DNA of 64,000 bases from Pseudanabaena sp. Chao 1811. GTDB lineage: Bacteria > Cyanobacteriota > Cyanobacteriia > Pseudanabaenales > Pseudanabaenaceae. The stretch is from NCBI RefSeq assembly GCF_027942295.1, contig NZ_CP101416.1, positions 3,024,501-3,088,500 on the forward strand. Reading direction: 5' to 3'. The notes under the pieces were generated by a model that worked only from the letters and a program-made list of their open reading frames with translations, ran no database searches and was not told the origin of the DNA. Position 1 is the first letter of the stretch. Each line of letters starts with the position of its first letter. Positions 1-64,000 of the stretch are shown one piece after another. A program made the position numbers and the translations under genes.

Positions 1-1176
1 CTGTTCGCTAGAGTTATTAGTCGGTGGGATCGTGGGGTCATCCAAAAACAGAAATAAGTTTTCTCGTAACTCCAGATAACGTTTCTGTAATCTCAGTCCA
101 TCTTCTTGAGTGGGTAACAGAGAGAGAATACTGTCGAGATCTCGAAACAATCGACATCGGTATTGGTAACGGGTAGAGTCAGCTAAATCCGACCATCGCC
201 TTCGCAGCACCAAAGCTCGTAGCAGCAGTTTTTTCATCCTGCCAGAGAAAATATGGTCTCCTGCATCAATTCCATACTGACAATCTCTGAGTTGATGGGC
301 AAGACAAACTTGCCATGCTGTCGCTGGATTGGTCTTTTGGGCGCTAAACAAATCTGATACCCATACCTCTGGTTGATGCTCTGCCATTACTTCGGTGATG
401 ACATCTCCACCTCTAGAAGGTCGGATGATATGAAAACATACTTGCTCATTCTGGAATACCCATTCCCATTGATTTTTGCCATTAACCCTTGCACTGGTTT
501 CATCACTGCATACTAATCGAGATGTCCTCAGAGCTTGGATTATTCCTGATACTTCAGATTCTAGTTGTCCTTTTACTCTTGTTAAGAGGTTGGAGATTGC
601 TCCTTCCGATATTTTTAACCCAAATACTTCGCTCAGCATTTGCTGCATTCTTCCATAGCTTATCCCGTGACTGTATCTCATCGTTGTCACTAGCGCGGCG
701 ATTCGATCTCCAAAGGGACTTCCTACTTCAAGACCTACGGGTACTGCTGCGATTTGTTCCTGTCCGCAATGCTCACACTTGCATCCATACCTTTCGATTC
801 TAGTCACGATTGGCTTGATTGGTGGTATGTCGATCTTGTCGTATCTTTCCAGTAATACTTGTATTGACTCGCTAATCTCTTTCCCGCATTCTGTACAACT
901 TTTCACGGTTGCTTTGATTGTTTGGTCTGGATTTTCACTCAGTTGACGACCTCCTCCGTCTCTACCTATGCTTCCTGCTCGTTTGCCTTCTATTTCTTCT
1001 GGATTATTGATTTCGGCTTTAAATCCTTTGGCTGGTGGCAAACTTGAGTTCTTTGCGGTCTTCTTTGGTTTCTTTTCTAGCTGTTTCTGTAGTTTTTGTA
1101 GTTCTTCCCATAACTTCACTATCAAAGCTTCTTTTGCCTCGTCTGTTAGTTCTTTTAGGTTGGGTAGTTCCTTCAT
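1..1176 (-). CDS. IS66-family transposase (TnpC-like), C-terminus beyond the window
   Basis: The reverse strand is open from an ATG at 1176 to the window edge, giving at least 392 residues with no stop. The translation starts MKELPNLKELTDEAKEA and has a short N-terminal helix, a Lys/Pro-rich linker and a CxxC...CxC..C zinc-finger-like region (CTEC, then CKCEHCG). Next come the catalytic-domain signatures DETSARVNGKNQWEWVF and VSDLFSAQ, then TNNSSEQ, which carries the IS66-type catalytic Glu. This is a DDE transposase of the IS66 group; the single-ORF form is common in cyanobacteria. Only the last residues and the far IS end are missing. About 80 bp upstream of the ATG lies the motif CCTAGCTACT, proposed as the element's outer end. 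Family call is confident; exact IS name unknown. Confidence 0.88.
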   Translation of the reverse strand, partial: MKELPNLKELTDEAKEALIVKLWEELQKLQKQLEKKPKKTAKNSSLPPAKGFKAEINNPEEIEGKRAGSIGRDGGGRQLSENPDQTIKATVKSCTECGKEISESIQVLLERYDKIDIPPIKPIVTRIERYGCKCEHCGQEQIAAVPVGLEVGSPFGDRIAALVTTMRYSHGISYGRMQQMLSEVFGLKISEGAISNLLTRVKGQLESEVSGIIQALRTSRLVCSDETSARVNGKNQWEWVFQNEQVCFHIIRPSRGGDVITEVMAEHQPEVWVSDLFSAQKTNPATAWQVCLAHQLRDCQYGIDAGDHIFSGRMKKLLLRALVLRRRWSDLADSTRYQYRCRLFRDLDSILSLLPTQEDGLRLQKRYLELRENLFLFLDDPTIPPTNNSSEQ

Positions 1177-1240
1177 TTCTTTAATTTATCAGCTTTTGCC
1201 TTTTTGTCAATTTTCCTATGTTGAGCTATTACGAGTTTTC

Positions 1241-1255
1241 TTATGCCTAGCTACT
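1241..1255 (-). repeat. Putative outer end of the IS66-type element
   Basis: Read on the minus strand the sequence is AGTAGCTAGGCATAA, 65-80 bp upstream of the transposase ATG. The same end sequence bounds the 100-bp palindromic element at 2256-2355 and occurs alone at 25021-25035 and 26234-26246. IS66 elements usually begin GTA, which fits. The other IS end is outside the window, so the inverted repeat cannot be confirmed. Confidence 0.5.
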
Positions 1256-1280
1256 TAACTGTAGTTAGAAATCGATAATT

Positions 1281-1352
1281 TAGAAAGATTGAGATTCCGA
1301 CTTTATTCTCTATAAGCCATTTTGTAGACCACAAAAAAATCGGAGATATGAA
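1281..1352. repeat. Imperfect palindrome, family D copy 1, in the 1177-1641 intergenic region
   Basis: The left part contains GAGATTCCGACTTT and the right part AAATCGGAGATATG. They form an imperfect inverted repeat around about 35 bp. The same arrangement, better preserved, occurs at 59488-59570. The remaining 1353-1641 stretch is AT-rich; apart from the short repeat GGTGATCATAATGGTGATCA near 1606-1628, nothing recognisable is seen. Confidence 0.45.
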
Positions 1353-1641
1353 CCTCGACAACTCGCTTTTAATTTAAAAATAGTGAATAAACTCGCTACA
1401 AACGCAGCAAAGTGGAACTTACTGCCCATCTATGCGATTAACTGTCTAAAACTTGGTAAATCTCACCCCTGCTTGAAAACTTATTCTAAACTTTACAGAA
1501 ACAAAAAACGAAAAGCAAGTCCTTAAATCAATACGATTTGTGTCGAGTTTTTAGATGTATGATTTTTAAATAAGAAGGCTATACTTTTAACTCTGTCAAA
1601 AAAATGGTGATCATAATGGTGATCATTATGTAACAGGGGTT

Positions 1642-2091
1642 TTAAACATTTTGGATGCCAATAGGAAAGTTCTCATCAAAAATTTGTTCAATAGAATAAG
1701 GACATTCTTTTGGTAAATCCTTGGGTTTAAGACGAGTTTCTTTTTCTGCAAGAACTAAAGCTAACTCAAAGCCATCAGTGATCGCTTCCGATAGATAGGA
1801 CTTTAGGCTAGGATTTTTTCGGATTAGTTTTTTTATTTGAATTCTTTGCTCTTTGATGGTCAGTCGCCAACTTTTACCGCGCAACCTCGGCTGCAAATCC
1901 CACTTAATCAAATGCCCCAACAAAATTGCTAAACTATTTTCCAACTCAGACCTTTTTTGGCTCCCCAAAGCTTCAATTTCCTCAGCTAAATTTTCTATAT
2001 CTAAGCCATCCCATTTCCCTAAACGTAAACGCTCAACCTGCTCAACCGTCCAACGATAAAAGTCCGAATCATATAGTAGTGTTGACATCAT
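1642..2091 (-). CDS. DUF29 family protein
   Basis: A protein of about 149 residues. The family hallmarks are an N-terminal LYDSDFYRWTVEQVERLR, the central ENLAEEIEALG motif and a basic middle segment (LLGHLIKWDLQP, WRLTIKEQR), ending in a CPYSIEQIFD-type tail. DUF29 proteins are abundant, multicopy and cytoplasmic in cyanobacteria; their biochemical role is unknown. An in-frame GTG at 2100 overlaps a good ribosome binding site (AAAGGTG), so the ATG at 2091 (or 2088) just downstream is the likelier start. It lies about 60 bp after the interrupted nucleotidyltransferase gene on the same strand. No partner toxin or antitoxin is evident. Confidence 0.85.
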   Translation of the reverse strand: MMSTLLYDSDFYRWTVEQVERLRLGKWDGLDIENLAEEIEALGSQKRSELENSLAILLGHLIKWDLQPRLRGKSWRLTIKEQRIQIKKLIRKNPSLKSYLSEAITDGFELALVLAEKETRLKPKDLPKECPYSIEQIFDENFPIGIQNV

Positions 2092-2150
2092 CAAAATCAC
2101 CTTTGTTAATCAGATGCTAAGTCAATATTATAAATCTGCTCAACTTATTT

Positions 2151-2594
2151 TTATAAAGCGATCCCTTCACGGCGTACTTTACTCGCAAAAGATGCCGAGA
2201 GATCGCTAAACTCATCTAGCGACATTGGCATAATCGAAACCAACTCGCCAAACTCAGTAGCTAGGCATAATTAAAAAATAGAACCAAAAGCTGTGACGCA
2301 CGCTGCGCGTGCGCCACAGCTTTTAGGGTTTTATATTTAATTGCGCCCAGCTACTTCTAACAAAAAATATAAGCGAATATCTGCCATCCGCCGAACCTCT
2401 TGAACTGGCAACACTTGCTCTTTTAGAACTACTAACACATCAATATCTGAATCAGCAGTTGCTTCGCCTCTAGGGACAGATCCATATAGCAACACTGAAA
2501 ATAGGCGATCGCCATAAAGCTCTTGCAATTGTGATTTTAGTTCTTGCAAAAGAATCTGTAAGCGATCGCTAATGTTTAGAGTGTTAGTGAGCAT
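2151..2594 (-). pseudogene. MNT-type nucleotidyltransferase gene interrupted by a palindromic element
   Basis: The 5' part (2594 to 2356) encodes MLTNTLNISD followed by the nucleotidyltransferase signature GSVPRGEATADSDIDVLVVL, with the Gly-Ser and D-x-D metal ligands intact. The frame then runs into the palindromic element at 2256-2355 and stops after the foreign residues VAGRN. On the far side the same strand continues as a family-like C-terminus (EFGELVSIMPMSLDEF, ending VRREGIAL) that stops at 2151. Joining the two pieces restores a protein of about 115 residues, normal for minimal nucleotidyltransferases such as MntA-like antitoxins. No HEPN partner is next to it; the next gene is DUF29. 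The shortened product (about 85 residues) might still fold, but it lacks the C-terminal strand. Confidence 0.8.
2256..2355. mobile_element. 100-bp palindromic MITE-like element inserted in the nucleotidyltransferase gene
   Basis: The ends are AGTAGCTAGGC and GCCCAGCTACT, an imperfect terminal inverted repeat. The centre is a GC-rich hairpin, AAAGCTGTG...CGCACGC facing GCGTGCG...CACAGCTTT, and AT-rich arms (TAATTA/TTAATT) lie between. Almost the whole element is one imperfect palindrome. Removing it restores the reading frame family of the split gene. Flanks share only a dinucleotide (TC), so any longer target duplication is absent or lost. The ends match the outer end proposed for the IS66-type element at 1241-1255, suggesting mobilisation in trans. 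Confidence 0.75.
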
Positions 2595-2613
2595 AAATTT
2601 GGAAATATCTAAG

Positions 2614-2658
2614 CTTAATAATAGAAAGGCTCGCTTAGCGAGCCTTTCTATTATTAAG
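2614..2658. terminator. Hairpin at the end of metK
   Basis: A 21-bp perfect inverted repeat with a 3-nt loop (core AGGCTCGC/GCGAGCCT). It overlaps the metK stop codon at 2654-2656 and lies just upstream of the nucleotidyltransferase ATG at 2594. There is no long U tract, so it may be a processing or attenuation hairpin as well as a terminator. Confidence 0.6.
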
Positions 2659-3892
2659 CGTTCTTTTTCAAGATTTCTACTTTGTCTAAGCGTTCCCAAG
2701 GAAGATCGAGATCGTTACGACCTAAGTGACCATAGGCGGCGACATTTTGATAGAAACGACCACCTCTAGTACTAGGTAGATTTTGTAAATCAAAATTCTT
2801 GATGATTGCCGCAGGACGCAAATCAAAATTGTCTTTGACTAGACGTAATAGGGTTTCTTCATCCACCTTGCCCGTGCCAAAGGTATCGATGTGCATACTG
2901 GTAGGACGTGCCACACCGATCGCATAACTGATTTGTAACTCGCACTTGCTAGCCAAACCTGCTGCCACAATGTTTTTCGCTGCATGACGCGCCGCATAGG
3001 CAGCACTGCGATCGACCTTTGTGGGATCTTTGCCAGAGAAAGCGCCACCACCATGACGAGCATAGCCGCCGTAGGTATCGACAATAATTTTGCGTCCAGT
3101 GAGACCAGAATCACCTTGAGGTCCCCCAATTACAAATTTGCCTGTGGGGTTAACCAGATAGCGAGTTTGGTCATTAGGCTTAACAGAAGTATCAGCAAAG
3201 CTAGGCAAGACTACATGAGTCCAGAGATCAGCTTTGATTTTTTCCTGTACTTTGGCTTCGTCAGTAATGCCATCGATCACTGCATCATGCTGGGTCGAGA
3301 TGAGGATGGTGTCGATCGCAACGGGCTTATCACCTTCGTAAACTACAGTAACTTGGGTTTTGCCATCGGGACGTAAATAAGGTAATGTGCCATTTTTTCG
3401 GACAACCGATAGCTGACGGGCGAGGCGATGGGCGATCGCGATCGGCATGGGCATAAATTCAGGTGTTTCGTCACAGGCAAACCCAAACATAATCCCTTGG
3501 TCACCAGCACCCACTGCTTCGAGGGCAGCATCTTCTTCTTCACCAGTACGGGCTTCGAGGGCAACATTCACGCCCTGAGCAATATCTGGAGACTGTTCAT
3601 CAAGGGCGACGATTACCGCACAGCTATTTGCCGAGAAACCATTATCAGCATTGGTATAACCAATTTCAGCAATTTTTTTACGGGCAATATCGACGTAATT
3701 GACATGCGCTTTGGTTGTAATTTCCCCTGTGATCAAGACCAGACCAGTGTTTACTACAACCTCGGCAGCGACACGCGATCGCGGATCTTGAGCCAACAAG
3801 GTATCAAGAATCGTATCGGAAATCTGATCGCAAATTTTATCAGGATGTCCTTCCGTAACCGATTCAGATGTAAATAAGAAGCGACTAGCCAA
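2654..3892 (-). CDS. metK: S-adenosylmethionine synthetase
   Basis: Makes S-adenosylmethionine from methionine and ATP in the cytoplasm. The 412-residue length is normal for the family. Visible signatures are the N-terminal [20 protein letters not shown] with the catalytic HPDK at residues 16-19, the hexapeptide GAGDQG at 128-133, and the P-loop-like [16 protein letters not shown] near residue 280. The start codon is TTG at 3892, chosen because a strong AGGAGG lies 8 nt upstream and the protein then begins in family register ([10 protein letters not shown]). No SAM riboswitch was recognised in the 120-bp leader. The divergently transcribed neighbours include a DUF39 homocysteine-synthesis gene, so this short stretch joins homocysteine formation and methionine activation. 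Confidence 0.97.
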
Positions 3893-4012
3893 CTATGTTT
3901 CCTCCTAAACGTAAGAAGTGTAAGGCAAATTTTTGTATCTCTTAAGATTTATCCATCATAGTACAAGGCGTTATTGCTTTATGACGGGTTTAATTGCCGT
4001 CGATCAACCGCG

Positions 4013-4047
4013 AAAAAGAAGATGGCACTGATTGCCATCTTCTTTTT
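4013..4047. terminator. Bidirectional-type hairpin between divergent genes
   Basis: A 15-bp perfect inverted repeat, AAAAAGAAGATGGCA facing TGCCATCTTCTTTTT, with loop CTGAT. It has A and T tracts on both sides, as in a bidirectional terminator. It lies between two divergent genes, where no terminator is needed; it may insulate them or be a dispersed palindrome. Confidence 0.55.
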
Positions 4048-4155
4048 CTTGGGAAATATTCAAATAATGCTTGGAAAATGTAACTGCCTATGGGTATAGT
4101 TCTGATTAGCTTAGCTACTATACTGATTGCCAAAATCGCCCAGTTTGATCAACCT

Positions 4156-4656
4156 ATGGAGGCAAATAACTTGAAATTCCAAACTAGCGCTCAAGAAGCC
4201 TGCTATGAAAAAGTAGTAACGTGGATCCAAGAGATTTTTGGCAAATATCCCTGCGCTCGCCAAGATTTCCCCGGATTAGGAATGTTTGTTGGATCAGCCT
4301 TAGTAGAAATATTAGTTTTTCCTTGGGACGAAAATGACGCGGTAATTAATACGCGATCATATGTAGTGGTCGGAGCTGAATTAAAACCTGAACTGATGCG
4401 ATATTTATTAGAAGAAAATGCCAAGATGATTTTTGGTGCTTTTGGAATTTCACCAGACAATGAAATTCTCTTTGAACATTCCATCGTTGGTTCAACTTGC
4501 ACCATGAAAGAATTGGAAGCTTCGGTAAAGGCGGTGATGGAAATTGCTGATGAATATGACGATAAAATTGTCGATCGCTGGGGTGGTAAAAGAGCCTTAG
4601 ATCGCATCCATGCAGGTACATTGTCTAATAACGGTTGGTCACTGCCCACATTTTGA
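4156..4656 (+). CDS. YbjN domain-containing protein
   Basis: A cytoplasmic protein of about 166 residues with the YbjN/type III secretion chaperone-like fold pattern: an N-terminal helix (YEKVVTWIQEIFG), beta strands (VEILVFPW, YVVVGAELKPELMRYLLEENAKMIFGAFGI) and a C-terminal helix rich in acidic residues. It is conserved in cyanobacteria, where the role is not established; the YbjN family is linked to regulation and stress in enterobacteria. An in-frame ATG at 4090 would add a short hydrophobic leader (MGIVLISLATILIA). Neither start has a clear ribosome binding site; 4156 gives the family-like N-terminus MEANNLKFQ. A weak inverted repeat (GAGTAATG/CATTACTC) follows the stop. Confidence 0.75.
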   Translation: MEANNLKFQTSAQEACYEKVVTWIQEIFGKYPCARQDFPGLGMFVGSALVEILVFPWDENDAVINTRSYVVVGAELKPELMRYLLEENAKMIFGAFGISPDNEILFEHSIVGSTCTMKELEASVKAVMEIADEYDDKIVDRWGGKRALDRIHAGTLSNNGWSLPTF

Positions 4657-4743
4657 GTAATGGGAATTTGCTCCACAACTTCTCATTACTCATTAAATTC
4701 TCAAGCGCTATATTTCTAGATAATTTCAATTCAGCAAAGTCCT

Positions 4744-5910
4744 ATGCCCCAAACGATCGCCGATATTAATGACAAAATCAAAGCTGGTAAGGCTAAAGTC
4801 CTAACTGCGACTGAGCTTAAAACCCTTGTTGCCGATATTGGGGTTACGCAGGCGACAAAAAAAGTAGATGTGATCGTTACAGGCACATTTGAACCCATGG
4901 AATCATCGGGGGCAATTCTCAATTTAGGACATACCGATCCACCGATCAAGATTCGCACTTGCTGGATTGATGGTGTACCTGCCTATGCGGGATTTGGAGC
5001 TGTTGATATTTATTTAGGTGCAACCCAAGAACCAGAGGCTAATGATGAAGGTGTCCAAAATCGTGGCGGCGGTCATGTGATTGCGGATTTAATTGCAGGC
5101 AAGACAGTTAACTTTAAAGCGATCGGACATCCTAACGATTGTTATCCGCGTGCTAATTTTGAGACGACAATTACGAAGGATTCGATCAATCAGTTCTATC
5201 TTTTTAATCCTCGCAATCTCTATCAAAATTTTATTGTCGGTGTGAATGGAGGTGAAGAAACTCTTTACACTTATTTGGGTCCACTTCAGCCACGCTTAGG
5301 AAATGCAGTCTATTCTAATCCTGGGGCAATTTCGCCATTATGGAATGATCCTGATTTGCAATTGATTGGGATTGGTACACGTATCTTTATGGGTGGTGGT
5401 ATTGGCTATGTGGCATGGGAAGGAACCCAGCATTTCCCATTGCAAAAGCGTTTAGAGAATCGTACCCCGATTGGACCTGCGGCGACTTTGGCGCTAATCG
5501 GTGATGCTAAGCAAATGACTCCTGAATGGGTGCGTGGTTGCTATTTCCGTAACTATGGTGCGTCGCTGATGATGGGTGTTGCCGTGCCTTTACCTGTAAT
5601 TGATGAAGAAGTAGTTGCTAGAGCTGCTGTAATAGATGAACAACTCGTTGCACCTGTAATCGATTTCTCCATCCCCCGACGGGTGCGTCCAATATTTGGT
5701 TCTGTTTCCTATGCTCAGCTCAAGTCTGGCAAAATCGAAATTTCAGGCACAACTGTACGAACTGCACCTCTTGCTAGCCTGCATCTATCGGAAGAGGCGG
5801 CGAAGACTCTCAAGGATTGGATTGTTAAGGGAGAATTCACGCTGACAGAACCTGTGGCACTTTTGCCAAGCGATCGCACCTTTTTACCTCAAGATGTGCG
5901 TGGATTTTAA
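4744..5910 (+). CDS. Homocysteine biosynthesis protein (DUF39 family)
   Basis: A 388-residue DUF39 protein (COG1900). In methanogens members of this family take part in forming homocysteine from aspartate semialdehyde, probably with a ferredoxin-type partner. Family features are the N-terminal INDKIKAGKAKVLTATEL, the GTFEPMESSGAILNLGHTDPP region, GGGHVIADLIAGK, and the glycine-rich GTRIFMGGGIGYVAWEGTQH. It ends without the extra CBS or ferredoxin domains seen in some archaeal forms. It lies about 850 bp from the divergent metK, supporting a role in methionine/SAM supply. Substrate and sulfur donor in this organism are inferred from family knowledge. Confidence 0.88.
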   Translation: MPQTIADINDKIKAGKAKVLTATELKTLVADIGVTQATKKVDVIVTGTFEPMESSGAILNLGHTDPPIKIRTCWIDGVPAYAGFGAVDIYLGATQEPEANDEGVQNRGGGHVIADLIAGKTVNFKAIGHPNDCYPRANFETTITKDSINQFYLFNPRNLYQNFIVGVNGGEETLYTYLGPLQPRLGNAVYSNPGAISPLWNDPDLQLIGIGTRIFMGGGIGYVAWEGTQHFPLQKRLENRTPIGPAATLALIGDAKQMTPEWVRGCYFRNYGASLMMGVAVPLPVIDEEVVARAAVIDEQLVAPVIDFSIPRRVRPIFGSVSYAQLKSGKIEISGTTVRTAPLASLHLSEEAAKTLKDWIVKGEFTLTEPVALLPSDRTFLPQDVRGF

Positions 5911-5936
5911 GAGTAAGTTAGGCAAAGCAGATTCTA

Positions 5937-7184
5937 TTAGCTCTTGAGGGCAGATATTGGCTTAATTTCTTCTATCTCTAATACTTCTTCCGATTCCCAA
6001 TGACTAAGGATAATCGCATTTACGCTATTACCAATAATATTCACGACGGTTTTTAAACCATCGGTAAGTCGGTCAATTCCTGCTACTAAAGCGATCGCTT
6101 CTAATGGGAGTCCCGATGCCGAAAGTACTGTTGCCATTGTAATCAAGGCAGCACCAGGCACTCCGGGGGTACTAAAAGAAACAAGTAGGCTACTCAGGGC
6201 GATCGCCATTAGTAAGGAAGGAGTTAAGGGAACTTGATAGATTTGCACTACAAATAAAGCATTAAATCCCTGTAAAATTGCTGCACCATCGCGCTTAAGG
6301 GCAGTACCTAAAGGAATTGCAAAACTAGCAATCTCTTCGCGTAATCCATAATTCTCTTGAATATTCTGTAATACGACAGGTAAAGCGGCATTAGAGCTAG
6401 CCGTACCAAAGGCTAGGGCGATCGCCTCGGACAGACTCCGCAAAAATTTAATCGGGTCAGCTTTGAGGGCAAATAAAATTAGCATATCTAAGCACAGCAT
6501 GATACTGGAGGATATGACTAAGCCCACTACATAAAGGAATAATTTCGCAACTAGGTCTAAGCCTTGAGTAGCGATCGTTGAACTCATTAAGGCAAATACT
6601 CCCAAGGGTGCAACATAGAGAATTACGGATAGAGTTTTCTCGCTAATGTGATAGATACTCTCAATGAATTCCACAAATGGTTTGGCTTTATCCGCAGCAA
6701 GTTGGACACCAATCCCTAATAAAACGGCTGAAAAAATGATTTGTAATAAATTCCCATTACTCAGGGCTTCTAAGGGATTGACAGGAATAAGACTAACTAA
6801 CCAAGATATAAGAGAAGGTGCTTCGGTGATGTTAATCGTCTCAGATACGATCAATCCCGTTACCCCACTCCCTGGTTGTAAAAAATAGGCAGTTCCCATG
6901 CCCACGCCTAGAGCGATCGTACTAGTAACCACGTAGCTCGTCATTAATTTGATCGTATATCGCCCAACCTGCCCTGCTCCTTGAATTCTCGTTAAGCCCA
7001 TGATTAGTGAAGAGAAGACAATAGGAACTACCACAAACTGAATCAACCTTAAAAAAGATTCACCAACTGGAGCCAAAAAAGTTTGATTAATGAGTTCAAT
7101 ATTGTCAGGAAAAGTTGTATTGAGCAAAGTTCCAAAAACAACACCAACACCAAGGGAAAGCAAGATAAATGTAGATAGATTCAT
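5937..7184 (-). CDS. Dicarboxylate/amino acid:cation symporter (DAACS family)
   Basis: A 415-residue inner-membrane protein of the GltP/GltT/DctA type. It has about eight hydrophobic segments plus the two re-entrant loops. Signatures are the serine-rich loop FGTASSNAALPVVLQN and the cation-binding region SFSTPGVPGAALITMATVL, then GIDRLTDGLKTVVNIIGNSVNAIILSHWE. The pair of Asp residues in the last segment and the Asn in VVNIIGNS are the usual substrate and sodium ligands. It probably imports glutamate, aspartate or C4-dicarboxylates with sodium or protons; the exact substrate cannot be read from sequence. Its stop lies 26 bp from the convergent DUF39 gene. Confidence 0.93.
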   Translation of the reverse strand: MNLSTFILLSLGVGVVFGTLLNTTFPDNIELINQTFLAPVGESFLRLIQFVVVPIVFSSLIMGLTRIQGAGQVGRYTIKLMTSYVVTSTIALGVGMGTAYFLQPGSGVTGLIVSETINITEAPSLISWLVSLIPVNPLEALSNGNLLQIIFSAVLLGIGVQLAADKAKPFVEFIESIYHISEKTLSVILYVAPLGVFALMSSTIATQGLDLVAKLFLYVVGLVISSSIMLCLDMLILFALKADPIKFLRSLSEAIALAFGTASSNAALPVVLQNIQENYGLREEIASFAIPLGTALKRDGAAILQGFNALFVVQIYQVPLTPSLLMAIALSSLLVSFSTPGVPGAALITMATVLSASGLPLEAIALVAGIDRLTDGLKTVVNIIGNSVNAIILSHWESEEVLEIEEIKPISALKS

Positions 7185-7437
7185 ATTCCAATTTGCTAAT
7201 GTAAAAATCGCCAGTCAGATATCAATCAAAGATGCAATTTGTGGTAAGTATTGGCGACCCTATCTCAAGTTAACTTAATAGGACATCTAAGAAAGTCCAA
7301 TATGAACGGCGATCGCGTTTTATGTTATACCCAGTGCGACATTCGCTTATCTAGGTTTATTATGGCGATTGCTATATAATCAATGCTGCTAGGTTTTCCC
7401 CTCTTTAAAAAATATTTAAATTACGAAAAAAGATGTT

Positions 7438-8256
7438 ATGGCGGATCGTTATGTTCGCGTAAAAACTGCCCAAGGACAAGTTTATTACGGGTTGTTAGAG
7501 TTAAATCAAGCCGTAAAGGTACTCAATACAGCACCTTGGCTGGGAGGGGAGCCAAATGGTGAATTACTTGCTCCAGATACTTATCAACTTTTGTATCCGT
7601 GCGAACCCAGCAAAATTGTTGCTGTGGGTAAAAACTATTCGGCTCATGCAGCCGAGATGGGTGGTGAAGTACCCAAGGAGCCGATTTTATTTTTAAAGCC
7701 AACGACGACATTAATTTCTCCTGATGATGAAATTGCCTTGCCACCGCAGTCTAAACGGGTGGAGTATGAAGGCGAACTGGCTTTAGTAATTGGTGAGCGT
7801 TGTTTTAACTTGACACCCAATCAGGCGATCGCCGCAATTTGGGGTTATACGATCGCTAATGATGTCACCGCTAGAGATCTTCAACGCAGTGATAGTCAAT
7901 GGACAAGAGGCAAGGGCTTTGATACTTTCTGTCCCTTAGGTCCTTGGATTGTGCGTGAGATTAGTCCTACCGCAGTATTGCAAACTTTTGTGAACGATGG
8001 CAAAAAACCACTGCAATCTGCCGCCATTGATGAGATGGTCTTTTCGCCAGAATATATCGTGTCCTACATTAGCCAGATTATGACCTTACTCCCTGGGGAC
8101 ATTATTATCACTGGCACGCCTGAAGGAGTTGGTCCTATGCAGGAAGGCGATCGCGTATATATCGAAATCGAAGGTATTGGGAAACTGCAAAATACTGTAA
8201 TTTTGCGAGAACCTTTACCTGTAGAAGCGGAAGTTGAAGAAGGTGAAATTGATTAA
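7438..8256 (+). CDS. Fumarylacetoacetate hydrolase family protein
   Basis: A 272-residue cytoplasmic FAH-family enzyme. Residues 1-60 form the small N-terminal domain; the catalytic domain begins at KIVAVGKNYSAHAAEMG. The metal-binding pattern is visible: VEYEGELALVIG gives the E-x-E ligands and IANDVTARDLQ the Asp ligand. Near the C-terminus are LLPGDIIITGTPEGVGPM and a final IEGIGKLQN strand. Family members hydrolyse or decarboxylate beta-diketo or oxaloacetate-type acids with Mg or Mn. The nearest characterised activity is probably acylpyruvate hydrolase or oxaloacetate decarboxylase, but specificity is not determined here. A perfect 23-bp stem hairpin follows directly. Confidence 0.9.
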   Translation: MADRYVRVKTAQGQVYYGLLELNQAVKVLNTAPWLGGEPNGELLAPDTYQLLYPCEPSKIVAVGKNYSAHAAEMGGEVPKEPILFLKPTTTLISPDDEIALPPQSKRVEYEGELALVIGERCFNLTPNQAIAAIWGYTIANDVTARDLQRSDSQWTRGKGFDTFCPLGPWIVREISPTAVLQTFVNDGKKPLQSAAIDEMVFSPEYIVSYISQIMTLLPGDIIITGTPEGVGPMQEGDRVYIEIEGIGKLQNTVILREPLPVEAEVEEGEID

Positions 8257-8259
8257 AAT

Positions 8260-8308
8260 AAATAGGTAAGGATGGACGGCGCGAAGCGCCGTCCATCCTT
8301 ACCTATTT
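8260..8308. repeat. Family B palindrome, copy 1 (perfect hairpin after the FAH gene)
   Basis: Two 23-bp arms with the trinucleotide loop GAA. The outer part reads AAATAGGTAAGGATGG and the inner part is the GGCGC/GCGCC core. Related hairpins occur at 28730-28771, 50106-50152 and 55224-55272, and shorter ones at 43715-43735, 46858-46894 and 57428-57452. It could act as a terminator here. The following 8309-8580 holds no recognisable gene and presumably the COP23 promoter. Confidence 0.75.
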
Positions 8309-8580
8309 AAATCTAGGACTACCGTTAAAACATCCTCTCTTAACTTGTGAAGATTTTGTGAGGATGTGGTAGTGAATTACTTGGAAACATTTTCGCTAAA
8401 ACCTATGTCATTAAGATATGGTTAGCCCCATAGTTGAACAATATTTTCCATAGACTCACAGCATAACGCCACCATACAAACAAAATAGACATAAAAGCCT
8501 TGGGGGGAGATTTATGTTTCGCCATTTGTGATTGATTCACCACTTGATTATTAACCACTCCTTACACACCTGCTAATCCT

Positions 8581-9393
8581 ATGAAACTCCAATTGTCTCC
8601 AAAATTTCGACGATCTGCTGTTTCCCTATCAGCGATCGCCATGAGTTTCCCGCTAGCGATCGCGATCGCCTTACCAAGTGTTGCCCAAGTTATCCCCATT
8701 GAAACTAATCCCAGTTCTGCACCACTGCCATCTGATAAGCCCAATGATAAAGCCGCAAATCCCACTGACAACAAAACGGCAAGATTTAGCTGTCAAGTGC
8801 GTGATGGTCAATATATTGTCGTCTATCAGCCGAAGAGTCAGCCTCAAAAATACTTCCCTTGGGCTGCCCCCAGCGCAATGGGTGATGGTTGGTCACCTGA
8901 ACGTCGTTGTAATGAAATCAGCCGCCGTCTCGAATCCTATCGTCCTGATGGTTTAGTAGAAATGCGAACCAGTACTGAGAATGGCTATAACGTCATTTGT
9001 GCTACGACGGACAAAAATTCTGCTTGTCGAATTGTCTTGACAGTCCCCAATGGTCAAGATCCCATCGCCACTCGCGATCGCGTATTTGGTAATCTCACCA
9101 CCGCTGATAGTGGTCAGCAAACTACAGCAGTAAATACCTATCGTGGGCGCGATCGATCATTAGGTGACATTACTAGTGACCTCGGCTTGGGTATTGATCT
9201 CTCAGGGATCAATGGTGTTCTCAATTCAGTACTATCTTCAAACCGCCCAACAGCTACCACTAATATTCGTGGTGGCAACTTGTACTTGAAGCCCTTCCTT
9301 GATCCTAGCGATGGTGGTACTGGTGCAAGTCTAACCAACAGTGGTTTTACGGGTAGCAGTGGCAGAAGACTCAATCCTGATAATTTCCGCTAA
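8581..9393 (+). CDS. COP23 domain-containing secreted protein
   Basis: A 270-residue protein with an N-terminal signal peptide (hydrophobic LSAIAMSFPLAIAIALPSVAQ). It then has a COP23-type domain at about residues 62-180: FSCQVRDGQYIVVYQP, MGDGWSPERRCNEISRRLESY, YNVICATTDKNSACRIVLTV. The four cysteines of this pattern are present. COP23 was described as a circadian-oscillating membrane protein of a nitrogen-fixing unicellular cyanobacterium; related proteins are widespread but functionally unassigned. The last 90 residues are Gly/Ser/Asn-rich and low complexity. Probably periplasmic or membrane-associated. A bidirectional terminator separates it from the convergent pgk. Confidence 0.83.
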   Translation: MKLQLSPKFRRSAVSLSAIAMSFPLAIAIALPSVAQVIPIETNPSSAPLPSDKPNDKAANPTDNKTARFSCQVRDGQYIVVYQPKSQPQKYFPWAAPSAMGDGWSPERRCNEISRRLESYRPDGLVEMRTSTENGYNVICATTDKNSACRIVLTVPNGQDPIATRDRVFGNLTTADSGQQTTAVNTYRGRDRSLGDITSDLGLGIDLSGINGVLNSVLSSNRPTATTNIRGGNLYLKPFLDPSDGGTGASLTNSGFTGSSGRRLNPDNFR

Positions 9394-9428
9394 ATAAAAA
9401 AGGGTCGCTCAGCGACCCTTTTTTATTT
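9392..9428. terminator. Bidirectional terminator between COP23 and pgk
   Basis: A 17-bp perfect inverted repeat with GGGTCGC/GCGACCC at its centre, flanked by A6 and T6 tracts. It serves both convergent genes and overlaps the COP23 stop codon. Confidence 0.9.
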
Positions 9429-9447
9429 AGCAAGGCTAATTGAAAAA

Positions 9448-10650
9448 TTAAGCTTCGTTCAAAGCAGCAATACCGGGGAGGATCTTGCCTTCGAGCAATT
9501 CTAAGCTTGCACCACCACCAGTGGAGATGTGGCTCATCTTTTCAGCAACACCAACCTTCTCAACTGCGGCTACGGAGTCACCACCACCGATAATGGTGAT
9601 TGTGCCTTTGCCAGTCAAGTCTGCGAGGGTATGGGCGATCGCTTCAGTACCAACGGCAAACTTATCAAATTCAAATACACCCATAGGACCGTTCCAGATT
9701 ACGGATTTGCAATCTGCAAGCGCATCTTGGAATACCTTAACGGAGTCAGGACCAATATCTAAGCCCATCCAACCATCGGGAATAGCGTTAATGCTAACGG
9801 TTTGAGAATCAGCATCAGGCTTGAAGTTATCAGCAACTACCACATCGGTAGGGAGCAAGAACTTAACACCACGTTCTGCTGCTTTCTTTTCGAGAGCGCG
9901 AGCGAGGTCTAGCTTATCTTCTTCAACGAGGGACTTACCAACACTTAAGCCACGAGCTTTGTAGAAGGTGAAGATCATGCCGCCGCCAATGAGCAGTACG
10001 TCAACCTTATCGAGCAAGGTTTCGATAACGCCAATCTTGCTGGAAACTTTGGAACCACCAACGATCGCGGCGAGAGGACGCTGAGGATTGTCGATCGCAC
10101 CACTGAGGTATTGCAATTCCTTGTCGAGCAAGAAGCCTGCAACGGAGGTGCTGATGTACTTGGTTACGCCTTCGGTCGAAGCATGGGCGCGGTGAGCAGT
10201 ACCAAAAGCATCATTTACATAGATGTCAGCCAAGGAAGCTAACTTTTTAGCAAATTCAGGATCGTTCTTTTCTTCTTCAGGATAGAAACGAACGTTTTCT
10301 AGCAAAGCCACATCACCATTGTTGAGGGCATTAACTTGAGCTGCGACCGCATCACCGATACAGTCATCGGTCTTGACTACAGACTTACCGATCAATTCTG
10401 ACAAACGTGCAGCTACAGCATTGAGGCGAAGACCTTCGGTAACGCCCTTGGGTCTGCCGAAGTGACTGGTGAGGATGACACGCGCACCAGCATCGGTCAA
10501 ATACTTAATAGTTGGCAACGCTGCACGGATACGGGTATCGTCGGTAATTTTGCCAGTTTCGTCTTGAGGAACGTTGAAATCGACTCTGACTAATACCTTT
10601 TTGCCTGCCAAGTCATCAGCAGTCAAGCTTGCTAGATTCTTTTTTGCCAT
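9448..10650 (-). CDS. pgk: Phosphoglycerate kinase
   Basis: Transfers phosphate between 1,3-bisphosphoglycerate and ADP in glycolysis and, in reverse, in the Calvin cycle. The 400-residue length is typical. Signatures are [15 protein letters not shown] near the N-terminus, [25 protein letters not shown], the hinge [17 protein letters not shown], and the C-terminal nucleotide-binding [15 protein letters not shown] and [13 protein letters not shown]. The ATG at 10650 gives a normal N-terminus. It is monocistronic here, convergent with COP23. The 310-bp upstream region carries a short repeat at 10817-10854 and nothing else recognised. Confidence 0.98.
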
Positions 10651-10816
10651 AAAAATTTAAGTTTTTAGTATATAAAGTTGCTTTTTTACAAAGTCTTAAT
10701 AATTTTACACAAATCTGTCCATCTTGAACTAGTCATGAGTAAAAATACTTATCGTTAAGTTGCTGATTATTTTGGGATAAAAAACACTTGTCCAATGGGT
10801 TAGTACCAAAAATGCA

Positions 10817-10854
10817 GCGATCGCCCCTCAACTCAATCTCAACAACTCGCAATC
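10817..10854 (+). repeat. Cassette-flanking direct repeat, copy 1
   Basis: A HIP1 octamer followed by CCTCAACTCAATCTCAACAA and a second HIP1-like CGCAATC. Same-orientation copies lie at 11498-11537 and 12212-12251; the three bracket two small gene pairs. Confidence 0.65.
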
Positions 10855-10959
10855 AATACTTTGTATTGTTCTTAACTAAAATAGGTATAATTTCTACAGG
10901 AAGTTTCTCTTTATTGAATGCCATTACATTAATAAACATCAAAATATTGGGATGGTCAA

Positions 10960-11235
10960 ATGACGATTAGAGACCAACTTAGTAAAGAACTCGAACAAAT
11001 TCCTGACTCGCTAGTTGAGGAAATTCTTGACTTTTGCATATTTCTCAAACAGCGTCAACAAGCTAAAACTAAGGATGTAAAAATTTTAGAAGGTAATTCT
11101 GTTTTAATTTCTGAAGATGAATGGCGCGGTATTCAGGAAACAATATATTTGCTCTCAATTCCTAAAATGCGTGAATCAATTGTTGAAGGTTTATCAACTT
11201 CTGTTCATGATTGCAGAGAGACATTAGAATGGTGA
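10960..11235 (+). CDS. Antitoxin of a YoeB-type toxin-antitoxin pair
   Basis: A 91-residue protein beginning MTIRDQLSKELEQIPDSLVEEILDFCIFLKQRQ, which resembles the DUF2281-type antitoxin N-terminus. A charged middle follows (ISEDEWRGIQETIYLLSIPKMRESI), which resembles the toxin-binding tail of Phd/YefM antitoxins. It overlaps the downstream YoeB-type gene by a few bases, the usual translational coupling. It probably binds and neutralises the toxin and represses its own promoter. The antitoxin role is inferred mainly from the partner gene. Confidence 0.75.
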   Translation: MTIRDQLSKELEQIPDSLVEEILDFCIFLKQRQQAKTKDVKILEGNSVLISEDEWRGIQETIYLLSIPKMRESIVEGLSTSVHDCRETLEW

Positions 11236-11495
11236 TGTGGAAATTGGTATACACCAAGCAATCTCAAAAAGATGCAAAGGAAATATCTGCAAGTAATCTC
11301 AAAGGTAAAGTTGCCGAACTTCTGTCTATAATTCAAATAAATCCATTTCAGAATCCACCACCCTATGAAAAATTGGTTGGTGACTTCTCAGGTGCATATT
11401 CACGCAGAATCAATGTTCAACACCGTCTTATCTATGAGGTGATTGAGTCTGAGAAGACTATTAAAATAATTAGAATGTGGACTCATTATGAGTAA
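11229..11495 (+). CDS. YoeB/Txe-type mRNA interferase toxin
   Basis: A protein of 86-88 residues of the Txe/YoeB family, expected to cleave mRNA at the ribosome when freed from its antitoxin. Features are KLVYTKQSQKDAK at the N-terminus, the central NPFQNPPPYEKLVGDFSGAYSRRINVQHRLIYEV and the C-terminal KIIRMWTHYE. The Glu, Arg and His/Tyr residues of the YoeB active site (E in YEKL, R in SRRINVQHRL, final HYE) are present. The ATG at 11229 or the one at 11235 that overlaps the antitoxin stop (TGATG) are both possible starts. It looks intact. Confidence 0.85.
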   Translation: MVMWKLVYTKQSQKDAKEISASNLKGKVAELLSIIQINPFQNPPPYEKLVGDFSGAYSRRINVQHRLIYEVIESEKTIKIIRMWTHYE

Positions 11496-11497
11496 GT

Positions 11498-11537
11498 GTG
11501 ATCGCCCTCAACTCAATCCCAACAAATTGCGATCGCC
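11498..11537 (+). repeat. Cassette-flanking direct repeat, copy 2
   Basis: TGATCGCCCTCAACTCAATC, then CCAACAAATTGCGATCGCC, directly after the YoeB-type gene. It closely matches the copies at 10817-10854 and 12212-12251 and has the same orientation. Confidence 0.65.
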
Positions 11538-11553
11538 TCAATTTGTACAAAAA

Positions 11554-11802
11554 TTATACTGTGACTAATTGAGCTTTGGAATTAGGTAATATTGGCTCGA
11601 AATGTAGAATCATGAATTCTTCTGGAGTTAATCCTAATGATTCGTATGTGCGACCATTGCGATCGCTAAACTCGACTTCAAAGGCTTGACCATTGGCAAG
11701 TATCTCAACGACTGTGCCAACTTGTCCACGCCATAGATTATCTTGGGGAAGATCGACAGTCAGAGCTACGACATCTAGAAGTTTTACTGAACTTGTTAAC
11801 AT
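11554..11802 (-). CDS. DUF4926 domain protein
   Basis: A small protein of about 82 residues of the DUF4926 type: LLDVVALTVDLPQDNLWRGQ followed by VGTVVEI and FEVEFSDRNGRTYESLGL. The fold is probably a small beta barrel. The ATG at 11802 is preferred because a GGAG box lies 8 nt upstream; an in-frame GTG at 11817 would overlap that box. It follows the DUF6883 gene by about 18 bp on the same strand. Such DUF4926/DUF6883 neighbours recur in cyanobacterial genomes, and the organisation resembles a toxin-antitoxin or immunity pair. That role is inference. Confidence 0.75.
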   Translation of the reverse strand: MLTSSVKLLDVVALTVDLPQDNLWRGQVGTVVEILANGQAFEVEFSDRNGRTYESLGLTPEEFMILHFEPILPNSKAQLVTV

Positions 11803-11820
11803 ATTTATCATCTCCACTGA

Positions 11821-12153
11821 CTATAGAGGGTAGCAAGTCGTTAGTTTTGGAATATCTGAACCATGTTCAATAATCCATCCACTCCGCAGGATTGCATTTC
11901 TATTTTGCCATGTAATCTCAAAATCCACAGTGTATCGTTGCCCAAATCTATCAGATCTGCCTAATTTAGCTTCATGTGTTGTGATAATCTCTAGCAGAAT
12001 TAGTCTTAATTCTTCAGCATTTTCTGCTTTCATGCCAAGCATTGAGGCGAATAGTCTGGCTTTATGTTTGCCGTCATCATGTTCTAGATTAAGACAGTAA
12101 TCCCGCAATTTACGAATGTCAACAACAGCGTTGTTAGCGTTGGGAATTAACAT
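11821..12153 (-). CDS. DUF6883 domain protein
   Basis: A 110-residue protein starting MLIPNANNAVVDIRKLRDYCLN, with DDGKHKARLFASMLGM and a C-terminal segment RYTVDFEITWQNRNAILRSGWII. This is the DUF6883 pattern. The conserved positions suggest a small enzyme-like domain related in arrangement to colicin-type or ADP-ribosyl toxin modules, but no activity is established. The first gene of a two-gene unit with the DUF4926 gene downstream. It is bracketed by the direct repeats at 11498-11537 and 12212-12251. Confidence 0.75.
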   Translation of the reverse strand: MLIPNANNAVVDIRKLRDYCLNLEHDDGKHKARLFASMLGMKAENAEELRLILLEIITTHEAKLGRSDRFGQRYTVDFEITWQNRNAILRSGWIIEHGSDIPKLTTCYPL

Positions 12154-12211
12154 ATCTAGCTATGACTGTAATCATCGTTTTTATTTTGTCATGCTTGATT
12201 ATTTTGTAAAA

Positions 12212-12251
12212 GCGATCGCCCCTAACTCAATCTCAACAACACGCGATCACC
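12212..12251 (+). repeat. Cassette-flanking direct repeat, copy 3
   Basis: A HIP1 octamer followed by CCCTAACTCAATCTCAACAA and CACGCGATCACC. It lies between the DUF6883 gene start and the next gene and is nearly the same as the copies at 10817 and 11498. Confidence 0.65.
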
Positions 12252-12265
12252 TAAAACTCAACTCA

Positions 12266-12811
12266 TCAAAAAGCGATCGCCCCAAAGAAATACATTACAG
12301 GGATAGCAAAAAAAGCCAATCCGAATAGCACAGCAATAACTTTAAGTTGATCCCAAATTTCTATTTCCTTTATTAGTAGGCTCCATAGTTTGTCTTTTCT
12401 ACAAAGAGGTGGTTGGGGTGGATCATAAATCCGTTTCCATATACTTTTCTCTTCCTTCTTGTCATTTTTTCCGCGAAGTATATTATCAATGCGGAATACT
12501 CTCTTCCTAAAATTCTTTGACCTATCCCAATTTCTTTGAATGTGATGCCCTGACTCTGAGAGCATTGAAAATGAGTACCAGCAAATAGCCAAACCTGCAA
12601 AAGCCGCACTAATAACAATCACATAGAGTTCCAATTTCGCTTTTGATGCATCATAATTAGCAAAATTGGCAAAGATAAAACTGAGAAGTGCGACTTTAAA
12701 ACCTACAAGCCAAGTGAACATACTAAGCATTGCTGCCTTGATTTTGTCAGCCCTATCTTCAAAGTACATCCACAATTTAAAGTAGTCTTCATCTTTTAGT
12801 TCGTACAACAT
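12266..12811 (-). CDS. Hypothetical membrane protein with N- and C-terminal membrane segments
   Basis: A 181-residue protein of unknown function. It starts with an acidic cytoplasmic stretch (MLYELKDEDYFKLWMYFEDRADKIK). Two hydrophobic helices follow (FTWLVGFKVALLSFIFANF and LYVIVISAAFAGLAICWYSF), then a basic loop of about 70 residues (KNFRKRVFRIDN, KNDKKEEKSIWK), and one or two C-terminal helices (LKVIAVLFGLAFFAIPVMYFF). Two membrane helices next to a charged cytoplasmic domain resemble SLATT-like or RipA-like membrane proteins. No defence enzyme is adjacent, so no role is assigned. Confidence 0.6.
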   Translation of the reverse strand: MLYELKDEDYFKLWMYFEDRADKIKAAMLSMFTWLVGFKVALLSFIFANFANYDASKAKLELYVIVISAAFAGLAICWYSFSMLSESGHHIQRNWDRSKNFRKRVFRIDNILRGKNDKKEEKSIWKRIYDPPQPPLCRKDKLWSLLIKEIEIWDQLKVIAVLFGLAFFAIPVMYFFGAIAF

Positions 12812-12866
12812 AATGGGGTATCTCTACAACAATTGAATAAAAAGGTGAATAAAAAGGAGTTTTGTC

Positions 12867-13250
12867 TTAACAGTGAATAGCATCTAATTCTTGCTCAGAA
12901 GCGATCGCCAAATCAACCTGTTCTTTATTTACTGCATAAAATCTCAATGCTTCCGTTACCTGCTCCTCGGATAAATCGTATTCATCAGCAATTTGAGCAA
13001 CACTCATGCTCCACTTGTGAGCAGCGATCGCTAATGTCTGCACCCTTACTGCCGTTCCCTTAACCACAGGAAAAATTTGTCCACTTGCCCCTTGACGATA
13101 AGCAATCAGAGAAAATGATGCTTTAAGCGTACTGACCTTTTCTGTAACAGCCCACAGTACAAACTGATCCAGCGAAATTCCCTGACTTTCGGCTAACTGT
13201 TCGACTTCCTGCTTTAAGTGATCGGGTAAGTTTAAGGCGTAGGCTGTCAT
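12867..13250 (-). CDS. DUF433 domain protein with N-terminal ribbon-helix-helix-like segment
   Basis: A 127-residue protein. Residues 1-40 (MTAYALNLPDHLKQEVEQLA, then SQGISLDQFVLWAVTEKV) resemble a ribbon-helix-helix DNA-binding domain. Residues 70-115 form the DUF433 helix-turn-helix-like domain (VVKGTAVRVQTLAIAAHKW, MSVAQIADEYDLSEEQVTEALRFY). DUF433 proteins usually act as antitoxins paired with a PIN-like DUF5615 toxin. No such toxin is downstream; the next gene on this strand encodes the unrelated membrane protein at 12266-12811. It therefore looks like an orphan antitoxin or a free-standing repressor. Confidence 0.8.
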   Translation of the reverse strand: MTAYALNLPDHLKQEVEQLAESQGISLDQFVLWAVTEKVSTLKASFSLIAYRQGASGQIFPVVKGTAVRVQTLAIAAHKWSMSVAQIADEYDLSEEQVTEALRFYAVNKEQVDLAIASEQELDAIHC

Positions 13251-13562
13251 AATTTATGCCATTTGATTTATTTCTAGTTTATCTGATTATGATTTGTATC
13301 TATCAGCCAAAGCCAACATCGCATCAATTGAGAATCCATCAACAGACATTGCTCCAAATGCGCAATATCTAGATGTTGTAGACCTGAAATTTTATACGTC
13401 CTTGAAAGGACTGAGTATAAGCGCCAGTAGAAACAAACCGAATACGCTTGAGCATGAAATATTGCCCTAACAATGCACTAAGTAAAATGCTGCTAGGCGA
13501 TCGCTACACTTGCAACGCAAAAATAAGATTAGTTGATTGACCTTAAATATAAAGCCAAGATA

Positions 13563-13590
13563 AAATAAGATTAGTTGACTAATCTTATTT
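13563..13590. promoter_or_regulatory. Palindrome and half-site directly upstream of the AAA ATPase gene
   Basis: Two perfect 12-bp arms (AAATAAGATTAG and CTAATCTTATTT) with a TTGA loop end 7 bp before the ATG at 13598. A copy of the left half, AATAAGATTAGTTGA, occurs 40 bp upstream at 13523-13537. This layout suits a repressor operator or a hairpin that hides the ribosome binding site. The rest of the 13251-13597 intergenic stretch shows no recognisable gene. Confidence 0.5.
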
Positions 13591-13597
13591 AAAATTT

Positions 13598-15070
13598 ATG
13601 CTTGAAATTTCAGAAGCAGACATTTTATCCCGACTTCGGTTTGATAATCCTTGGTGGGAACAGGGCAGAGAAGGAAAAATAACTTACGAAGATACACCTC
13701 GACGTAAGTACTTCGAGACTTTTTATGAAAATATTTTGGATTCAAATGTTCGCCGAGCGATCGTTTTAATGGGACCAAGGCGAGTTGGGAAAACTGTTAT
13801 GGTTTATCACACCATTCGCGCACTCCTAGATTCTGGTGTAGAAGCAACCAATATTTTATACATTCCCCTTGAAACTCCAATCTACACAGGATTACATCTA
13901 GAAAGGATACTTAATTATTTTCAGAAACTTTTTGAACATAAACGCAATACCAAACTATTTATTTTCTTTGATGAAATTCAGTATTTGCGTGATTGGGAAA
14001 TACATCTTAAATCTCTAGTTGACTCCTATGCAGACTATCGCTTTATTGCTACAGGTTCTGCGGCAGCAGCATTAAGACTAAAGAGTAATGAGTCTGGTGC
14101 TGGGCGCTTTAGTGATTATGTTCTACCACCGCTAACTTTTGCTGAGTACTTGATGTTTATTGGCAGAGAAGCGGAACTTGTAGCAGAGCTAGAATCACAT
14201 ATTTATGGAGCTTCAGCTATAAATTATTCTGCCCTAAATATTGCTGCTCTCAATGAGGAATTTATAAACTACTTGAACTTTGGTGGATATCCAGAGGCAG
14301 TTTTTTCAGAAACTATCAGACAAAACCCCAGCCAATATATTAAGAGTGACATTATTGATAAGGTGTTACTCCGAGATCTCCCAAGCCTTTACGGTATTAA
14401 CGACATTCAAGAATTAAATAGACTATTTACGACCTTAGCTTACAACTCTGGGAATGAAGTAAGTTTAGATGGATTATCCAAATCCTCTGGGGTTGCCAAG
14501 AATACGGTTAAGCGTTATCTAGAATATTTGGAGGCTGCATTCCTAATTCGGCGAGTTGAAAGGATAGATAACAATGCGAAGAGATTTAAGCGAGCAATGT
14601 GTTTCAAGGTCTATTTAACCAATCCATCTATGAGGGCTGCATTATTTGGACAAATTGATGCGAATTCTGAAGCTATGGGATCTATGACTGAAACGGCAAT
14701 TTTTAGTCAATGGCAACATAGTCAAGTTACGGAACTTTATTATGCGCGATGGAAGTCGGGAGAAATTGATATTGTGCATTTGGATAATGTTAGCCAATTA
14801 CCCTCTTGGATTGTGGAAGTTAAGTGGAGCGATCGCCCCTATCGGATACTTGCTGAACTTGATAATTGTGTTGAATTTGTGAATAAACATCCCAATATAT
14901 CTCAACCAATTTTGATTACTAGTCAAACTATTTCAGATAAAGACATTAAATATAAAGGAGTAGAGTTTAAATTTAGCCCCTCTAGTCTTTACGCTTATCT
15001 ACTAGGCGCAAATTTATTGAAGTATATTGACAATAAGCTGGTTAAGCGGAGAGTTTCAGAAGAAATTTGA
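13598..15070 (+). CDS. AAA family ATPase with DUF4143 domain
   Basis: A 490-residue protein of the AAA_14/DUF4143 type. The N-terminal ATPase has Walker A at about residues 64-73 (MGPRRVGKTVM), Walker B FIFFDEIQYLRDWE and a sensor-like RFIATGSAAAALR. A central stretch includes a winged-helix-like segment (SLDGLSKSSGVAKNTVKRYLEYLEAAFLIRRVE). The C-terminal DUF4143 portion carries EIDIVH...WIVEVKWSDR, which resembles a PD-(D/E)xK nuclease core (D-x-V...E-x-K). Such proteins are common, often horizontally acquired and of uncertain function. The start follows a perfect palindrome that may be its operator. It lies upstream of ffh on the same strand but is probably a separate unit. Confidence 0.87.
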   Translation: MLEISEADILSRLRFDNPWWEQGREGKITYEDTPRRKYFETFYENILDSNVRRAIVLMGPRRVGKTVMVYHTIRALLDSGVEATNILYIPLETPIYTGLHLERILNYFQKLFEHKRNTKLFIFFDEIQYLRDWEIHLKSLVDSYADYRFIATGSAAAALRLKSNESGAGRFSDYVLPPLTFAEYLMFIGREAELVAELESHIYGASAINYSALNIAALNEEFINYLNFGGYPEAVFSETIRQNPSQYIKSDIIDKVLLRDLPSLYGINDIQELNRLFTTLAYNSGNEVSLDGLSKSSGVAKNTVKRYLEYLEAAFLIRRVERIDNNAKRFKRAMCFKVYLTNPSMRAALFGQIDANSEAMGSMTETAIFSQWQHSQVTELYYARWKSGEIDIVHLDNVSQLPSWIVEVKWSDRPYRILAELDNCVEFVNKHPNISQPILITSQTISDKDIKYKGVEFKFSPSSLYAYLLGANLLKYIDNKLVKRRVSEEI

Positions 15071-15187
15071 TGAAAATGCTATGTTTGCCAAAAGTGATCG
15101 CAGCCATAATTTTCTCAGATCAGGATCAATGTAACAGTGGTAACGGTAAATTAGTAGTTAGAACCAAAAGCAAAAGCAAAACTAGAT

Positions 15188-16621
15188 ATGTTTGATGAAA
15201 TCGCCGATAAATTTGAGGCGGCTTGGAAAAAGTTACGCGGACAGGACAAAATCTCTGACTCCAATATACAGGGCGCGATTCGTGAAGTACGCAGGGCGCT
15301 ATTAGAGGCAGATGTCAACTTACAGGTTGTCAAAGAATTTGTCGAAGAAATCTCCAAACAGGCTCAAGGGGCTGATGTAATTGCAGGTGTACGCCCCGAT
15401 CAGCAGTTTATCAAGATCGTCTATGACGAATTGGTAAAGACGATGGGCGAGGCAAATGTGCCACTTGCTGAGGCTGCCAATGCACCGACGGTAATTTTGA
15501 TGGCAGGTTTGCAGGGTACAGGTAAAACCACTGCTACGGCTAAATTAGCTTTACATTTACGCAAACTAGAGCGTACGGCGTTACTAGTCGCGACTGACGT
15601 ATATCGTCCTGCGGCGATCGACCAGTTACTCACCCTCGGTAAGCAAATTAATGTGCCAGTCTTTGAAATGGGCGCTGATGCTGACCCTGTGGAGATTGCC
15701 CGTCAAGGTTTGGCAAAGGCAAAGGAATTAGGCGTTAATACTGTGATCGTCGATACGGCGGGACGCTTGCAGATCGATCGCGACATGATGGAGGAGTTAA
15801 GTCGGGTTAAGGATGCGATTAAGCCCGATGAAGTGCTGCTGGTTGTCGATGCGATGACTGGTCAAGAAGCAGCAACCCTCACCCGTACTTTCCATGATGA
15901 GATTGGGATTACGGGCGCAATCCTCACCAAGATGGATGGCGATACTCGTGGTGGGGCGGCGCTATCGGTGCGGCAGATTTCGGGACAGCCGATTAAGTTT
16001 ATCGGTGTGGGCGAAAAGGTGGAGGCATTACAACCCTTCTATCCTGAGCGCATGGCTTCACGGATTTTGGGCATGGGTGATGTGCTGACGCTGGTGGAGA
16101 AGGCGCAGGAAGAAATTGATATTACCGATGCTGCAAAGCTCCAAGAAAAGATTCTCAGCGCCAAGTTCGACTTTGACGACTTCCTGAAGAACACCCGCAT
16201 GATGAAAAACATGGGTTCTTTTGGTGGAATGTTGAAGATGCTCCCGGGGATGAAAATCAATGACGCGCAAATTCAAGAAGCGGAAAAGCAACTCAAGCGT
16301 TGTGAGTCGATGATTGCGTCAATGACGAAACAGGAACGCAAAGATCCTGACCTCATTGCCAAGAGTCCTAGCCGCAAACAACGGATCGCTAATGGTTCGG
16401 GTTACAAGCTTCAGGATGTGACGAAGTTAGTCGCGGATTTCCAGAAGATGCGATCGCTGATGCAGCAAATGGGACAGGGCAAGATGCCGAATTTCCCCGG
16501 AATGCCAAATATGGGCGGCGGCGGATTTCCCGGAATGGGCGGTATGGGCAACCAATCTCCTGCGGGCAATCCTGTTTATGGCAAGAAGAAGAAAAAGAAG
16601 AAGGGATTTGGAGAATTGTAA
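15188..16621 (+). CDS. ffh: Signal recognition particle protein Ffh (SRP54)
   Basis: GTPase that binds signal sequences together with 4.5S RNA and delivers ribosomes to the membrane receptor FtsY. The 477-residue protein has the N-terminal four-helix bundle (FDEIADKFEAAWKKLRGQ). Its G domain has GLQGTGKTTATAKLA, DVYRPAAIDQL, DTAGRLQID and TKMDGDTRGGAALS. The C-terminal M domain is methionine-rich (MKNMGSFGGMLKMLPGMK), followed by the RNA-binding helix ending SRKQRIANGSGYKLQDV. A Gly/Met-rich tail ends in polylysine (KKKKKKKGFGEL). Complete and typical of cyanobacteria. No SRP RNA gene was found in the window. Confidence 0.97.
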   Translation: MFDEIADKFEAAWKKLRGQDKISDSNIQGAIREVRRALLEADVNLQVVKEFVEEISKQAQGADVIAGVRPDQQFIKIVYDELVKTMGEANVPLAEAANAPTVILMAGLQGTGKTTATAKLALHLRKLERTALLVATDVYRPAAIDQLLTLGKQINVPVFEMGADADPVEIARQGLAKAKELGVNTVIVDTAGRLQIDRDMMEELSRVKDAIKPDEVLLVVDAMTGQEAATLTRTFHDEIGITGAILTKMDGDTRGGAALSVRQISGQPIKFIGVGEKVEALQPFYPERMASRILGMGDVLTLVEKAQEEIDITDAAKLQEKILSAKFDFDDFLKNTRMMKNMGSFGGMLKMLPGMKINDAQIQEAEKQLKRCESMIASMTKQERKDPDLIAKSPSRKQRIANGSGYKLQDVTKLVADFQKMRSLMQQMGQGKMPNFPGMPNMGGGGFPGMGGMGNQSPAGNPVYGKKKKKKKGFGEL

Positions 16622-16630
16622 TGTTTTTAA

Positions 16631-16770
16631 GCTGTTAGCGATTAGCTGTTAGCTGTTGGCTTTTTGGTGATTGGTGATTGAGAATGAAAAGTCACCTTCA
16701 AGAATGAAACCCAACTTCCAATTTCAAAAAGCTAAAAGCTAATCGCTAAAAGCTAATCGCTAAAAGCTAA
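16631..16770. repeat. Short AT-rich repeats between ffh and the isoaspartyl peptidase gene
   Basis: GCTGTTAGCGATTAGCTGTT on the left faces several tandem copies of GCTAAAAGCTAATC on the right. The two sides are partly complementary, giving a long, loose hairpin. It may end ffh transcription; otherwise nothing recognisable lies here. Confidence 0.5.
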
Positions 16771-16812
16771 TCCCCAAATTACCCATCCCCAATTACCAAT
16801 TACCAACAAAAA

Positions 16813-17685
16813 ATGCAACCCAAAATTATCATTCATGGCGGTGCTGGTAGCACTGTTGAGAGCAAAGGTGGTTACGAGCCAGTTCGTAAGTCATTGTTTG
16901 CTGTTTTAGAAACTGTTTATCCGATGCTGCTTGATGGCGCGAAGGCGATCGATGCGGTGGTCAAGGCTTGTCAAATGCTGGAAGACGATCCTCGGTTCAA
17001 TGCGGGGACTGGCTCAGTATTACAGTCCGATGGTCAAATCCGCATGAGTGCTTCGATTATGGATGGCGATCGCCAAAGTTTTAGTGGTGTGATCAATACG
17101 GCAAGAGTTAAGAATCCGATTGATCTGGCTAAGCATTTGCAGACTAGCGACGATCGCGTTCTCTCTGATTACGGCTCGGCGGAACTCACTCGCGAATTAG
17201 GCATCCCGATTTACAATCCCCTCACCGATGAACGCCTTGCGGAATGGTTAGAGGAGCGCAAAACAAACTTCAATCGCAAAATGGCAGATGTGGCGATGGG
17301 AACGATCGGTGCGGTAGTTCTCGATCAATATGGCAGCATTGCGGCTGGCACATCCACAGGCGGACGGGGCTTTGAGCGCATTGGCAGAGTTAGCGACTCG
17401 GCAACCCCTGCGGGGAACTATGCCACCAAGTTTGCAGGCGTAAGTTGTACAGGTGTCGGTGAAGACATTCTCGATGAAGGCTTTGCGACTAGAGTGGTGG
17501 TGCGCGTTACCGATGGCATGACCCTTCAGCAAGCGGTCGAAAAATCTATTAATGAAGCAAAAAGTCGCGATCGCGATTTTGGTGCAATATGCCTTGATGC
17601 TACTGGGGCGATCGCGTGGGGCAAAACCTGTCCCGTATTGTTCGCTGCATATCATGACGGCGAAAAAATGCAAGATACACTATAG
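16813..17685 (+). CDS. Isoaspartyl peptidase/L-asparaginase (Ntn hydrolase)
   Basis: A 290-residue plant-type asparaginase precursor. It is expected to cleave itself into alpha and beta subunits before the nucleophilic Thr and then hydrolyse isoaspartyl dipeptides and asparagine. Visible features are the N-terminal IIIHGGAGS, the NAGTGSVLQSDGQIRMSASIMDG segment in two parts, and the autoprocessing site near residues 161-163, where the Thr begins TIGAVVLDQYGSIAAGTSTGG. The substrate-binding VSDSATPAGNYA and TGVGEDIL follow. The mature beta subunit would start at that Thr. The gene is followed by a hairpin at 17692-17735. Relevant to protein repair and possibly cyanophycin breakdown in cyanobacteria; the latter is family knowledge, not shown here. 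Confidence 0.92.
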   Translation: MQPKIIIHGGAGSTVESKGGYEPVRKSLFAVLETVYPMLLDGAKAIDAVVKACQMLEDDPRFNAGTGSVLQSDGQIRMSASIMDGDRQSFSGVINTARVKNPIDLAKHLQTSDDRVLSDYGSAELTRELGIPIYNPLTDERLAEWLEERKTNFNRKMADVAMGTIGAVVLDQYGSIAAGTSTGGRGFERIGRVSDSATPAGNYATKFAGVSCTGVGEDILDEGFATRVVVRVTDGMTLQQAVEKSINEAKSRDRDFGAICLDATGAIAWGKTCPVLFAAYHDGEKMQDTL

Positions 17686-17691
17686 GTATCA

Positions 17692-17735
17692 CTAGTTTTT
17701 TAGAGTTTTAGGCTCTGAAAAACTAGTTTTGATTT
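17692..17735 (+). terminator. Hairpin terminator after the isoaspartyl peptidase gene
   Basis: ACTAGTTTTTTAGAG faces CTCTGAAAAACTAGTTTTG with a 7-nt loop. The stem is AT-rich and ends in a short T tract. Confidence 0.65.
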
Positions 17736-17791
17736 TGTCGCGATTAATTCAAGATGAGCTAAGCTCTTCAAGAGGCATGAACTGAAAATTT

Positions 17792-18805
17792 ATGAAAGAT
17801 GTAATCGTGATCGGCGCAGGGATGGCAGGCTTAATCTGCGCTCAAAAACTCAAGCAAGCGGGACTAGATGTCACCATTGTGGAGAAGTCCGCAGGTGTGG
17901 GTGGAAGGATGGCAACTAGACGCTTGCAAGGCACTTGGGTCGATCATGGCGCACAACTTATTTCTGTAAAAAGCGACAGTTTTGGTAGGTTTATTCGCAA
18001 ACTGACAGAAAAGCACATCGTCCAAGAGTGGACTCGCGATGTCTATCAGCTTTCTGCTTCAGGTTTATTCCCCCCCGATGCGGATAATCGGCATACACGC
18101 TATTGCTGTCCTATGGGCATGACGGCGATCGCCAAATATCTCGGTAGTGAACTGGCGATTATTAACAACACCCGCATTATTGGGGTAAATCACAAAGAGG
18201 CGCAATGGCAATTAGTCACCGATCGCCAAGATATCCTTGAAACCAAAGCGATCGTTTCTACCATTCCTGCGCCACAGTTTTTGCCACTATTTGAGGAAGT
18301 CCTCGCCGCAGCCCCCAGCTTCTTGCAAGCCCTACAGTCGGTCAAATTTGCCCCTAGTGTAACGATTATGGCAGGCTATAACGCTAGTAACTCTGTACCT
18401 ATGGAGTGGCAAGCAATTCGATGTGTTAATGATCCGATTCTGGACTGGATTAGCTACGACAGTAGCAAACATGCCGAAAAAGCAGTACAGCCAGTTTTTG
18501 TTTTACAAAGTACTGCCGAATTTGCTAAGCAATCGATGGAAGAGCCAGATCTAGAAATTGCGGGCAAACCCTTGCTGAATCAAGCAGGTAAATTATTAGC
18601 AAAATGGCTAGCTAGTCCTGAATGGTGGCAAGTGCATCGTTGGCGCTATGCGATCGCCGAAGAATCTTTGGGGGTTTCTTGTCTATCCACATCAATTCCC
18701 TTGTCGCTAGTCTGTGCAGGGGACTGGTGTGCTGGCAAAAATATTGAAGCTGCCTATCATTCAGGACTTGCGGCGGCTGAGTCAGCGATCGAGTTACTAA
18801 AATAA
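17792..18805 (+). CDS. FAD-dependent oxidoreductase (renalase-like, amine oxidase fold)
   Basis: A 337-residue flavoprotein. The N-terminal dinucleotide-binding fold is clear (VIVIGAGMAGLICAQKLKQA, then VTIVEKSAGVGGRMATR), followed by WVDHGAQLIS, as in the COG3380 renalase-like group. The C-terminus carries the second FAD contact, LVCAGDWCAGKNIEAAYHSG. Substrate is unknown; related proteins oxidise dihydronicotinamide isomers or amines. It follows the isoaspartyl peptidase gene by about 100 bp with a hairpin between them, and is itself followed by a strong 28-bp stem terminator. Complete, with an ATG start at 17792. Confidence 0.85.
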   Translation: MKDVIVIGAGMAGLICAQKLKQAGLDVTIVEKSAGVGGRMATRRLQGTWVDHGAQLISVKSDSFGRFIRKLTEKHIVQEWTRDVYQLSASGLFPPDADNRHTRYCCPMGMTAIAKYLGSELAIINNTRIIGVNHKEAQWQLVTDRQDILETKAIVSTIPAPQFLPLFEEVLAAAPSFLQALQSVKFAPSVTIMAGYNASNSVPMEWQAIRCVNDPILDWISYDSSKHAEKAVQPVFVLQSTAEFAKQSMEEPDLEIAGKPLLNQAGKLLAKWLASPEWWQVHRWRYAIAEESLGVSCLSTSIPLSLVCAGDWCAGKNIEAAYHSGLAAAESAIELLK

Positions 18806-18859
18806 AACCCAAAATTGTTTCGGTGGGCTTTGCCCACCGAAACAATTTTGGGTTTTATT
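18801..18859. terminator. Long perfect hairpin after the FAD oxidoreductase gene
   Basis: Two perfect 28-bp arms around a TTT loop, with the centre CGGTGGGC/GCCCACCG and AT-rich outer arms that give A and T tracts. It overlaps the stop codon at 18803-18805. Confidence 0.8.
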
Positions 18860-19010
18860 CCTATGCACGAAGAGAGTGATGGCACTTTAACATAGGCGAT
18901 GACAGCTATAAGCAAAGCAAAGTTGAGATCAAATCGTAACTTTACCTTGCTAAATCATTGACAATTGATGTGATCTTTTGAGATGATTGATGATTGTGAG
19001 ATTTTATTGA

Positions 19011-20336
<1,326 letters not shown>

Positions 20337-20361
20337 AACTAAGCAATCATAAATTACCCAA

Positions 20362-20913
20362 ATGCAATTACAAATTAACGCCTCTACTCGTACCCTATCC
20401 AACAATCGTACCCTCCGTCGCAATGGTCAAATCCCTGCGACCGTATATGGACATAAAGGTGCTGATTCGATCTCAATTACTTTAGATGCTAAAGAAGCAA
20501 CTACTTTGTTACGTGAAGCAACGATTAATAACACATTGATCGAAGTAAATGTAACCGATGGCGACTTTAAAGGCAAAACACTATTGCGTGAAGTCCAAAA
20601 CCATCCTTACAAAAACTCCATTTATCACCTCAGTTTCTTTGCGATCGAGTCGCAATCGAAGATTGAAGTAGATATTCCTCTCCACTTTGTTGGCGTACCT
20701 GTCGGCGTAAAAGTTGGTGGTGGTTCCGTTGATACCATCAAGAACTATGTACGTGTATCTTGCGCTCCTAATAACGTTCCTGAAAGCTTCGAGCTAGATA
20801 TTACTTCTCTCGAAATTGGTAAGGGTATTCACGTTAGCGAAATTCCTTATCCTGAAGGTGTTAAACCTGTAACTGAAGGTACTGCTCTTGTAGTTACTAT
20901 TCTCAAGAAATAA
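20362..20913 (+). CDS. rplY: 50S ribosomal protein L25 (CTC form)
   Basis: Binds 5S rRNA in the large ribosomal subunit. The 183-residue length shows the long TL5/CTC form, with an N-terminal L25 domain (LSNNRTLRRNGQIPATVYGH, LLREVQNHPYKNSIYHLSFF) and a C-terminal beta domain (VGVPVGVKVGGGSVDTIKNYVRV, SLEIGKGIHVSEIPYPEGV). The ATG at 20362 gives the expected N-terminus. It lies 25 bp after purA and ends at a strong terminator. Complete and typical. Confidence 0.95.
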   Translation: MQLQINASTRTLSNNRTLRRNGQIPATVYGHKGADSISITLDAKEATTLLREATINNTLIEVNVTDGDFKGKTLLREVQNHPYKNSIYHLSFFAIESQSKIEVDIPLHFVGVPVGVKVGGGSVDTIKNYVRVSCAPNNVPESFELDITSLEIGKGIHVSEIPYPEGVKPVTEGTALVVTILKK

Positions 20914-20931
20914 AATCGCAAAGCACTTTGC

Positions 20932-20970
20932 GTATAAAAAAGGGGGCGCATTGCGCCCCCTTTTTTATAC
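20932..20970. terminator. Bidirectional terminator between rplY and the CRP-like gene
   Basis: GTATAAAAAAGGGGGCGC faces GCGCCCCCTTTTTTATAC with an ATT loop. The arms are perfect and carry both A6 and T6 tracts. It includes the stop codon of the convergent regulator gene. A smaller stem, CGCAAAG/CTTTGCG, lies just before it. Confidence 0.92.
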
Positions 20971-21594
20971 GAGGATAATATGCCGATCGCGATCAACTTT
21001 GAGCCAACCTTCATCTTGCAATAACTTCATTGCTCTGGTGACGGTGACGCGAGTACTGCTAATAGCACTGGCGAGATGTTGGTGAGTGAGGCGTACAGTG
21101 AGACGAGTACCGCCTTCAACAGGAATACCAACCTCTTGTTTGAGCAACAGTAATATTTGCCGCAACCGCTCCTCCACCCGTTTATTACTGACTAGCGCTA
21201 ACAAAGCTTCGGTCTGCTGAAGACGACGATTTAGATGTTGCAAAATTCCTTGATAAAGTTGTGGAGATTGCTCCAGCTCAGTAAGGGTAAAACGCATCAA
21301 GTCCACATCGGAGAGGGCGATCGCCTGATATGGCTCTAGATTAGTGAGGGGTAAACCAAAGGGCATAGCTTGCACGGCAAAGCCAACCAGCACTTCATCA
21401 CCTGAAGGATGCAGAGTATTTAGTTGTACGACTCCACGACAAACTACCCATACTTCATGGGAATACATAGGAATAATTTGTCCACTTTTGTAAGTGTGCA
21501 TGGTTCGACCGCGATAAATTTCTTCGAGCGATCGCCGCCAATCAATTACAGAAGTTTTGGAATTAAGATCGAAATTAGAAAACGTGTATGTCAT
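20965..21594 (-). CDS. CRP/FNR-family transcriptional regulator
   Basis: A 209-residue regulator. Residues 20-130 form a cNMP-binding-like beta-roll (YKSGQIIPMYSHEVWVVCRG, VQLNTLHPSGDEVLVGFAV). A dimerisation helix with the LVSNKRVEERLRQILLLL pattern follows, and the C-terminal winged helix contains LTHQHLASAISSTRVTVTRAMKLL. In the beta-roll the usual phosphate-binding cassette Glu and Arg are not seen (PFGLPLTNLEPYQAIAL in that position), so it probably does not bind cAMP in the classical way. Targets are unknown. The promoter region is separated from the convergent carboxypeptidase gene by a mobile repeat at 21800-21910. Confidence 0.88.
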   Translation of the reverse strand: MTYTFSNFDLNSKTSVIDWRRSLEEIYRGRTMHTYKSGQIIPMYSHEVWVVCRGVVQLNTLHPSGDEVLVGFAVQAMPFGLPLTNLEPYQAIALSDVDLMRFTLTELEQSPQLYQGILQHLNRRLQQTEALLALVSNKRVEERLRQILLLLKQEVGIPVEGGTRLTVRLTHQHLASAISSTRVTVTRAMKLLQDEGWLKVDRDRHIILV

Positions 21595-21780
21595 ATCGGC
21601 GTGAGGTAGACATTAATGATCCTATGTGTTTCTCGACACTATCAGGTTAAGCTCAGTTTATCAAATCAATAAATTCTTCTTAAATACATATTTCAAGGAT
21701 TTTTTCTTTTAAAACTCATGCCTTGAAGCTACTTACCAAAGATTTCATCTGCCGTAGGTCAGGGATTCATAACAATTATA

Positions 21781-21954
21781 AAACTCCAAAAGTAAAGAAA
21801 CGTCAGTTCGACAAAGGCGGAAAATGGTAAAAATCGCTAAGCGATTTTTACCATTTTCTGCCATTTGTGCGGCGCGAAGCGCCGCACAAATGGCGTTATC
21901 GAACTCACGTTAAAGAAGCGGTGCTTATGCACCGCTTCTTTACTTTTGGAGTTT
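21781..21954. other. 26-bp perfect hairpin split by a mobile repeat
   Basis: The left arm starts at 21781-21799 (AAACTCCAAAAGTAAAGAA), is interrupted by the element at 21800-21910, and resumes at 21918-21924 (GCGGTGC). The right arm is intact at 21929-21954. Removing the element plus one 7-bp target duplication restores a perfect 26-bp stem with a TTAT loop. The original hairpin lies just past the carboxypeptidase stop (21959) and was probably its terminator. Confidence 0.85.
21800..21910 (-). mobile_element. Family A double-hairpin MITE, copy 1 (111 bp)
   Basis: Begins ACGTCAGTTCGA and ends TCGAACTCACGT, with two internal hairpins: one around ATCGCTAAGCGAT with AAAATGGTAAAAATCGCT arms, and one around GCGGCGCGAAGCGCCGC. 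It is flanked on both sides by the 7-bp duplication TAAAGAA (21793-21799 and 21911-21917). Its internal order is reversed relative to the other three copies. The rest of the 21595-21958 intergenic region holds the split hairpin and no gene. Confidence 0.9.
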
Positions 21955-21958
21955 GGTA

Positions 21959-23272
21959 TTACTTGATAACTTCATTGCGATCGCTATCTCGCCAAGGGGT
22001 TTCAGCGAAGCTGGGACTCGGAGACTTGAGCAAGCCCCACTTAGCCACTAAATTTTGCAGTACATTGTCTTGCGATCGGTGGAAATCGTCGATATTTCCC
22101 TCACCACGATTGACAAGTGCAAACCAAATGGGGCCATGCTGCTGGGTTTGCACCACACCTGCTAAAGCACTGACATCAGATAATGTCCCTGTCTTAACAA
22201 TTGCTCCCTTTGGCATTTTACGTCCCTCGATCGTGCCGCAGTTACAATCACTAATGGGGAACAGATCCGCAAGGGTTAAGCCTTCGACTTGGGCGCGATT
22301 ATGTACTGCCATCAGTACTGCAACTACAGCGCGGGGAGAAATTTGATTCGCTTGTCCCAAGCCTGAGCCATTAACTAAGTTAATTTCTGAGATGGGTATC
22401 TCTGTGGCATTTGCGGCGATCGCCGCTACTTGTCTACCGCCACCTAATTGAGAGGCAAGCATCTCCGCCATCTCGTTATTGCTAAAGGTATTCATGCGTT
22501 TGAGGATTTGCCAAAGAGGTAATGACGCATGACGAATTAATGACTTGCTAGAGATATTGCTGGAGGCAAGGCTGGGGACAGTCCGTATATTTCCAAGAAT
22601 TACCAATTGTGGTTTTGGCGTTCCCACAGGCATCGTTGCATATTGCTCCGCAACTTCTCCTTCCCATCGGCTGCTATCAAAGGCTAGGCGCAAAAAATTC
22701 GCCGCCTTTACCAAGTCAGTTTCAAAATTCATGGCAAATCTACCTGTAACGATCAGATTGCCTTGAATGCGTTTGATTCCCAATTGGTTGATCTTATTTG
22801 CCAAAGCGATCGCTTCTTCCCACACAAAAAATGGATCGCCACCACCTTCAATGATCAAGTCACCTTTGAGCGTATCGCCAACCAGATTTCCCGTTATGCT
22901 GATATTGGTAATAAAGCGATAGTTCGATCCCCAAGTTTGCAATGAGGCAAGGGTTGTGACAATTTTTGTTAGCGATGCTGAGGGTAGAGGGCGATTTGAT
23001 AAATTTCCTGAAGCGATTACCCCATCATGGGATTGAATCCATGCACCTTGGGCAGGATTGGGCAGTCCTAATTGTTTGAGTTCATTGAGCATATTCGCGA
23101 TCGCCTGTTTAGCCACAGGATCAGGCGTAGTATTAGCGCTTACCTCTGAGGCTAAGACAGGACGGGTGGCATAGCTCATTAGCGATCGGGGTACTGTGGC
23201 GACCGCACGACCATCGAGAGCTTGGGTCGAAACCGACAATAGTAAAGCGCCAACTAAACTCCACATAGTCAT
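21959..23272 (-). CDS. dacB: D-alanyl-D-alanine carboxypeptidase/endopeptidase (PBP4 type, S13)
   Basis: Periplasmic penicillin-binding protein that trims or cleaves peptidoglycan stem peptides. From the ATG at 23272 it has a signal peptide (MTMWSLVGALLLSVSTQALD) and about 437 residues. The three catalytic motifs are visible: SLTK near residue 100 (nucleophile Ser), SNN in TFSNNEMAEML, and KTG in IVKTGTLSDVSALAG. The in-frame TTG at 23284 would add four residues and is less likely. The gene is slightly shorter than E. coli DacB, as is common in cyanobacteria. It lies 90 bp downstream of gmk on the same strand, and a mobile repeat sits in its downstream hairpin. Confidence 0.92.
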   Translation of the reverse strand: MTMWSLVGALLLSVSTQALDGRAVATVPRSLMSYATRPVLASEVSANTTPDPVAKQAIANMLNELKQLGLPNPAQGAWIQSHDGVIASGNLSNRPLPSASLTKIVTTLASLQTWGSNYRFITNISITGNLVGDTLKGDLIIEGGGDPFFVWEEAIALANKINQLGIKRIQGNLIVTGRFAMNFETDLVKAANFLRLAFDSSRWEGEVAEQYATMPVGTPKPQLVILGNIRTVPSLASSNISSKSLIRHASLPLWQILKRMNTFSNNEMAEMLASQLGGGRQVAAIAANATEIPISEINLVNGSGLGQANQISPRAVVAVLMAVHNRAQVEGLTLADLFPISDCNCGTIEGRKMPKGAIVKTGTLSDVSALAGVVQTQQHGPIWFALVNRGEGNIDDFHRSQDNVLQNLVAKWGLLKSPSPSFAETPWRDSDRNEVIK

Positions 23273-23337
23273 AAAGAAAACCAAAATTAGATTTGTGCTT
23301 GTTTCAGCAAAGCTAGTATAGCTGTCGTCGCTTATAT

Positions 23338-23364
23338 ATAGGTGTATAGCGCACCATACACCTA
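23338..23364. terminator. Small hairpin at the end of gmk
   Basis: TAGGTGTAT faces ATACACCTA around AGCGCACC, next to the gmk stop codon at 23362-23364. It is short and GC-poor, so a weak terminator at best. Confidence 0.45.
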
Positions 23365-23931
23365 ATTAAACATAGCTGTTTCGAGTTGATGCATCGCAAT
23401 TTCTAAGTCGTCATTGACAATGGTGATGTCAAATTCATTGGCAGCCGCTATTTCCAGTTTGGCATGGTGCAAGCGTTTAACAACTTGTTCATCACTATCG
23501 GTACTACGTTGGCGCAACCGACTTTCGAGAACTTCCATTGATGGTGGCGCAATAAAAATTCGCTTGGCACTAGGAAATGATTGGGCAACCTGTCGCGCCC
23601 CTGCGAGTTCAATTTCTAAGAGAACAATTTGCCCTAAAGCGATCGCCTGATCGATGGCTGGCTTGGGAGTACCGTAGAGGTTGCCCGCATATTCCGCCCA
23701 TTCGAGAAATTCACCAGCATCTCGCTTTTGTTCAAACTCATCACGGCTCCAAAAAAAATATTCCCTGCCATGTTCTTCCCCTGCACGGGGCGATCGCGTA
23801 GTTGCAGAGATGGAAAAGAGAATGCGATCGGGATAGCGTTCTAGTAATTTTTGTAAGAGTGTCCCTTTACCGACCCCACTGGGACCCGTGACAACAATGA
23901 GTTTGCCTTCGCCTAATTGACCTTCGCTCAA
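23362..23931 (-). CDS. gmk: Guanylate kinase
   Basis: Phosphorylates GMP to GDP with ATP. The 189-residue protein has the P-loop LIVVTGPSGVGKGTLLQKLL near the N-terminus, the GMP-binding region SATTRSPRAGEEHGREYFFW and EFLEWAEYAGNLYGTP, and the lid/core motif IVLLEIELAGARQV, with RRIFIAPPS-type strand KRIFIAPPS. Typical length, ATG start. In cyanobacteria and Firmicutes gmk often directly follows the DUF370 (remA) gene. Here that gene is upstream on the same strand but about 520 bp away, the gap being filled with palindromes. Confidence 0.96.
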   Translation of the reverse strand: MSEGQLGEGKLIVVTGPSGVGKGTLLQKLLERYPDRILFSISATTRSPRAGEEHGREYFFWSRDEFEQKRDAGEFLEWAEYAGNLYGTPKPAIDQAIALGQIVLLEIELAGARQVAQSFPSAKRIFIAPPSMEVLESRLRQRSTDSDEQVVKRLHHAKLEIAAANEFDITIVNDDLEIAMHQLETAMFN

Positions 23932-23959
23932 CGTTTCGTAAATTCCTGTAATGTTTATT

Positions 23960-24055
23960 TATAGCGCTTTTCAAGCAAGCGAGGTGCAGAGGGTTGTGTC
24001 CCCGCCTTCGGCGGGGACACAACCCTCTACTTCATCTAGATTGGTATACGCTATA
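23960..24055. repeat. Family C palindrome, copy 1
   Basis: Ends TATAGCG and CGCTATA, with AAGCGAGGTGCAGAGG next to the left end and a central perfect hairpin, GGGTTGTGTCCCCGCC/GGCGGGGACACAACCC. A diverged copy lies at 34257-34348. It occupies the gmk-remA gap. Confidence 0.65.
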
Positions 24056-24130
24056 AATCATTCTAGATGACAGAGTCTTATGCGCTGTCATCATAACTAA
24101 GATATTTTATTGATATTTATTTGAACTAAG

Positions 24131-24214
24131 AGGGTAAATACCCCACCGCTCTGCGGTGTGAGTATATTCTAGTAAAAAAGAATTTGATACCCCGTCCGCT
24201 TGCGGCGGGGTGAT
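24131..24214. repeat. Two C/G-rich hairpins in tandem in the gmk-remA gap
   Basis: ACCCCACCGC facing GCGGTGTG at 24140-24160, and TACCCCGTCCGC facing GGCGGGGTGA at 24188-24213, separated by an A-rich spacer. The two are variants of one another. Confidence 0.5.
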
Positions 24215-24266
24215 TCATTAAAAATGCTACTTTGACTCACTTTAATCATGAATATCCTAATAGAGG

Positions 24267-24300
24267 TTTGCCAATGAGTGTATACATGCTCATTGGCAAA
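24267..24300. repeat. Palindrome in the gmk-remA gap
   Basis: TTTGCCAATGAG faces CTCATTGGCAAA, perfect 12-bp arms with a 10-nt loop. No function assigned. Confidence 0.55.
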
Positions 24301-24330
24301 CTAAAAATCAATCCTAATTAAAAGTTTTTA

Positions 24331-24361
24331 GGTTGCATTTTGCCATAGGCAAAATGCAACC
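24331..24361. repeat. Palindrome in the gmk-remA gap
   Basis: GGTTGCATTTTGCC faces GGCAAAATGCAACC with an ATA loop, perfect 14-bp arms. No function assigned. Confidence 0.55.
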
Positions 24362-24410
24362 CGCTATATGCTTATTTTGGGCATAAATTGCTGTAAATAC
24401 TTGAGATTAA

Positions 24411-24452
24411 GCGAAATTAAGGCTCCTCAACTATTAAGGAGCCTTAGTTTCG
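24411..24452. terminator. Terminator after remA
   Basis: GCGAAATTAAGGCTCCT faces AGGAGCCTTAGTTTCG with a 9-nt loop, just past the remA stop. This argues that remA and gmk are no longer one transcript. Confidence 0.7.
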
Positions 24453-24453
24453 T

Positions 24454-24714
24454 TTAATCCGTTGCGCCTTCTTTACTAATTACAAAGCGATTGGCAACGG
24501 TTTCAGGTTGAATTGCGGATAAAACGACATGACTAGAATCGGTGACAATTACAGCTCTAGTCCGCCTACCATAGGTTGCATCAACCAACTTACCGTGCTC
24601 ACGCGCGTCGCTAATAATACGCTTAATCGGGGCAGATTCAGGACTAACGATCGCCACAACTCGGTTCGCGGAAACAATATTGCCAAAGCCAATGTTGATG
24701 AGCTTGATATCCAT
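24454..24714 (-). CDS. remA: DUF370 family protein, RemA-like regulator
   Basis: An 86-residue protein with the full DUF370 pattern: [71 protein letters not shown]. In Bacillus, RemA is a DNA-binding activator of biofilm matrix genes that forms ring-like oligomers; cyanobacterial homologues are conserved but less studied. The basic YGRRTR segment fits DNA binding. It is upstream of gmk on the same strand, the usual neighbourhood, but separated by a palindrome-rich gap and a terminator. Confidence 0.92.
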
Positions 24715-25020
24715 AATTTTATCGACCTAAAATCGATTTAGAGGTAATGTAGCTTCATTTTTGCAAGTATTATTGCATTGTCCTACAAAAATCGACTAGC
24801 TACGATATATTTTGTCATGTATAGCAGCTATACAGATTGTCTCCAGATTAGGAACATATACTTAGTAATTTTTTTTATGGCAGATGACAAATGAGTAAAT
24901 ACTTAATTTGTCTTAATTTGTGATTGATGTGATCAAGTAGTTCTGTATAGTTAAAGTCCAAAATCGGAGCTTGGATCGCCCACTACGCAAACGATATAAG
25001 ATGCTAGGACTGAAGCTTGC

Positions 25021-25035
25021 TTATACCTAGCTACT
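25021..25035 (-). repeat. Solitary copy of the IS66/MITE end in the remA-trxB gap
   Basis: Read on the minus strand it is AGTAGCTAGGTATAA, one base different from the ends at 1241-1255 and 2256-2270. No palindrome accompanies it. The rest of 24715-25269 contains no recognisable gene; it should hold the divergent remA and trxB promoters. Confidence 0.4.
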
Positions 25036-25198
25036 TATTTATGAAATGAACAAATAAATCAGTTGCAGTATAGGTTGAGGAGCTTTTGTTTGATGGTGGG
25101 TAAAATAGATTCCCCTATAAATTCACAATAAGCTTTCTTAAATTTATTATCGAGAATCATTATAAATCTATTTCTTTGATCTAAACTCGAAATTCTAG

Positions 25199-25245
25199 AA
25201 CCTCGGTTGTGGTGATAACGAATTCACATCACCGCAATAGAGGTT
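25199..25245 (+). promoter_or_regulatory. Leader hairpin 25 bp upstream of trxB
   Basis: AACCTC...TTGTGGTGAT faces ATCACCGCAA...GAGGTT. The stem is interrupted by small bulges and capped by AACGAATTCAC. It has no T tract, so it is more likely a leader structure or a divergent regulator site than a terminator. Confidence 0.4.
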
Positions 25246-25269
25246 TTGCCATTTTAGAACGAAAAGATT

Positions 25270-26238
25270 ATGTCAGATACGATCGCACCTTCTTCTGTTC
25301 AAGACAATGTTAGAGATGTCGTGATAATTGGTTCAGGTCCCGCAGGCTATACTGCTGCCATCTATGCTGGACGTGCCAATCTCCATCCACTAGTATTTGA
25401 GGGATTTCAAAAAGGGGGGATTGCTGGTGGGCAATTGATGACCACGACCGAAGTAGAAAACTTTCCCGGATTTCCCACTGGGATAATGGGACCTCAATTG
25501 ATGATGCAGATGAAGGAGCAAGCGAGTAATTGTGGTGCAGAGTTGGTGATGGAAGATGTGGTTGCTGTAGATTTTAGCGATCGCCCCTTTACTATCAAAT
25601 CCTCATCACGTTCAGTGCAAGCCCATAGCGTGATTATCGCCACAGGTGCGACGGCGAAAAGACTCCATTTGCCAAGCGAAACAAAATATTGGAATCGAGG
25701 AATTTCCGCCTGTGCAGTCTGTGATGGGGCAGCTCCTATCTTTCGGGGCGTGGAATTAGCGGTGGTTGGTGGCGGTGATACGGCAGTTGAAGAAGCCATT
25801 TTCTTAACTAAATATGGCTCAAAGGTACATTTATTAGTACGCAGCGATCGCTTGAGAGCTAGCAAAGTTATGCAGGAGCGCATCTTCAAGCATCCTAAAA
25901 TTACTGTGCATTGGCATTCTCTTCCTGTTGATGTCTATGGCGAAGAGATTGTACAGGGAGTTAAGATTCGTGATGCGATCACTAATGAAGAACGTGATTT
26001 AGCTGTGGGGGGACTTTTTTATGCGATCGGGCATACACCGAATACAGAATTATTTACAGGACAGATAGAACTTGATCCGACGGGTTACATCATTACTAAA
26101 GGAAAATCAACAGCCACAAATATTGAAGGTGTTTATGCCTGTGGGGATGTCCAAGACCATGAATATCGCCAAGCAATTACTGCTGCTGGGACAGGATGTA
26201 TGGCGGCTTTAGAAGTTGAACGTTGGCTTTCTAAGTAG
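25270..26238 (+). CDS. trxB: NADPH-dependent thioredoxin reductase
   Basis: Flavoenzyme that reduces thioredoxin with NADPH. The 322-residue protein has the FAD site ([20 protein letters not shown]), the redox-active CAVC at about residues 146-149 ([11 protein letters not shown]), the NADPH site ([15 protein letters not shown]) and the C-terminal FAD motif [23 protein letters not shown]. There is no C-terminal thioredoxin domain, so it is the stand-alone type. The last codon and stop (AAG TAG) lie inside a copy of the IS66/MITE end sequence, so the 3' terminus may have been altered by insertion. The protein nevertheless ends normally (EVERWLSK). Confidence 0.94.
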
Positions 26239-26291
26239 CTAGGCAATAGAATCAAAAGCTATAGCGCACGCGCAGCGCGCGCTATAGCTGA
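26232..26291. mobile_element. Partial copy of the IS66-end palindromic element after trxB
   Basis: Starts AAGTAGCTAGGCA, continues with AGAATCAAAAGCTATAGCGC and a hairpin (AGCTATAGCGC/GCGCTATAGCT). It lacks the second AT-rich arm and right end seen in the complete copy at 2256-2355. The trxB stop codon is its first TAG. Confidence 0.55.
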
Positions 26292-26431
26292 GCAAGATAA
26301 ACTCACAATTTGCCAGAGAGTCCGGACAGGGACAAGATAAAACCAAGCAAATTTGTTATTCTAGCTACAGTGCCATAAGCACACCAACCAAGATTTAATA
26401 GTAGCTAACTCACCAGTCAAGACTCACCGCA

Positions 26432-27658
26432 ATGACCACAACGCCGATCGCTCCCAAAACAAACCCCACTCTCACCAATCGTCCTGACGCATTAGGACGG
26501 TTTGGCATTTTTGGTGGCAAATATGTCCCCGAAACCCTAATGAGCGCTCTTACTGAGCTAGAAACCGCTTTTTATCATTATAAAAATGATCCAGATTTTA
26601 ACAACGAGCTAGACGGCTATTTGCGGGACTATGTGGGCAGACCTAGCCCTCTATACTTTGCGGAGCGATTGACACAGCACTATGGCACGGCCCAAATTTA
26701 TCTCAAGCGCGAAGACCTCAACCACACAGGCGCACATAAAATCAACAATGCCCTTGCCCAAGTCCTCCTCGCCATCCGTATGGGGAAAAAGCGCGTAATT
26801 GCTGAGACAGGCGCAGGACAGCATGGAGTCGCTACTGCTACAGTTTGCGCTCGCTTTGGATTGGACTGTGTGATTTATATGGGTGTACAGGACATGGAGC
26901 GCCAAGCCCTCAACGTCTTCCGCATGAAGCTTATGGGCGCAGAAGTGCGTCCTGTCGAAGCGGGAACTGGCACACTCAAAGATGCCACCTCTGAGGCAAT
27001 TCGTGACTGGGTAACAAATGTAGTCGATACCCATTACATTCTCGGTTCCGTTGCAGGTCCTCATCCCTATCCGATGATTGTGCGTGATTTCCATGCTGTA
27101 ATTGGCAAAGAAAGCCGCCGTCAGAGCCAAGAGAAATGGGGTGGCTTACCAGATATTCTGCTTGCCTGTGTTGGTGGTGGTTCCAATGCGATGGGGCTAT
27201 TCCATGAATTCGTTGATGAGCCTTCCGTTCGCTTGATCGGTGTAGAAGCGGCAGGCAAAGGTACAAATACCGAATTTCACGCCGCAACCTTGACCCTTGG
27301 ACGTGTGGGTGTGCTACATGGCGCAATGAGCTATCTATTGCAAGATGAGCAAGGACAGGTACAAGAAGCCCATTCTATTAGCGCAGGTTTGGATTACCCC
27401 GGTGTAGGTCCTGAGCATAGTTATCTCAAGGATCTTGGTCGTGCGGAGTACTATAGCGTCACCGATCAAGAAGCTCTAGATGCGTTTCAACGCCTATCTC
27501 GTTTAGAAGGAATTATTCCTGCGTTGGAAACATCCCATGCGATCGCCTATCTCGAAACCCTCTGTCCACAGTTAACTCCCGATCAGCGAATCATCATTAA
27601 CTGCTCTGGGCGTGGGGATAAGGATGTAAATACCGTCATTCAACATTTACATCTCTAA
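26432..27658 (+). CDS. trpB: Tryptophan synthase beta subunit
   Basis: PLP enzyme that condenses indole with serine to form tryptophan. The 408-residue protein shows [17 protein letters not shown], the PLP-binding lysine in [13 protein letters not shown] (about residues 105-117), the [17 protein letters not shown] motif, and the phosphate-binding glycine loop [15 protein letters not shown]. The C-terminal [18 protein letters not shown] and [10 protein letters not shown] complete the family. The ATG at 26432 is supported by the length. The trpA gene is not adjacent, as is usual in cyanobacteria, where trp genes are dispersed. Confidence 0.97.
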
Positions 27659-27696
27659 GTAGTTTAAGAGCAACCTTTTGGGTTTCTCTTAAATAA

Positions 27697-27809
27697 ACGT
27701 GAGTTCACAATACTGCCATTTGCGAGGCGCGAAGCGCCTCGCAAATGGCGGAAAATGGTAAAAATCGCTAAGCGATTTTTACCATTTTCCGCCTTCGTCG
27801 AACTGACGT
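27697..27809 (+). mobile_element. Family A double-hairpin MITE, copy 2 (113 bp)
   Basis: Starts ACGTGAGTTC and ends GAACTGACGT, with the GCGAGGCGCGAAGCGCCTCGC hairpin first, then the AAAATGGTAAAAATCGCT hairpin. Flanked on both sides by the 7-bp duplication TAAATAA (27690-27696 and 27810-27816). It sits between trpB and the MtfA-like gene. Confidence 0.9.
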
Positions 27810-27863
27810 TAAATAAAGCTACAAAAGATTTAGGCATGAAAACGTTTATTCAGTTTACCTACT

Positions 27864-28700
27864 GTGCTTTCTGCCAGAGTTCTCGCAACTATTTTCTCTA
27901 TTGTCGTCAGTGCGATCGCTGTTGGCATTCTAACTTATCCTTTTTGGGTTAAGTTACGCCGCGATCGCCTCATCGCAAAACCATTTCCTAAGCATTGGTT
28001 AGATATTGTCGAGAGCAATGTTGCTATTTATCACTATCTCTCCGTTGAGCAGCAACAACAATTACAAGGCTATATTCAAATATTTCTCAAGGAAAAGCAA
28101 TTTATTGGCTGTTTGGGTTTACAAGTCACCGAAGAGATGAAGGTCACGATCGCCGCGATCGCCTGTTTATTACTATTTAGCGATCGCAAAACTTACTTCC
28201 CAAATTTGCGTTCCATTCTGATTTATCCCCATGCCTATATTGTTAACGAAACAGTAATCACCGATCTTTACGTGGTTGAAGAAAGAAGAGTTGCAAGGTT
28301 AGGTGAATCATGGACTAAGGATCAATTAATTCTCTCTTGGGAACAGGTCAGTCAGGACTTACTTAATTGGCAAGATGGACATAACGTGATCCTCCATGAA
28401 TTCGCACATCAACTCGATCAAGAAGATGGACAAGCAGAAGGTGTACCAATTCTATCAAGGAAATTGGATTATGCTGTATGGGCAAAGGTAATGACAGCCG
28501 AGTATTTGCAATTATGCGATCAAGTAGAACGTAATCAAAAGACAGTAATGGATAGCTATGGAGCAACAAATCCTGCGGAGTTTTTTGCCGTAGCAACGGA
28601 AACCTTTTTTGAAAAGTCTAAACAGTTAAATCAAAAGCATCAGCCTCTTTACGAACTTCTAAAGAGACACTATCGACTTGATCCTTTGCAATGGCTCTAA
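27864..28700 (+). CDS. Zinc-dependent peptidase, MtfA/M90 family
   Basis: A 278-residue protein with one N-terminal membrane helix (LATIFSIVVSAIAVGILTYPF) followed by a gluzincin peptidase domain. The zinc site HEFAH is near residues 177-181 (VILHEFAHQLDQEDG), with a downstream Glu in the FFAVATETFFEKS segment as the third ligand. MtfA in E. coli is an aminopeptidase linked to Mlc and phosphotransferase control; cyanobacteria keep the peptidase without that system, so the substrate is unknown. The start codon is a GTG at 27864; no in-frame ATG is suitably placed. The upstream family A element ends about 50 bp before it, so its own promoter may be short or inside the element. Confidence 0.85.
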   Translation: MLSARVLATIFSIVVSAIAVGILTYPFWVKLRRDRLIAKPFPKHWLDIVESNVAIYHYLSVEQQQQLQGYIQIFLKEKQFIGCLGLQVTEEMKVTIAAIACLLLFSDRKTYFPNLRSILIYPHAYIVNETVITDLYVVEERRVARLGESWTKDQLILSWEQVSQDLLNWQDGHNVILHEFAHQLDQEDGQAEGVPILSRKLDYAVWAKVMTAEYLQLCDQVERNQKTVMDSYGATNPAEFFAVATETFFEKSKQLNQKHQPLYELLKRHYRLDPLQWL

Positions 28701-28729
28701 TCCACACAGTAAATTTTTGGGGTAGTCCT

Positions 28730-28771
28730 AAATAGGTAAGGATGGACGGCGCGAAGCGCCGCCCATCCTTA
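28730..28771. repeat. Family B palindrome, copy 2
   Basis: AAATAGGTAAGGATGGACGG, then GCGCGAAGCGC and GCCCATCCTTA. The left half is identical to copy 1 at 8260; the right half has a changed base and loses the outer arm. A further A/T hairpin (TTTTTTTGAAAAG/CTTTTCAAAAAATT) lies at 28804-28850. Confidence 0.65.
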
Positions 28772-28938
28772 ACAAAATAAATCTTTTACTTTCTAGTACT
28801 ACCATTTTTTTGAAAAGACTGCTTTGTAGGCTTTTCAAAAAATTTATTTAAAGTCTACTATATTATAAAATCTATGGGGGCAAATGCAGCCTTCATCGAA
28901 ATTCTCATCAAATTTAGCAGATTAACTAGTTAAATAGA

Positions 28939-30039
28939 TTGGCTCTACCGAATTCTCGACTTAAAGCATTTTGCTTAATCATTGCCACCATCGCGACAAT
29001 TGTGGCGATCGCCGCAATGTATTTAGAACATGATGAATTGGTGTATGTCAGTCTTGGCGTGATCTCTGTGATCGTCTTACCAATTCTCTTACCACCATTA
29101 CTGACGACAATCATCAATTCGCCATTAGGAAAGCATTGGGATATTACCTTATCTAGTGTTATCGCGGGGATTGCCGTGCTAGTTTCTGCCCATGTCACCC
29201 AATTTGATGCGGCTTTTATCCGATGGTTTGACAGCCTTAAATGGGAAGCTTTAGGGGCGGTAGGACAAATTTTAATTGCAGTTTTAGCGGTTTGGGTGGC
29301 ATGGCGACAAAATCAAATTTCAGAAAGTTTAACAGGGCAGCAAAATGTCATTACCCAACAGCAAACCATTGATGCCTATTTTCAAGGGATTTCTGATCTA
29401 GTTCTCGATCCCCAAGGTCAATTGGAAGACTGGCCCTTGGAAAGAGCGATCGCTCAAGCGAGAACCGCAGCATTACTGGGGGGCTGCGATGCCGATGGAC
29501 GTGCCAAAATTGTCCGCTTTCTATCCAGTGCCAATTTACTAACTCCCCTCAAGCGTGATGGATTGCTGGGTCGTCCGATCCTTGATGGGACTGGCGGCTA
29601 TGTCGTTGATCTTGCCAATGGTGTGCGGGTAGTGAATTTAGGAACTATGTTGGCAGGTCGTGATATTGGTAATACTGATTTGCGAAATGCCGATTTAAGC
29701 GGAGCTAACTTACTCAAAGCGAATTTCAATAATTGTGATCTTACAGGTGCGAACTTTGGCGGTGCAATCTTGGCTAAGGCAAATCTGCGTGGTACAGATC
29801 TCAGTCGCGTCAAGATGTTTTACGGCAAGTTAGAAACTGCGACTCCCCGCGATCGCCTCCATGCACCAAATTTCGAGACAGGAGAATATACAGGCGCAGT
29901 TGTGGAAGATGCCGACTTTAGTAAAGCGATCGACCTATCGGAAGAAACTCGCTGCTATCTATGTGCTTGGTGTGGTAAAAAATCTCGTAAAACTATCCCT
30001 GGAGGCTGCGAAGATGTACCAAATCGATTGGGACGTTAA
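28939..30039 (+). CDS. Membrane-anchored pentapeptide-repeat protein
   Basis: A 366-residue protein. The N-terminal third has about four hydrophobic helices (FCLIIATIATIVAIAAMYL, YVSLGVISVIVLPILLPPLL, ITLSSVIAGIAVLVSAHV, GQILIAVLAVWVAW). A soluble linker with QQTIDAYFQGISDLVLDP follows. Residues 245-300 are pentapeptide repeats of the A(D/N)LxG type (TDLRNADLSGANLLKANFN, CDLTGANFGGAILAKANLR), and there is a CxxC near the C-terminus (CYLCAWCG). Similar proteins occur widely in cyanobacteria with no assigned role. The start used is a TTG at 28939; the first in-frame ATG (residue 27) would remove the first helix. Confidence 0.8.
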   Translation: MALPNSRLKAFCLIIATIATIVAIAAMYLEHDELVYVSLGVISVIVLPILLPPLLTTIINSPLGKHWDITLSSVIAGIAVLVSAHVTQFDAAFIRWFDSLKWEALGAVGQILIAVLAVWVAWRQNQISESLTGQQNVITQQQTIDAYFQGISDLVLDPQGQLEDWPLERAIAQARTAALLGGCDADGRAKIVRFLSSANLLTPLKRDGLLGRPILDGTGGYVVDLANGVRVVNLGTMLAGRDIGNTDLRNADLSGANLLKANFNNCDLTGANFGGAILAKANLRGTDLSRVKMFYGKLETATPRDRLHAPNFETGEYTGAVVEDADFSKAIDLSEETRCYLCAWCGKKSRKTIPGGCEDVPNRLGR

Positions 30040-30085
30040 AGATATTAATAGTTCACGGAATAAACTATTGCCTATATTATTTCCT

Positions 30086-30415
30086 ATGAGAAAGAGAAAC
30101 TTAGCGATCGCCACTTTTATCGGTTTCCAGATCGCCACTCTATCAGTTCCCAATCAAATATTTGCGGAAAACAAGTCTCCATCTCTACAAGAAGATGCTC
30201 CCGAAGAAGTTCTGCGTGCAGAAATTTATACCGATGCGCGATCGCCGATTGATGGAAAACAACTATCCGCTGCCGAGTATACCGAACTCATGGAAAAAAT
30301 GCGATCGCTCGACAATATCCCTCCCGAAGACCTAGTTTCACCTAAAGTCCGAGAAGTAATTGATTTACTAAAGTTGCGTAAATTCCTCCGTCAATTTATT
30401 CCATTTATTCCCTAA
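30086..30415 (+). CDS. Hypothetical exported protein
   Basis: A 109-residue protein from the ATG at 30086, with a clear signal peptide (KRNLAIATFIGFQIATLSV, cleavage likely after QIFA). A short acidic mature part follows (EDAPEEVLRAEIYTDARSPID, then GKQLSAAEYTELMEKM), ending in a basic LLKLRKFLRQFIPFIP. An earlier in-frame ATG at 30014 has a strong GGAGG 8 nt upstream and overlaps the end of the pentapeptide gene; it would give a 25-residue N-terminal extension before the signal peptide. Translational coupling with the upstream gene is therefore possible. The function is unknown. A hairpin terminator follows at 30451-30475. Confidence 0.75.
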   Translation: MRKRNLAIATFIGFQIATLSVPNQIFAENKSPSLQEDAPEEVLRAEIYTDARSPIDGKQLSAAEYTELMEKMRSLDNIPPEDLVSPKVREVIDLLKLRKFLRQFIPFIP

Positions 30416-30450
30416 GCTGCCAGAACTTGAGAATATTCAGGAATAATTAA

Positions 30451-30475
30451 TCAAGCACCTAAATCAGGTGCTTGA
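30451..30475 (+). terminator. Terminator after the exported hypothetical protein
   Basis: TCAAGCACCT faces AGGTGCTTGA with an AAATC loop, followed by an A-rich stretch. The rest of 30416-30709 is non-coding and presumably holds the promoter of the large secreted protein. Confidence 0.65.
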
Positions 30476-30709
30476 GTTGAAAAAAACACAGAAATTCATA
30501 TAACTTTTGGATAACTTTTTAGGGTTTACTTCTAAATATTTTGTGGTAACTTAATAAAAAGTTCGGCTACAACACAAAACAGAAAATAACGGTCAGCAAC
30601 AACAAACTCAAACTTATAACTGTTGTGCACTGGGGGGACGTTCTAGTCTGTATGTTGCTAGCCTAACAGGTCGGGGTTACACCATTTAAACTAATAGGGA
30701 ATAAACACT

Positions 30710-33700
30710 ATGTCTGGCAGTCAGAATACAGGCTCAACCTTTGGTTTGAGCAGTGGGGGTGATGCTTCAATTTTTGGAACAAATCAGCTTCCAGATGTCT
30801 TAGGTTTAGTTAGGGAAAGGCTTCAGCAAGCGGCAAGTAACTCCGACCTGTTCGCGCAGGTTTTTGGAGATAAAGCAAATACGGCTGAACTGCAAGCAGT
30901 GCGATCGCAGTGGTCTGTAGGCGATTTTAGCCAATTACCTGCCATCCAAATTCTTTCAGCAGCCAACACTAATGGCGCTTTTGGACTATATGCTCATGAT
31001 ACTCAAACAGTTTATCTATCTGACTCGCTATTTCAAGCAAATGCTGCATCAACTAATTCCTTATTCGGAGCAGCAGGCGTTTTAATTGAAGAAACTTTTC
31101 ATTGGCTAGATGATCGTGTAGGAACTGACACCAAAGGAGATGAGGGAGAACTGGCTCGAAATTTGGTGTTTGGGGCTAATCTTAACAGCACTGAATTAGC
31201 GCGTATTAGAGCGGAAAATGACAGTGGGATTATTGTGCTGAATGGTCAATCTATCTCTGTTGAGATGAATGATACGTTGGCAACTGCTGAAAATTTAGGT
31301 AGTCTTAATACAGCTTGTTATTATAAAAGTGGCTGGGTAGCTAATTATGTTCCCAACGACTATTATCGTTTTCAAATTAGTAATACCACTCAACTTAACT
31401 TGAATTTATCTAATTTAAGTTCTGATGTTGATCTGTATCTCTTAAATGCTAATGGTTCTATTATTACTTCTTCTATTAGATCTGGTACATCTAATGAGAA
31501 TATTTCATATCAATTGAGTGCTGGCACTTACTATATTCAAGTTCGTCAATTCAGTGGCAGTAGCAATTATAACTTGAGTATAGATTCGACAGTCACACCT
31601 CCTGACTATGCTGGGAACAGTACAAGTTCTGCTCGTTACATTGGTACTTTAGGCACAAGCAACGCTAATTATGGTGATTGGGTAGGTAGTGTTGATACTA
31701 ATGACTACTATCGTTTCGACCTTAATGGCACTCGCAACTTGCGTTTGAGTTTAACAGGCTTAACTGCTGATGCTGATGTTCAGATATTGAATAGTGCTGG
31801 TGCTGTAATTGGTAGTTCTGGGGCTAGCGGAACAAACTCAGAAGCGATTAATCTGGATAACTTGGCAGCAGGAACCTATTATGCAAGGGTTTATCGTTTC
31901 AGTGGCGATACCAATTACACATTGGGTTTAAGAGGAGAGATTCCTGCACCTCCTGACTATGCTGGGAACAGTACAAGTTCTGCTCGTTACATTGGTACTT
32001 TAGGCACAAGCAACGCTAATTATGGTGATTGGGTAGGTAGTGTTGATACTAATGACTACTATCGTTTCGACCTTAATGGCACTCGCAACTTGCGTTTGAG
32101 TTTAACAGGCTTAACTGCTGATGCTGATGTTCAGATATTGAATAGTGCTGGTGCTGTAATTGGTAGTTCTGGGGCTAGCGGAACAAACTCAGAAGCGATT
32201 AATCTGGATAACTTGGCAGCAGGAACCTATTATGCAAGGGTTTATCGTTTTAGTGGCGATACCAATTACACATTGGGTTTAAGAGGAGAGATTCCTGCAC
32301 CTCCTGACTATGCTGGGAACAGTACAAGTTCTGCTCGTTACATTGGTACTTTAGGCACAAGCAACGCTAATTATGGTGATTGGGTAGGTAGTGTTGATAC
32401 TAATGACTACTATCGTTTCGACCTTAATGGCACTCGCAACTTGCGTTTGAGTTTAACAGGCTTAACTGCTGATGCTGATGTTCAGATATTGAATAGTGCT
32501 GGTGCTGTAATTGGTAGTTCTGGGGCTAGCGGAACAAACTCAGAAGCGATTAATCTGGATAACTTGGCAGCAGGAACCTATTATGCAAGGGTTTATCGTT
32601 TTAGTGGCGATACCAATTACACATTGGGTTTAAGAGGAGAGATTCCTGCACCTCCTGACTATGCTGGGAACAGTACAAGTTCTGCTCGTTACATTGGTAC
32701 TTTAGGCACAAGCAACGCTAATTATGGTGATTGGGTAGGTAGTGTTGATACTAATGACTACTATCGTTTCGACCTTAATGGCACTCGCAACTTGCGTTTG
32801 AGTTTAACAGGCTTAACTGCTGATGCTGATGTTCAGATATTGAATAGTGCTGGTGCTGTAATTGGTAGTTCTGGGGCTAGCGGAACAAACTCAGAAGCGA
32901 TTAATCTGGATAACTTGGCAGCAGGAACCTATTATGCAAGGGTTTATCGTTTCAGTGGCGATACCAATTACACATTGGGTTTAAGAGGAGAGATTCCTGC
33001 ACCTCCTGACTATGCTGGAAATTCCATAGGTGCGGCTCGTAATATTGGTACTTTAGGCACAACCAACTCTAATTTTAGTGATTGGGTAGGTAGTGCTGAT
33101 ACTAATGACTACTATCGTTTCGACCTTAATAGCACTCGCAATTTGCGCTTAAGTCTAACAGGCTTGACTGCTGATGCTGATGTTGAAGTACTTAATAGTT
33201 CTGGCACAGTTGTCGGTTATTCTCGCTTAGGTGGGACAAGTTCAGAAACAGCTAATATTAATAATTTAGGAGCAGGAACTTACTACGCGCGAGTTTCTGC
33301 TTTCAGTGGATTGAATACTAATTACAATCTCAGCCTGAGAGGTGAGATTCCTGATCGCGTTCAGACGAGCTTAGGATGGACTAATGGTGGAGTAGAAAGA
33401 CATCTTACTTTTCAGCGTATTAACAGTCCAGGATTCATTGAAAATAAACCAACATGGTTAGTTATTCATGGATGGAATGGTGAAGCAGGAAACTTCAATG
33501 ACTTAGCATCTGCTATTGAAGAATATGATGGAATTCGTGGAGGTGGTAACGAGCAAGTTCTAACTGTTGATTGGAGTGCAGCAAGAACAGGTGGAACATC
33601 TCTAAATGCTGCCGCAGGATGGATCGATACCGTAGGGGAATCTATCAAGAATATGATCCAAGCTTGGGGAATTTCAGCATCTAATATTAACATTGTTGGA

Positions 33701-34180
33701 CATAGCTTAGGTGCTTATGTAGCTTATGAAGTGGCTGAGCGACTCAACGGAATTAATCGGCTTGTAGCATTAAACCCTGCTACTACTACTGCTGGTGGTT
33801 ATGACTTAAATCAGGTTAATTTCAGTCGGTACTCTACATGGTCATGGGCTTTTTGGCACAATAATACAACTGATGGTGGCAATCAAGCCGTGACTGCTGA
33901 CGAGTCTTTTGTACTAGACCTGCCTTTTGCAAATGTTTCTGAAGGTCATGGCGCAGCTAAAGTACTGTGGACAAATATGCTTAGAGATAGAAACGGTTCA
34001 ACTAGTTCAATCAATCAATACTTTGGTCTTGAAGACATGACAAGCACTGCCAATAAACCATGGGGACAAAGATCTGGCTGGGAGGCTAGAATTCGTACAA
34101 GAGATAACCGAAATGGAATTGGAGATCCAGATTGGGTAGCAACTGGATGGACTGATCCTGGCTTTGTAAATATTGGTTAA
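30710..34180 (+). CDS. Large secreted protein: six PPC repeats and a C-terminal lipase-like hydrolase
   Basis: A 1156-residue protein without a Sec signal peptide. Residues 1-185 form an N-terminal domain seen in large cyanobacterial exoproteins (IEETFHWLDDRVGTDTKGDEGE is a likely metal-binding stretch, read in two parts). A first PPC-type beta domain (190-295) is followed by four almost identical PPC modules (297-764) and a fifth, diverged one (765-881). The C-terminus (882-1156) is an alpha/beta-hydrolase of the lipase type: WLVIHGWNGEAGNF, nucleophile elbow GHSLG near 997-1001, and a candidate catalytic His in SEGHGAAK near 1078. No RTX nonapeptides were seen. The isomerase, HlyB and HlyD genes follow, so export by that type I system is likely (inference). 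It may act on lipids or esters outside the cell. Confidence 0.85.
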   Translation: MSGSQNTGSTFGLSSGGDASIFGTNQLPDVLGLVRERLQQAASNSDLFAQVFGDKANTAELQAVRSQWSVGDFSQLPAIQILSAANTNGAFGLYAHDTQTVYLSDSLFQANAASTNSLFGAAGVLIEETFHWLDDRVGTDTKGDEGELARNLVFGANLNSTELARIRAENDSGIIVLNGQSISVEMNDTLATAENLGSLNTACYYKSGWVANYVPNDYYRFQISNTTQLNLNLSNLSSDVDLYLLNANGSIITSSIRSGTSNENISYQLSAGTYYIQVRQFSGSSNYNLSIDSTVTPPDYAGNSTSSARYIGTLGTSNANYGDWVGSVDTNDYYRFDLNGTRNLRLSLTGLTADADVQILNSAGAVIGSSGASGTNSEAINLDNLAAGTYYARVYRFSGDTNYTLGLRGEIPAPPDYAGNSTSSARYIGTLGTSNANYGDWVGSVDTNDYYRFDLNGTRNLRLSLTGLTADADVQILNSAGAVIGSSGASGTNSEAINLDNLAAGTYYARVYRFSGDTNYTLGLRGEIPAPPDYAGNSTSSARYIGTLGTSNANYGDWVGSVDTNDYYRFDLNGTRNLRLSLTGLTADADVQILNSAGAVIGSSGASGTNSEAINLDNLAAGTYYARVYRFSGDTNYTLGLRGEIPAPPDYAGNSTSSARYIGTLGTSNANYGDWVGSVDTNDYYRFDLNGTRNLRLSLTGLTADADVQILNSAGAVIGSSGASGTNSEAINLDNLAAGTYYARVYRFSGDTNYTLGLRGEIPAPPDYAGNSIGAARNIGTLGTTNSNFSDWVGSADTNDYYRFDLNSTRNLRLSLTGLTADADVEVLNSSGTVVGYSRLGGTSSETANINNLGAGTYYARVSAFSGLNTNYNLSLRGEIPDRVQTSLGWTNGGVERHLTFQRINSPGFIENKPTWLVIHGWNGEAGNFNDLASAIEEYDGIRGGGNEQVLTVDWSAARTGGTSLNAAAGWIDTVGESIKNMIQAWGISASNINIVGHSLGAYVAYEVAERLNGINRLVALNPATTTAGGYDLNQVNFSRYSTWSWAFWHNNTTDGGNQAVTADESFVLDLPFANVSEGHGAAKVLWTNMLRDRNGSTSSINQYFGLEDMTSTANKPWGQRSGWEARIRTRDNRNGIGDPDWVATGWTDPGFVNIG
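31598..33352 (+). repeat. Tandem 351-bp repeats coding for PPC modules (5 units)
   Basis: Units start at 31598, 31949, 32300, 32651 and 33002, each 351 bp (117 codons). Units 1-4 appear identical apart from a synonymous C/T change in the TTTCAGTGG/TTTTAGTGG codon near each unit's end: C in units 1 and 4, T in units 2 and 3. Unit 5 is clearly diverged. Every unit keeps the DTNDYYRFDL and LTGLTADADV motifs. Confidence 0.95.
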
Positions 34181-34256
34181 TAGATTAGTTCGGTAGGTTT
34201 CATTAAGGTAATGTAATGCACGCAAATCTTTTTCATACTAATTATTTGTGCATTAC

Positions 34257-34348
34257 ACCACTTTTCAAATAAGCGAGGTACAGAGGTTTGTTTCCCCGCA
34301 GCATTCGAGAAACAAACCCGTACTTCCCTAGACTGGAAAACGCTATAT
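34257..34348. repeat. Family C palindrome, copy 2
   Basis: CTTTTCAAATAAGCGAGGTA, then CAGAGGTTTGTTTCCCCGC facing GAGAAACAAACC and ending GGAAAACGCTATATA. It matches copy 1 at 23960-24055 but is more diverged and its left end is lost. Confidence 0.55.
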
Positions 34349-34704
34349 ACTCCGCTAACACGTACTATTAGATTAAATACGATAACAGGATAATTGTTTG
34401 ATTTGAGATTTAGATGGTATTTGCCCTTCGAGTTTAAAAACTTGAGAGATGATTTGTGTGATATGAGAGGAGATTATTTGTTTTTGATGGAATGAAGGGC
34501 TTACTTTTCACGGCATCTTTTTTATTTCAGTGCAACCATCAATATTCCTAACGTTACAAGCCTTATTCTACCGTTGCACATTGTCATTAAGTAAAACTTA
34601 TTGCAAATATACTTGTTTTAAAAACCCTTGTATATAGAGTATTTTAGAGATGTCTAACAGCAATCTCTAGTTTCGTGAAACGAATCGAAAAATCATTGGT
34701 TTGT

Positions 34705-34860
34705 AGAGTGAGGGGCGATCGTTGTTTGATAGGTGAGATCGGATCGTTGATTTACGGTGTGAAGAGGCGTTCGTTTCGTTGGGGGAGATCGCTTTTTGAA
34801 GGGGTAATGTGGTGATCGCTATTTGATTTAAAATTAGGAGTGATCGCTTTTCATTTTAAA
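34705..34860. repeat. Degenerate G-rich/GATCG repeats upstream of the PpiC gene
   Basis: Five or six imperfect units of about 25 bp, each with a G-rich stretch, GATCG(C/T) and a T-rich tail ending GAT or CAT (for example GGGAGATCGCTTTTTGAAGG and GGAGTGATCGCTTTTCATTT). It lies in the 34181-34924 non-coding region between the large secreted protein and the PpiC gene. Apart from the family C copy nothing else is recognised there. Confidence 0.45.
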
Positions 34861-34924
34861 TAGAAGTCTCAATCAATAAAAGCTGATAATATTATGAGGG
34901 AAAGTACTAAGACTTCAGATAAAT

Positions 34925-35653
34925 ATGCAAGCAGTAGAAATTAATGGTGGTAAATTTCGGGCAGAAATATTGGTTGAGAAATTGGTTACTTATGGCATGA
35001 TGCCGCAATTGGTTAGGGAAATGACCCTCGATCGCGTGACATCTGACATATCACTTACTCCCGAAGAGCAGAAAACTGCCCATCAACAGGCTTTTCAACA
35101 ATTAGGAATTGATGCAGATGAAAAGCTGAGGGTATGGCTAAAACAGCAAGGGATGACCCTTATCGATTTAGAAAAGCGAGCCGAAAAATCGTTGAAGTTA
35201 GCTAAGTTTAAACAGGAAACATGGGGAGGTAAAGTTAATTCTATTTTTTTAGAACGCAAAAAACAACTAGATCGCGTTATTTACTCGCTAATTTGTACTA
35301 AAGATTTTTGTATTGCTCAGGAACTATACTTTCGGATTAAAGAAGGAGAGCAATCCTTTGATGAACTAGCAAGGGAATACTCACAAGGTCCAGAATCACA
35401 AACGGGAGGATTGATTGGACCTGTAGAAATTGGTTCAATTCACCCTAATTTAGCAACGATGTTGATTGCTAGTGATATTGGACAAGTACAACCTCCGACT
35501 ATGATTGGTGATTGGATTGTGGTGGTGAGACTTGAGAAGTTGTTGCCAGCAATTCTTGATGAAGCAATGCAACGACGGTTAATAGATGAAGGCTTTAGTA
35601 AATGGTTAGAAGAAAATGTGGCGCAACAAATGGCAACATTTGTGAGGGTATAA
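34925..35653 (+). CDS. PpiC-type peptidyl-prolyl isomerase linked to type I secretion
   Basis: A 242-residue protein without signal peptide. The N-terminal half resembles a SurA-like chaperone helix bundle (SLTPEEQKTAHQQAFQQLGI, VWLKQQGMTLIDLEKRAEKS). Residues 125-225 are a parvulin rotamase domain (AQELYFRIKEGEQSFDELAR, EYSQGPESQTGGLIGPVEIG). A similar isomerase gene often lies next to HlyB-type exporters in cyanobacteria. That suggests it helps keep the exported protein unfolded or fold-competent; this is inference. About 130 bp separate it from the exporter gene on the same strand. Confidence 0.87.
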   Translation: MQAVEINGGKFRAEILVEKLVTYGMMPQLVREMTLDRVTSDISLTPEEQKTAHQQAFQQLGIDADEKLRVWLKQQGMTLIDLEKRAEKSLKLAKFKQETWGGKVNSIFLERKKQLDRVIYSLICTKDFCIAQELYFRIKEGEQSFDELAREYSQGPESQTGGLIGPVEIGSIHPNLATMLIASDIGQVQPPTMIGDWIVVVRLEKLLPAILDEAMQRRLIDEGFSKWLEENVAQQMATFVRV

Positions 35654-35785
35654 ATTAACAATAGTTGAAGGTTCTAGTTATTTAACAACACTTTACGTCA
35701 AAATATGGCAGGATTAGGTCGTAAAAAATTTACCTTTTCCTAAAAAGCTAGAGCATTACATCAAAATCGTTTCACAAACGTTTGT

Positions 35786-38737
35786 ATGACATCTATAACA
35801 CCTCCTATTCAAGACTTTCTCGCCCTTGTACCAGAGCTACAAACGGTCGATCGCCTGACTTTAAAAGAATTAAGTGAACGAGTTCAGCCTTTACGCTATC
35901 GCATGGGACAAGTGATTTTGCGCCGAGAAACAATGCCAGCGCAGATCTTATTTTTGATGGAGGGACAAGCAAGGTTACTGGGACAAGTTCCTAAAACAAC
36001 ATCGCCGAATACTTTAGAGATTCTCAAGCCGAATGCGGTCATGGGTTGGGTAAGTTTAATTCGTAATGTACCTTGTGAAACGGTAATTGCTTCTGTAGAA
36101 AGTACTTGTTTAGCATTAGAAGCATCAGACTTTTGGCAATTTTGCGATCGCGATCCTGCTTTTAAAGCTGCTTTTACCAATAAAGTGGGCTTGATCGAAG
36201 TATTTGACCTCCTTGCCGCAGAAATGTCTCGGCGGGCGCAGATTCCTGCCAATTTAGCACAGCTAGCGCGTGAAGCATTACCAGAGGCATCGGTGATGAC
36301 CTTGGCAGCAGGTAAAATGCCATTGTCTAAACTTGATCGCGAGTGTGTATGGCTAGTTAGTGGTAGTGGTCATTTAGGTATACCTGTGGGTAGTCGCATT
36401 GAGTCGGTAAATGATAATGACTTCCTTGAAGTTCCACAGGATGGGAATGTTCGTTTAATCGGTTTGCGAGATAATTTTGCGATCAAAGTAGAAGTAGTGG
36501 AGGAAATGCCAGTACTAACCGCTCTAGATATTCCCTATGCTCCTGAATTACCGACGGTTGGAGAGAGGGCTGAGCCTAAAGGTACTGATTATCCATATTT
36601 TTATGGTCGAGGTCCCGTTGATGCTTCCCTTGCTTGCTTCCAAATGTTGGCGAGGTATTGGCAAATTCCTTTTTATCGCCATGTAGTCAAGCGTGCCATT
36701 GATAGTCAATTTGCCCGATCACCTAAATTATCATTACAGCTATGTGGGGCGATCGCGGAACTGATGGGCTTAAATGGACAGCTCCTATCGATCCCCGCTA
36801 GCTCGATCTCCCAAGTGCCAACACCTGCTTTATTACCTTGGCAAGATACCTTTGCGGTACTTTACAAGGCTAGCGATCGTGAACTGGTTTTAGGTATTCC
36901 TGAACAAGGGATCGTTACTAAAAAAACGGCTCAATTTGCCGATCTTTGGGGCGATTCAGGACAAATTTTATTAGTGCAACCAACCAAGGATACACCCCAA
37001 CAAAAGTTTGGTTTATCGTGGTTTTTACCATCCCTCAAGCGCTATCAGAATACTCTTATCACCGTATTAGTTGCCTCCTTCTTTGTGCAACTATTAGGGC
37101 TGGCAAACCCTTTGATCACACAGGTAATTATTGATAAGGTAATTATCCAAAATGCCCCTGCAACGCTGAATACTCTGGGTATTCTCCTTGTGACGATTTC
37201 TATATTTGAAGCAGTCATTAGTGCCTTACGAACCTATCTCTTTGTCAATACCACCAACCGTATCGATTTAACCCTTGGTTCCGAAACTATCGATCACCTA
37301 GTGCGATTACCTCTGCGCTATTTTGAAAAGCGATCGGTTGGGGAACTATCTAGCCGCATTGGTGAGCTAGAGAATATTCGCCAATTTCTTACAGGAACTG
37401 CCCTGACTGTCGTTTTGGATGCAGTTTTTTCCGTGATTTATATCGTTGTCATGATTTGCTATAGCTGGTTGTTGACCCTAGTAGCGCTAGGAACAGTTCC
37501 ATTATTCGCCTTGCTCACGTTTATTGTGTCGCCAATTATTCGGGGACAATTGCGAACTAAAGCAGAACGCAATGCCACTACACAATCCTATCTTGTGGAA
37601 GTCGTTTCAGGGATTCAAACAGTTAAGGCTCAAAGCATTGAGTTAAAGGCACGGTGGGAATGGCAACGTCGCTATGCTCGTTATGTTTCCGCAGGTTTTA
37701 AGAACGTTGTGACTTCCACCACTGCGGGATCAACCAGTCAATTTCTCAATCAATTGTCCAACTTACTGCTGCTCTGGGTCGGAGCCTACCTAGTACTTGC
37801 TAATAAATTAAGTCTTGGCGAGTTAATCGCTTTTCGGATTATTGCAGGCTATACAACAACACCACTATTGCGATTGATTCAGCTTTGGCAGAACTTCCAA
37901 GAGACTGCGCTCTCCCTTGAACGCCTGAGTGACATTATCAATCACCCTCAAGAGCAGGAAGAAGCAGGTCGTCGTAATATCCCGATGCCCGCGATTATGG
38001 GCGCAGTCAGATATGAGAATGTCCATTTTCGCTTTGTTCCAAATGGCAATCTCCAACTAAATAACGTCAGCTTAGAAGTTCCTGCGGGTAAGTTTGTTGG
38101 GGTTGTGGGGGCTAGTGGTGCGGGTAAGAGTACCCTCACGAAGCTCCTATCGCGGCTATACGAGCCAGAATCAGGACGTATTCTCGTTGATGATTATGAT
38201 GTTAGTAAAGTGGAACTTTATTCCCTGCGTCGTCAGATTGGCGTAGTTCTACAGGACACTTTGCTCTTTGATGGTACGGTTCAAGAAAATATTGCGCTGA
38301 CTAATCCTGATGCCACGCCCGAAGAAATTACGGAAGCAGCAAGGGTGGCTTGCGCCCATGAATTCATTATGCAGCTACCTCAAGGTTATGAATCACGGGT
38401 GGGTGAGCGTGGGGCAGCCCTCTCAGGGGGGCAAAGACAAAGGATTGCGATCGCTCGTACAGTATTGCAAAAGCCGCAATTACTAATCTTAGATGAGGCA
38501 ACTAGCGCTTTGGACTACAATACCGAGCGTCAAGTCTGTCTCAACCTTGCCGAAGAATTTCGCGGGCGTACCGTCTTTTTTATCACCCATCGCCTTGCAA
38601 CAATCCATAGCGCTGACCTAATTTTGGTAATGGATGCGGGACGAGTTGCGGAACAGGGAACCCATCCTGATTTGATGGCAAAACGGGAGAGATATTACAC
38701 GCTTTATCGCCAACAAGAGGCAGCAGGTGAATCATGA
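35786..38737 (+). CDS. HlyB-type ABC exporter with N-terminal CAP-like and C39-like domains
   Basis: A 983-residue inner-membrane ABC exporter. Residues 20-140 resemble a cyclic-nucleotide-binding beta-roll, but the phosphate cassette (MGWVSLIRNVPCETVIAS) lacks the usual Glu and Arg. Residues 268-405 form a C39-like domain in which the catalytic Cys is replaced by Ala280 (ASLAC in place of CGPAC), so it should bind but not cleave its substrate. Transmembrane helices occupy about 415-715. The nucleotide-binding domain has Walker A GASGAGKST near 773, LSGGQRQR near 879 and LLILDEATSALD near 900. It probably exports the large PPC/lipase protein together with HlyD. The TolC-type partner is not in the window. 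Confidence 0.92.
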   Translation: MTSITPPIQDFLALVPELQTVDRLTLKELSERVQPLRYRMGQVILRRETMPAQILFLMEGQARLLGQVPKTTSPNTLEILKPNAVMGWVSLIRNVPCETVIASVESTCLALEASDFWQFCDRDPAFKAAFTNKVGLIEVFDLLAAEMSRRAQIPANLAQLAREALPEASVMTLAAGKMPLSKLDRECVWLVSGSGHLGIPVGSRIESVNDNDFLEVPQDGNVRLIGLRDNFAIKVEVVEEMPVLTALDIPYAPELPTVGERAEPKGTDYPYFYGRGPVDASLACFQMLARYWQIPFYRHVVKRAIDSQFARSPKLSLQLCGAIAELMGLNGQLLSIPASSISQVPTPALLPWQDTFAVLYKASDRELVLGIPEQGIVTKKTAQFADLWGDSGQILLVQPTKDTPQQKFGLSWFLPSLKRYQNTLITVLVASFFVQLLGLANPLITQVIIDKVIIQNAPATLNTLGILLVTISIFEAVISALRTYLFVNTTNRIDLTLGSETIDHLVRLPLRYFEKRSVGELSSRIGELENIRQFLTGTALTVVLDAVFSVIYIVVMICYSWLLTLVALGTVPLFALLTFIVSPIIRGQLRTKAERNATTQSYLVEVVSGIQTVKAQSIELKARWEWQRRYARYVSAGFKNVVTSTTAGSTSQFLNQLSNLLLLWVGAYLVLANKLSLGELIAFRIIAGYTTTPLLRLIQLWQNFQETALSLERLSDIINHPQEQEEAGRRNIPMPAIMGAVRYENVHFRFVPNGNLQLNNVSLEVPAGKFVGVVGASGAGKSTLTKLLSRLYEPESGRILVDDYDVSKVELYSLRRQIGVVLQDTLLFDGTVQENIALTNPDATPEEITEAARVACAHEFIMQLPQGYESRVGERGAALSGGQRQRIAIARTVLQKPQLLILDEATSALDYNTERQVCLNLAEEFRGRTVFFITHRLATIHSADLILVMDAGRVAEQGTHPDLMAKRERYYTLYRQQEAAGES

Positions 38738-38822
38738 TTGATAAGTTACTGATAGAAAGCGAACACCACAAAGCACCATAAGAATTCTTAAATAGGTTTT
38801 AGTAGATACAGGTGAAGTGATT

Positions 38823-40376
38823 ATGACTGATGTAAATGTGAAAGCTGTAAATAACGGTTCGAGTCCAGAAGCCAATCGTCTCCAATCTGACGGATCTAAT
38901 GAAGACAACGAGGGCAAGGCTTCTGAGACTAAAGCTCAGGCTTTTGATCAGCCCCTAGTCCTACGTCAATCACCAAAATGGACTCAGGCAATTTTATGGA
39001 CTCTGCTAGGTTCTGTTACCTTTGGACTAATTTGGGCTTCGATCGCGAAAATCGAAGAGTCAGTACCAGCCCAAGGCAAGTTAGAACCACAGGGGACGGT
39101 CAAAGAAGTCAAAGCGCCTGCCAGTGGTGTACTTAAGGAAATTTTGGTTAAGGATGGCGAACGGGTCGTTGAGGGGCAAGTCCTATTACGCATTGATGCC
39201 ACTGCGGCAAAAGCTCAGCTTGAATCCTTGCAGAAACTGCGCCAGAACCTCCAAGAAGAAAATCAGTTTTATCGATCTGTTCTCAATGGCGATCGCGCAC
39301 CAATTACCACTAAAAAAGCTGTAGCTGTCCCTGCCGAACTATTAGCATTAGCCCGTAACCGTGAGGCGCTTGTTTCGGAATCACAACTCTATCGAATGCA
39401 GCTTAATGGTGGTGGAGCCGATCTTTCGGGCGATCAGAGGGATCGACTCAGAGCGAATCAATCGGAACTAAGTTCGCGATCGCAAGCGGCGGAGGCGAGT
39501 ATCTTACAAACGATTGAACAGCTTAACCAAACTCAAACGAAACGGCTTGGTCGGCAAGAATCTCTAGCGATCAATAAAAGGATTCTTGATGGCATTAAAA
39601 GCGCCTTTGATGAGGGGGCAATCGCACGGATTCAGTATCTCAAACAACAGGAAGAAGTTAAGAATACTGAGTCAGAAATCCGTCAACTGCAACAGGAAGA
39701 AATGCGTCTTAGGGCAGCGATCGCAGAAGGGCGATCGCGACTTAATAACACCTTTGACACTACTCGCAAAGAATTGACAGTGCAAATTGCTGACAATACC
39801 AAACGAATTGCCGAAATCGATAGTCAGCTTACTAAGGCCTTAGTCGATAACAGCAAACGTCTTGCCGAAGTTGAGGGGCAGATCAGCCAAGCGGCTGTCA
39901 CCCTAAAATATCAAGAGTTACGCGCTCCTGTTTCAGGCACGGTTTTTGAGCTAAAAGCAGGGCTAGGCTATGTGGCGAATACTAACGCTTCTGAAAGTGT
40001 TCTTAAAATAGTTCCCGACGATCAATTGGTTGCCAAAATATTTATCACTAACCAAGATATAGGCTTTGTTAGAGAAGGAATGCCCGTTGATGTGCGGTTA
40101 GATTCTTTCCCTTTTAGCGAATTTGGTGATATTAAAGGCAAACTCGTTTGGATTGGTTCCGATGCGCTTCCTCCCGATCAAGCTAATCCGACCTATCGAT
40201 TTCCTGCCAAAGTTCAGATTGAGAAACAAGCCATCAAAATCAATGAGAATAGGAAAATTAATTTGCAGTCGGGGATGTCTTTAACTGCCAATATTAAAAT
40301 CCGCGATCGCACGGTTATTAGTCTCTTTACTGATTTCTTCTTCAAGAATACCGAAAGCCTAAAATATGTCCGCTAA
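38823..40376 (+). CDS. HlyD-family membrane fusion protein
   Basis: A periplasmic adaptor of about 517 residues. After a charged cytoplasmic tail, one membrane helix (WTQAILWTLLGSVTFGLIWAS) leads to the lipoyl/barrel-sandwich half-motif GTVKEVKAPASGVLKEILVKDGE (read in two parts). A long coiled coil spans about residues 135-345 (LESLQKLRQNLQEENQFYR, IRQLQQEEMRLRAAIAEGRS). The second lipoyl half (ELRAPVSGTVFEL) and the beta-barrel VPDDQLVAKIFITNQDIGFV follow. An in-frame GTG at 38817 precedes the preferred ATG at 38823 by two codons. It lies 80 bp after the exporter gene and forms the inner-membrane complex with it. A terminator follows. Confidence 0.93.
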   Translation: MTDVNVKAVNNGSSPEANRLQSDGSNEDNEGKASETKAQAFDQPLVLRQSPKWTQAILWTLLGSVTFGLIWASIAKIEESVPAQGKLEPQGTVKEVKAPASGVLKEILVKDGERVVEGQVLLRIDATAAKAQLESLQKLRQNLQEENQFYRSVLNGDRAPITTKKAVAVPAELLALARNREALVSESQLYRMQLNGGGADLSGDQRDRLRANQSELSSRSQAAEASILQTIEQLNQTQTKRLGRQESLAINKRILDGIKSAFDEGAIARIQYLKQQEEVKNTESEIRQLQQEEMRLRAAIAEGRSRLNNTFDTTRKELTVQIADNTKRIAEIDSQLTKALVDNSKRLAEVEGQISQAAVTLKYQELRAPVSGTVFELKAGLGYVANTNASESVLKIVPDDQLVAKIFITNQDIGFVREGMPVDVRLDSFPFSEFGDIKGKLVWIGSDALPPDQANPTYRFPAKVQIEKQAIKINENRKINLQSGMSLTANIKIRDRTVISLFTDFFFKNTESLKYVR

Positions 40377-40377
40377 A

Positions 40378-40406
40378 AGAAAAGAGTTGCCTTGCAACTC
40401 TTTTCT
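40378..40406 (+). terminator. Terminator after HlyD
   Basis: AGAAAAGAGTTGC faces GCAACTCTTTTCT with a CTT loop. It closes the exporter operon. Confidence 0.8.
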
Positions 40407-40430
40407 ATGCGGTGCATAGCCTCAATATTA

Positions 40431-40541
40431 AAGTGAGTTCGATAATGCCATTTGCGCGGCGCGGCGCGCCGCGCAAATGACGGAAAATGGTAAAAATCGC
40501 TTAGCGATTTTTACCATTTTCCGCTTTCGTCGAACTGGCGT
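40431..40541 (+). mobile_element. Family A double-hairpin MITE, copy 3 (111 bp)
   Basis: Starts AAGTGAGTTCG (one change from the consensus ACGTGAG) and ends CGAACTGGCGT. It contains both internal hairpins, the first with GCGCGGCGCGGCGCGCC at its core. Flanked by the perfect 7-bp duplication AATATTA (40424-40430 and 40542-40548). The right duplication contains the stop codon of the SOUL gene (TAA, read on the minus strand at 40546-40548). Confidence 0.9.
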
Positions 40542-40545
40542 AATA

Positions 40546-41067
40546 TTAAATAGAACGAATGGGGATTTGGACTTCGCGCCGCTTGAGGGGGGCTGGTGTA
40601 TAGGGAGAATCATAGAGAAATTCCCTTGGTTCCCCTGCGATCGCATATTCAGGATGCTTGGCTAGCCATTCCTTTAACTTGGCGATATGTCCTTGATAGC
40701 TCTCATAGCCATAGGCTCCCTGCAATCCCAAACTCACAACTAACATCAGTGGATGATCTTCCACTTGAATATCTGATGATATTTGCTGAGGACTAATGCC
40801 ATTATTGTTGTACAAGAAAGACACCTTCGCTTTACCCCTTTGCACTGGCTGATCGATAGTCTCACTGGGATAACGAGCTTCCACAGGTGTTGTCATCGCA
40901 ATATTGTTACTACTGATATGCCGAAATAGTGGATTGAAAGCATAACCAGTTGCTTCACTCAAATTGCCCTCATAGGTATATGTCCCTGAGCGATAGGCAG
41001 GATATTGCTTTACTTCGATGATGCCGTGAGGTGTGGGTGCGGGAAAGCCGACGGGGAGAGAAGACAT
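40546..41067 (-). CDS. SOUL family heme-binding protein
   Basis: A 173-residue cytoplasmic protein of the SOUL/HBP family: EVKQYPAYRSGTYTYEG, FNPLFRHISSNNIAMTTPVEARY, VSFLYNNNGI, and a C-terminal KLKEWLAKHPEYAIAGEPREF-type segment followed by YDSPYTPAPLKRREVQIPI. Family members bind heme or tetrapyrroles; the physiological role in cyanobacteria is not settled. Its start is 1 bp after the dnaA stop codon, so it is probably co-transcribed behind dnaA. A mobile element sits directly after its stop codon. Confidence 0.9.
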   Translation of the reverse strand: MSSLPVGFPAPTPHGIIEVKQYPAYRSGTYTYEGNLSEATGYAFNPLFRHISSNNIAMTTPVEARYPSETIDQPVQRGKAKVSFLYNNNGISPQQISSDIQVEDHPLMLVVSLGLQGAYGYESYQGHIAKLKEWLAKHPEYAIAGEPREFLYDSPYTPAPLKRREVQIPIRSI

Positions 41068-41068
41068 A

Positions 41069-42532
41069 TTAATTTTTAGATTGGGCTATGAAGTAAATGC
41101 GATCGCTTAACTGTCTTAATAGCTGAGCAATATCGCCATCGGTAGATTGTAGTTGGGCGACCTTTTCGCAGCTATACATCACCGTTGTATGGTCTTTACC
41201 ACCAACGGCTTCACCGATTTTGGGAAGACTGAGATTGGTATGTTGGCGCATTAAGTACATTACATATTGACGCGCTTGGCTGATTTCACGGCGACGGGAA
41301 TTGCCTAAGAGATCGGCTAAATCGATATTTAGCATTTCCGTCACCACACTCAAAACCATCTCGGCGGAGACTTCCACAGGTTCCTTGGGAGGATTGAGAA
41401 CGGGTGCGACATTTTCTACCGTCATTGGTAAGCCTGAAATGGAAATATAGGCAACGGTTCGCACTAAGGCTCCCTCCAATTCACGAATGTTGGAGGTATA
41501 GCTAGCTGCAATGTAATGCAGTACATCAGCAGGAATTTTAAGATTGTCGTATTCGGCTTTTTTCTGCAAAATTGCCATACGGGTTTCTAAATCAGGAACC
41601 TGAATGTCGGCAATTAATCCCATCGAGAAGCGCGAACATAGGCGCTCTTGTAAACGGGGTATTTGAGCAGGTGGGCGATCGCTTGCCAGCACAATTTGTT
41701 TACCCGCTTCATAGAGAGTGTTAAAAGTATGGAAAAACTCCTCTTGGGTATATTCCTTGCCCTCAATGAATTGAATATCATCGACGATCAGCATATCGAT
41801 CTCGCGGTATAACTCCCGAAATCTCTGCATACTATCCTTGCGAATCGCGGCAATCAGATCATTAGTGAATTGCTCTGTGGACACATAGGCAATCCTTGCC
41901 CTCGGTTCGATTTCCAGATGGTAATGGGCGATCGCTTGCATGAGATGAGTTTTACCTAAGCCCACACCGCCGCAGAGAAATAAGGGATTAAATTCGCGTC
42001 CGGGGGACTCAGATACAGCTAAGGCGGCGGCATGAGCCATGCGATTGGTAGAACCAACCACAAAGCGATTGAAATTGTACTTAGGATTGAGATTATTATG
42101 GCGTGGCGAGCTATGGCTACTCTCAATCTGCGGATCGCTTTGTACCTTGGTAGTAGGAATTGATGCTGCCATCGCCTGCACGGTTTCGGTAGCGATCGCC
42201 GTTTCCAAGAGGCTCTCTTGATTGCCTTCCCCCTCGGTTACCTCATCATCGGGCTGACCACTGGGGGGCGCACCACTGGGATCGGCGACAATATAGACCT
42301 CGACGGGATAGCCTAAAATTTCGGTGACAGCATCGGTAATGTTTTGAAAATAATATTTATGCAACCAATTTTTAGCAAAAAGTGATGGCGTGCGAATCGT
42401 CAAGCGATCAGATGTCAGCTCATCAGCCACAACAGTCTTGATCCATCCTTCATATGTAGGGCGGCTAAGTTGGCTTTCAAGAAGTTCAAGGACTTGATTC
42501 CAGAGTGTTTCTAAGGAAATATCAACAGACAT
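41069..42532 (-). CDS. dnaA: Chromosomal replication initiator protein DnaA
   Basis: AAA+ initiator that unwinds the replication origin. The 487-residue protein has domain I ([19 protein letters not shown]) and a long variable domain II of about 80 residues. The AAA+ domain has Walker [15 protein letters not shown], Walker [15 protein letters not shown] and the [13 protein letters not shown] arginine-finger region. Domain IV contains the DNA-binding signature [20 protein letters not shown]. The 76-bp region upstream, shared with divergent pdxA, shows no DnaA-box cluster, so the origin is probably elsewhere. In several cyanobacteria DnaA is dispensable, which is family knowledge only. Confidence 0.97.
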
Positions 42533-42608
42533 TGTTGGTGGTGGTCAAGAGGGCTAACAGCGAATTACGATCTTATCGTGTGTACTAAATTTTTGGAGAA
42601 TTACTTAA

Positions 42609-43679
42609 GTGAACATTCTGCGGCATTCATCTTGGAAATCTAAACCCCGAATAGCTCTCACTATAGGTGATCCCGCAGGAATTGGAACGGAAATCATTCT
42701 AAAATCTCTTGCCGATCACAATTTACTTGCCCTAGATGCTGAGTTCACAGTGTTTGGCGATTGCCGATATCTGTTGGAAACCTATAAATTATTAAAAAAC
42801 TTAAAAGATCATCATAGGGCGATCGCCGATCCCAATCATTTAGAGATTATGGATATTTGCACCGATGGCGAAATTTCTCTAGGTGTTGGCAATCGTGAAA
42901 GTGGGGCAGCAAGTTTTGCTTATCTTGATGCCGCGATCGCCCAAACTCTGCTGGGAAAATTCGATGCGATCGTCACCGCACCAATTGCCAAATCAGCATG
43001 GAAGCAAGCAGGACATGACTATGCGGGGCAAACTGAGTTATTGGCTGAACGTAGTCACATCGATGATTTTGGGATGCTATTTGTTGGCAAATCACCCCAT
43101 ACGGACTGGGTATTGCGAGCGCTATTAGCAACGGTACATATCCCTTTGGGCGAAGTGACCAAACAGCTTACACCTGAACTGATCGAGCAGAAATTAGAAT
43201 TATTGCGCCGATCGCTATTACAGGACTTTGGGATCACCCATCCGCGCATTGCGATCGCGGGGATCAATCCCCATAGCGGCGAGCAGGGACAATTGGGGAT
43301 CGAGGAACGCGACTGGCTGCAACCATTAATTGATCGCTATCGCCAACAGCACCCCAACGTCCAAATTACTAATCCGATCCCGCCCGACACCATGTGGGTT
43401 AACCCTGTCAAAGCTTGGCGCGATCGCGATCGGGTCGGACTTGGCTACGATGCCTATCTTGCTATGTATCACGACCAAGGTTTAATTCCTGTCAAACTTT
43501 TAGCCTTTGATCGGGCAGTGAATACCACGATTGGTTTACCCTTTGTGCGGACATCTCCCGATCATGGTACTGCCTTTGATATAGCAGGTAAGGGAATCGC
43601 CGATCCTGCGAGTACGATTGAAGCGATCGCTTTAGCGATCGAACTAGCCCAAATAAGGCAAAAAAATGCAAAAAAATAA
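42609..43679 (+). CDS. pdxA: 4-hydroxythreonine-4-phosphate dehydrogenase
   Basis: NAD-dependent enzyme of the DXP-dependent pyridoxal phosphate pathway. The 356-residue protein has the N-terminal [46 protein letters not shown] (read in two parts, with a metal-ligand His), [14 protein letters not shown] and the C-terminal [14 protein letters not shown] and [16 protein letters not shown]. The start is a GTG at 42609, supported by GGAGAA 7 nt upstream and by register with the family. Divergent from dnaA; followed by a strong terminator. Confidence 0.94.
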
Positions 43680-43704
43680 ACAAGGGGCTTCAGCCCCTTG
43701 TTTT
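43678..43704. terminator. Terminator between pdxA and rplI
   Basis: AAACAAGGGGC faces GCCCCTTGTTTT with a TTCA loop. Two convergent genes share it. A short GGCGGCGC/GCGCCGC family B core follows at 43715-43735. Confidence 0.85.
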
Positions 43705-43746
43705 ATTAAATAAGGCGGCGCAAAGCGCCGCATCTTTGCAACTAAA

Positions 43747-44208
43747 TTATTCAGGAACGACTTGAACTTTGATCGTTGCAGTAACTTCAGCATGAAGCTT
43801 GATCGACACATCGTAAGTACCTGTTTGATTAATTTCAGGAATTGTAATGTCGCGGTGATCGATTTCTAACATCGACTTAGCGGTGATCAATTGAGCAACT
43901 TCGCGATCGGTTACAGTACCGAAAATTGCATTACCTTCGCCAACTTTTTTCTTAATAATAAAGCCGCCAATGGTTGCGAGAGCGGTCTTACGGCTTTCAG
44001 CTTCCTGACGAATAGCGATTAAACGTTGACGCTCAACTTCTTTGCGTCTTTCAACTTCTTTAACAACACCTGCGGTTGCACGAATAGCTAAACCTTGAGG
44101 TATGAGGAAATTTTGAGCATAACCAGGCTTTACAGCTACTAAATCGCCAAGTTTACCTAATTTTGTAACATTTTTGGTCAGCATGACCTGCAAATTACTC
44201 TTTGCCAT
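43747..44208 (-). CDS. rplI: 50S ribosomal protein L9
   Basis: Binds 23S rRNA at the base of the L1 stalk. The 153-residue protein starts at 44208 with MAKSNLQVMLTKNVTKLGK, has the family signature GDLVAVKPGYAQNFLIPQGLA in its N-terminal domain, the long connecting helix (VVKEVERRKEVERQRLI) and the C-terminal domain (GNAIFGTVTDREVAQLI, VSIKLHAEVTATIKVQVV). Complete and typical. Confidence 0.96.
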   Translation of the reverse strand: MAKSNLQVMLTKNVTKLGKLGDLVAVKPGYAQNFLIPQGLAIRATAGVVKEVERRKEVERQRLIAIRQEAESRKTALATIGGFIIKKKVGEGNAIFGTVTDREVAQLITAKSMLEIDHRDITIPEINQTGTYDVSIKLHAEVTATIKVQVVPE

Positions 44209-44421
44209 GTGCTTTTGACTCTTACTCGTTTAAAGATAGATTTACATCTATGGGGGGTGTGCCTTAGGTACAATCCCTCATAGATAATAATGAGAATTGC
44301 GGCTAACTATGGTCAAACAACAATGTTAGACCTAATATAGATACATTAGGATTTACGGTTTTAACCAGACTTCCTAGTATAGCGAAAAAACTGGCTTTGT
44401 AGACTCTACAAAAAATTTACG

Positions 44422-45558
44422 ATGCAGCGATGGCAGTTACTTAAAATCTCTAGGCACTTTTGTAGACATTATGTGCCTCTTCTGGTCTTATTTCTAACAG
44501 CCACAACGCTGCCTAGTTGTACGATCAGTCAGCCCGCTAAGCCCTTTAGCTCTGAAGCTTTACCGACCGAAGCGATCGCCGAAATTAGCGAAATTCGCAG
44601 CTATCCAGTAAGGGTTAAGTATATTAACTCTACATCCGCAAGACCTGCAACTGTTGGTGTACCGCTCAAAGTCAACGAAAGTGTCAGCACCGAAGACTCC
44701 TCAACCGCACAAGTAACTTTAAAAAGTGGAGCCATTATTCGCATTGGTGGGAGTGCTAACCTCACCATCAAACCGCAAAACCAAGTGGAGTTTGATTCAG
44801 GACGTTTGGTAGCATGGGCTGCCAAAGATAGCAAAGCTCCTGCCCAAATCAAAACCTCCTTTGGCGAAATTTCTAGCAATGATGGAACTCTATATCTAGA
44901 AATCCCCGCTAAGGCTGCGGAAGATCGTCGTCTTATTGCCCTCGATGGCACTGTGACAGTCTTACTAAAAAGTACATCGGAAATAGTAACCATTGGCAAA
45001 GGAGAGGAAATTAGAATCAAAGCCGATGGTAAGGCAACTACCCCCAAACGTATTGATAAGGAAGGTATTGATAAGCGGATTGCTAATAATGCTCTGATTT
45101 TTGGATTTAGCACTCAGCTTGCTAGTCTGCCCCAAATCACCTCCGAATTTGGCGTTACGGCAACGGTCAAAGAAGCAAGCACAATCCAATTCCGACGATC
45201 TGACTTACCAAATAAGCCTAGTGAGCCTAAGTCCAAGCCTACTTACACTTCGGGTACAGCTAATAGCGATCGCCGAGAAGAGACTTATGATCGCAGACGT
45301 GAAGACTCTACAGCAACGAAACCAGCAGAACCTGCAACCACTGCTAAACCCAATAATGATCCAACACCGACGACAACTACTGCACCTGCGTCACCGACTC
45401 CTAGCAATCCCCAACCGACCCCAATCACAACTAATCCTTCGCCCAAACCTGTAGAACCTGCGCCACAACCTGCACCTCTAGAGCCACCACCACAGCCCGT
45501 GCAGCCTGAAATTCCTGCCCCTGAGCCACCACCTGTTGCTCCCAAACCTAAGAATTAG
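44422..45558 (+). CDS. FecR-domain lipoprotein with proline-rich C-terminus
   Basis: A 378-residue exported protein. Its N-terminal hydrophobic stretch (PLLVLFLTATTLPSC) ends in a lipobox-like LPSC, so it is probably a lipoprotein. Residues 55-230 form a FecR-type beta domain (VGVPLKVNESVSTEDSSTAQVTL in parts, GGSANLTIKPQNQVEFDSGRLV, IKTSFGEISSNDGTLYLEIP). The last 120 residues are low-complexity Pro/Thr/Ala/Glu-rich, suited to spanning the cell wall. Free-standing FecR-domain proteins are common in cyanobacteria and usually not linked to iron sensing. The next gene encodes a secreted propeller protein on the same strand, with a terminator in between. Confidence 0.83.
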   Translation: MQRWQLLKISRHFCRHYVPLLVLFLTATTLPSCTISQPAKPFSSEALPTEAIAEISEIRSYPVRVKYINSTSARPATVGVPLKVNESVSTEDSSTAQVTLKSGAIIRIGGSANLTIKPQNQVEFDSGRLVAWAAKDSKAPAQIKTSFGEISSNDGTLYLEIPAKAAEDRRLIALDGTVTVLLKSTSEIVTIGKGEEIRIKADGKATTPKRIDKEGIDKRIANNALIFGFSTQLASLPQITSEFGVTATVKEASTIQFRRSDLPNKPSEPKSKPTYTSGTANSDRREETYDRRREDSTATKPAEPATTAKPNNDPTPTTTTAPASPTPSNPQPTPITTNPSPKPVEPAPQPAPLEPPPQPVQPEIPAPEPPPVAPKPKN

Positions 45559-45589
45559 AAAAGGGGCGCAATGCGCCCCTTTTCTAATT
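45553..45589 (+). terminator. Terminator after the FecR lipoprotein gene
   Basis: AATTAGAAAAGGGGCGC faces GCGCCCCTTTTCTAATT, perfect arms with an AAT loop. It overlaps the stop codon and ends in a T tract. Confidence 0.88.
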
Positions 45590-45709
45590 TGTGGGGCAAC
45601 CAACATAAAATGATTATTTCTTGTAATTTCTAGTAATTTTGATGTAGCGATCGCAATCTCTTGTGTTACCATCTGACGCTTAAAAGAGTTTAAACAGCGT
45701 CTAGAGATA

Positions 45710-46831
45710 ATGGTCAAGATGTTTGCAGCCCCAAAAACGCCAAAATTAAATGTCTCAAATGCGATCACCAAAATAGGCTTAGCTTTAGCAGTAAACATAG
45801 CTAGCTGGTTAGCCCTGAGTTATAGCAGTACTAACAACGCTCAAGCCATAAATATCAAAAGTACTAACAATGAGCTAGTGAAGCAAGGAAATTTACTCTC
45901 ACCATCTACAAGGGTAAATTCTCCGATTGCAAATAGACCATCATCAAGTTTCGATGGTCGCATTAGTGCCACCTTAATTGATAGTCGCGATCGCTTTTGG
46001 GTGGGAACTTGGCAAGGTTTGATTCAACTAGATCCGCGCACAGGTCGAGCGATCTCCTCTATATCTTTACCAAATTCTACCGTCACTGCTTTATTGGAGG
46101 ATAACCGAGGCTATTTTTGGGTTGGTACAACTTCAGGCTTATATCAGATCAGCCCCAACTCAGGCAAAATTGAAAATATTGCGATTCAGCTATCCTCTAG
46201 TCGCATTTTGAGCTTAGCGATGGATCGCGCAGGTTTTATTTGGGTGGGAACCGATCAAGGCATTACCCGTATCAGTCCCTATAATGCTGAAACCTATGCG
46301 CGAATGCCCAATATTCCAGGGACAGCCGCTAATGTGATGCAGGTCGATCATGCTGGCAATATTTGGGTTGGTACATTAGATGGACTGTTTAAACTCAATC
46401 CCGGAACAGCGAAAATTACAGCAAGGATTCCCTTTGTATCTGGACAAATTGTGCAAGCTCTGGCTGTTGATCCGTCAGGGAAAATATGGGCAGGTACACC
46501 CCGCAATGTGATCGAAATTAATCCCAAAACCAATAAGGCGATCGCCCGAGTTAATCCCGTCACAGGTAGAGATATCGTCGCTCTAGCAAGTGATAAAACT
46601 GGCGAGTTGTGGATTGGCATGAGAGATGGGCTAGTCCTTGCCAATACTTACAATGGCGAAATTACCTCGTTTATCAATAATCTTCCCAATAGTTCTGTTC
46701 TCAATTTACTCATTAGCGATCGCGAAGTCTGGATTGGTACTTCGGGTGGATTAGGCAAAATCAATGCCAAACTCAAAACATCACAAATTCCCAACGCAAC
46801 TGCGACAGTAGTTTATACAATACAGAAGTAG
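45710..46831 (+). CDS. Secreted beta-propeller protein (two-component-regulator propeller repeats)
   Basis: A 373-residue protein. An N-terminal hydrophobic stretch (IGLALAVNIASWLALSY) suggests export or anchoring. From residue 80 on, about seven repeats of roughly 40 residues carry the Reg_prop pattern (F/I)WVGTxxGLxxxxP, for example FWVGTWQGLIQLDPRTGR, FWVGTTSGLYQISPNSGK, IWVGTDQGITRISPYN and IWVGTLDGLFKLNPGT. This predicts a seven-bladed propeller of the kind found in the sensor region of hybrid histidine kinases. No kinase domain is attached here, so it may be a stand-alone binding or scaffold protein. Confidence 0.85.
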   Translation: MVKMFAAPKTPKLNVSNAITKIGLALAVNIASWLALSYSSTNNAQAINIKSTNNELVKQGNLLSPSTRVNSPIANRPSSSFDGRISATLIDSRDRFWVGTWQGLIQLDPRTGRAISSISLPNSTVTALLEDNRGYFWVGTTSGLYQISPNSGKIENIAIQLSSSRILSLAMDRAGFIWVGTDQGITRISPYNAETYARMPNIPGTAANVMQVDHAGNIWVGTLDGLFKLNPGTAKITARIPFVSGQIVQALAVDPSGKIWAGTPRNVIEINPKTNKAIARVNPVTGRDIVALASDKTGELWIGMRDGLVLANTYNGEITSFINNLPNSSVLNLLISDREVWIGTSGGLGKINAKLKTSQIPNATATVVYTIQK

Positions 46832-46857
46832 ATCAAAAAAGCCTTACAAAAATTGTG

Positions 46858-46894
46858 GTAAGTATAGGTGGCGCAAAGCGCCGCCCATATTTAC
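46858..46894. repeat. Family B-like palindrome after the propeller gene
   Basis: GTAAGTATAGGTGGCGC, then AAA, then GCGCCGCCCATATTTAC. It is an imperfect stem with the same GGCGC/GCGCC core as the other family B copies. Confidence 0.55.
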
Positions 46895-46938
46895 GCGCTA
46901 TCATTTTTTTTGATTGTGTTGTGGAGAGTTAAGCGGCA

Positions 46939-48423
46939 ATGGATGTTTTATTAGAAAAACTGCATGATATCTTCACAGCCCAAGTTTTAGATATTGGAGG
47001 AACTAAATTTTCGATCGCCTCGATCGCCATTTTGCTAGGACTGCTTGTCTTGGCATTTTTTATATCAAAGCTAATTAGTGAAACTCTCAGGCGATCGCTA
47101 CTTAGAAAACTGCGGATCAATCGGGGGCTACAGGAAGCCATTACTGTATTTATTAAATACTTACTGATTACCCTTAGCTGCACAATCATTTTACAAACGG
47201 CTGGCGTTAACCTTAGTTCTCTAGCCGTAATTGCGGGAGTCATCGGGATCGGAATTGGCTTTGGTCTCCAAAATCTTTCCAGTAATTTTATCAGTGGCGT
47301 AGTATTACTATTTGAGCAAACTCTCAAGGTTGGCGATTATATTGAAATTGGTGAGCTGAAAGGTACTATCGAAAAAATATCCATTCGCTCCACAATTCTC
47401 CGCACCGATGATGATCTGTTCGTAATCGTTCCCAATCAACGCTTAATTGAGCATAACACCGTTAACTGGAGCTATGCAGGACATACTTGTCGCATCCATA
47501 TTCCAATTACCGTAGCCTTAGATACCGATCTACTAGTTTTAACAGAAGCCTTACTCACCGCATCTCGCCACGAACCTCATGTATTACAGTCACCACCGTC
47601 AGAAGTCCGATTTCTCAAGTTTAATCGTGAAGCCCTCGAATTTGAACTGTTAGTCTGGATCGATCATCCTGACAACCATGAAGCAATCCGTAGCTCGCTT
47701 AACTTTCGGATTGCCTACGAAATTCGCGAAAGAGGTATCCAAATTCCGTTACCAACTAGAGAAATTGTAATTCGCAACCCTGAATTAATTCACGATATTT
47801 CTTCTCCCAATCTTTCTCGTAAACCCAAATTACGGCTCACACCAAATCAATCAACAATAGCAGTTACAAATCCTCTTGATGTATCTCCATCTACTGGGAT
47901 CAATACAAGAAGCCTCCATGATTTATTGCGGAAAATATCTTACTTTGAACGCTGTACGGAAGTAGAACTATTTGCCTTAATCGCAAGGGGGTATCGCAAA
48001 CAATTTGATATTAGTGAAGTGATTTGTCAAGAAAATGACCCCAGCGAAGAGTTTTATATTATTCTGTCTGGAGCCGTAGAAGTTTTCTCAGAGCGGAATA
48101 ATCAGGCGATCGCGACATTAGGCGAGGGAGAGTTTTTTGGTGAAATCGCCTTATTAACTGGTACACCTCGAACAGCTAGTGTTCGCGCCCTATCATCGGA
48201 TACAGTTCTATTTGTAGTCGAACGTCAGCAATTACAAAAACTCCTCAGCGAACATAAGGAGTTAGGCGAGCAAATCGCGTTGAAATTATCGGAGCGGCAG
48301 CAGATTTTGATTAGTCTCGGCTTACTCAACGAAGAAGAATTGCAAAGATCTCAACATGCCGCATTATCATGGGTACGCGATCGCCTCAATGCGATCTTTG
48401 GAATTAATTTAGGTAAGAGCTGA
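46939..48423 (+). CDS. MscS-like channel with C-terminal cyclic-nucleotide-binding domain (bCNG type)
   Basis: A 494-residue inner-membrane protein. Three N-terminal helices (about residues 20-125) end in the MscS pore helix AGVIGIGIGFGLQNLSSNFISG, read in two parts, followed by the beta domain (VGDYIEIGELKGTIEKISIRST, VPNQRLIEHNTVNWS). Residues 320-450 are a canonical cNMP-binding domain with the phosphate cassette GEFFGEIALLTGTPRTASV, where Glu and Arg are present. This is the bacterial cyclic-nucleotide-gated subtype of MscS, in which ligand rather than tension is thought to gate the pore. A class III cyclase encoded about 7 kb away (55439) could supply the ligand. Confidence 0.93.
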   Translation: MDVLLEKLHDIFTAQVLDIGGTKFSIASIAILLGLLVLAFFISKLISETLRRSLLRKLRINRGLQEAITVFIKYLLITLSCTIILQTAGVNLSSLAVIAGVIGIGIGFGLQNLSSNFISGVVLLFEQTLKVGDYIEIGELKGTIEKISIRSTILRTDDDLFVIVPNQRLIEHNTVNWSYAGHTCRIHIPITVALDTDLLVLTEALLTASRHEPHVLQSPPSEVRFLKFNREALEFELLVWIDHPDNHEAIRSSLNFRIAYEIRERGIQIPLPTREIVIRNPELIHDISSPNLSRKPKLRLTPNQSTIAVTNPLDVSPSTGINTRSLHDLLRKISYFERCTEVELFALIARGYRKQFDISEVICQENDPSEEFYIILSGAVEVFSERNNQAIATLGEGEFFGEIALLTGTPRTASVRALSSDTVLFVVERQQLQKLLSEHKELGEQIALKLSERQQILISLGLLNEEELQRSQHAALSWVRDRLNAIFGINLGKS

Positions 48424-48435
48424 GTCAGGATATAG

Positions 48436-48494
48436 GATACAGATAAAATCTTGAAAGTCTTGCAAAGTAAGGCTTTCAAGATTTTATCTGTATC
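48436..48494 (+). terminator. Long-stem hairpin after the bCNG channel gene
   Basis: GATACAGATAAAATCTTGAAAG faces an exact complement at 48473-48494, about 22 bp per arm, with a 15-nt loop. A shared terminator for the two convergent genes. Confidence 0.75.
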
Positions 48495-48522
48495 TCTATA
48501 AAGTGGCGATCACTTACGAAAA

Positions 48523-48981
48523 TCAAAACTGTTGCTGGAAAATTGTGGGGGTATTGATCCGAAATGGTTCTGCACCTAAGGATGTGGGATCAATCCGCCA
48601 ACGTTCTTCCTGAGTGCTATATTCTGCTAGTTTCTGATCGCGGCGATTGTGGAGCAGCACATTAAAGTTCTGCTTTTGTGCCTCAGTACCTAGCTTAAAT
48701 AGGAAACTAAATCTTGTTAGATAATCCGATGTTGCCCATCTAGTTGTATTGATCTTCACGATCGCTTGTTTTGTGGCGGGATCAATCGTGATTTTTTCTA
48801 CCCATCCTTCCTCAAGGCGTTGTGACTTCCACCAAAGACTTGGTTCAACTAGCTGCTGTGGAATATTGATATCTTCCTCAGCGATCGCCTCAGAATTAGT
48901 AAATATAATCGAAATAATCGGAGCGATCGCGCTAATCGTAATTCCTAAGAGGATATGATGAACAACTGGCTTGGCAACCAT
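48523..48981 (-). CDS. Hypothetical exported protein
   Basis: A 152-residue protein with an N-terminal signal peptide or anchor (HHILLGITISAIAPIISIIF). The mature part contains WWKSQRLEEGWVEKITIDP and KINTTRWATSDYLTRFSFLF, then YSTQEERWRIDPTSLG. No known domain is recognised. The ATG at 48981 is chosen because GAGG lies 6 nt upstream; the longer TTG form adds four residues. It is the only gene on this strand between the channel gene and the palindrome-rich stretch 48982-49473. Confidence 0.7.
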   Translation of the reverse strand: MVAKPVVHHILLGITISAIAPIISIIFTNSEAIAEEDINIPQQLVEPSLWWKSQRLEEGWVEKITIDPATKQAIVKINTTRWATSDYLTRFSFLFKLGTEAQKQNFNVLLHNRRDQKLAEYSTQEERWRIDPTSLGAEPFRINTPTIFQQQF

Positions 48982-49045
48982 CTTAAACCTCAATAATACG
49001 TTTTCCAGAATTTACCCAATTATAGCGATTATTATAACTGGCGTT

Positions 49046-49086
49046 CAGAAGAGAATTACAACACCAAGGGTTGTAATTCTCTTCTG
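49046..49086. repeat. Palindrome upstream of the 48981 gene
   Basis: CAGAAGAGAATTACAAC faces GTTGTAATTCTCTTCTG with a 7-nt loop; perfect 17-bp arms. Not obviously a terminator for a flanking gene. Confidence 0.6.
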
Positions 49087-49211
49087 GTCATAATTTGCGA
49101 TCGCTATCCCAAAAAATTGCTATCCAAAAAATTGAGACGGGGTGCAAGCTGCTTCGACTCCACTATGAGTTAATTAGTTCCCAATACAGCGCTTTACGCT
49201 GACTTGAAAAC

Positions 49212-49262
49212 CAGAGAAATTTTTGAAAGCGTGGAGAAGTCACGCTTTCAAAAATTTCTCTG
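49212..49262. repeat. Palindrome directly before family A copy 4
   Basis: CAGAGAAATTTTTGAAAGCG faces CGCTTTCAAAAATTTCTCTG in about 22-bp arms around a GAGAAGT loop. The mobile element begins 10 bp to its right. Confidence 0.65.
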
Positions 49263-49272
49263 TACTACTTTA

Positions 49273-49383
49273 ACGTGAGTTCGATAACCCCATTTGCGCG
49301 GCGCTTCGCGCCGCGCAAATGGCGAAAAATGGTAAAAATCGCTTAGCGATTCTTACCATTTTTCGCCTTCGTCGAACTGACGT
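49273..49383 (+). mobile_element. Family A double-hairpin MITE, copy 4 (111 bp)
   Basis: Starts ACGTGAGTTCGA and ends TCGAACTGACGT, with the GCGCGGCGCTTCGCGCCGCGC hairpin first, then the AAAATGGTAAAAATCGCT hairpin. Flanked on both sides by the 7-bp duplication TACTTTA (49266-49272 and 49384-49390). Confidence 0.92.
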
Positions 49384-49473
49384 TACTTTAAACCTGTATA
49401 TAAAAGAGCCTATGTCGTCCGTAAACGGGCGGCATAGGCTCTAACTACGGAACACTTAGCGCTGCTATGAGAA

Positions 49474-50031
49474 TTAATTCAACCGTTCATTGCCGTGATC
49501 TAGAACTTCATAATAAAGGGGTAAATATCCTGACTTGATACCGCCATCTTCCTTAGCTTTGTCCAAATTACCGCTTAGGGTATGGCTATTGTGAACGCTA
49601 TAAATTTCGTAGCGATCGCCAATAAATACATAGTCAGCAACATCGGTAAATTCTTCACCCTTGACTAATTGCCAGCGATCATTGGCATAGACAAAGTGAT
49701 AATCTGCCAAGTCTGGACTAGAGGATGGGCGCTCTACGGCAGCCGAAATTTCGGCTGTGTAATGGGGATTTTTGTCGCTGGGTGGAATGATTTTACTGGT
49801 GACATTGCGATAGAAGCAGCTCTCGTTGTAGCAAAAGCGGAGTTTTGCCATTTTATTTTTGATAGATTCAAAGCGATCGATGATTTGGCTTGAGGAAAGT
49901 TCGTTAGCTGACGATACATTTGGCACAAAGGTATTGGCAAAGGTGATGCCAATACAAATTACACAAATCAAAAATATCTGGGTAAGCGATCGCCAATATT
50001 TACTGGCTGTTGTGCTGTTTATAAATTGCAT
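49474..50031 (-). CDS. Hypothetical exported protein
   Basis: A protein of 185 residues from the ATG at 50031 (MQFINSTTASKYW), or 198 from 50070. It has an uncleaved or late signal segment (LTQIFLICVICIGITFANTF). The mature part has a Cys pair (RFCYNESCFYRN) and then beta-rich sequence (TAEISAAVERPS, YHFVYANDRWQLVKGEEFTD, YVFIGDRYEIYSVHNSHTL). No family recognised. Probably periplasmic. It is 80 bp downstream of a family B hairpin and of the large metalloprotease gene on the same strand, so the two are probably separate units. Confidence 0.68.
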   Translation of the reverse strand: MQFINSTTASKYWRSLTQIFLICVICIGITFANTFVPNVSSANELSSSQIIDRFESIKNKMAKLRFCYNESCFYRNVTSKIIPPSDKNPHYTAEISAAVERPSSSPDLADYHFVYANDRWQLVKGEEFTDVADYVFIGDRYEIYSVHNSHTLSGNLDKAKEDGGIKSGYLPLYYEVLDHGNERLN

Positions 50032-50105
50032 ATTTATATAACTTAATAATATGCCTTTGATTCTAACCATTTGGGAGATCTTTTATCCAAAACAGCTCCA
50101 TAAAA

Positions 50106-50152
50106 ATCTAAATAGGTAAGGCGACGCGAAGCGTCGCCTTACCTATTTAGAT
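50106..50152. repeat. Family B palindrome, copy 3; terminator of the metalloprotease gene
   Basis: ATCTAAATAGGTAAGGCGAC, then GCGAAGC, and the exact complement: 22-bp perfect arms with a GAA loop. The outer ATAGGTAAGG is the same as in copies 1 and 2 while the inner part differs (GCGACGC). Confidence 0.8.
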
Positions 50153-50158
50153 CAATAA

Positions 50159-53011
50159 TTATTGAGCTTGTAATTTTGCGTCGATCGCTTTGGTAATTCG
50201 ATCACTTGTCTCTTCGAGATGGGCTTTGGTGTAAGTGTCGAGTTTGTCACTGCGATCGCGTAAAACATTGGCAAGGCGATCGCGTAGTTGGCGGAGTTGA
50301 TACCATGCTAGTGTTCTGGCATCTTCGGGTGGATTGATCGTGCGGATACCAACGACCAAATCTAAAAAGTTATCGATCTTATCCATGCTGAACCGATTGC
50401 GTAACGCCAGATTGACTAACAAATTCATATGTTGACGCTGAAGCGATCGGCGCAAACTAGAGATTTGAGTGAGATCATTAGTGGGGGCGAGAATTTCTGT
50501 CCAAATCCCTTGCTGCAAATTCTCAAATAGCTCAGGAAGGGTGAGGGCATCCCCAGCATTGGTTTTGAGTTCTGTATCACGCAATCTTTGCAAACGATTT
50601 GAAGAGAGTAAATCACTTAAGACAAAAGTTTGTAAGGACAAAATGCGGCGGTGAATTGGATAATCGAGGGAAAACTCATCGGGAGAATCGCCCCAATGAT
50701 TCCAACGAGAAGGAGCCAATTTATTGAGCAGATTTGGTGAAAAGCTGAGGGCATCTGCTGCAAACAGATTTTTTTGAATTGCTGCTAGTGCTTCTCTCTG
50801 TTTCGTCACGGGCAATGGTTCAAAGGGCAATCTCCCAATGGCATCGCCAGAGCGATAACGATTAAAAGCTTGACCACCAACATAGGGAACTAACGAATAG
50901 AGATTAGCGGCGTAATATCTAAAAACTTGATTGAAAGCAGTTTTTGTATCATCGAAACTCGCACCTTGACCAGGGTAGCGTTTTTCGATGCGATTCCACA
51001 TCATCCGCGCATTATCAAACTGCCACTGAGCATAGGTAACTAAATCATTGCTCAAATCGTGAGCTTGGGTAAGGGGATCAAGTCCAGCAGATTCATCCTC
51101 ATCAGTGGCATAGGCGAGTTCTGGCTTGGCAGCAAGACTGGCAATTTTGGTTAATTCTTTTAGTTCTCCTGAAGGCACGATCGCATTGATGGGAGTATAG
51201 CCATAGGCGATCGCCCATTCATCATAGGCTCCGACTTTGCTCGTAAAGAATTCACCTTGTTTTACTCCCTGTGGGGCAAGATTCACGCCATTGTAGTCCA
51301 TGACCGAGGCTGATAAACCTCTTTTGCGGGTGATTTCAGGGTTGTTTAGCTCATCGGGAGAGAGCATCCCACTACCATGAAAATTATGCCGTAAACCGAG
51401 GGTGTGACCGACTTCATGGGCAGTTACTTCACGCACAAATTGGTTGATATATTCCTTCATGCGATCGCTACTGGGCAACACGTTATCAAAGAGGGATAGA
51501 GACATTGCTCCTAATTTAAACTGAGCCACTGCCTCCATGCCATAGCATAGGTCACTGGCACTAGACATAAATAGATTGTCATTGCGGACTGGAGCATCCG
51601 TAGATAGGGCGATCGCCTGTTTTTTGAGAATGGCAAGCTTGTCATACTGCAACCGACGGGCATTCATGCCATAACTACATAAATGGGAATCTCCCGTTAA
51701 AAGCGAGAGAAAAGGCATATTTTGCCAATGATTTTGTTGAGCAATATTTCCATAATCCTGTTTAATGGAGCGAATCAAATTACTATCGATGATAATATCG
51801 GCATCCAAAATTTGACCCGTGAGAGGGTTCACCCGTGATGGACCCATCGCAAAGAAGGCATCTACAGAATTAAACCAGCGAATCGTGTTATAGCGGATAT
51901 CGGCAGGGTCCCAATCAGCGCGATCGGGCATCTGTTTGACGACGATCGCATCTTTAAATCCAATTTTTTCAAAGGCACTATTCCACATCAATGCGCCTTC
52001 TCTCACGGCATTCCGATATTCTAGAGGAACTGTATTCTCAATCCAAAAGGTAATCGGCTGTTTTGGTGGAGAAATCTGCTCATTAGGATTTTGCTTTTCT
52101 AAATGCCAACGATTGATATAGCGGACAAAGGGCGTTTTCGCTGATTTCTTGGATAGGTCTTGATAGGCGGTGACAAAGTAGCCAACCCGCTCATCGGCAA
52201 GGCGAGGACGATAGGCATTTTGAGCGGGAAGTTGTGAAAAGCTATAGCGAACTTTGAGGGTAAAGGCATTGCTATCAGGCACAGTAGTGAGGTCGGGAAG
52301 GCTGAAGTCTGATTTTGGCAATGTTGTTCCTGCAAAGCCAAATACAGATTCTATTTCAATGTTTTGAGGAAATGTTTGAGCATTGCTGAGATAGGATTTG
52401 TTAGGATCTGCCATAAAAGGCGCACCCAGTCGATTAGATAGGGTTTTATTTAAGTTGGTTAAAGCATCACTCAAGATTAGGGGATCGATATCAATTAATA
52501 GGGATTTGCTTTTAGGATGAATACTATGGATCGGCAGCGATATCAAAATGGAATCGCTAAAGGATTGGCTGAGCGATCGCTCCTGTGGATCGCCCATTTG
52601 CGTGCGAAAGTTGGTATTAGGAATGACAAATTGTAAATTGTTTTTCAGTCGCCGAAAGTTGAACATCAAGTCATTGAGAGGAATACCACGATAAATGCCG
52701 CGCTCGCCCAGTCCTGATTCAAGGGTCATCACTGCCAAAAAATTGCGATCCAGTTGATCGGGTCTAATTTCTGCTAAGACCTTACCTGTTTCTGGATGAC
52801 GGTAAAGAGTGAATAGTCCTTGTAACTTTTCGTGGTCTTTGATAGCTTCATCAAAGGGTTGAAGTTCGGGCTGTCCTTGATTAGGTACAGGCACATTGGT
52901 GATCTGAGAAACCTGTGCTGCAACGGGAGAAAGTCTTTCGAGTAATGGTTGAAAAATCAAAATAAGTAAAAAACTGAGGCAAATGACTATCCAAAATCGA
53001 ACTTTCTTCAT
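50159..53011 (-). CDS. Zinc-dependent metalloprotease (DUF4953/DUF5117-type, exported)
   Basis: A 950-residue protein with an N-terminal hydrophobic signal/anchor (FWIVICLSFLLILIFQPLL). The first half carries DUF5117/DUF5118-like sequence (IRPDQLDRNFLAVMTLESGL, GIYRGIPLNDLMFNFRRL). A metzincin-type zinc site follows near residues 527-537 (HEVGHTLGLRHNFHGS, that is HExxHxxGxxH), with the Met-turn candidate SVMDYNGVNLAP downstream. The C-terminal 400 residues (DUF4953 region) are helical. Such proteins are found in cyanobacteria and Bacteroidetes; their substrates are unknown. Likely located in the periplasm. It is followed by a perfect family B hairpin. Confidence 0.88.
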   Translation of the reverse strand: MKKVRFWIVICLSFLLILIFQPLLERLSPVAAQVSQITNVPVPNQGQPELQPFDEAIKDHEKLQGLFTLYRHPETGKVLAEIRPDQLDRNFLAVMTLESGLGERGIYRGIPLNDLMFNFRRLKNNLQFVIPNTNFRTQMGDPQERSLSQSFSDSILISLPIHSIHPKSKSLLIDIDPLILSDALTNLNKTLSNRLGAPFMADPNKSYLSNAQTFPQNIEIESVFGFAGTTLPKSDFSLPDLTTVPDSNAFTLKVRYSFSQLPAQNAYRPRLADERVGYFVTAYQDLSKKSAKTPFVRYINRWHLEKQNPNEQISPPKQPITFWIENTVPLEYRNAVREGALMWNSAFEKIGFKDAIVVKQMPDRADWDPADIRYNTIRWFNSVDAFFAMGPSRVNPLTGQILDADIIIDSNLIRSIKQDYGNIAQQNHWQNMPFLSLLTGDSHLCSYGMNARRLQYDKLAILKKQAIALSTDAPVRNDNLFMSSASDLCYGMEAVAQFKLGAMSLSLFDNVLPSSDRMKEYINQFVREVTAHEVGHTLGLRHNFHGSGMLSPDELNNPEITRKRGLSASVMDYNGVNLAPQGVKQGEFFTSKVGAYDEWAIAYGYTPINAIVPSGELKELTKIASLAAKPELAYATDEDESAGLDPLTQAHDLSNDLVTYAQWQFDNARMMWNRIEKRYPGQGASFDDTKTAFNQVFRYYAANLYSLVPYVGGQAFNRYRSGDAIGRLPFEPLPVTKQREALAAIQKNLFAADALSFSPNLLNKLAPSRWNHWGDSPDEFSLDYPIHRRILSLQTFVLSDLLSSNRLQRLRDTELKTNAGDALTLPELFENLQQGIWTEILAPTNDLTQISSLRRSLQRQHMNLLVNLALRNRFSMDKIDNFLDLVVGIRTINPPEDARTLAWYQLRQLRDRLANVLRDRSDKLDTYTKAHLEETSDRITKAIDAKLQAQ

Positions 53012-53135
53012 TGCAGCGCCTTTAACATGATTTAGTTAAAACAGACTACCCATATTAATTGAAATTAATGGCAATTAATGTCAGTTAGTTTAAATATATA
53101 AAATATATAGCTGTAGTTACTCAAATCACGACATA

Positions 53136-53188
53136 AAAACCTAATAGAGAGTTGTGGTGCTTTGCACCACAACTCTCTATTAGGTTTT
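53136..53188. terminator. Perfect hairpin after the DUF2779 gene
   Basis: AAAACCTAATAGAGAGTTGT, then GGTGC, a TTT loop and the exact complement: 25-bp arms with A and T ends. It separates two genes on the minus strand. Confidence 0.75.
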
Positions 53189-53234
53189 AAAATTACTGGC
53201 TAAAAGCAGTCAAGTATAAGTAAACTTAAAACCC

Positions 53235-53275
53235 ATATTTCTGCACCGCCCGCGTAGCGTGCGGTACAGAAATAT
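53235..53275. repeat. Palindrome close to the DUF2779 stop codon
   Basis: ATATTTCTGCACCGC faces GTGCGGTACAGAAATAT with loop CCGCGTAGC (one mismatch). It may assist termination of the gene ending at 53285. Confidence 0.55.
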
Positions 53276-53284
53276 TAGCTATAT

Positions 53285-55198
53285 TTATAAATTTTTCATC
53301 TTGTGGCATAGATTTTGCCAATGAGTCCAGATGATTACCATTGCCATCGTATCTAGTCGGCAATATTGATACAGCAATTCCTTCCATTGCGATCGCACGG
53401 ATGGATCATCGAGATCCCGCAACTCACCATACATTAAGTCCTGATAGGCAAGCATTGCCCCCGCCCCTTCATTGACAACTTGGATGCGATCGCCAATTTG
53501 CAACTGTGGTAACACATCATAGGGACTAAAAATTTCGCCATCAACTTCGCGATAATATTCTTGGAAATAAGGAATTTCGTGGAGATAGGGATTAGTTTTC
53601 CAAACCGCAGGTAATACACATTTTAAGGAGGTGCGTCCTTTCATTAAGGGATGGAAGTAATGTTTGAGAGTGAGGGCATTCATATCCACTAAATGGGATT
53701 TACCCTTATTGCCAAGCTTGGCAGTATTCGCCAACCATGTTTGCAGTTGAGGATTATGGTAGTCATAGGTTTGCATCTGATAATAAATATCCCGCAGGAC
53801 GCTGTTTTCGTGGGTTGCCCATGTCAAAATTGTGCCGCGATCGCCCAGACATTCCATCAGTGATTCGGCAAATTGAAAATTCGGGAAAATGTTGTTGAGA
53901 TCGAGCCATTCCGTTTGAATTGGCTCCGCATCTGGTGCAGGAATTGTGTGACAACTCCATTGAAAGGCAACTTGCTCATAGGGTCGCATACCTGCCCGAT
54001 AGGGAATTGCCATGCGGGAGGTTTCAAAGTCAATAAAGTGAATTGGGTATTCAATCTGTTTGACGATCTGGGGAAGATGCTCGGAGATCCATTCTTTATT
54101 TTTTTGCGTATATTCAATTTGAATTAGTTGTCGATAGCTGTAGGTATAGTCATTCAATTCTTCTAAGGGAACATCAAACATGCTCACCTTCTTTTGCTGA
54201 ATCATTTCATTGACTAACGGTGTTTCATGACCACCAATTCTACCCATTTGATAGAGTTCTAATACATGGTTTTCGACATCCGCTAGATCGCCCCAACATT
54301 CCTTGAATCCATCACGGGGATCGCGATCGCTAGCTCGATATTCACAGCCTTTGCAGCTTTTGCTGATCGGTGCAAAGAGTTCGGGGGATTGCTCGATCAG
54401 GTAGTCGATATATTTGTGGGCGGAGGCGATCGTTGGTGAGATTAATTCAGATACTTCCGTTTCGATGTTAACTTTGGTAAGCAACTGATCATTATAGATT
54501 TCTTGAAGATCTCCCGTAAAATTGACCGCAATGCCATTAAATTTGGAAAAGGAATTGCGATGGGTCGATAAACGCTGAATTTGGAAATAGGAAGCGAGGT
54601 GATCAATTTGTGTCGTCTTGGCTCTGTCAGGAACCAGCAGATAGGGGGAAATCTGCATATCTACACTGGGTAAATGTTCTGCCAGCATTTCCTGCAAAAT
54701 GCCTACTTGATAGGCGATATCTTCAATGATATATCTCCATTCACCACCGACTTTGCCAGTACGTTTGTTGCGAAAGAGCGAGAGATTGCGATATTTAATC
54801 AGGTCTTCATGGGCAGCACTATCAAACCCCTTGGCTCTAATTTCAATAATCTCGATGCGATCGCCATGTTTGACCAGAATATCGGCACGGGCGAGTTTAT
54901 GGGCTGCATAGAGAACAGGCTCAAAGAGAACGATATGCTCCTGTTGTAAATAGGCGATCGTTTCTTGGGCAGCATTGGCAATGCTTTCATCGGAGTTGAG
55001 ATTTGCAGAAATATAAATGCCTTCAGGATAGAGAAGGTGGGCAATCTTACTGATGATGAAATTCCCATCCGCTAATATTCTGGTATATGGATCTACACGA
55101 TCAACTGTTGGATAGCCCAACTTCTTGTAATAGAGTTTAGTTGAGCAACTGCGAGCAGTCTTGAGATCAGATTTCGTCAGATAAATAGGATGGGGCAT
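53285..55198 (-). CDS. DUF2779 protein: RecB-like nuclease domain with Fe-S cysteines
   Basis: A 637-residue cytoplasmic protein. The N-terminus (YLTKSDLKTARSCSTKLYYKK) has the Cas4/Dna2-like pattern with a first Cys. A PD-(D/E)xK-type nuclease region follows (ADILVKHGDRIEIIEIRAKGF). Three more cysteines follow near residues 283-300 (CKGCEYR, then ECWGD), so an Fe-S cluster is likely. The C-terminal half contains DUF2779 (HFIDFETSRMAIPYRAGMRP, YEQVAFQWSCHTI), a DEDD exonuclease-like region with DFE. This is a probable DNA processing enzyme. No CRISPR or phage genes are nearby. An alternative is a TM0106-type nuclease. Confidence 0.85.
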   Translation of the reverse strand: MPHPIYLTKSDLKTARSCSTKLYYKKLGYPTVDRVDPYTRILADGNFIISKIAHLLYPEGIYISANLNSDESIANAAQETIAYLQQEHIVLFEPVLYAAHKLARADILVKHGDRIEIIEIRAKGFDSAAHEDLIKYRNLSLFRNKRTGKVGGEWRYIIEDIAYQVGILQEMLAEHLPSVDMQISPYLLVPDRAKTTQIDHLASYFQIQRLSTHRNSFSKFNGIAVNFTGDLQEIYNDQLLTKVNIETEVSELISPTIASAHKYIDYLIEQSPELFAPISKSCKGCEYRASDRDPRDGFKECWGDLADVENHVLELYQMGRIGGHETPLVNEMIQQKKVSMFDVPLEELNDYTYSYRQLIQIEYTQKNKEWISEHLPQIVKQIEYPIHFIDFETSRMAIPYRAGMRPYEQVAFQWSCHTIPAPDAEPIQTEWLDLNNIFPNFQFAESLMECLGDRGTILTWATHENSVLRDIYYQMQTYDYHNPQLQTWLANTAKLGNKGKSHLVDMNALTLKHYFHPLMKGRTSLKCVLPAVWKTNPYLHEIPYFQEYYREVDGEIFSPYDVLPQLQIGDRIQVVNEGAGAMLAYQDLMYGELRDLDDPSVRSQWKELLYQYCRLDTMAMVIIWTHWQNLCHKMKNL

Positions 55199-55223
55199 AT
55201 TGCCTAATATTTTAAAATATGAG

Positions 55224-55272
55224 TTTTTAGTTAGGATGGGCGGCGCATTGCGCCGCCCATCCTAACTAAAAA
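55224..55272. repeat. Family B palindrome, copy 4
   Basis: TTTTTAGTTAGGATGGGCGG, then CGC, an ATT loop and the exact complement: 23-bp perfect arms. It shares the GGATGG/GGCGC layout with copies 1 and 2. It lies upstream of the DUF2779 gene and the divergent cyclase gene, where a terminator is not expected. Confidence 0.7.
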
Positions 55273-55438
55273 CCTGTGAACTAATACAAATCTAGCTTTA
55301 AAATTTGCAAGTTAGGATTGTAAATTACAAATGTAGATTAAATAAGACCTAAATTTGTTTGGCGCATGAAATCTACCGCATCAAATTTGAGTTTTCAAAG
55401 ACGCTCGTTATATTACTAAATTTTTGGGAGAGGTGATC

Positions 55439-57418
55439 ATGCTGTCCAACTTCAAAAGGCGATTAAAAGCTTTGTTAAGTCCCAAGTTTATTGGCTATGG
55501 GTTGGTGATGACGATCGCCAGTTTAAGTGCGATCGCGACAGGTTTGGGTCTCAATGAAGTAAAAAACCTTGAACGACAAACTCAATCCACCTTTTTTAAT
55601 TGGCGTGGTCCGATCGCTCCTCCTAAGGACATTGTGATTTTAGCGATCGATGATTTGTCTTTGCGCCAAGGTGAATTTTATGACCCAAAAACTCGCCCTT
55701 TTTTAGAACCATTCCGTACTACGACTTGGAAGCGGGTGGTCTATGCTCAAGTATTAGAGAAGTTAGTCAAGGCAGGGGCAAAGGTCGTTGCCTTTGATAT
55801 TTTATTTGTGACTCCGGGGGATCATGGAATTGCCGATGACGATAAGCTCCAAAAGGCAATTACAACCTATGGCGAAAAGGCAGTATTTGCAGCTAGTTAT
55901 GAATTTACCCAAATTGGCGAAGCAAATATTTTACAACTCGCTTCTCCTGAATCAATTTTCCAGATCAAACCCAATACATTGGGGCTGATTAATTTTCGCC
56001 CAGAAGTGACAGGTAACATTCATCGCTTAGGTGTGCAAGCACCTCCTGATAGTGGTTTGCCGATAGTTCCTACCTTTGCATCCGCTATTCTGGATGTTGC
56101 CAAAATTAGTTATCCTAAACCCAAGGGAGATGGAATCTATTTTATGGGAGGAGCTAATACATGGGTGAATGCTCAGCAGCAGATTCCCTTTTATTATGTT
56201 GTTGATCCTTATAATTGGAATAGTGAACAGCTTCAGGGAGGTAAGTTCTTTAAAGATAAGATTGTCTTGATTGGGGCTACGGCAGCATCAAAACAGGATA
56301 TCCAAAACTCGGCAATGGGGAGAATGGCGGGAGTTGAAATCCATGCTAATGCGATCGCAACGCTCATGCAGGGTAAAAGTATGGCGGAATTGTTGCCCAC
56401 ACCTCTACAGCAAGCTATATTTATCTTTTTGCTAGTGGGCATTTCAGGGGGCATCCTCTGCTGGCTCAAACGTCCAAGTATCCAGATCTTAACTGCCTTC
56501 GGGATTATGATCGCTTGGATTGGAATTGGCTATGTCAGCTTTATTTATAGCAGTACAATCTTACCTGTGGCATTGCCTGCGATCGCGATCGGTTTAAATG
56601 GAGTTGCCCTGCTTGCCACAGGTTCCATCGCCGATCAGATTGATAAACTTTTGCTGCGACGCACCCTAGAGCGTTATGTCGCTGCTCCAATTGTCGAAGA
56701 GATTGTCCATCAGCCTGAAGGTTTTCGAGATCTCTTAGAAGGTCGCACGATTAAAGCGGCAGTTCTCTTTTCTGATATTCGCGGATTTACGACCCTTTCT
56801 AGCCGTCTACCTGCTAAATTTTTGATTCAGCAATTAAACACTTATCTTGGTGGCATGGTGGATGCCATTTTGGAGTATCAAGGCACAATTGATAAATTCA
56901 TTGGTGATGCGATTATGGCGGAGTTTGGTTCGCCAGTTTCGCGAGGGGAGAAGGCGGATGCGATGAATGCGATCCATGCTGCCCTGAATATGCGATTGGC
57001 ACTAATGGAACTTCGCAAAGTCTGGCAATCAGAAAACAAAATTCCTTTCTCCAATGGTATTGGTATTAATTATGGCGAAGTTACCGTTGGTAATATTGGC
57101 TCTACACGCCGCCTTGAATATGCTGTAATTGGGGATACGGTGAATGTGGCAAGTCGAGTGGAAGGGATGACTAAGGAACTTGGTACGGATATTGTAATTA
57201 CGGGGGCTTTGTATGAGATTGTCAAGGATGAGATTGATGTAGTTGATTTTGGAGAACATGCGCTCAAAGGTCGAGTGGGTAATGTGCGCCTGTATGGTGT
57301 GATTGGAATCAAAGGTAGCGATCGCAGCATTTACGAGCAAGTGCAAAATGATCTCAAGCGGCATACGGCAGTGATTGATATTCTCAAAAAAGGACAGATT
57401 CCAAAATTACGTGAATAA
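55439..57418 (+). CDS. CHASE2 domain adenylate/guanylate cyclase
   Basis: A 659-residue membrane protein. After an N-terminal helix (YGLVMTIASLSAIATGLGL), the extracytoplasmic CHASE2 sensor spans about 45-310 (IVILAIDDLSLRQGEFYDP, AGAKVVAFDILFVTPGDHG). Three helices follow (about 320-400), then a class III cyclase domain: AVLFSDIRGFTTLSSRL with the two metal-binding Asp, FIGDAIMAEFG, and GINYGEVTVGNIGSTRRLEY followed by AVIGDTVNVASRVEG. The Lys in TIDKFIGD suggests adenylate specificity. The ATG at 55439 has AGAGGTG just upstream; an in-frame TTG at 55424 is less likely. It may feed cAMP to the bCNG channel encoded at 46939. Confidence 0.93.
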   Translation: MLSNFKRRLKALLSPKFIGYGLVMTIASLSAIATGLGLNEVKNLERQTQSTFFNWRGPIAPPKDIVILAIDDLSLRQGEFYDPKTRPFLEPFRTTTWKRVVYAQVLEKLVKAGAKVVAFDILFVTPGDHGIADDDKLQKAITTYGEKAVFAASYEFTQIGEANILQLASPESIFQIKPNTLGLINFRPEVTGNIHRLGVQAPPDSGLPIVPTFASAILDVAKISYPKPKGDGIYFMGGANTWVNAQQQIPFYYVVDPYNWNSEQLQGGKFFKDKIVLIGATAASKQDIQNSAMGRMAGVEIHANAIATLMQGKSMAELLPTPLQQAIFIFLLVGISGGILCWLKRPSIQILTAFGIMIAWIGIGYVSFIYSSTILPVALPAIAIGLNGVALLATGSIADQIDKLLLRRTLERYVAAPIVEEIVHQPEGFRDLLEGRTIKAAVLFSDIRGFTTLSSRLPAKFLIQQLNTYLGGMVDAILEYQGTIDKFIGDAIMAEFGSPVSRGEKADAMNAIHAALNMRLALMELRKVWQSENKIPFSNGIGINYGEVTVGNIGSTRRLEYAVIGDTVNVASRVEGMTKELGTDIVITGALYEIVKDEIDVVDFGEHALKGRVGNVRLYGVIGIKGSDRSIYEQVQNDLKRHTAVIDILKKGQIPKLRE

Positions 57419-57427
57419 TATAAACAT

Positions 57428-57452
57428 CTGTGCGGCGCAAAGCGTCGCACAG
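57428..57452. terminator. Small family B-like hairpin between cyclase and P450 genes
   Basis: CTGTGCGGCGC, AAA, GCGTCGCACAG: an 11-bp stem with one mismatch, between two convergent genes. Confidence 0.6.
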
Positions 57453-57456
57453 CATT

Positions 57457-58800
57457 TTATAGAGGTCTAAACTTTACTTTGAGTCCATCTTTGGGGCGGA
57501 GTGTGGGAATTGGGAATGGTTCGAGATTTTGGTCCGGCAAGATTTCCCAGTGATAGCGGCGCAGGAGATGGGAAGCAATAATCTTCATTTCTAGCTTGGC
57601 AAAGGCAATACCGATGCAAATGCGTGCGCCGCCACCAAAGCCAATCAAGCTAAAGGGTTTTTGTTTATGTTCTTGGCGATCAGGACTAAAGCGATCGGGA
57701 TCGAACTGATCGGGATTGGGATAGATATCTGGTTGTTTGTGGGTAATGATAATCGAATAGAGTGCTAGCCAACCTTTGGGAATGTGATAGCCATTAAACT
57801 CAAAGGGTTTGACGACACCACGAAAACCGCCACCAACGGGAGGATGCAAGCGTTCTATTTCTTGGAGAATTTGATCTAGATAGGTCATTTTCCCAATTTG
57901 CTCTAGATTTAGTTCTCCTGTTTGGGCTAAGGCAATTTGTTCTTGGCGAGCCTGTTCTAATACTTGAGGATGACGACCTAATTCGAGGCAAAACCAAGTG
58001 AGCATTGAGGTGGTGGTTTCATGCCCTGCAAAGAGCATCAGCATGGCTTGAGCTTTGAGTTCTTCTAGACTAAAGCGGCTACCATCTTCGTCTTGGGCTT
58101 GGATTAGCATACTCAATACATCATGGGTGGGATGTTGTTGGCGTTCTTTGACGACTTTCGTAAGGTGTTGCAAAAGGCGATCGCGTGCCTTGATAGCCTT
58201 GCCTAAGGTGGTAAATGGCAGCTTTAGAGGCAAAATCACAAATAAACCATTGGTTAAGGTGGTAAATAGTTGGCTAAGTCTTTCTACTTCTACCTCATCT
58301 CCAGCTTTGGAACCAATTAAAAGCTGACTGGCAATCTCAAAGGTGAGTTTTTTGAATTCATTAAACCAAGTAAATTCTCCCTTTTCTGTCCATTTATCTA
58401 GATAGCGCTGGGTGATCTCATCCATAGTTGAGATGTAGCCATTCAGGGCTTGTCCATGAAATGCGGGCATCATGAGCCGACGGTTGCGCCGATGTTCTTC
58501 GCCATCTTGCAAGAATAGGGATTCTCCGAGCAGCATTTTGAAGTTGTCGGGCCATCCTTCTTTCCAAGAGAAACATTCCATCTGACTAGATAGGACACAT
58601 TCGGCAGCCTCAGAACCAATCATCATGACCGTTGGTCTACCGAGCAGGTTTGTTTTGGATATTGCGCCATATTTGGCATATTGCTTGGCGGGAAAGTTGC
58701 GATCGAAAAGAAATTGCAGAGTCTGTCCCAAAATTGGTAAGCCCATGTCTCCGGGGGGTAAGGGTTTCTCAATCGGTTGTTCTGCTGGATATCTAGTCAT
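57457..58800 (-). CDS. Cytochrome P450 (CYP120-like)
   Basis: A 447-residue heme-thiolate monooxygenase. Signatures are the I-helix AGHETTTSMLTWF, the K-helix EIERLHPPVGGGFRG with E-x-x-R, and the heme-binding FGGGARICIGIAFAKLEMKI with the proximal Cys. The N-terminus has a Pro-rich LPPGDMGLPILGQTLQFL as in cyanobacterial CYP120A1, which hydroxylates retinoic acid. Here the substrate is inferred only by likeness and could be another apocarotenoid or lipid. Redox partners are not encoded nearby. The gene is convergent with the cyclase. Confidence 0.93.
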   Translation of the reverse strand: MTRYPAEQPIEKPLPPGDMGLPILGQTLQFLFDRNFPAKQYAKYGAISKTNLLGRPTVMMIGSEAAECVLSSQMECFSWKEGWPDNFKMLLGESLFLQDGEEHRRNRRLMMPAFHGQALNGYISTMDEITQRYLDKWTEKGEFTWFNEFKKLTFEIASQLLIGSKAGDEVEVERLSQLFTTLTNGLFVILPLKLPFTTLGKAIKARDRLLQHLTKVVKERQQHPTHDVLSMLIQAQDEDGSRFSLEELKAQAMLMLFAGHETTTSMLTWFCLELGRHPQVLEQARQEQIALAQTGELNLEQIGKMTYLDQILQEIERLHPPVGGGFRGVVKPFEFNGYHIPKGWLALYSIIITHKQPDIYPNPDQFDPDRFSPDRQEHKQKPFSLIGFGGGARICIGIAFAKLEMKIIASHLLRRYHWEILPDQNLEPFPIPTLRPKDGLKVKFRPL

Positions 58801-58931
58801 GACAAAGTTGGTATTACAAAAGTCCTGATCAATTAGTGTAATTGATAGTGCTTTGTATCAACGGGTGGAGAAGTTATCAGCCGCATCTGAGAAAACCTTG
58901 GTATGCGCTATTCATCTTGCAAAAGTTAGTT

Positions 58932-58964
58932 TTAGAGCAAGTAGTCAGGGAGTACTTGCTCTAA
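58932..58964. terminator. Terminator after the 59375 gene
   Basis: TTAGAGCAAGTA faces TACTTGCTCTAA with an 9-nt loop, 13 bp past the stop codon of the gene on the minus strand. Confidence 0.65.
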
Positions 58965-58976
58965 GGTTTTGACCTT

Positions 58977-59375
58977 TTACTTTTTGTCTGAGGATGGGCG
59001 ATCGCGGAGATTGCGAATTACGCGAATCAAAAATGTAAGTGTAAAAATTGTTGATAGGCTTGGATCATGGGCAAAGTTAGGAGGGATGATTGGGTAGGCA
59101 TGATTAGCTGGGGCGATCTCTTGAGTTGTGACTTGTTGTTGCTCTGAGGTAGACAAATTAGAGGAGGTTTCCGACCACTCAAACTCATTCACTTGTTTCT
59201 GTTGAGTTTCTGTCTTTTGATTATGGAGATCTGTGCTTCTGTGAAGTTTGTCAACAAGCTTCCTTACCTTATTTGCCAATCTCACAAATTTCCTCAGCCT
59301 CACAATAGTGTTTGTAGCAAGAATGACTTGAGATTGGACTCGTTTTTGATTTTTAACTTGCTTTGAGTCAGACAT
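58977..59375 (-). CDS. Hypothetical protein, basic coiled N-terminus
   Basis: A 132-residue protein with no recognised domain. The N-terminal half is highly basic (KQVKNQKRVQSQVILATNTI, LRKFVRLANKVRKLVDKL). A Gln/Ser/Thr-rich middle follows (QQKQVNEFEWSETSS), and near the C-terminus there is a hydrophobic stretch (LSTIFTLTFLIRVI) ending in RNLRDRPSSDKK. It could associate peripherally or by one helix with the membrane. It is divergent from the NACHT gene with about 290 bp between them. Whether it is a true partner of that gene cannot be told from one genome. Confidence 0.55.
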   Translation of the reverse strand: MSDSKQVKNQKRVQSQVILATNTIVRLRKFVRLANKVRKLVDKLHRSTDLHNQKTETQQKQVNEFEWSETSSNLSTSEQQQVTTQEIAPANHAYPIIPPNFAHDPSLSTIFTLTFLIRVIRNLRDRPSSDKK

Positions 59376-59487
59376 AATTTTTTGCTCCGAAATAAACTAT
59401 GCCAACGCTATTAGATGCTTGCTTGAATGACTTTGCGTGACTTGAGTAACTTGCGTGGGTTTGTGGCAAAAGTAAACTTAAAAATGT

Positions 59488-59570
59488 AGAGATTGGAGAT
59501 CTCCGACTTTTTCTATCAACTTGCAGATTCTTTTAGGTAGCACAGAAAAAGTCGGAGATCTGGGACTTTA
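59488..59570. repeat. Family D palindrome, copy 2, upstream of the NACHT gene
   Basis: GGAGATCTCCGACTTTTTCT faces AGAAAAAGTCGGAGATCTGG around about 34 bp. The match extends about 18 bp per arm. A worn copy lies at 1281-1352. It sits 100 bp before the NACHT gene start and could be an operator, a mobile repeat or a terminator. Confidence 0.6.
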
Positions 59571-59669
59571 GAGGTTACCTGTGCTTGCCTAATCTTGTTT
59601 TTCGCAACTAAATTTTTGTGTGACTTTAGAAAAATGCCAAAATAGTTTTTAGATGTTTGAGGATTAGCA

Positions 59670-61868
59670 ATGTCTAGATCGCTACGAGCTTCTGAGGCAG
59701 GTATCAAGCAGATTAAATCGGCGATGAAGCAAGGTGGTTTTACACAAAAGGCTCTCGCTGAGGCTTTGGGGATTTCGAGATCTGTTATTACAGTTTTATT
59801 TAGAGGCGAGGCGATCAACAAAGAAAATTTTGATCGGCTTTGTGATTTTCTTTACCTTGATTGGCAAGAAATACGGAGTGAAGAAGCTGACAATGACAAG
59901 CGTGGTGACGATCTTGATCGCCTAGTCCAAGAGGTGAAGCAAAAAATCGCGGCGGATGTGACCGATCGCTGTGGAACGATGCGGGTGTTGGATATGACGC
60001 AACCTGTCGATCTGGATCGGATTTATACCGATGTGAATATCATTAAGGATGTGACTGGGCGGCGGCGGATTGGGTATGACGAGGTGATGGAGGTATGTAC
60101 CCGTGAGCATTTTGATCGCTTTTTAGTGGGGACGATTAAAGAACGGGTAAAGGGATTTGAGGCGGTTGAAGAATTTCAAAAGTTGGTAGTTTTGGGTAAA
60201 CCAGGGGCAGGGAAAACCACGTTTATGAAATATTTGGCGATGTCTTGCCTTGCGGGGAGGTTTCATGGGGAACTTGTACCGATCTTTGTGACGCTGAAGG
60301 CTTATGCGGAGGAGAGGGGACAGCCATCGCTAGAGAATTATATTTTGACGGAATTTGCCAAGCGTAAGGTATCACAGGATGTCGCGAAACAGTTACTAGA
60401 TAACGGTAAAGCCTTGATCCTGTTGGATGGATTGGATGAGGTGAAGAAAGAGGATGATCGGCGCGTTAAGCAGGATATCGATCAATTTTCGCGGGATTGG
60501 CTAAAAAATCGCTTTGCGATTACCTGTCGGATTGCGGCGCGAGAATATCAGTTTGAGAGGTTTACGGAAGTTGAGGTTGCAGATTTTGATGATGGACAGA
60601 TTGAAACATTTGTGAATAATTGGTTTCGGGAGAGAGATGAGTCAAAGGCGGAACGGATGTTAGAGAAGTTGAAGGGGAATGAACCTGTTAAGGAATTGGC
60701 TAAAAGTCCTTTGTTACTGACGCTGTTGGGTTTGGTGTTTGGTGAGCGTAACGACTTCCCGCTGAAGCGATCGGAACTGTATAAGGAAGGTCTGGAAGTA
60801 TTGATGAAAAAGTGGGATGCGAAGCGGAATATCGAACGGGAGATAATTTATAAACATCTGTCGCCACAAAACAAGGAGGATATGCTGGGACAGATTGCCT
60901 TTAATACCTTTGTGAATGGCGAATATTTCTTTCGGCAAGAGGATTTGCAACGCCAGATTAAGGACTATATCTGCAATCTCCCTGAAGCTTCCGCCGATCC
61001 TGATGCGTTGCGGATTGATAGTGAGGTGGTGCTAAAGGCGATCGAGCATCATCATGGGTTGTTAGTGGAGAGGGCAAGAAATATTTATTCTTTTTCCCAT
61101 TTGACTTTTCAGGAATATTTTGCAGCAAAGGCTATTGAGCGTGGTCAGCAATTGGAAATATTGGTGCAGAATATTCTTAATCCAAGATGGAAAGAGGTGT
61201 TTTATTTGACTGCGGAAATGTTGTGGCGATCAGATAACTTTTTGCAGTTAATGAAGGATCGCATTGATGGAATGTTAGCAGATGATGAGAAGTTACAAGC
61301 ATTTCTAGAATGGACAGATCAAAAGACAAATTCTGTGGAATTTAGCTATAAAGCTGTGGCAGTTAGAGCTTTTTATGCATACGTTGAAGCCCGCGACCTC
61401 GCGCGCGCGCGCGACCTCGCCCAAGATCTCGATCTCGGAAGAGGTCTCGTCTTCGGACGCGACCTCTTCCTCGTCTACAAGGTTGATCTCGACCGAGACC
61501 TCGACCTCATCCTCGACCGCGCCCTCATCCTCGACTTCGACCACGCCAGCCACCTCACTTCAGCTCTGAATGATGATGTATTGCGACAAGCCCTGCTAGC
61601 ACTTAAGTCTAAGATTCCTAACAACCGAGAAAATGTCTATGCTTGGTGGAAAAATTATGGAGAGGAATGGAAAAATGAATTGCGCCAGGTATGTATTGAT
61701 CGCCGCAATATTGGTCACGACTGGCAATTTACTAATGAGCAAGTAGAACTTCTCAATCAATATTACGAAGCCAATCGCCTCCTTGTCGAGTGCATGAACC
61801 GTAGCTACGTCAGCAAACAAGTCCGAGAAGAAATCGAATCAACGATGCTGTTGCCAAGTAAAAAGTAG
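59670..61868 (+). CDS. XRE-NACHT protein (bacterial NLR-like STAND ATPase)
   Basis: A 732-residue protein. Residues 10-75 are an XRE-type helix-turn-helix (QGGFTQKALAEALGISRSVI, then TVLFRGEAINKENFDRL). The NACHT ATPase spans about 165-490, with Walker A GKPGAGKTT at 176-184, Walker B ALILLDGLDEV at 248-258, the CRIAAR sensor region, PLLLTLL, and the conserved FSHLTFQEYFAAK at the end of the winged-helix part. Residues 571-629 are an Asp/Leu/Arg-rich repeat (for example RDLARARDLAQDLDLGRGL), followed by a helical tail (LNDDVLRQALLALKSK, WKNYGEEWKNEL). GAGG lies 8 nt before the ATG. NACHT proteins with similar architecture include antiphage NLRs; a defence role is inference here. Confidence 0.9.
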   Translation: MSRSLRASEAGIKQIKSAMKQGGFTQKALAEALGISRSVITVLFRGEAINKENFDRLCDFLYLDWQEIRSEEADNDKRGDDLDRLVQEVKQKIAADVTDRCGTMRVLDMTQPVDLDRIYTDVNIIKDVTGRRRIGYDEVMEVCTREHFDRFLVGTIKERVKGFEAVEEFQKLVVLGKPGAGKTTFMKYLAMSCLAGRFHGELVPIFVTLKAYAEERGQPSLENYILTEFAKRKVSQDVAKQLLDNGKALILLDGLDEVKKEDDRRVKQDIDQFSRDWLKNRFAITCRIAAREYQFERFTEVEVADFDDGQIETFVNNWFRERDESKAERMLEKLKGNEPVKELAKSPLLLTLLGLVFGERNDFPLKRSELYKEGLEVLMKKWDAKRNIEREIIYKHLSPQNKEDMLGQIAFNTFVNGEYFFRQEDLQRQIKDYICNLPEASADPDALRIDSEVVLKAIEHHHGLLVERARNIYSFSHLTFQEYFAAKAIERGQQLEILVQNILNPRWKEVFYLTAEMLWRSDNFLQLMKDRIDGMLADDEKLQAFLEWTDQKTNSVEFSYKAVAVRAFYAYVEARDLARARDLAQDLDLGRGLVFGRDLFLVYKVDLDRDLDLILDRALILDFDHASHLTSALNDDVLRQALLALKSKIPNNRENVYAWWKNYGEEWKNELRQVCIDRRNIGHDWQFTNEQVELLNQYYEANRLLVECMNRSYVSKQVREEIESTMLLPSKK
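61388..61560 (+). repeat. GACCTC-type hexamer tract inside the NACHT gene
   Basis: Many imperfect repeats of GACCTC, GATCTC, CTCGAC and GCGCGC, in phase with the frame and coding for R/D-L and L-D dipeptides. The tract is GC-rich and almost every codon ends in C, unlike the rest of the gene. The (CG)n run near 61400-61412 is a further simple repeat. Confidence 0.85.
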
Positions 61869-61948
61869 AAAGACAAAAGGAAAAAAATAGGCGATCGCGC
61901 TAAAATAATTGCATCGGCAACATGAAATCTTGCAATGAAGACGATTAT

Positions 61949-62173
61949 ATGCCATTAAAAGAACTCTTAAACGAAGCTAAAAATTTAGACCTTCAAGAGC
62001 AAATTCAACTAGCCACACAACTATTGCAATGGGTAGAAATAAAAATCAATCAAAAGCCTCAAGACCCTTCATCCAAACGCTTACGGCAAGCAGGACTAGG
62101 CTTAGGAACTTGTATATTTACGACTGACTTTGACGATCCATTACCCGACGAATTCTGGCTCGGAGAAACATGA
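61949..62173 (+). CDS. VapB-like antitoxin (DUF2281 type) of a broken toxin-antitoxin pair
   Basis: A 74-residue protein starting MPLKELLNEAKNLDLQEQIQ, with the LATQLLQWVE helix and an acidic C-terminus (LGTCIFTTDFDDPLPDEFW) of the DUF2281 antitoxin type. An earlier ATG at 61922 would add nine residues; neither start has a strong ribosome binding site. The stop overlaps the start of the following toxin remnant by ATGA, the normal coupling of VapBC pairs. The antitoxin looks intact although its toxin is not. Confidence 0.75.
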   Translation: MPLKELLNEAKNLDLQEQIQLATQLLQWVEIKINQKPQDPSSKRLRQAGLGLGTCIFTTDFDDPLPDEFWLGET

Positions 62174-62274
62174 AATTATTACTAGATACCCACACTTTTA
62201 TGTGGTGGCATAATGCAACTTTAATTAGCCGAGACTCAGTTTTTAAAAATTATGAATGTTCTTTGATTTGGTAA
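62170..62274 (+). pseudogene. VapC PIN-domain toxin with an internal deletion
   Basis: This 34-codon frame reads MKLLLDTHTFMWWHN and then directly ATLISRDSVFKNYECSLIW. The first part is the N-terminus of a VapC toxin with its first catalytic Asp (LDTH); the second is the usual VapC C-terminus. The roughly 95 residues in between, which carry the other acidic catalytic residues, are missing, and the frame is kept. An in-frame internal deletion is the simplest reading. The peptide should be inactive as a nuclease. Confidence 0.8.
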
Positions 62275-62334
62275 TGGTTATATACAGGAAAGCGACAGTC
62301 CGCCGAACCACTATAGCTTTTCAGGAAAATAAAA

Positions 62335-62605
62335 ATGTCTAATGTAATTGAAATCAAATATCAGGATAGACAAGGCACATCAACCATTGAATTGATCGAC
62401 CTATTAAACCTGATTGCACAGGACAAACAACAACTCTCTCAAACCAGACATAGATCTTGATACACCTTGCGAAATCGTTTTAGAACTGATTGATAGTTCC
62501 GTTTGGCGCATCTATTCCAAAGACGAAAGATTATTACAACACTTACAGCATGAGTTTAGCAATGTTCGGCATGATAGGTGCGTTAGCATTGCTAACACAC
62601 CTTAA
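62335..62605 (+). pseudogene. Small gene of unknown function, probably frameshifted
   Basis: Frame 1 starts at 62335 (MSNVIEIKYQDRQGTSTIEL, then IDLLNLIAQDKQQ) and stops at 62460. A +1 shift within CAACAACAACTCTCTC near 62427-62445 joins it to a second frame (KPDIDLDTPCEIVLELIDSS, then VWRIYSKDERLLQHL) that runs to 62605. Both parts look like plausible protein and neither has a sensible start or end alone. The last codons run into a palindrome at 62577-62601. Alternatively, two short genes overlap. The family is not recognised. Confidence 0.5.
62577..62601. repeat. Short palindrome at the end of the frameshifted gene
   Basis: GGTGCGTTAGC faces GCTAACACACC with an ATT loop (one mismatch). GCGTTAGC-type palindromes of this kind recur in cyanobacterial intergenic DNA. 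Confidence 0.5.
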
Positions 62606-62639
62606 CTATATCGCCTTGAACATCCTGAGAGAGCAAGAT

Positions 62640-64000
62640 CTAAAAACTACAGGCTTGCTGCAACCAAGCATTTTCCGCCTCAGTGAGCAAAGGCGATAAC
62701 TTCTCGATTACCGCCGCATAGTAACTCTCTAGCCATGCAATCTGCTGAGGATTGAGCTTGTGGCGATCGATTAATTTCTTGTCAAAGGGAATGTAGGTCA
62801 AAGACTCAAACTCATACCAAGGCGTTTTATTAGGATTATCACCTTCAGCCTTGGGCGATTCCTGCTTAACTTCCTTTACAAAATAGAGATTCTCCAAACG
62901 GATACCACCCCATTTCGGTTGATAGTACCCCGGCTCAATGCTATTGATTGTGCCAAGATCGAGGGATTGATTGACGCGCTTGCTGATGCCATTGGGCCCT
63001 TCATGGACATTGAGGAATACGCCCACACCATGCCCAGTGCCATGTCCATAGTCCAGCCTACTTTGCCAGAGAGAAGAACGAGCAATACCATCGATTTGGC
63101 TACCTGTCGTGCCTTTAGGAAATCTCTGCATCGCACAATTAATATGGGATTTGAGAACCTCCGTATAGCGATCGCGTTGTTCCGCAGTCGGTTCCCCAAT
63201 GCTCATAGCGCGAGTATCATCGGTCGTGCCACCGTAAAACTGTGAACCTGAATCTAGCAGGAGTAAATCGCCATTGATCAGTTTGCAAGCTGGGTTGGGG
63301 TTACTGTAATGCACAATCGAGCCATTCGCACCCGTACCTGCGATCGTTGGGAAACTGAGGTCGATAAAGCCTTCCTGTTGCTTATATAAACCTTCGATTT
63401 TGTGAGCAACATCCCTTTCGCTAATGACATTACCTGCGGTAACCTGTTCTTCGATCCATTTAATTGTCAAGGTCTTTGCCCAGCTAGCCTTGAGATTAGC
63501 TTTTTGCATCTGTGCGATTTCGACAGGATTCTTATGGGATTTGAAAGTCTCAATGGGATTATCACCATCAACAATTTTTGCCTTGACTGCCTTTAGTTGC
63601 AGATATGTACCGTAAGTAGTTTGCGGTGCGGCTATTAATACAGGTTGATGATCAGCAGCTAGCGATCGCAATGTTGGTAAATATTGCTCATAGTCAAGGA
63701 TCTGCACTTGCCTCGCAAGGGCTTGCCGCACCGCTTCATCAATGCGCGAAGTATTGGTAAAGAGATAAGCATCGGTCAAAGTGACGATCGCATAGCTAAT
63801 AAATACGGGATTGCACTCGACATCACGACCGCGCAAATTATAGAGCCATGCGATCTGATCCAGCTTGGTGACAGGTAAAATCGCCGCCTTCTTTTTCCCT
63901 AAAGCCTCACGCACCCGTTCTAATTTCTTGGCTAAGCCCTCACCTGTAATCTCATCAGGCAAAGCAATGATCGGTTGATCGCCAAAGGCAGGTATAGGCT
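62640..64000 (-). CDS. Xaa-Pro aminopeptidase (M24B, aminopeptidase P), N-terminus beyond the window
   Basis: The reverse strand is open from the window edge to a stop at 62640, with at least 453 residues. The first start-like codon (TTG at 63962) lies inside a continuous frame (AFGDQPIIALPDEITGEG), so the real N-terminus is outside. The pita-bread metal site is visible: LLLDSGSQFYGGTTDDTRAM (two Asp ligands), GHGTGHGVGVFLNVHEGP (His) and SIEPGYYQPKWGGIRLENLY (Glu ligands). It is the three-domain, roughly 600-residue type similar to eukaryotic aminopeptidase P1, which removes N-terminal residues preceding proline. About 140 residues are missing. Confidence 0.93.
   Translation of the reverse strand, partial: PIPAFGDQPIIALPDEITGEGLAKKLERVREALGKKKAAILPVTKLDQIAWLYNLRGRDVECNPVFISYAIVTLTDAYLFTNTSRIDEAVRQALARQVQILDYEQYLPTLRSLAADHQPVLIAAPQTTYGTYLQLKAVKAKIVDGDNPIETFKSHKNPVEIAQMQKANLKASWAKTLTIKWIEEQVTAGNVISERDVAHKIEGLYKQQEGFIDLSFPTIAGTGANGSIVHYSNPNPACKLINGDLLLLDSGSQFYGGTTDDTRAMSIGEPTAEQRDRYTEVLKSHINCAMQRFPKGTTGSQIDGIARSSLWQSRLDYGHGTGHGVGVFLNVHEGPNGISKRVNQSLDLGTINSIEPGYYQPKWGGIRLENLYFVKEVKQESPKAEGDNPNKTPWYEFESLTYIPFDKKLIDRHKLNPQQIAWLESYYAAVIEKLSPLLTEAENAWLQQACSF

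Follow-up and report, generated by a model that had tools for sequence, protein, structure and literature searches.

A gene of Pseudanabaena sp. Chao 1811 encodes an HTH-NACHT-NCH2 protein, a switch-like relative of animal immune receptors, that carries, ahead of NCH2, an array of RNC-YNC codon pairs. Among orthologues this dipeptide stretch is hypervariable on a core that has hardly changed, and this suggests a recognition surface that evolves quickly. On balance, we lean toward reading the protein as an XssQ-like STAND switch whose sensor diversifies by slippage and recombination, with the array as the piece that determines its specificity. The first-pass annotation of this DNA had reported an expanding GACCTC hexamer tract in the sensor end of an NLR-like gene; that observation is real, and it is larger than first described. 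The window analysed here is a stretch of 64,000 nucleotides of the host genome (4.73 Mb, one contig), and the features on which the argument depends are listed below.

59670..61868, plus strand: HTH-NACHT-array-NCH2 gene, 732 aa (Pfam HTH_3 1.5e-08, NACHT 5.2e-15, NCH2 1.8e-32, each above its gathering score; the model matches NLRC4, NOD2, and NLRP3)
59712..59852, plus strand: predicted XRE/HTH_3 DNA-binding domain, residues 15-61, HTH type A of the three types in the genus (Pfam; orthologues carry the other types)
60183..60632, plus strand: NACHT NTPase domain, residues 172-321, with the P-loop at 176-184 and the sequence LILLDGLDE (Pfam; alignment)
61389..61556, plus strand: RNC-YNC codon-pair array, the hypervariable tract, residues 574-629 (codon usage; similar codon-usage borders in loci L022, L030, L027, and L028)
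61581..61856, plus strand: NCH2, NACHT C-terminal helical domain 2, residues 638-729 (Pfam)
58977..59375, minus strand: divergent companion gene, 132 aa, with a hydrophobic segment near the C-terminus that looks membrane-like (relatives adjoin NACHT genes of the group)
59432..59443, plus strand: operator-like TTTGCGTGACTT on the companion side (motif comparison)
59615..59626, plus strand: operator-like TTTGTGTGACTT, 55 bp ahead of the NACHT gene start (motif comparison over type-A loci)
61922..62173, plus strand: small ORF 54 bp downstream, antitoxin-like by our reading only (relatives near the same gene)

The HTH, NACHT, and NCH2 domains were all detected by Pfam on the single 732-aa chain, which is the domain composition of an XssQ-type HTH-STAND protein. 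The NACHT domain scored 56.1 bits against a cut-off of 26.7, placing the protein with the NLR-related NACHT STAND NTPases, and in a 53-sequence alignment the P-loop columns were invariant or nearly so with the exception of A180. Leucine-rich repeats were absent from the best 25 of 29 Pfam matches, so that the protein does not qualify as an NLR in the strict sense. Matches to PADLOC profiles were partial (best PDC-S60, 4e-10, residues 169-493), as were those to NCBIfam, which covered the NACHT region or the HTH (EruA: 42 bits, cut-off 1000), and a search of solved structures by sequence returned two matches at E <= 0.1, the best of which (0.0057) covered the HTH. Relatives of the gene were found neither among viral contigs (75 pattern stretches, none confirmed) nor among phages, and carriage by viruses or phages was therefore rejected.

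A full-length structural model built on a 53-row alignment had a mean pLDDT of 80. Its best match was NLRC4 (Z 24.2, rmsd 7.0, 445 residues aligned), followed by NLRP7, NLRP3, and NOD2, which bears out the original description of the core as NLR-like. Around the tract the model has helices at residues 562-578, 599-617, and 621-632; pLDDT is below 50 at 577-597 and 72-74 at 601-630, and a homologue with a 122-aa array was predicted to be mostly helical at a pLDDT of about 35-50. Because the predicted fold is only a low-confidence helix, we infer a recognition surface rather than read it from the model. The tract had been said to lie where NLRs carry ligand-recognition repeats. It does follow directly on the helical domain, but it is not the C-terminal end of the protein, as the conserved NCH2 domain still comes after it.

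Residues 571-629 have the sequence YVEARDLARARDLAQDLDLGRGLVFGRDLFLVYKVDLDRDLDLILDRALILDFDHASHL. The frame and borders first assigned to this repeat are correct, as is the claim that it is built from C-ending codons, which make up 44 of its 59 codons against 76 of 673 in the remaining gene (binomial P 1.5e-29). Asp is encoded by nine GAC and three GAT codons inside the tract and by seven GAC and 41 GAT codons outside, and all 14 Leu codons in the tract are CTC, with four CTC and 27 TTG codons elsewhere in the gene; the GC content is 0.64 versus 0.44. Among the window's open frames of at least 100 codons, counted stop to stop, this is the top 59-codon stretch for C-endings (44; runner-up 36). 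Self-similarity at lags of 6, 12, and 18 bp was above that of codon shuffles, being reached by 2, 1, and 0 of 2000 shuffles, respectively, and TRF detected arrays with periods of 6, 18, and 24 inside 61488-61547. The 6-bp repetition thus holds up, but the tract contains only five exact copies of GACCTC (the plus strand of the window has 13), RNCYNC fits only 14 of its 32 in-frame hexamers, and GMCCKC fits 8 of the 32. We conclude that the array in this strain is degenerate and partly decayed and that an RNC-YNC codon-pair array is a better description than a GACCTC hexamer tract. Elsewhere in the window, positions 31596-33184 hold a 351-bp tandem repeat of 4.5 copies with 98% matches.

Tracts were cut from 87 loci (24 of 30 plus 65 of 80, minus two that lack the left anchor) and included 78 distinct sequences; six of the 30 loci and 15 of the 80 were left out, the anchors having caught no region in them. 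Long C-ending tracts, defined as at least 55% C-ending codons across at least 40 residues (neighbouring flanks, 0.03-0.32), account for 34 of the 78 and occur cyanobacteria-wide in the same slot. Short C-rich tracts were present too (L096, L108, L110, and L111), and the remaining tracts run from flank-like values up to about 0.5. In the 34 long tracts, codons starting with a purine alternate with codons starting with a pyrimidine at 2195 of 2982 steps, where composition predicts at most half. The purine-first codons encode mostly D, A, N, I, V, S, T, G, and E and the pyrimidine-first codons mostly L, R, F, S, Y, H, Q, and P. Alternation is 0.97-1.0 in L022, L036, L046, L065, L073, and L124, but L090, L095, L100, and L128 alternate about as often as expected or less. 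Hexamers of the form GMCCKC make up the purest arrays (51 of 54 in L046, 24 of 29 in L022, and 21 of 25 in L036).

A search with an 18-base GACCTC probe, which detects DL-rich arrays only, gave matches with up to two mismatches in 23 of 58 genomes. Twenty stretches around matches were examined, some single matches lying outside them, and five frames in these stretches had at least three in-phase matches: four are NACHT genes and one encodes an FG-GAP-like repeat protein. One of the four NACHT frames, an 813-codon frame from base 1 of L178, has no NCH2 match, a weak FGE-sulfatase match, and a long LVRDLDRDRDL array.

The comparison of orthologues within Pseudanabaena covered 16 loci, with 97 of the 120 possible pairs in the reported identity bins. 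At a core identity of 0.85-0.90 the median tract identity is 23% (56 pairs, taken over the longer length), and at a core identity of at least 0.90 tract identity is 18% (8 pairs); tract length ranges from 65 to 163 aa. Identical tracts in distant strains had been named in the first-pass annotation as the observation that would speak against a fast-evolving region. The tracts of orthologues differ instead, in favor of that proposal. Expansion of the tract, which had also been claimed, is invisible in a single genome and is seen only through this comparison. In contrast to the orthologues, a paralogous group of seven loci, represented in the same genome by L002, has tract identities of 91% (6 pairs) and 92% (5 pairs) in the same core bins and tract lengths of 78-82 aa.

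L085 and L118 have alike cores (dN 0.05) and tracts that are far apart (dN 0.78), and L201 and L096 are 95% identical in the N-terminal flank with tracts of 171 versus 30 aa. G021 has a syntenic locus, at which four neighbouring proteins (by our reading putatively nuclease-like, cyclase-like, a P450, and aminopeptidase-P-like) are 96-99% identical and their order is kept. DNA identity is about 0.90-1.0 over these neighbours, 0.83-0.94 over the NACHT core, and 0.55-0.68 over the companion, the intergenic region, and the HTH. Between the same anchors the tracts measure 71 and 162 aa, and the arrays fail to align, the 46% identity being counted over the aligned part alone. This profile indicates that the ends of the gene and the tract changed while the core stayed. 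Hypervariability is not family-wide, since tract and core are equally conserved in some relatives (L063/L066/L080 and L064/L069). For aged tracts outside the L002 group, dN/dS is 0.15-0.19 (L063/L066/L080), 0.33 (L064/L069), and 0.83 (L079/L098); the tracts of L116 and L126 give 1.73, from 13 changes in total. Between L203 and L204 both rates are raised in the tract (dN 0.085 and dS 0.205 versus 0.014 and 0.063 in the core), a pattern that suggests mutation or recombination no less than selection. Stops or frame breaks were found in the orthologues L024, L034, and L035 (G007, G013, and G020), that is, in three of 18 genus loci.

It had been foreseen that a 6-bp unit would let dipeptides turn over without breaking the frame, and this is what the arrays display, with units of 6, 12, and 18 bp and with orthologues that changed in length and sequence. 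L022 contains GACCTC runs and L030 contains 18-bp and 12-bp units, all of which look like in-frame tandem duplications. As the units are multiples of three, the gene does not have the makeup of a phase-variable contingency locus, and programmed on/off phase variation was rejected. At L135 (G009) the tract and the C-terminus are unlike those of other loci, and an orphan C-terminal module 81% identical to that of the window lies about 0.9 kb downstream (L135 9379-9669). This looks like a C-terminal replacement, the single such case in the 111 loci that gave a C-terminal match. In a strain-level comparison of plasmids, three records from Tolypothrix/Fremyella agree at all of 7,035 bases; their tract is aged, and their identity is therefore uninformative on array slippage.

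A diversity-generating retroelement (DGR) was also considered and rejected. The RVT_1 profile had no match anywhere in the genome (the controls for this search gave matches in 3 of 14), and no second copy of the tract that could serve as template was found there, the only hit besides the tract itself being a 28-bp match (E 0.06) that overlaps the tract on the opposite strand. Together these two absences argue that the system is not a DGR of the published kind, as described in the parts of PMC10907252 drawn on here.

From the repeat patterns and orthologue differences, slippage and recombination are probably the diversifying mechanism. Replication slippage and unequal recombination between 6-bp RNC-YNC units would add, remove, and reorder dipeptides with the frame intact, and the whole C-terminal part would occasionally be swapped. 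New arrays would be retained by selection for new specificities, directed at invader proteins or at a changing partner; with a stable partner the array would age, its third codon positions drifting from C and purifying selection setting in. Recognition would then be the function of the array. One characterised homologue was found, and it regulates polysaccharide genes and not immunity, which counts against the sensor reading.

The tract could instead be a tolerated spacer, a helical linker whose length and sequence hardly matter and in which slippage of a GC-rich hexamer leaves unselected variants. Low complexity and low pLDDT fit this proposal, and a low-complexity A/D/L/R helix of low-confidence fold could be such a spacer. 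The same is true of the slippage-like units in L022 and L030, of long open frames whose tracts range between 16 aa (in the 730-codon frame of L096) and 157 aa (in L027), and of the broken gene copies in the genus, which are compatible with relaxed constraint too. However, the tract of the L002 group is nearly constant in length and has a dN/dS of 0.02-0.06 (six pairs; dS > 1, so near saturation), which indicates that tract sequence matters in that group. Moreover, 280 of 384 single-base differences between neighbouring 12-bp units fall on codon position two, with 56 on position one and 48 on position three, and 39 of the 384 are synonymous versus 25% under uniform mutation. These differences are non-independent, with 237 coming from six arrays (L022, L036, L046, L073, L100, and L124), so the second-position excess owes most to a few arrays, and the third-position deficit is absent in 5 of the 16 arrays that have at least five differences. 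The alternation of small and bulky residues also recurs across genera, if not in all arrays. We regard the spacer as an unlikely explanation, though one with some substance.

Still more doubtful is the possibility that the length and charge of the array set the ease with which the protein opens or oligomerises, so that slippage would act as a rheostat rather than alter specificity. A 2.5-fold range in length among close orthologues of one genus and the location of the tract between the helical domain and NCH2 fit such threshold tuning, but composition varies as much as length, and tracts of near-equal length differ, as in L129 and L137 (162 and 163 aa, 37% identical). Least probable, and in our view quite improbable, is a neutral or selfish process at the DNA level (selection on DNA or RNA, or biased gene conversion, on a GC-rich hexamer that the protein tolerates): in C-ending arrays the third codon position varies less than the second (1.1-1.2 versus 1.7 bits), for which purifying selection on the protein alone is insufficient, but a selfish hexamer would be expected in many other genes, and in the 20 stretches examined around probe matches four of the five frames with at least three in-phase matches were NACHT genes.

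The region upstream of the gene bears on what the switch may control. Relatives of the divergent companion number 17 copies in 16 of 58 genomes, and 15 of the 17 lie beside a NACHT gene of this group, the other two being near contig starts. The companion is divergently upstream at 15 of 18 Pseudanabaena loci, with a length of 60-132 aa depending on the starts chosen; it was not found at G002 (full flank), G001 (about 590 bp of flank), or G014 (less than 200 bp). Outside the genus none was detected in the loci examined or in the 58 genomes, save the G032 copy near a contig start. Neither the companion nor the small downstream ORF has a Pfam match. L136 and L132 carry relatives of the latter, 93-94% identical, at about 60 bp and about 1.5 kb downstream of the gene, respectively.

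Three HTH types are accompanied by three sets of upstream repeats over 16 loci. All ten type-A loci, in which the HTH is at least 54% identical to that of the window where aligned, have TTTGCGTGACTT with at most one mismatch at positions −52 to −55, versus none of the six loci with other HTHs (L129, L137, L141, L133, L139, and L140), and each type-A locus has an extra copy with at most two mismatches farther upstream. Loci with the second HTH type lack TTTGCGTGACTT (0 of 3) and have CATGTTAG repeats spaced by 11 bp (3 of 3); those with the third type also lack it (0 of 3) and share, by eye, a GGGTTAAGCATTTGC inverted repeat. L145 (no suitable open frame) and L136 (begins near a contig end) were left out of this scoring. 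Genome-wide, the TTTGCGTGACTT motif occurs at 50 places with at most one mismatch, versus 22 for a reversed control. The co-variation of repeats with HTH type is indirect support for regulation of both the NACHT gene and the companion by the HTH, which probably binds these operator-like repeats; the companion would be the output of the switch. An inverted repeat, GGAGATCTCCGACTTTTTC ... GAAAAAGTCGGAGATCT, lies between the divergent genes at about 59493-59577 and is alike, by eye, in L134, L135, L142, and L143. The XssQ consensus AAGTTXXAC was rejected as the intergenic site, none being present at 58801-60000.

In the switch that we favor, the HTH would bind tandem sites between its own gene and that of the small membrane-like protein, the NACHT domain would be the motor, and the dipeptide array together with NCH2 would form the C-terminal sensor. 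Upon ligand binding, the NACHT domain would open and oligomerise and expression of the companion would change. A bolder form of this idea, which we offer tentatively and think rather unlikely, is DGR-independent hypervariability in which the GMCCKC array, specifying Asp or Ala and then Leu or Arg in each hexamer, may be an evolvable, near-binary recognition code of an NLR-like switch, with slippage and recombination rewriting it quickly enough for strains to differ.

To our knowledge, hypervariable immune-type sensors in bacteria have been described mainly through DGRs, and we recognised no description of such codon-pair arrays among the open-licence papers listed in our literature searches. 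An NLR-like family with a 6-bp sensor unit and a conserved paralogue as control would offer a simple genetic system for the evolution of NLR specificity. Two questions become testable with it, namely whether the array carries specificity and at what rate it changes.

Fungal NLRs are variable NLR-like receptors that carry repeats in the sensor; their repeats are of the ANK, TPR, or WD40 type, whereas the window protein is bacterial and has a unit of two residues. DGR-diversified NACHT sensors have a hypervariable C-terminal region and occur in multicellular bacteria (PMC10907252). As far as they are described in the parts of that paper used, the window protein has in common with them the NACHT domain, the hypervariable C-terminal region, and a multicellular-bacteria host. 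Unlike those sensors, its gene comes without RVT_1 or a template copy and varies in length besides sequence. A lectin-type domain, a feature of the DGR sensors, was not among the best 25 of 29 Pfam matches of the window protein. The bNACHT defence proteins include clades with SNaCT or NCH1 domains, clade 6 having a nuclease and clade 14 no discernible effector according to the sections of PMC12169576 consulted. They share with the window protein a central NACHT domain, a C-terminal sensing part, and the tripartite STAND plan, and as described there they are set apart by features such as the clade-6 nuclease, in the place of which the window protein has an HTH.

A homologue on the Synechocystis plasmid pSYSM is 33% identical over residues 3-729 and is probably XssQ, judging by the plasmid, the neighbouring response-regulator genes, and the published description. 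XssQ of Synechocystis sp. PCC 6803 is an HTH-STAND protein that binds DNA in EMSA and, as mutants indicate, activates the synechan genes, in the account given in the portions of PMC8205485 drawn on. In Synechocystis sp. B12, the region matching the XssQ-like gene (L208 2475-4826) is annotated as three separate ORFs. The tract of the XssQ-like homologue is not a young array, unlike that of the window, and its gene neighbours are response-regulator and sugar-transfer genes, whereas the window gene has the small companion instead. Both proteins have NACHT and NCH2 domains behind an HTH; in the homologue the first two were identified by Pfam and the HTH by alignment only (no Pfam HTH match at 0.001).
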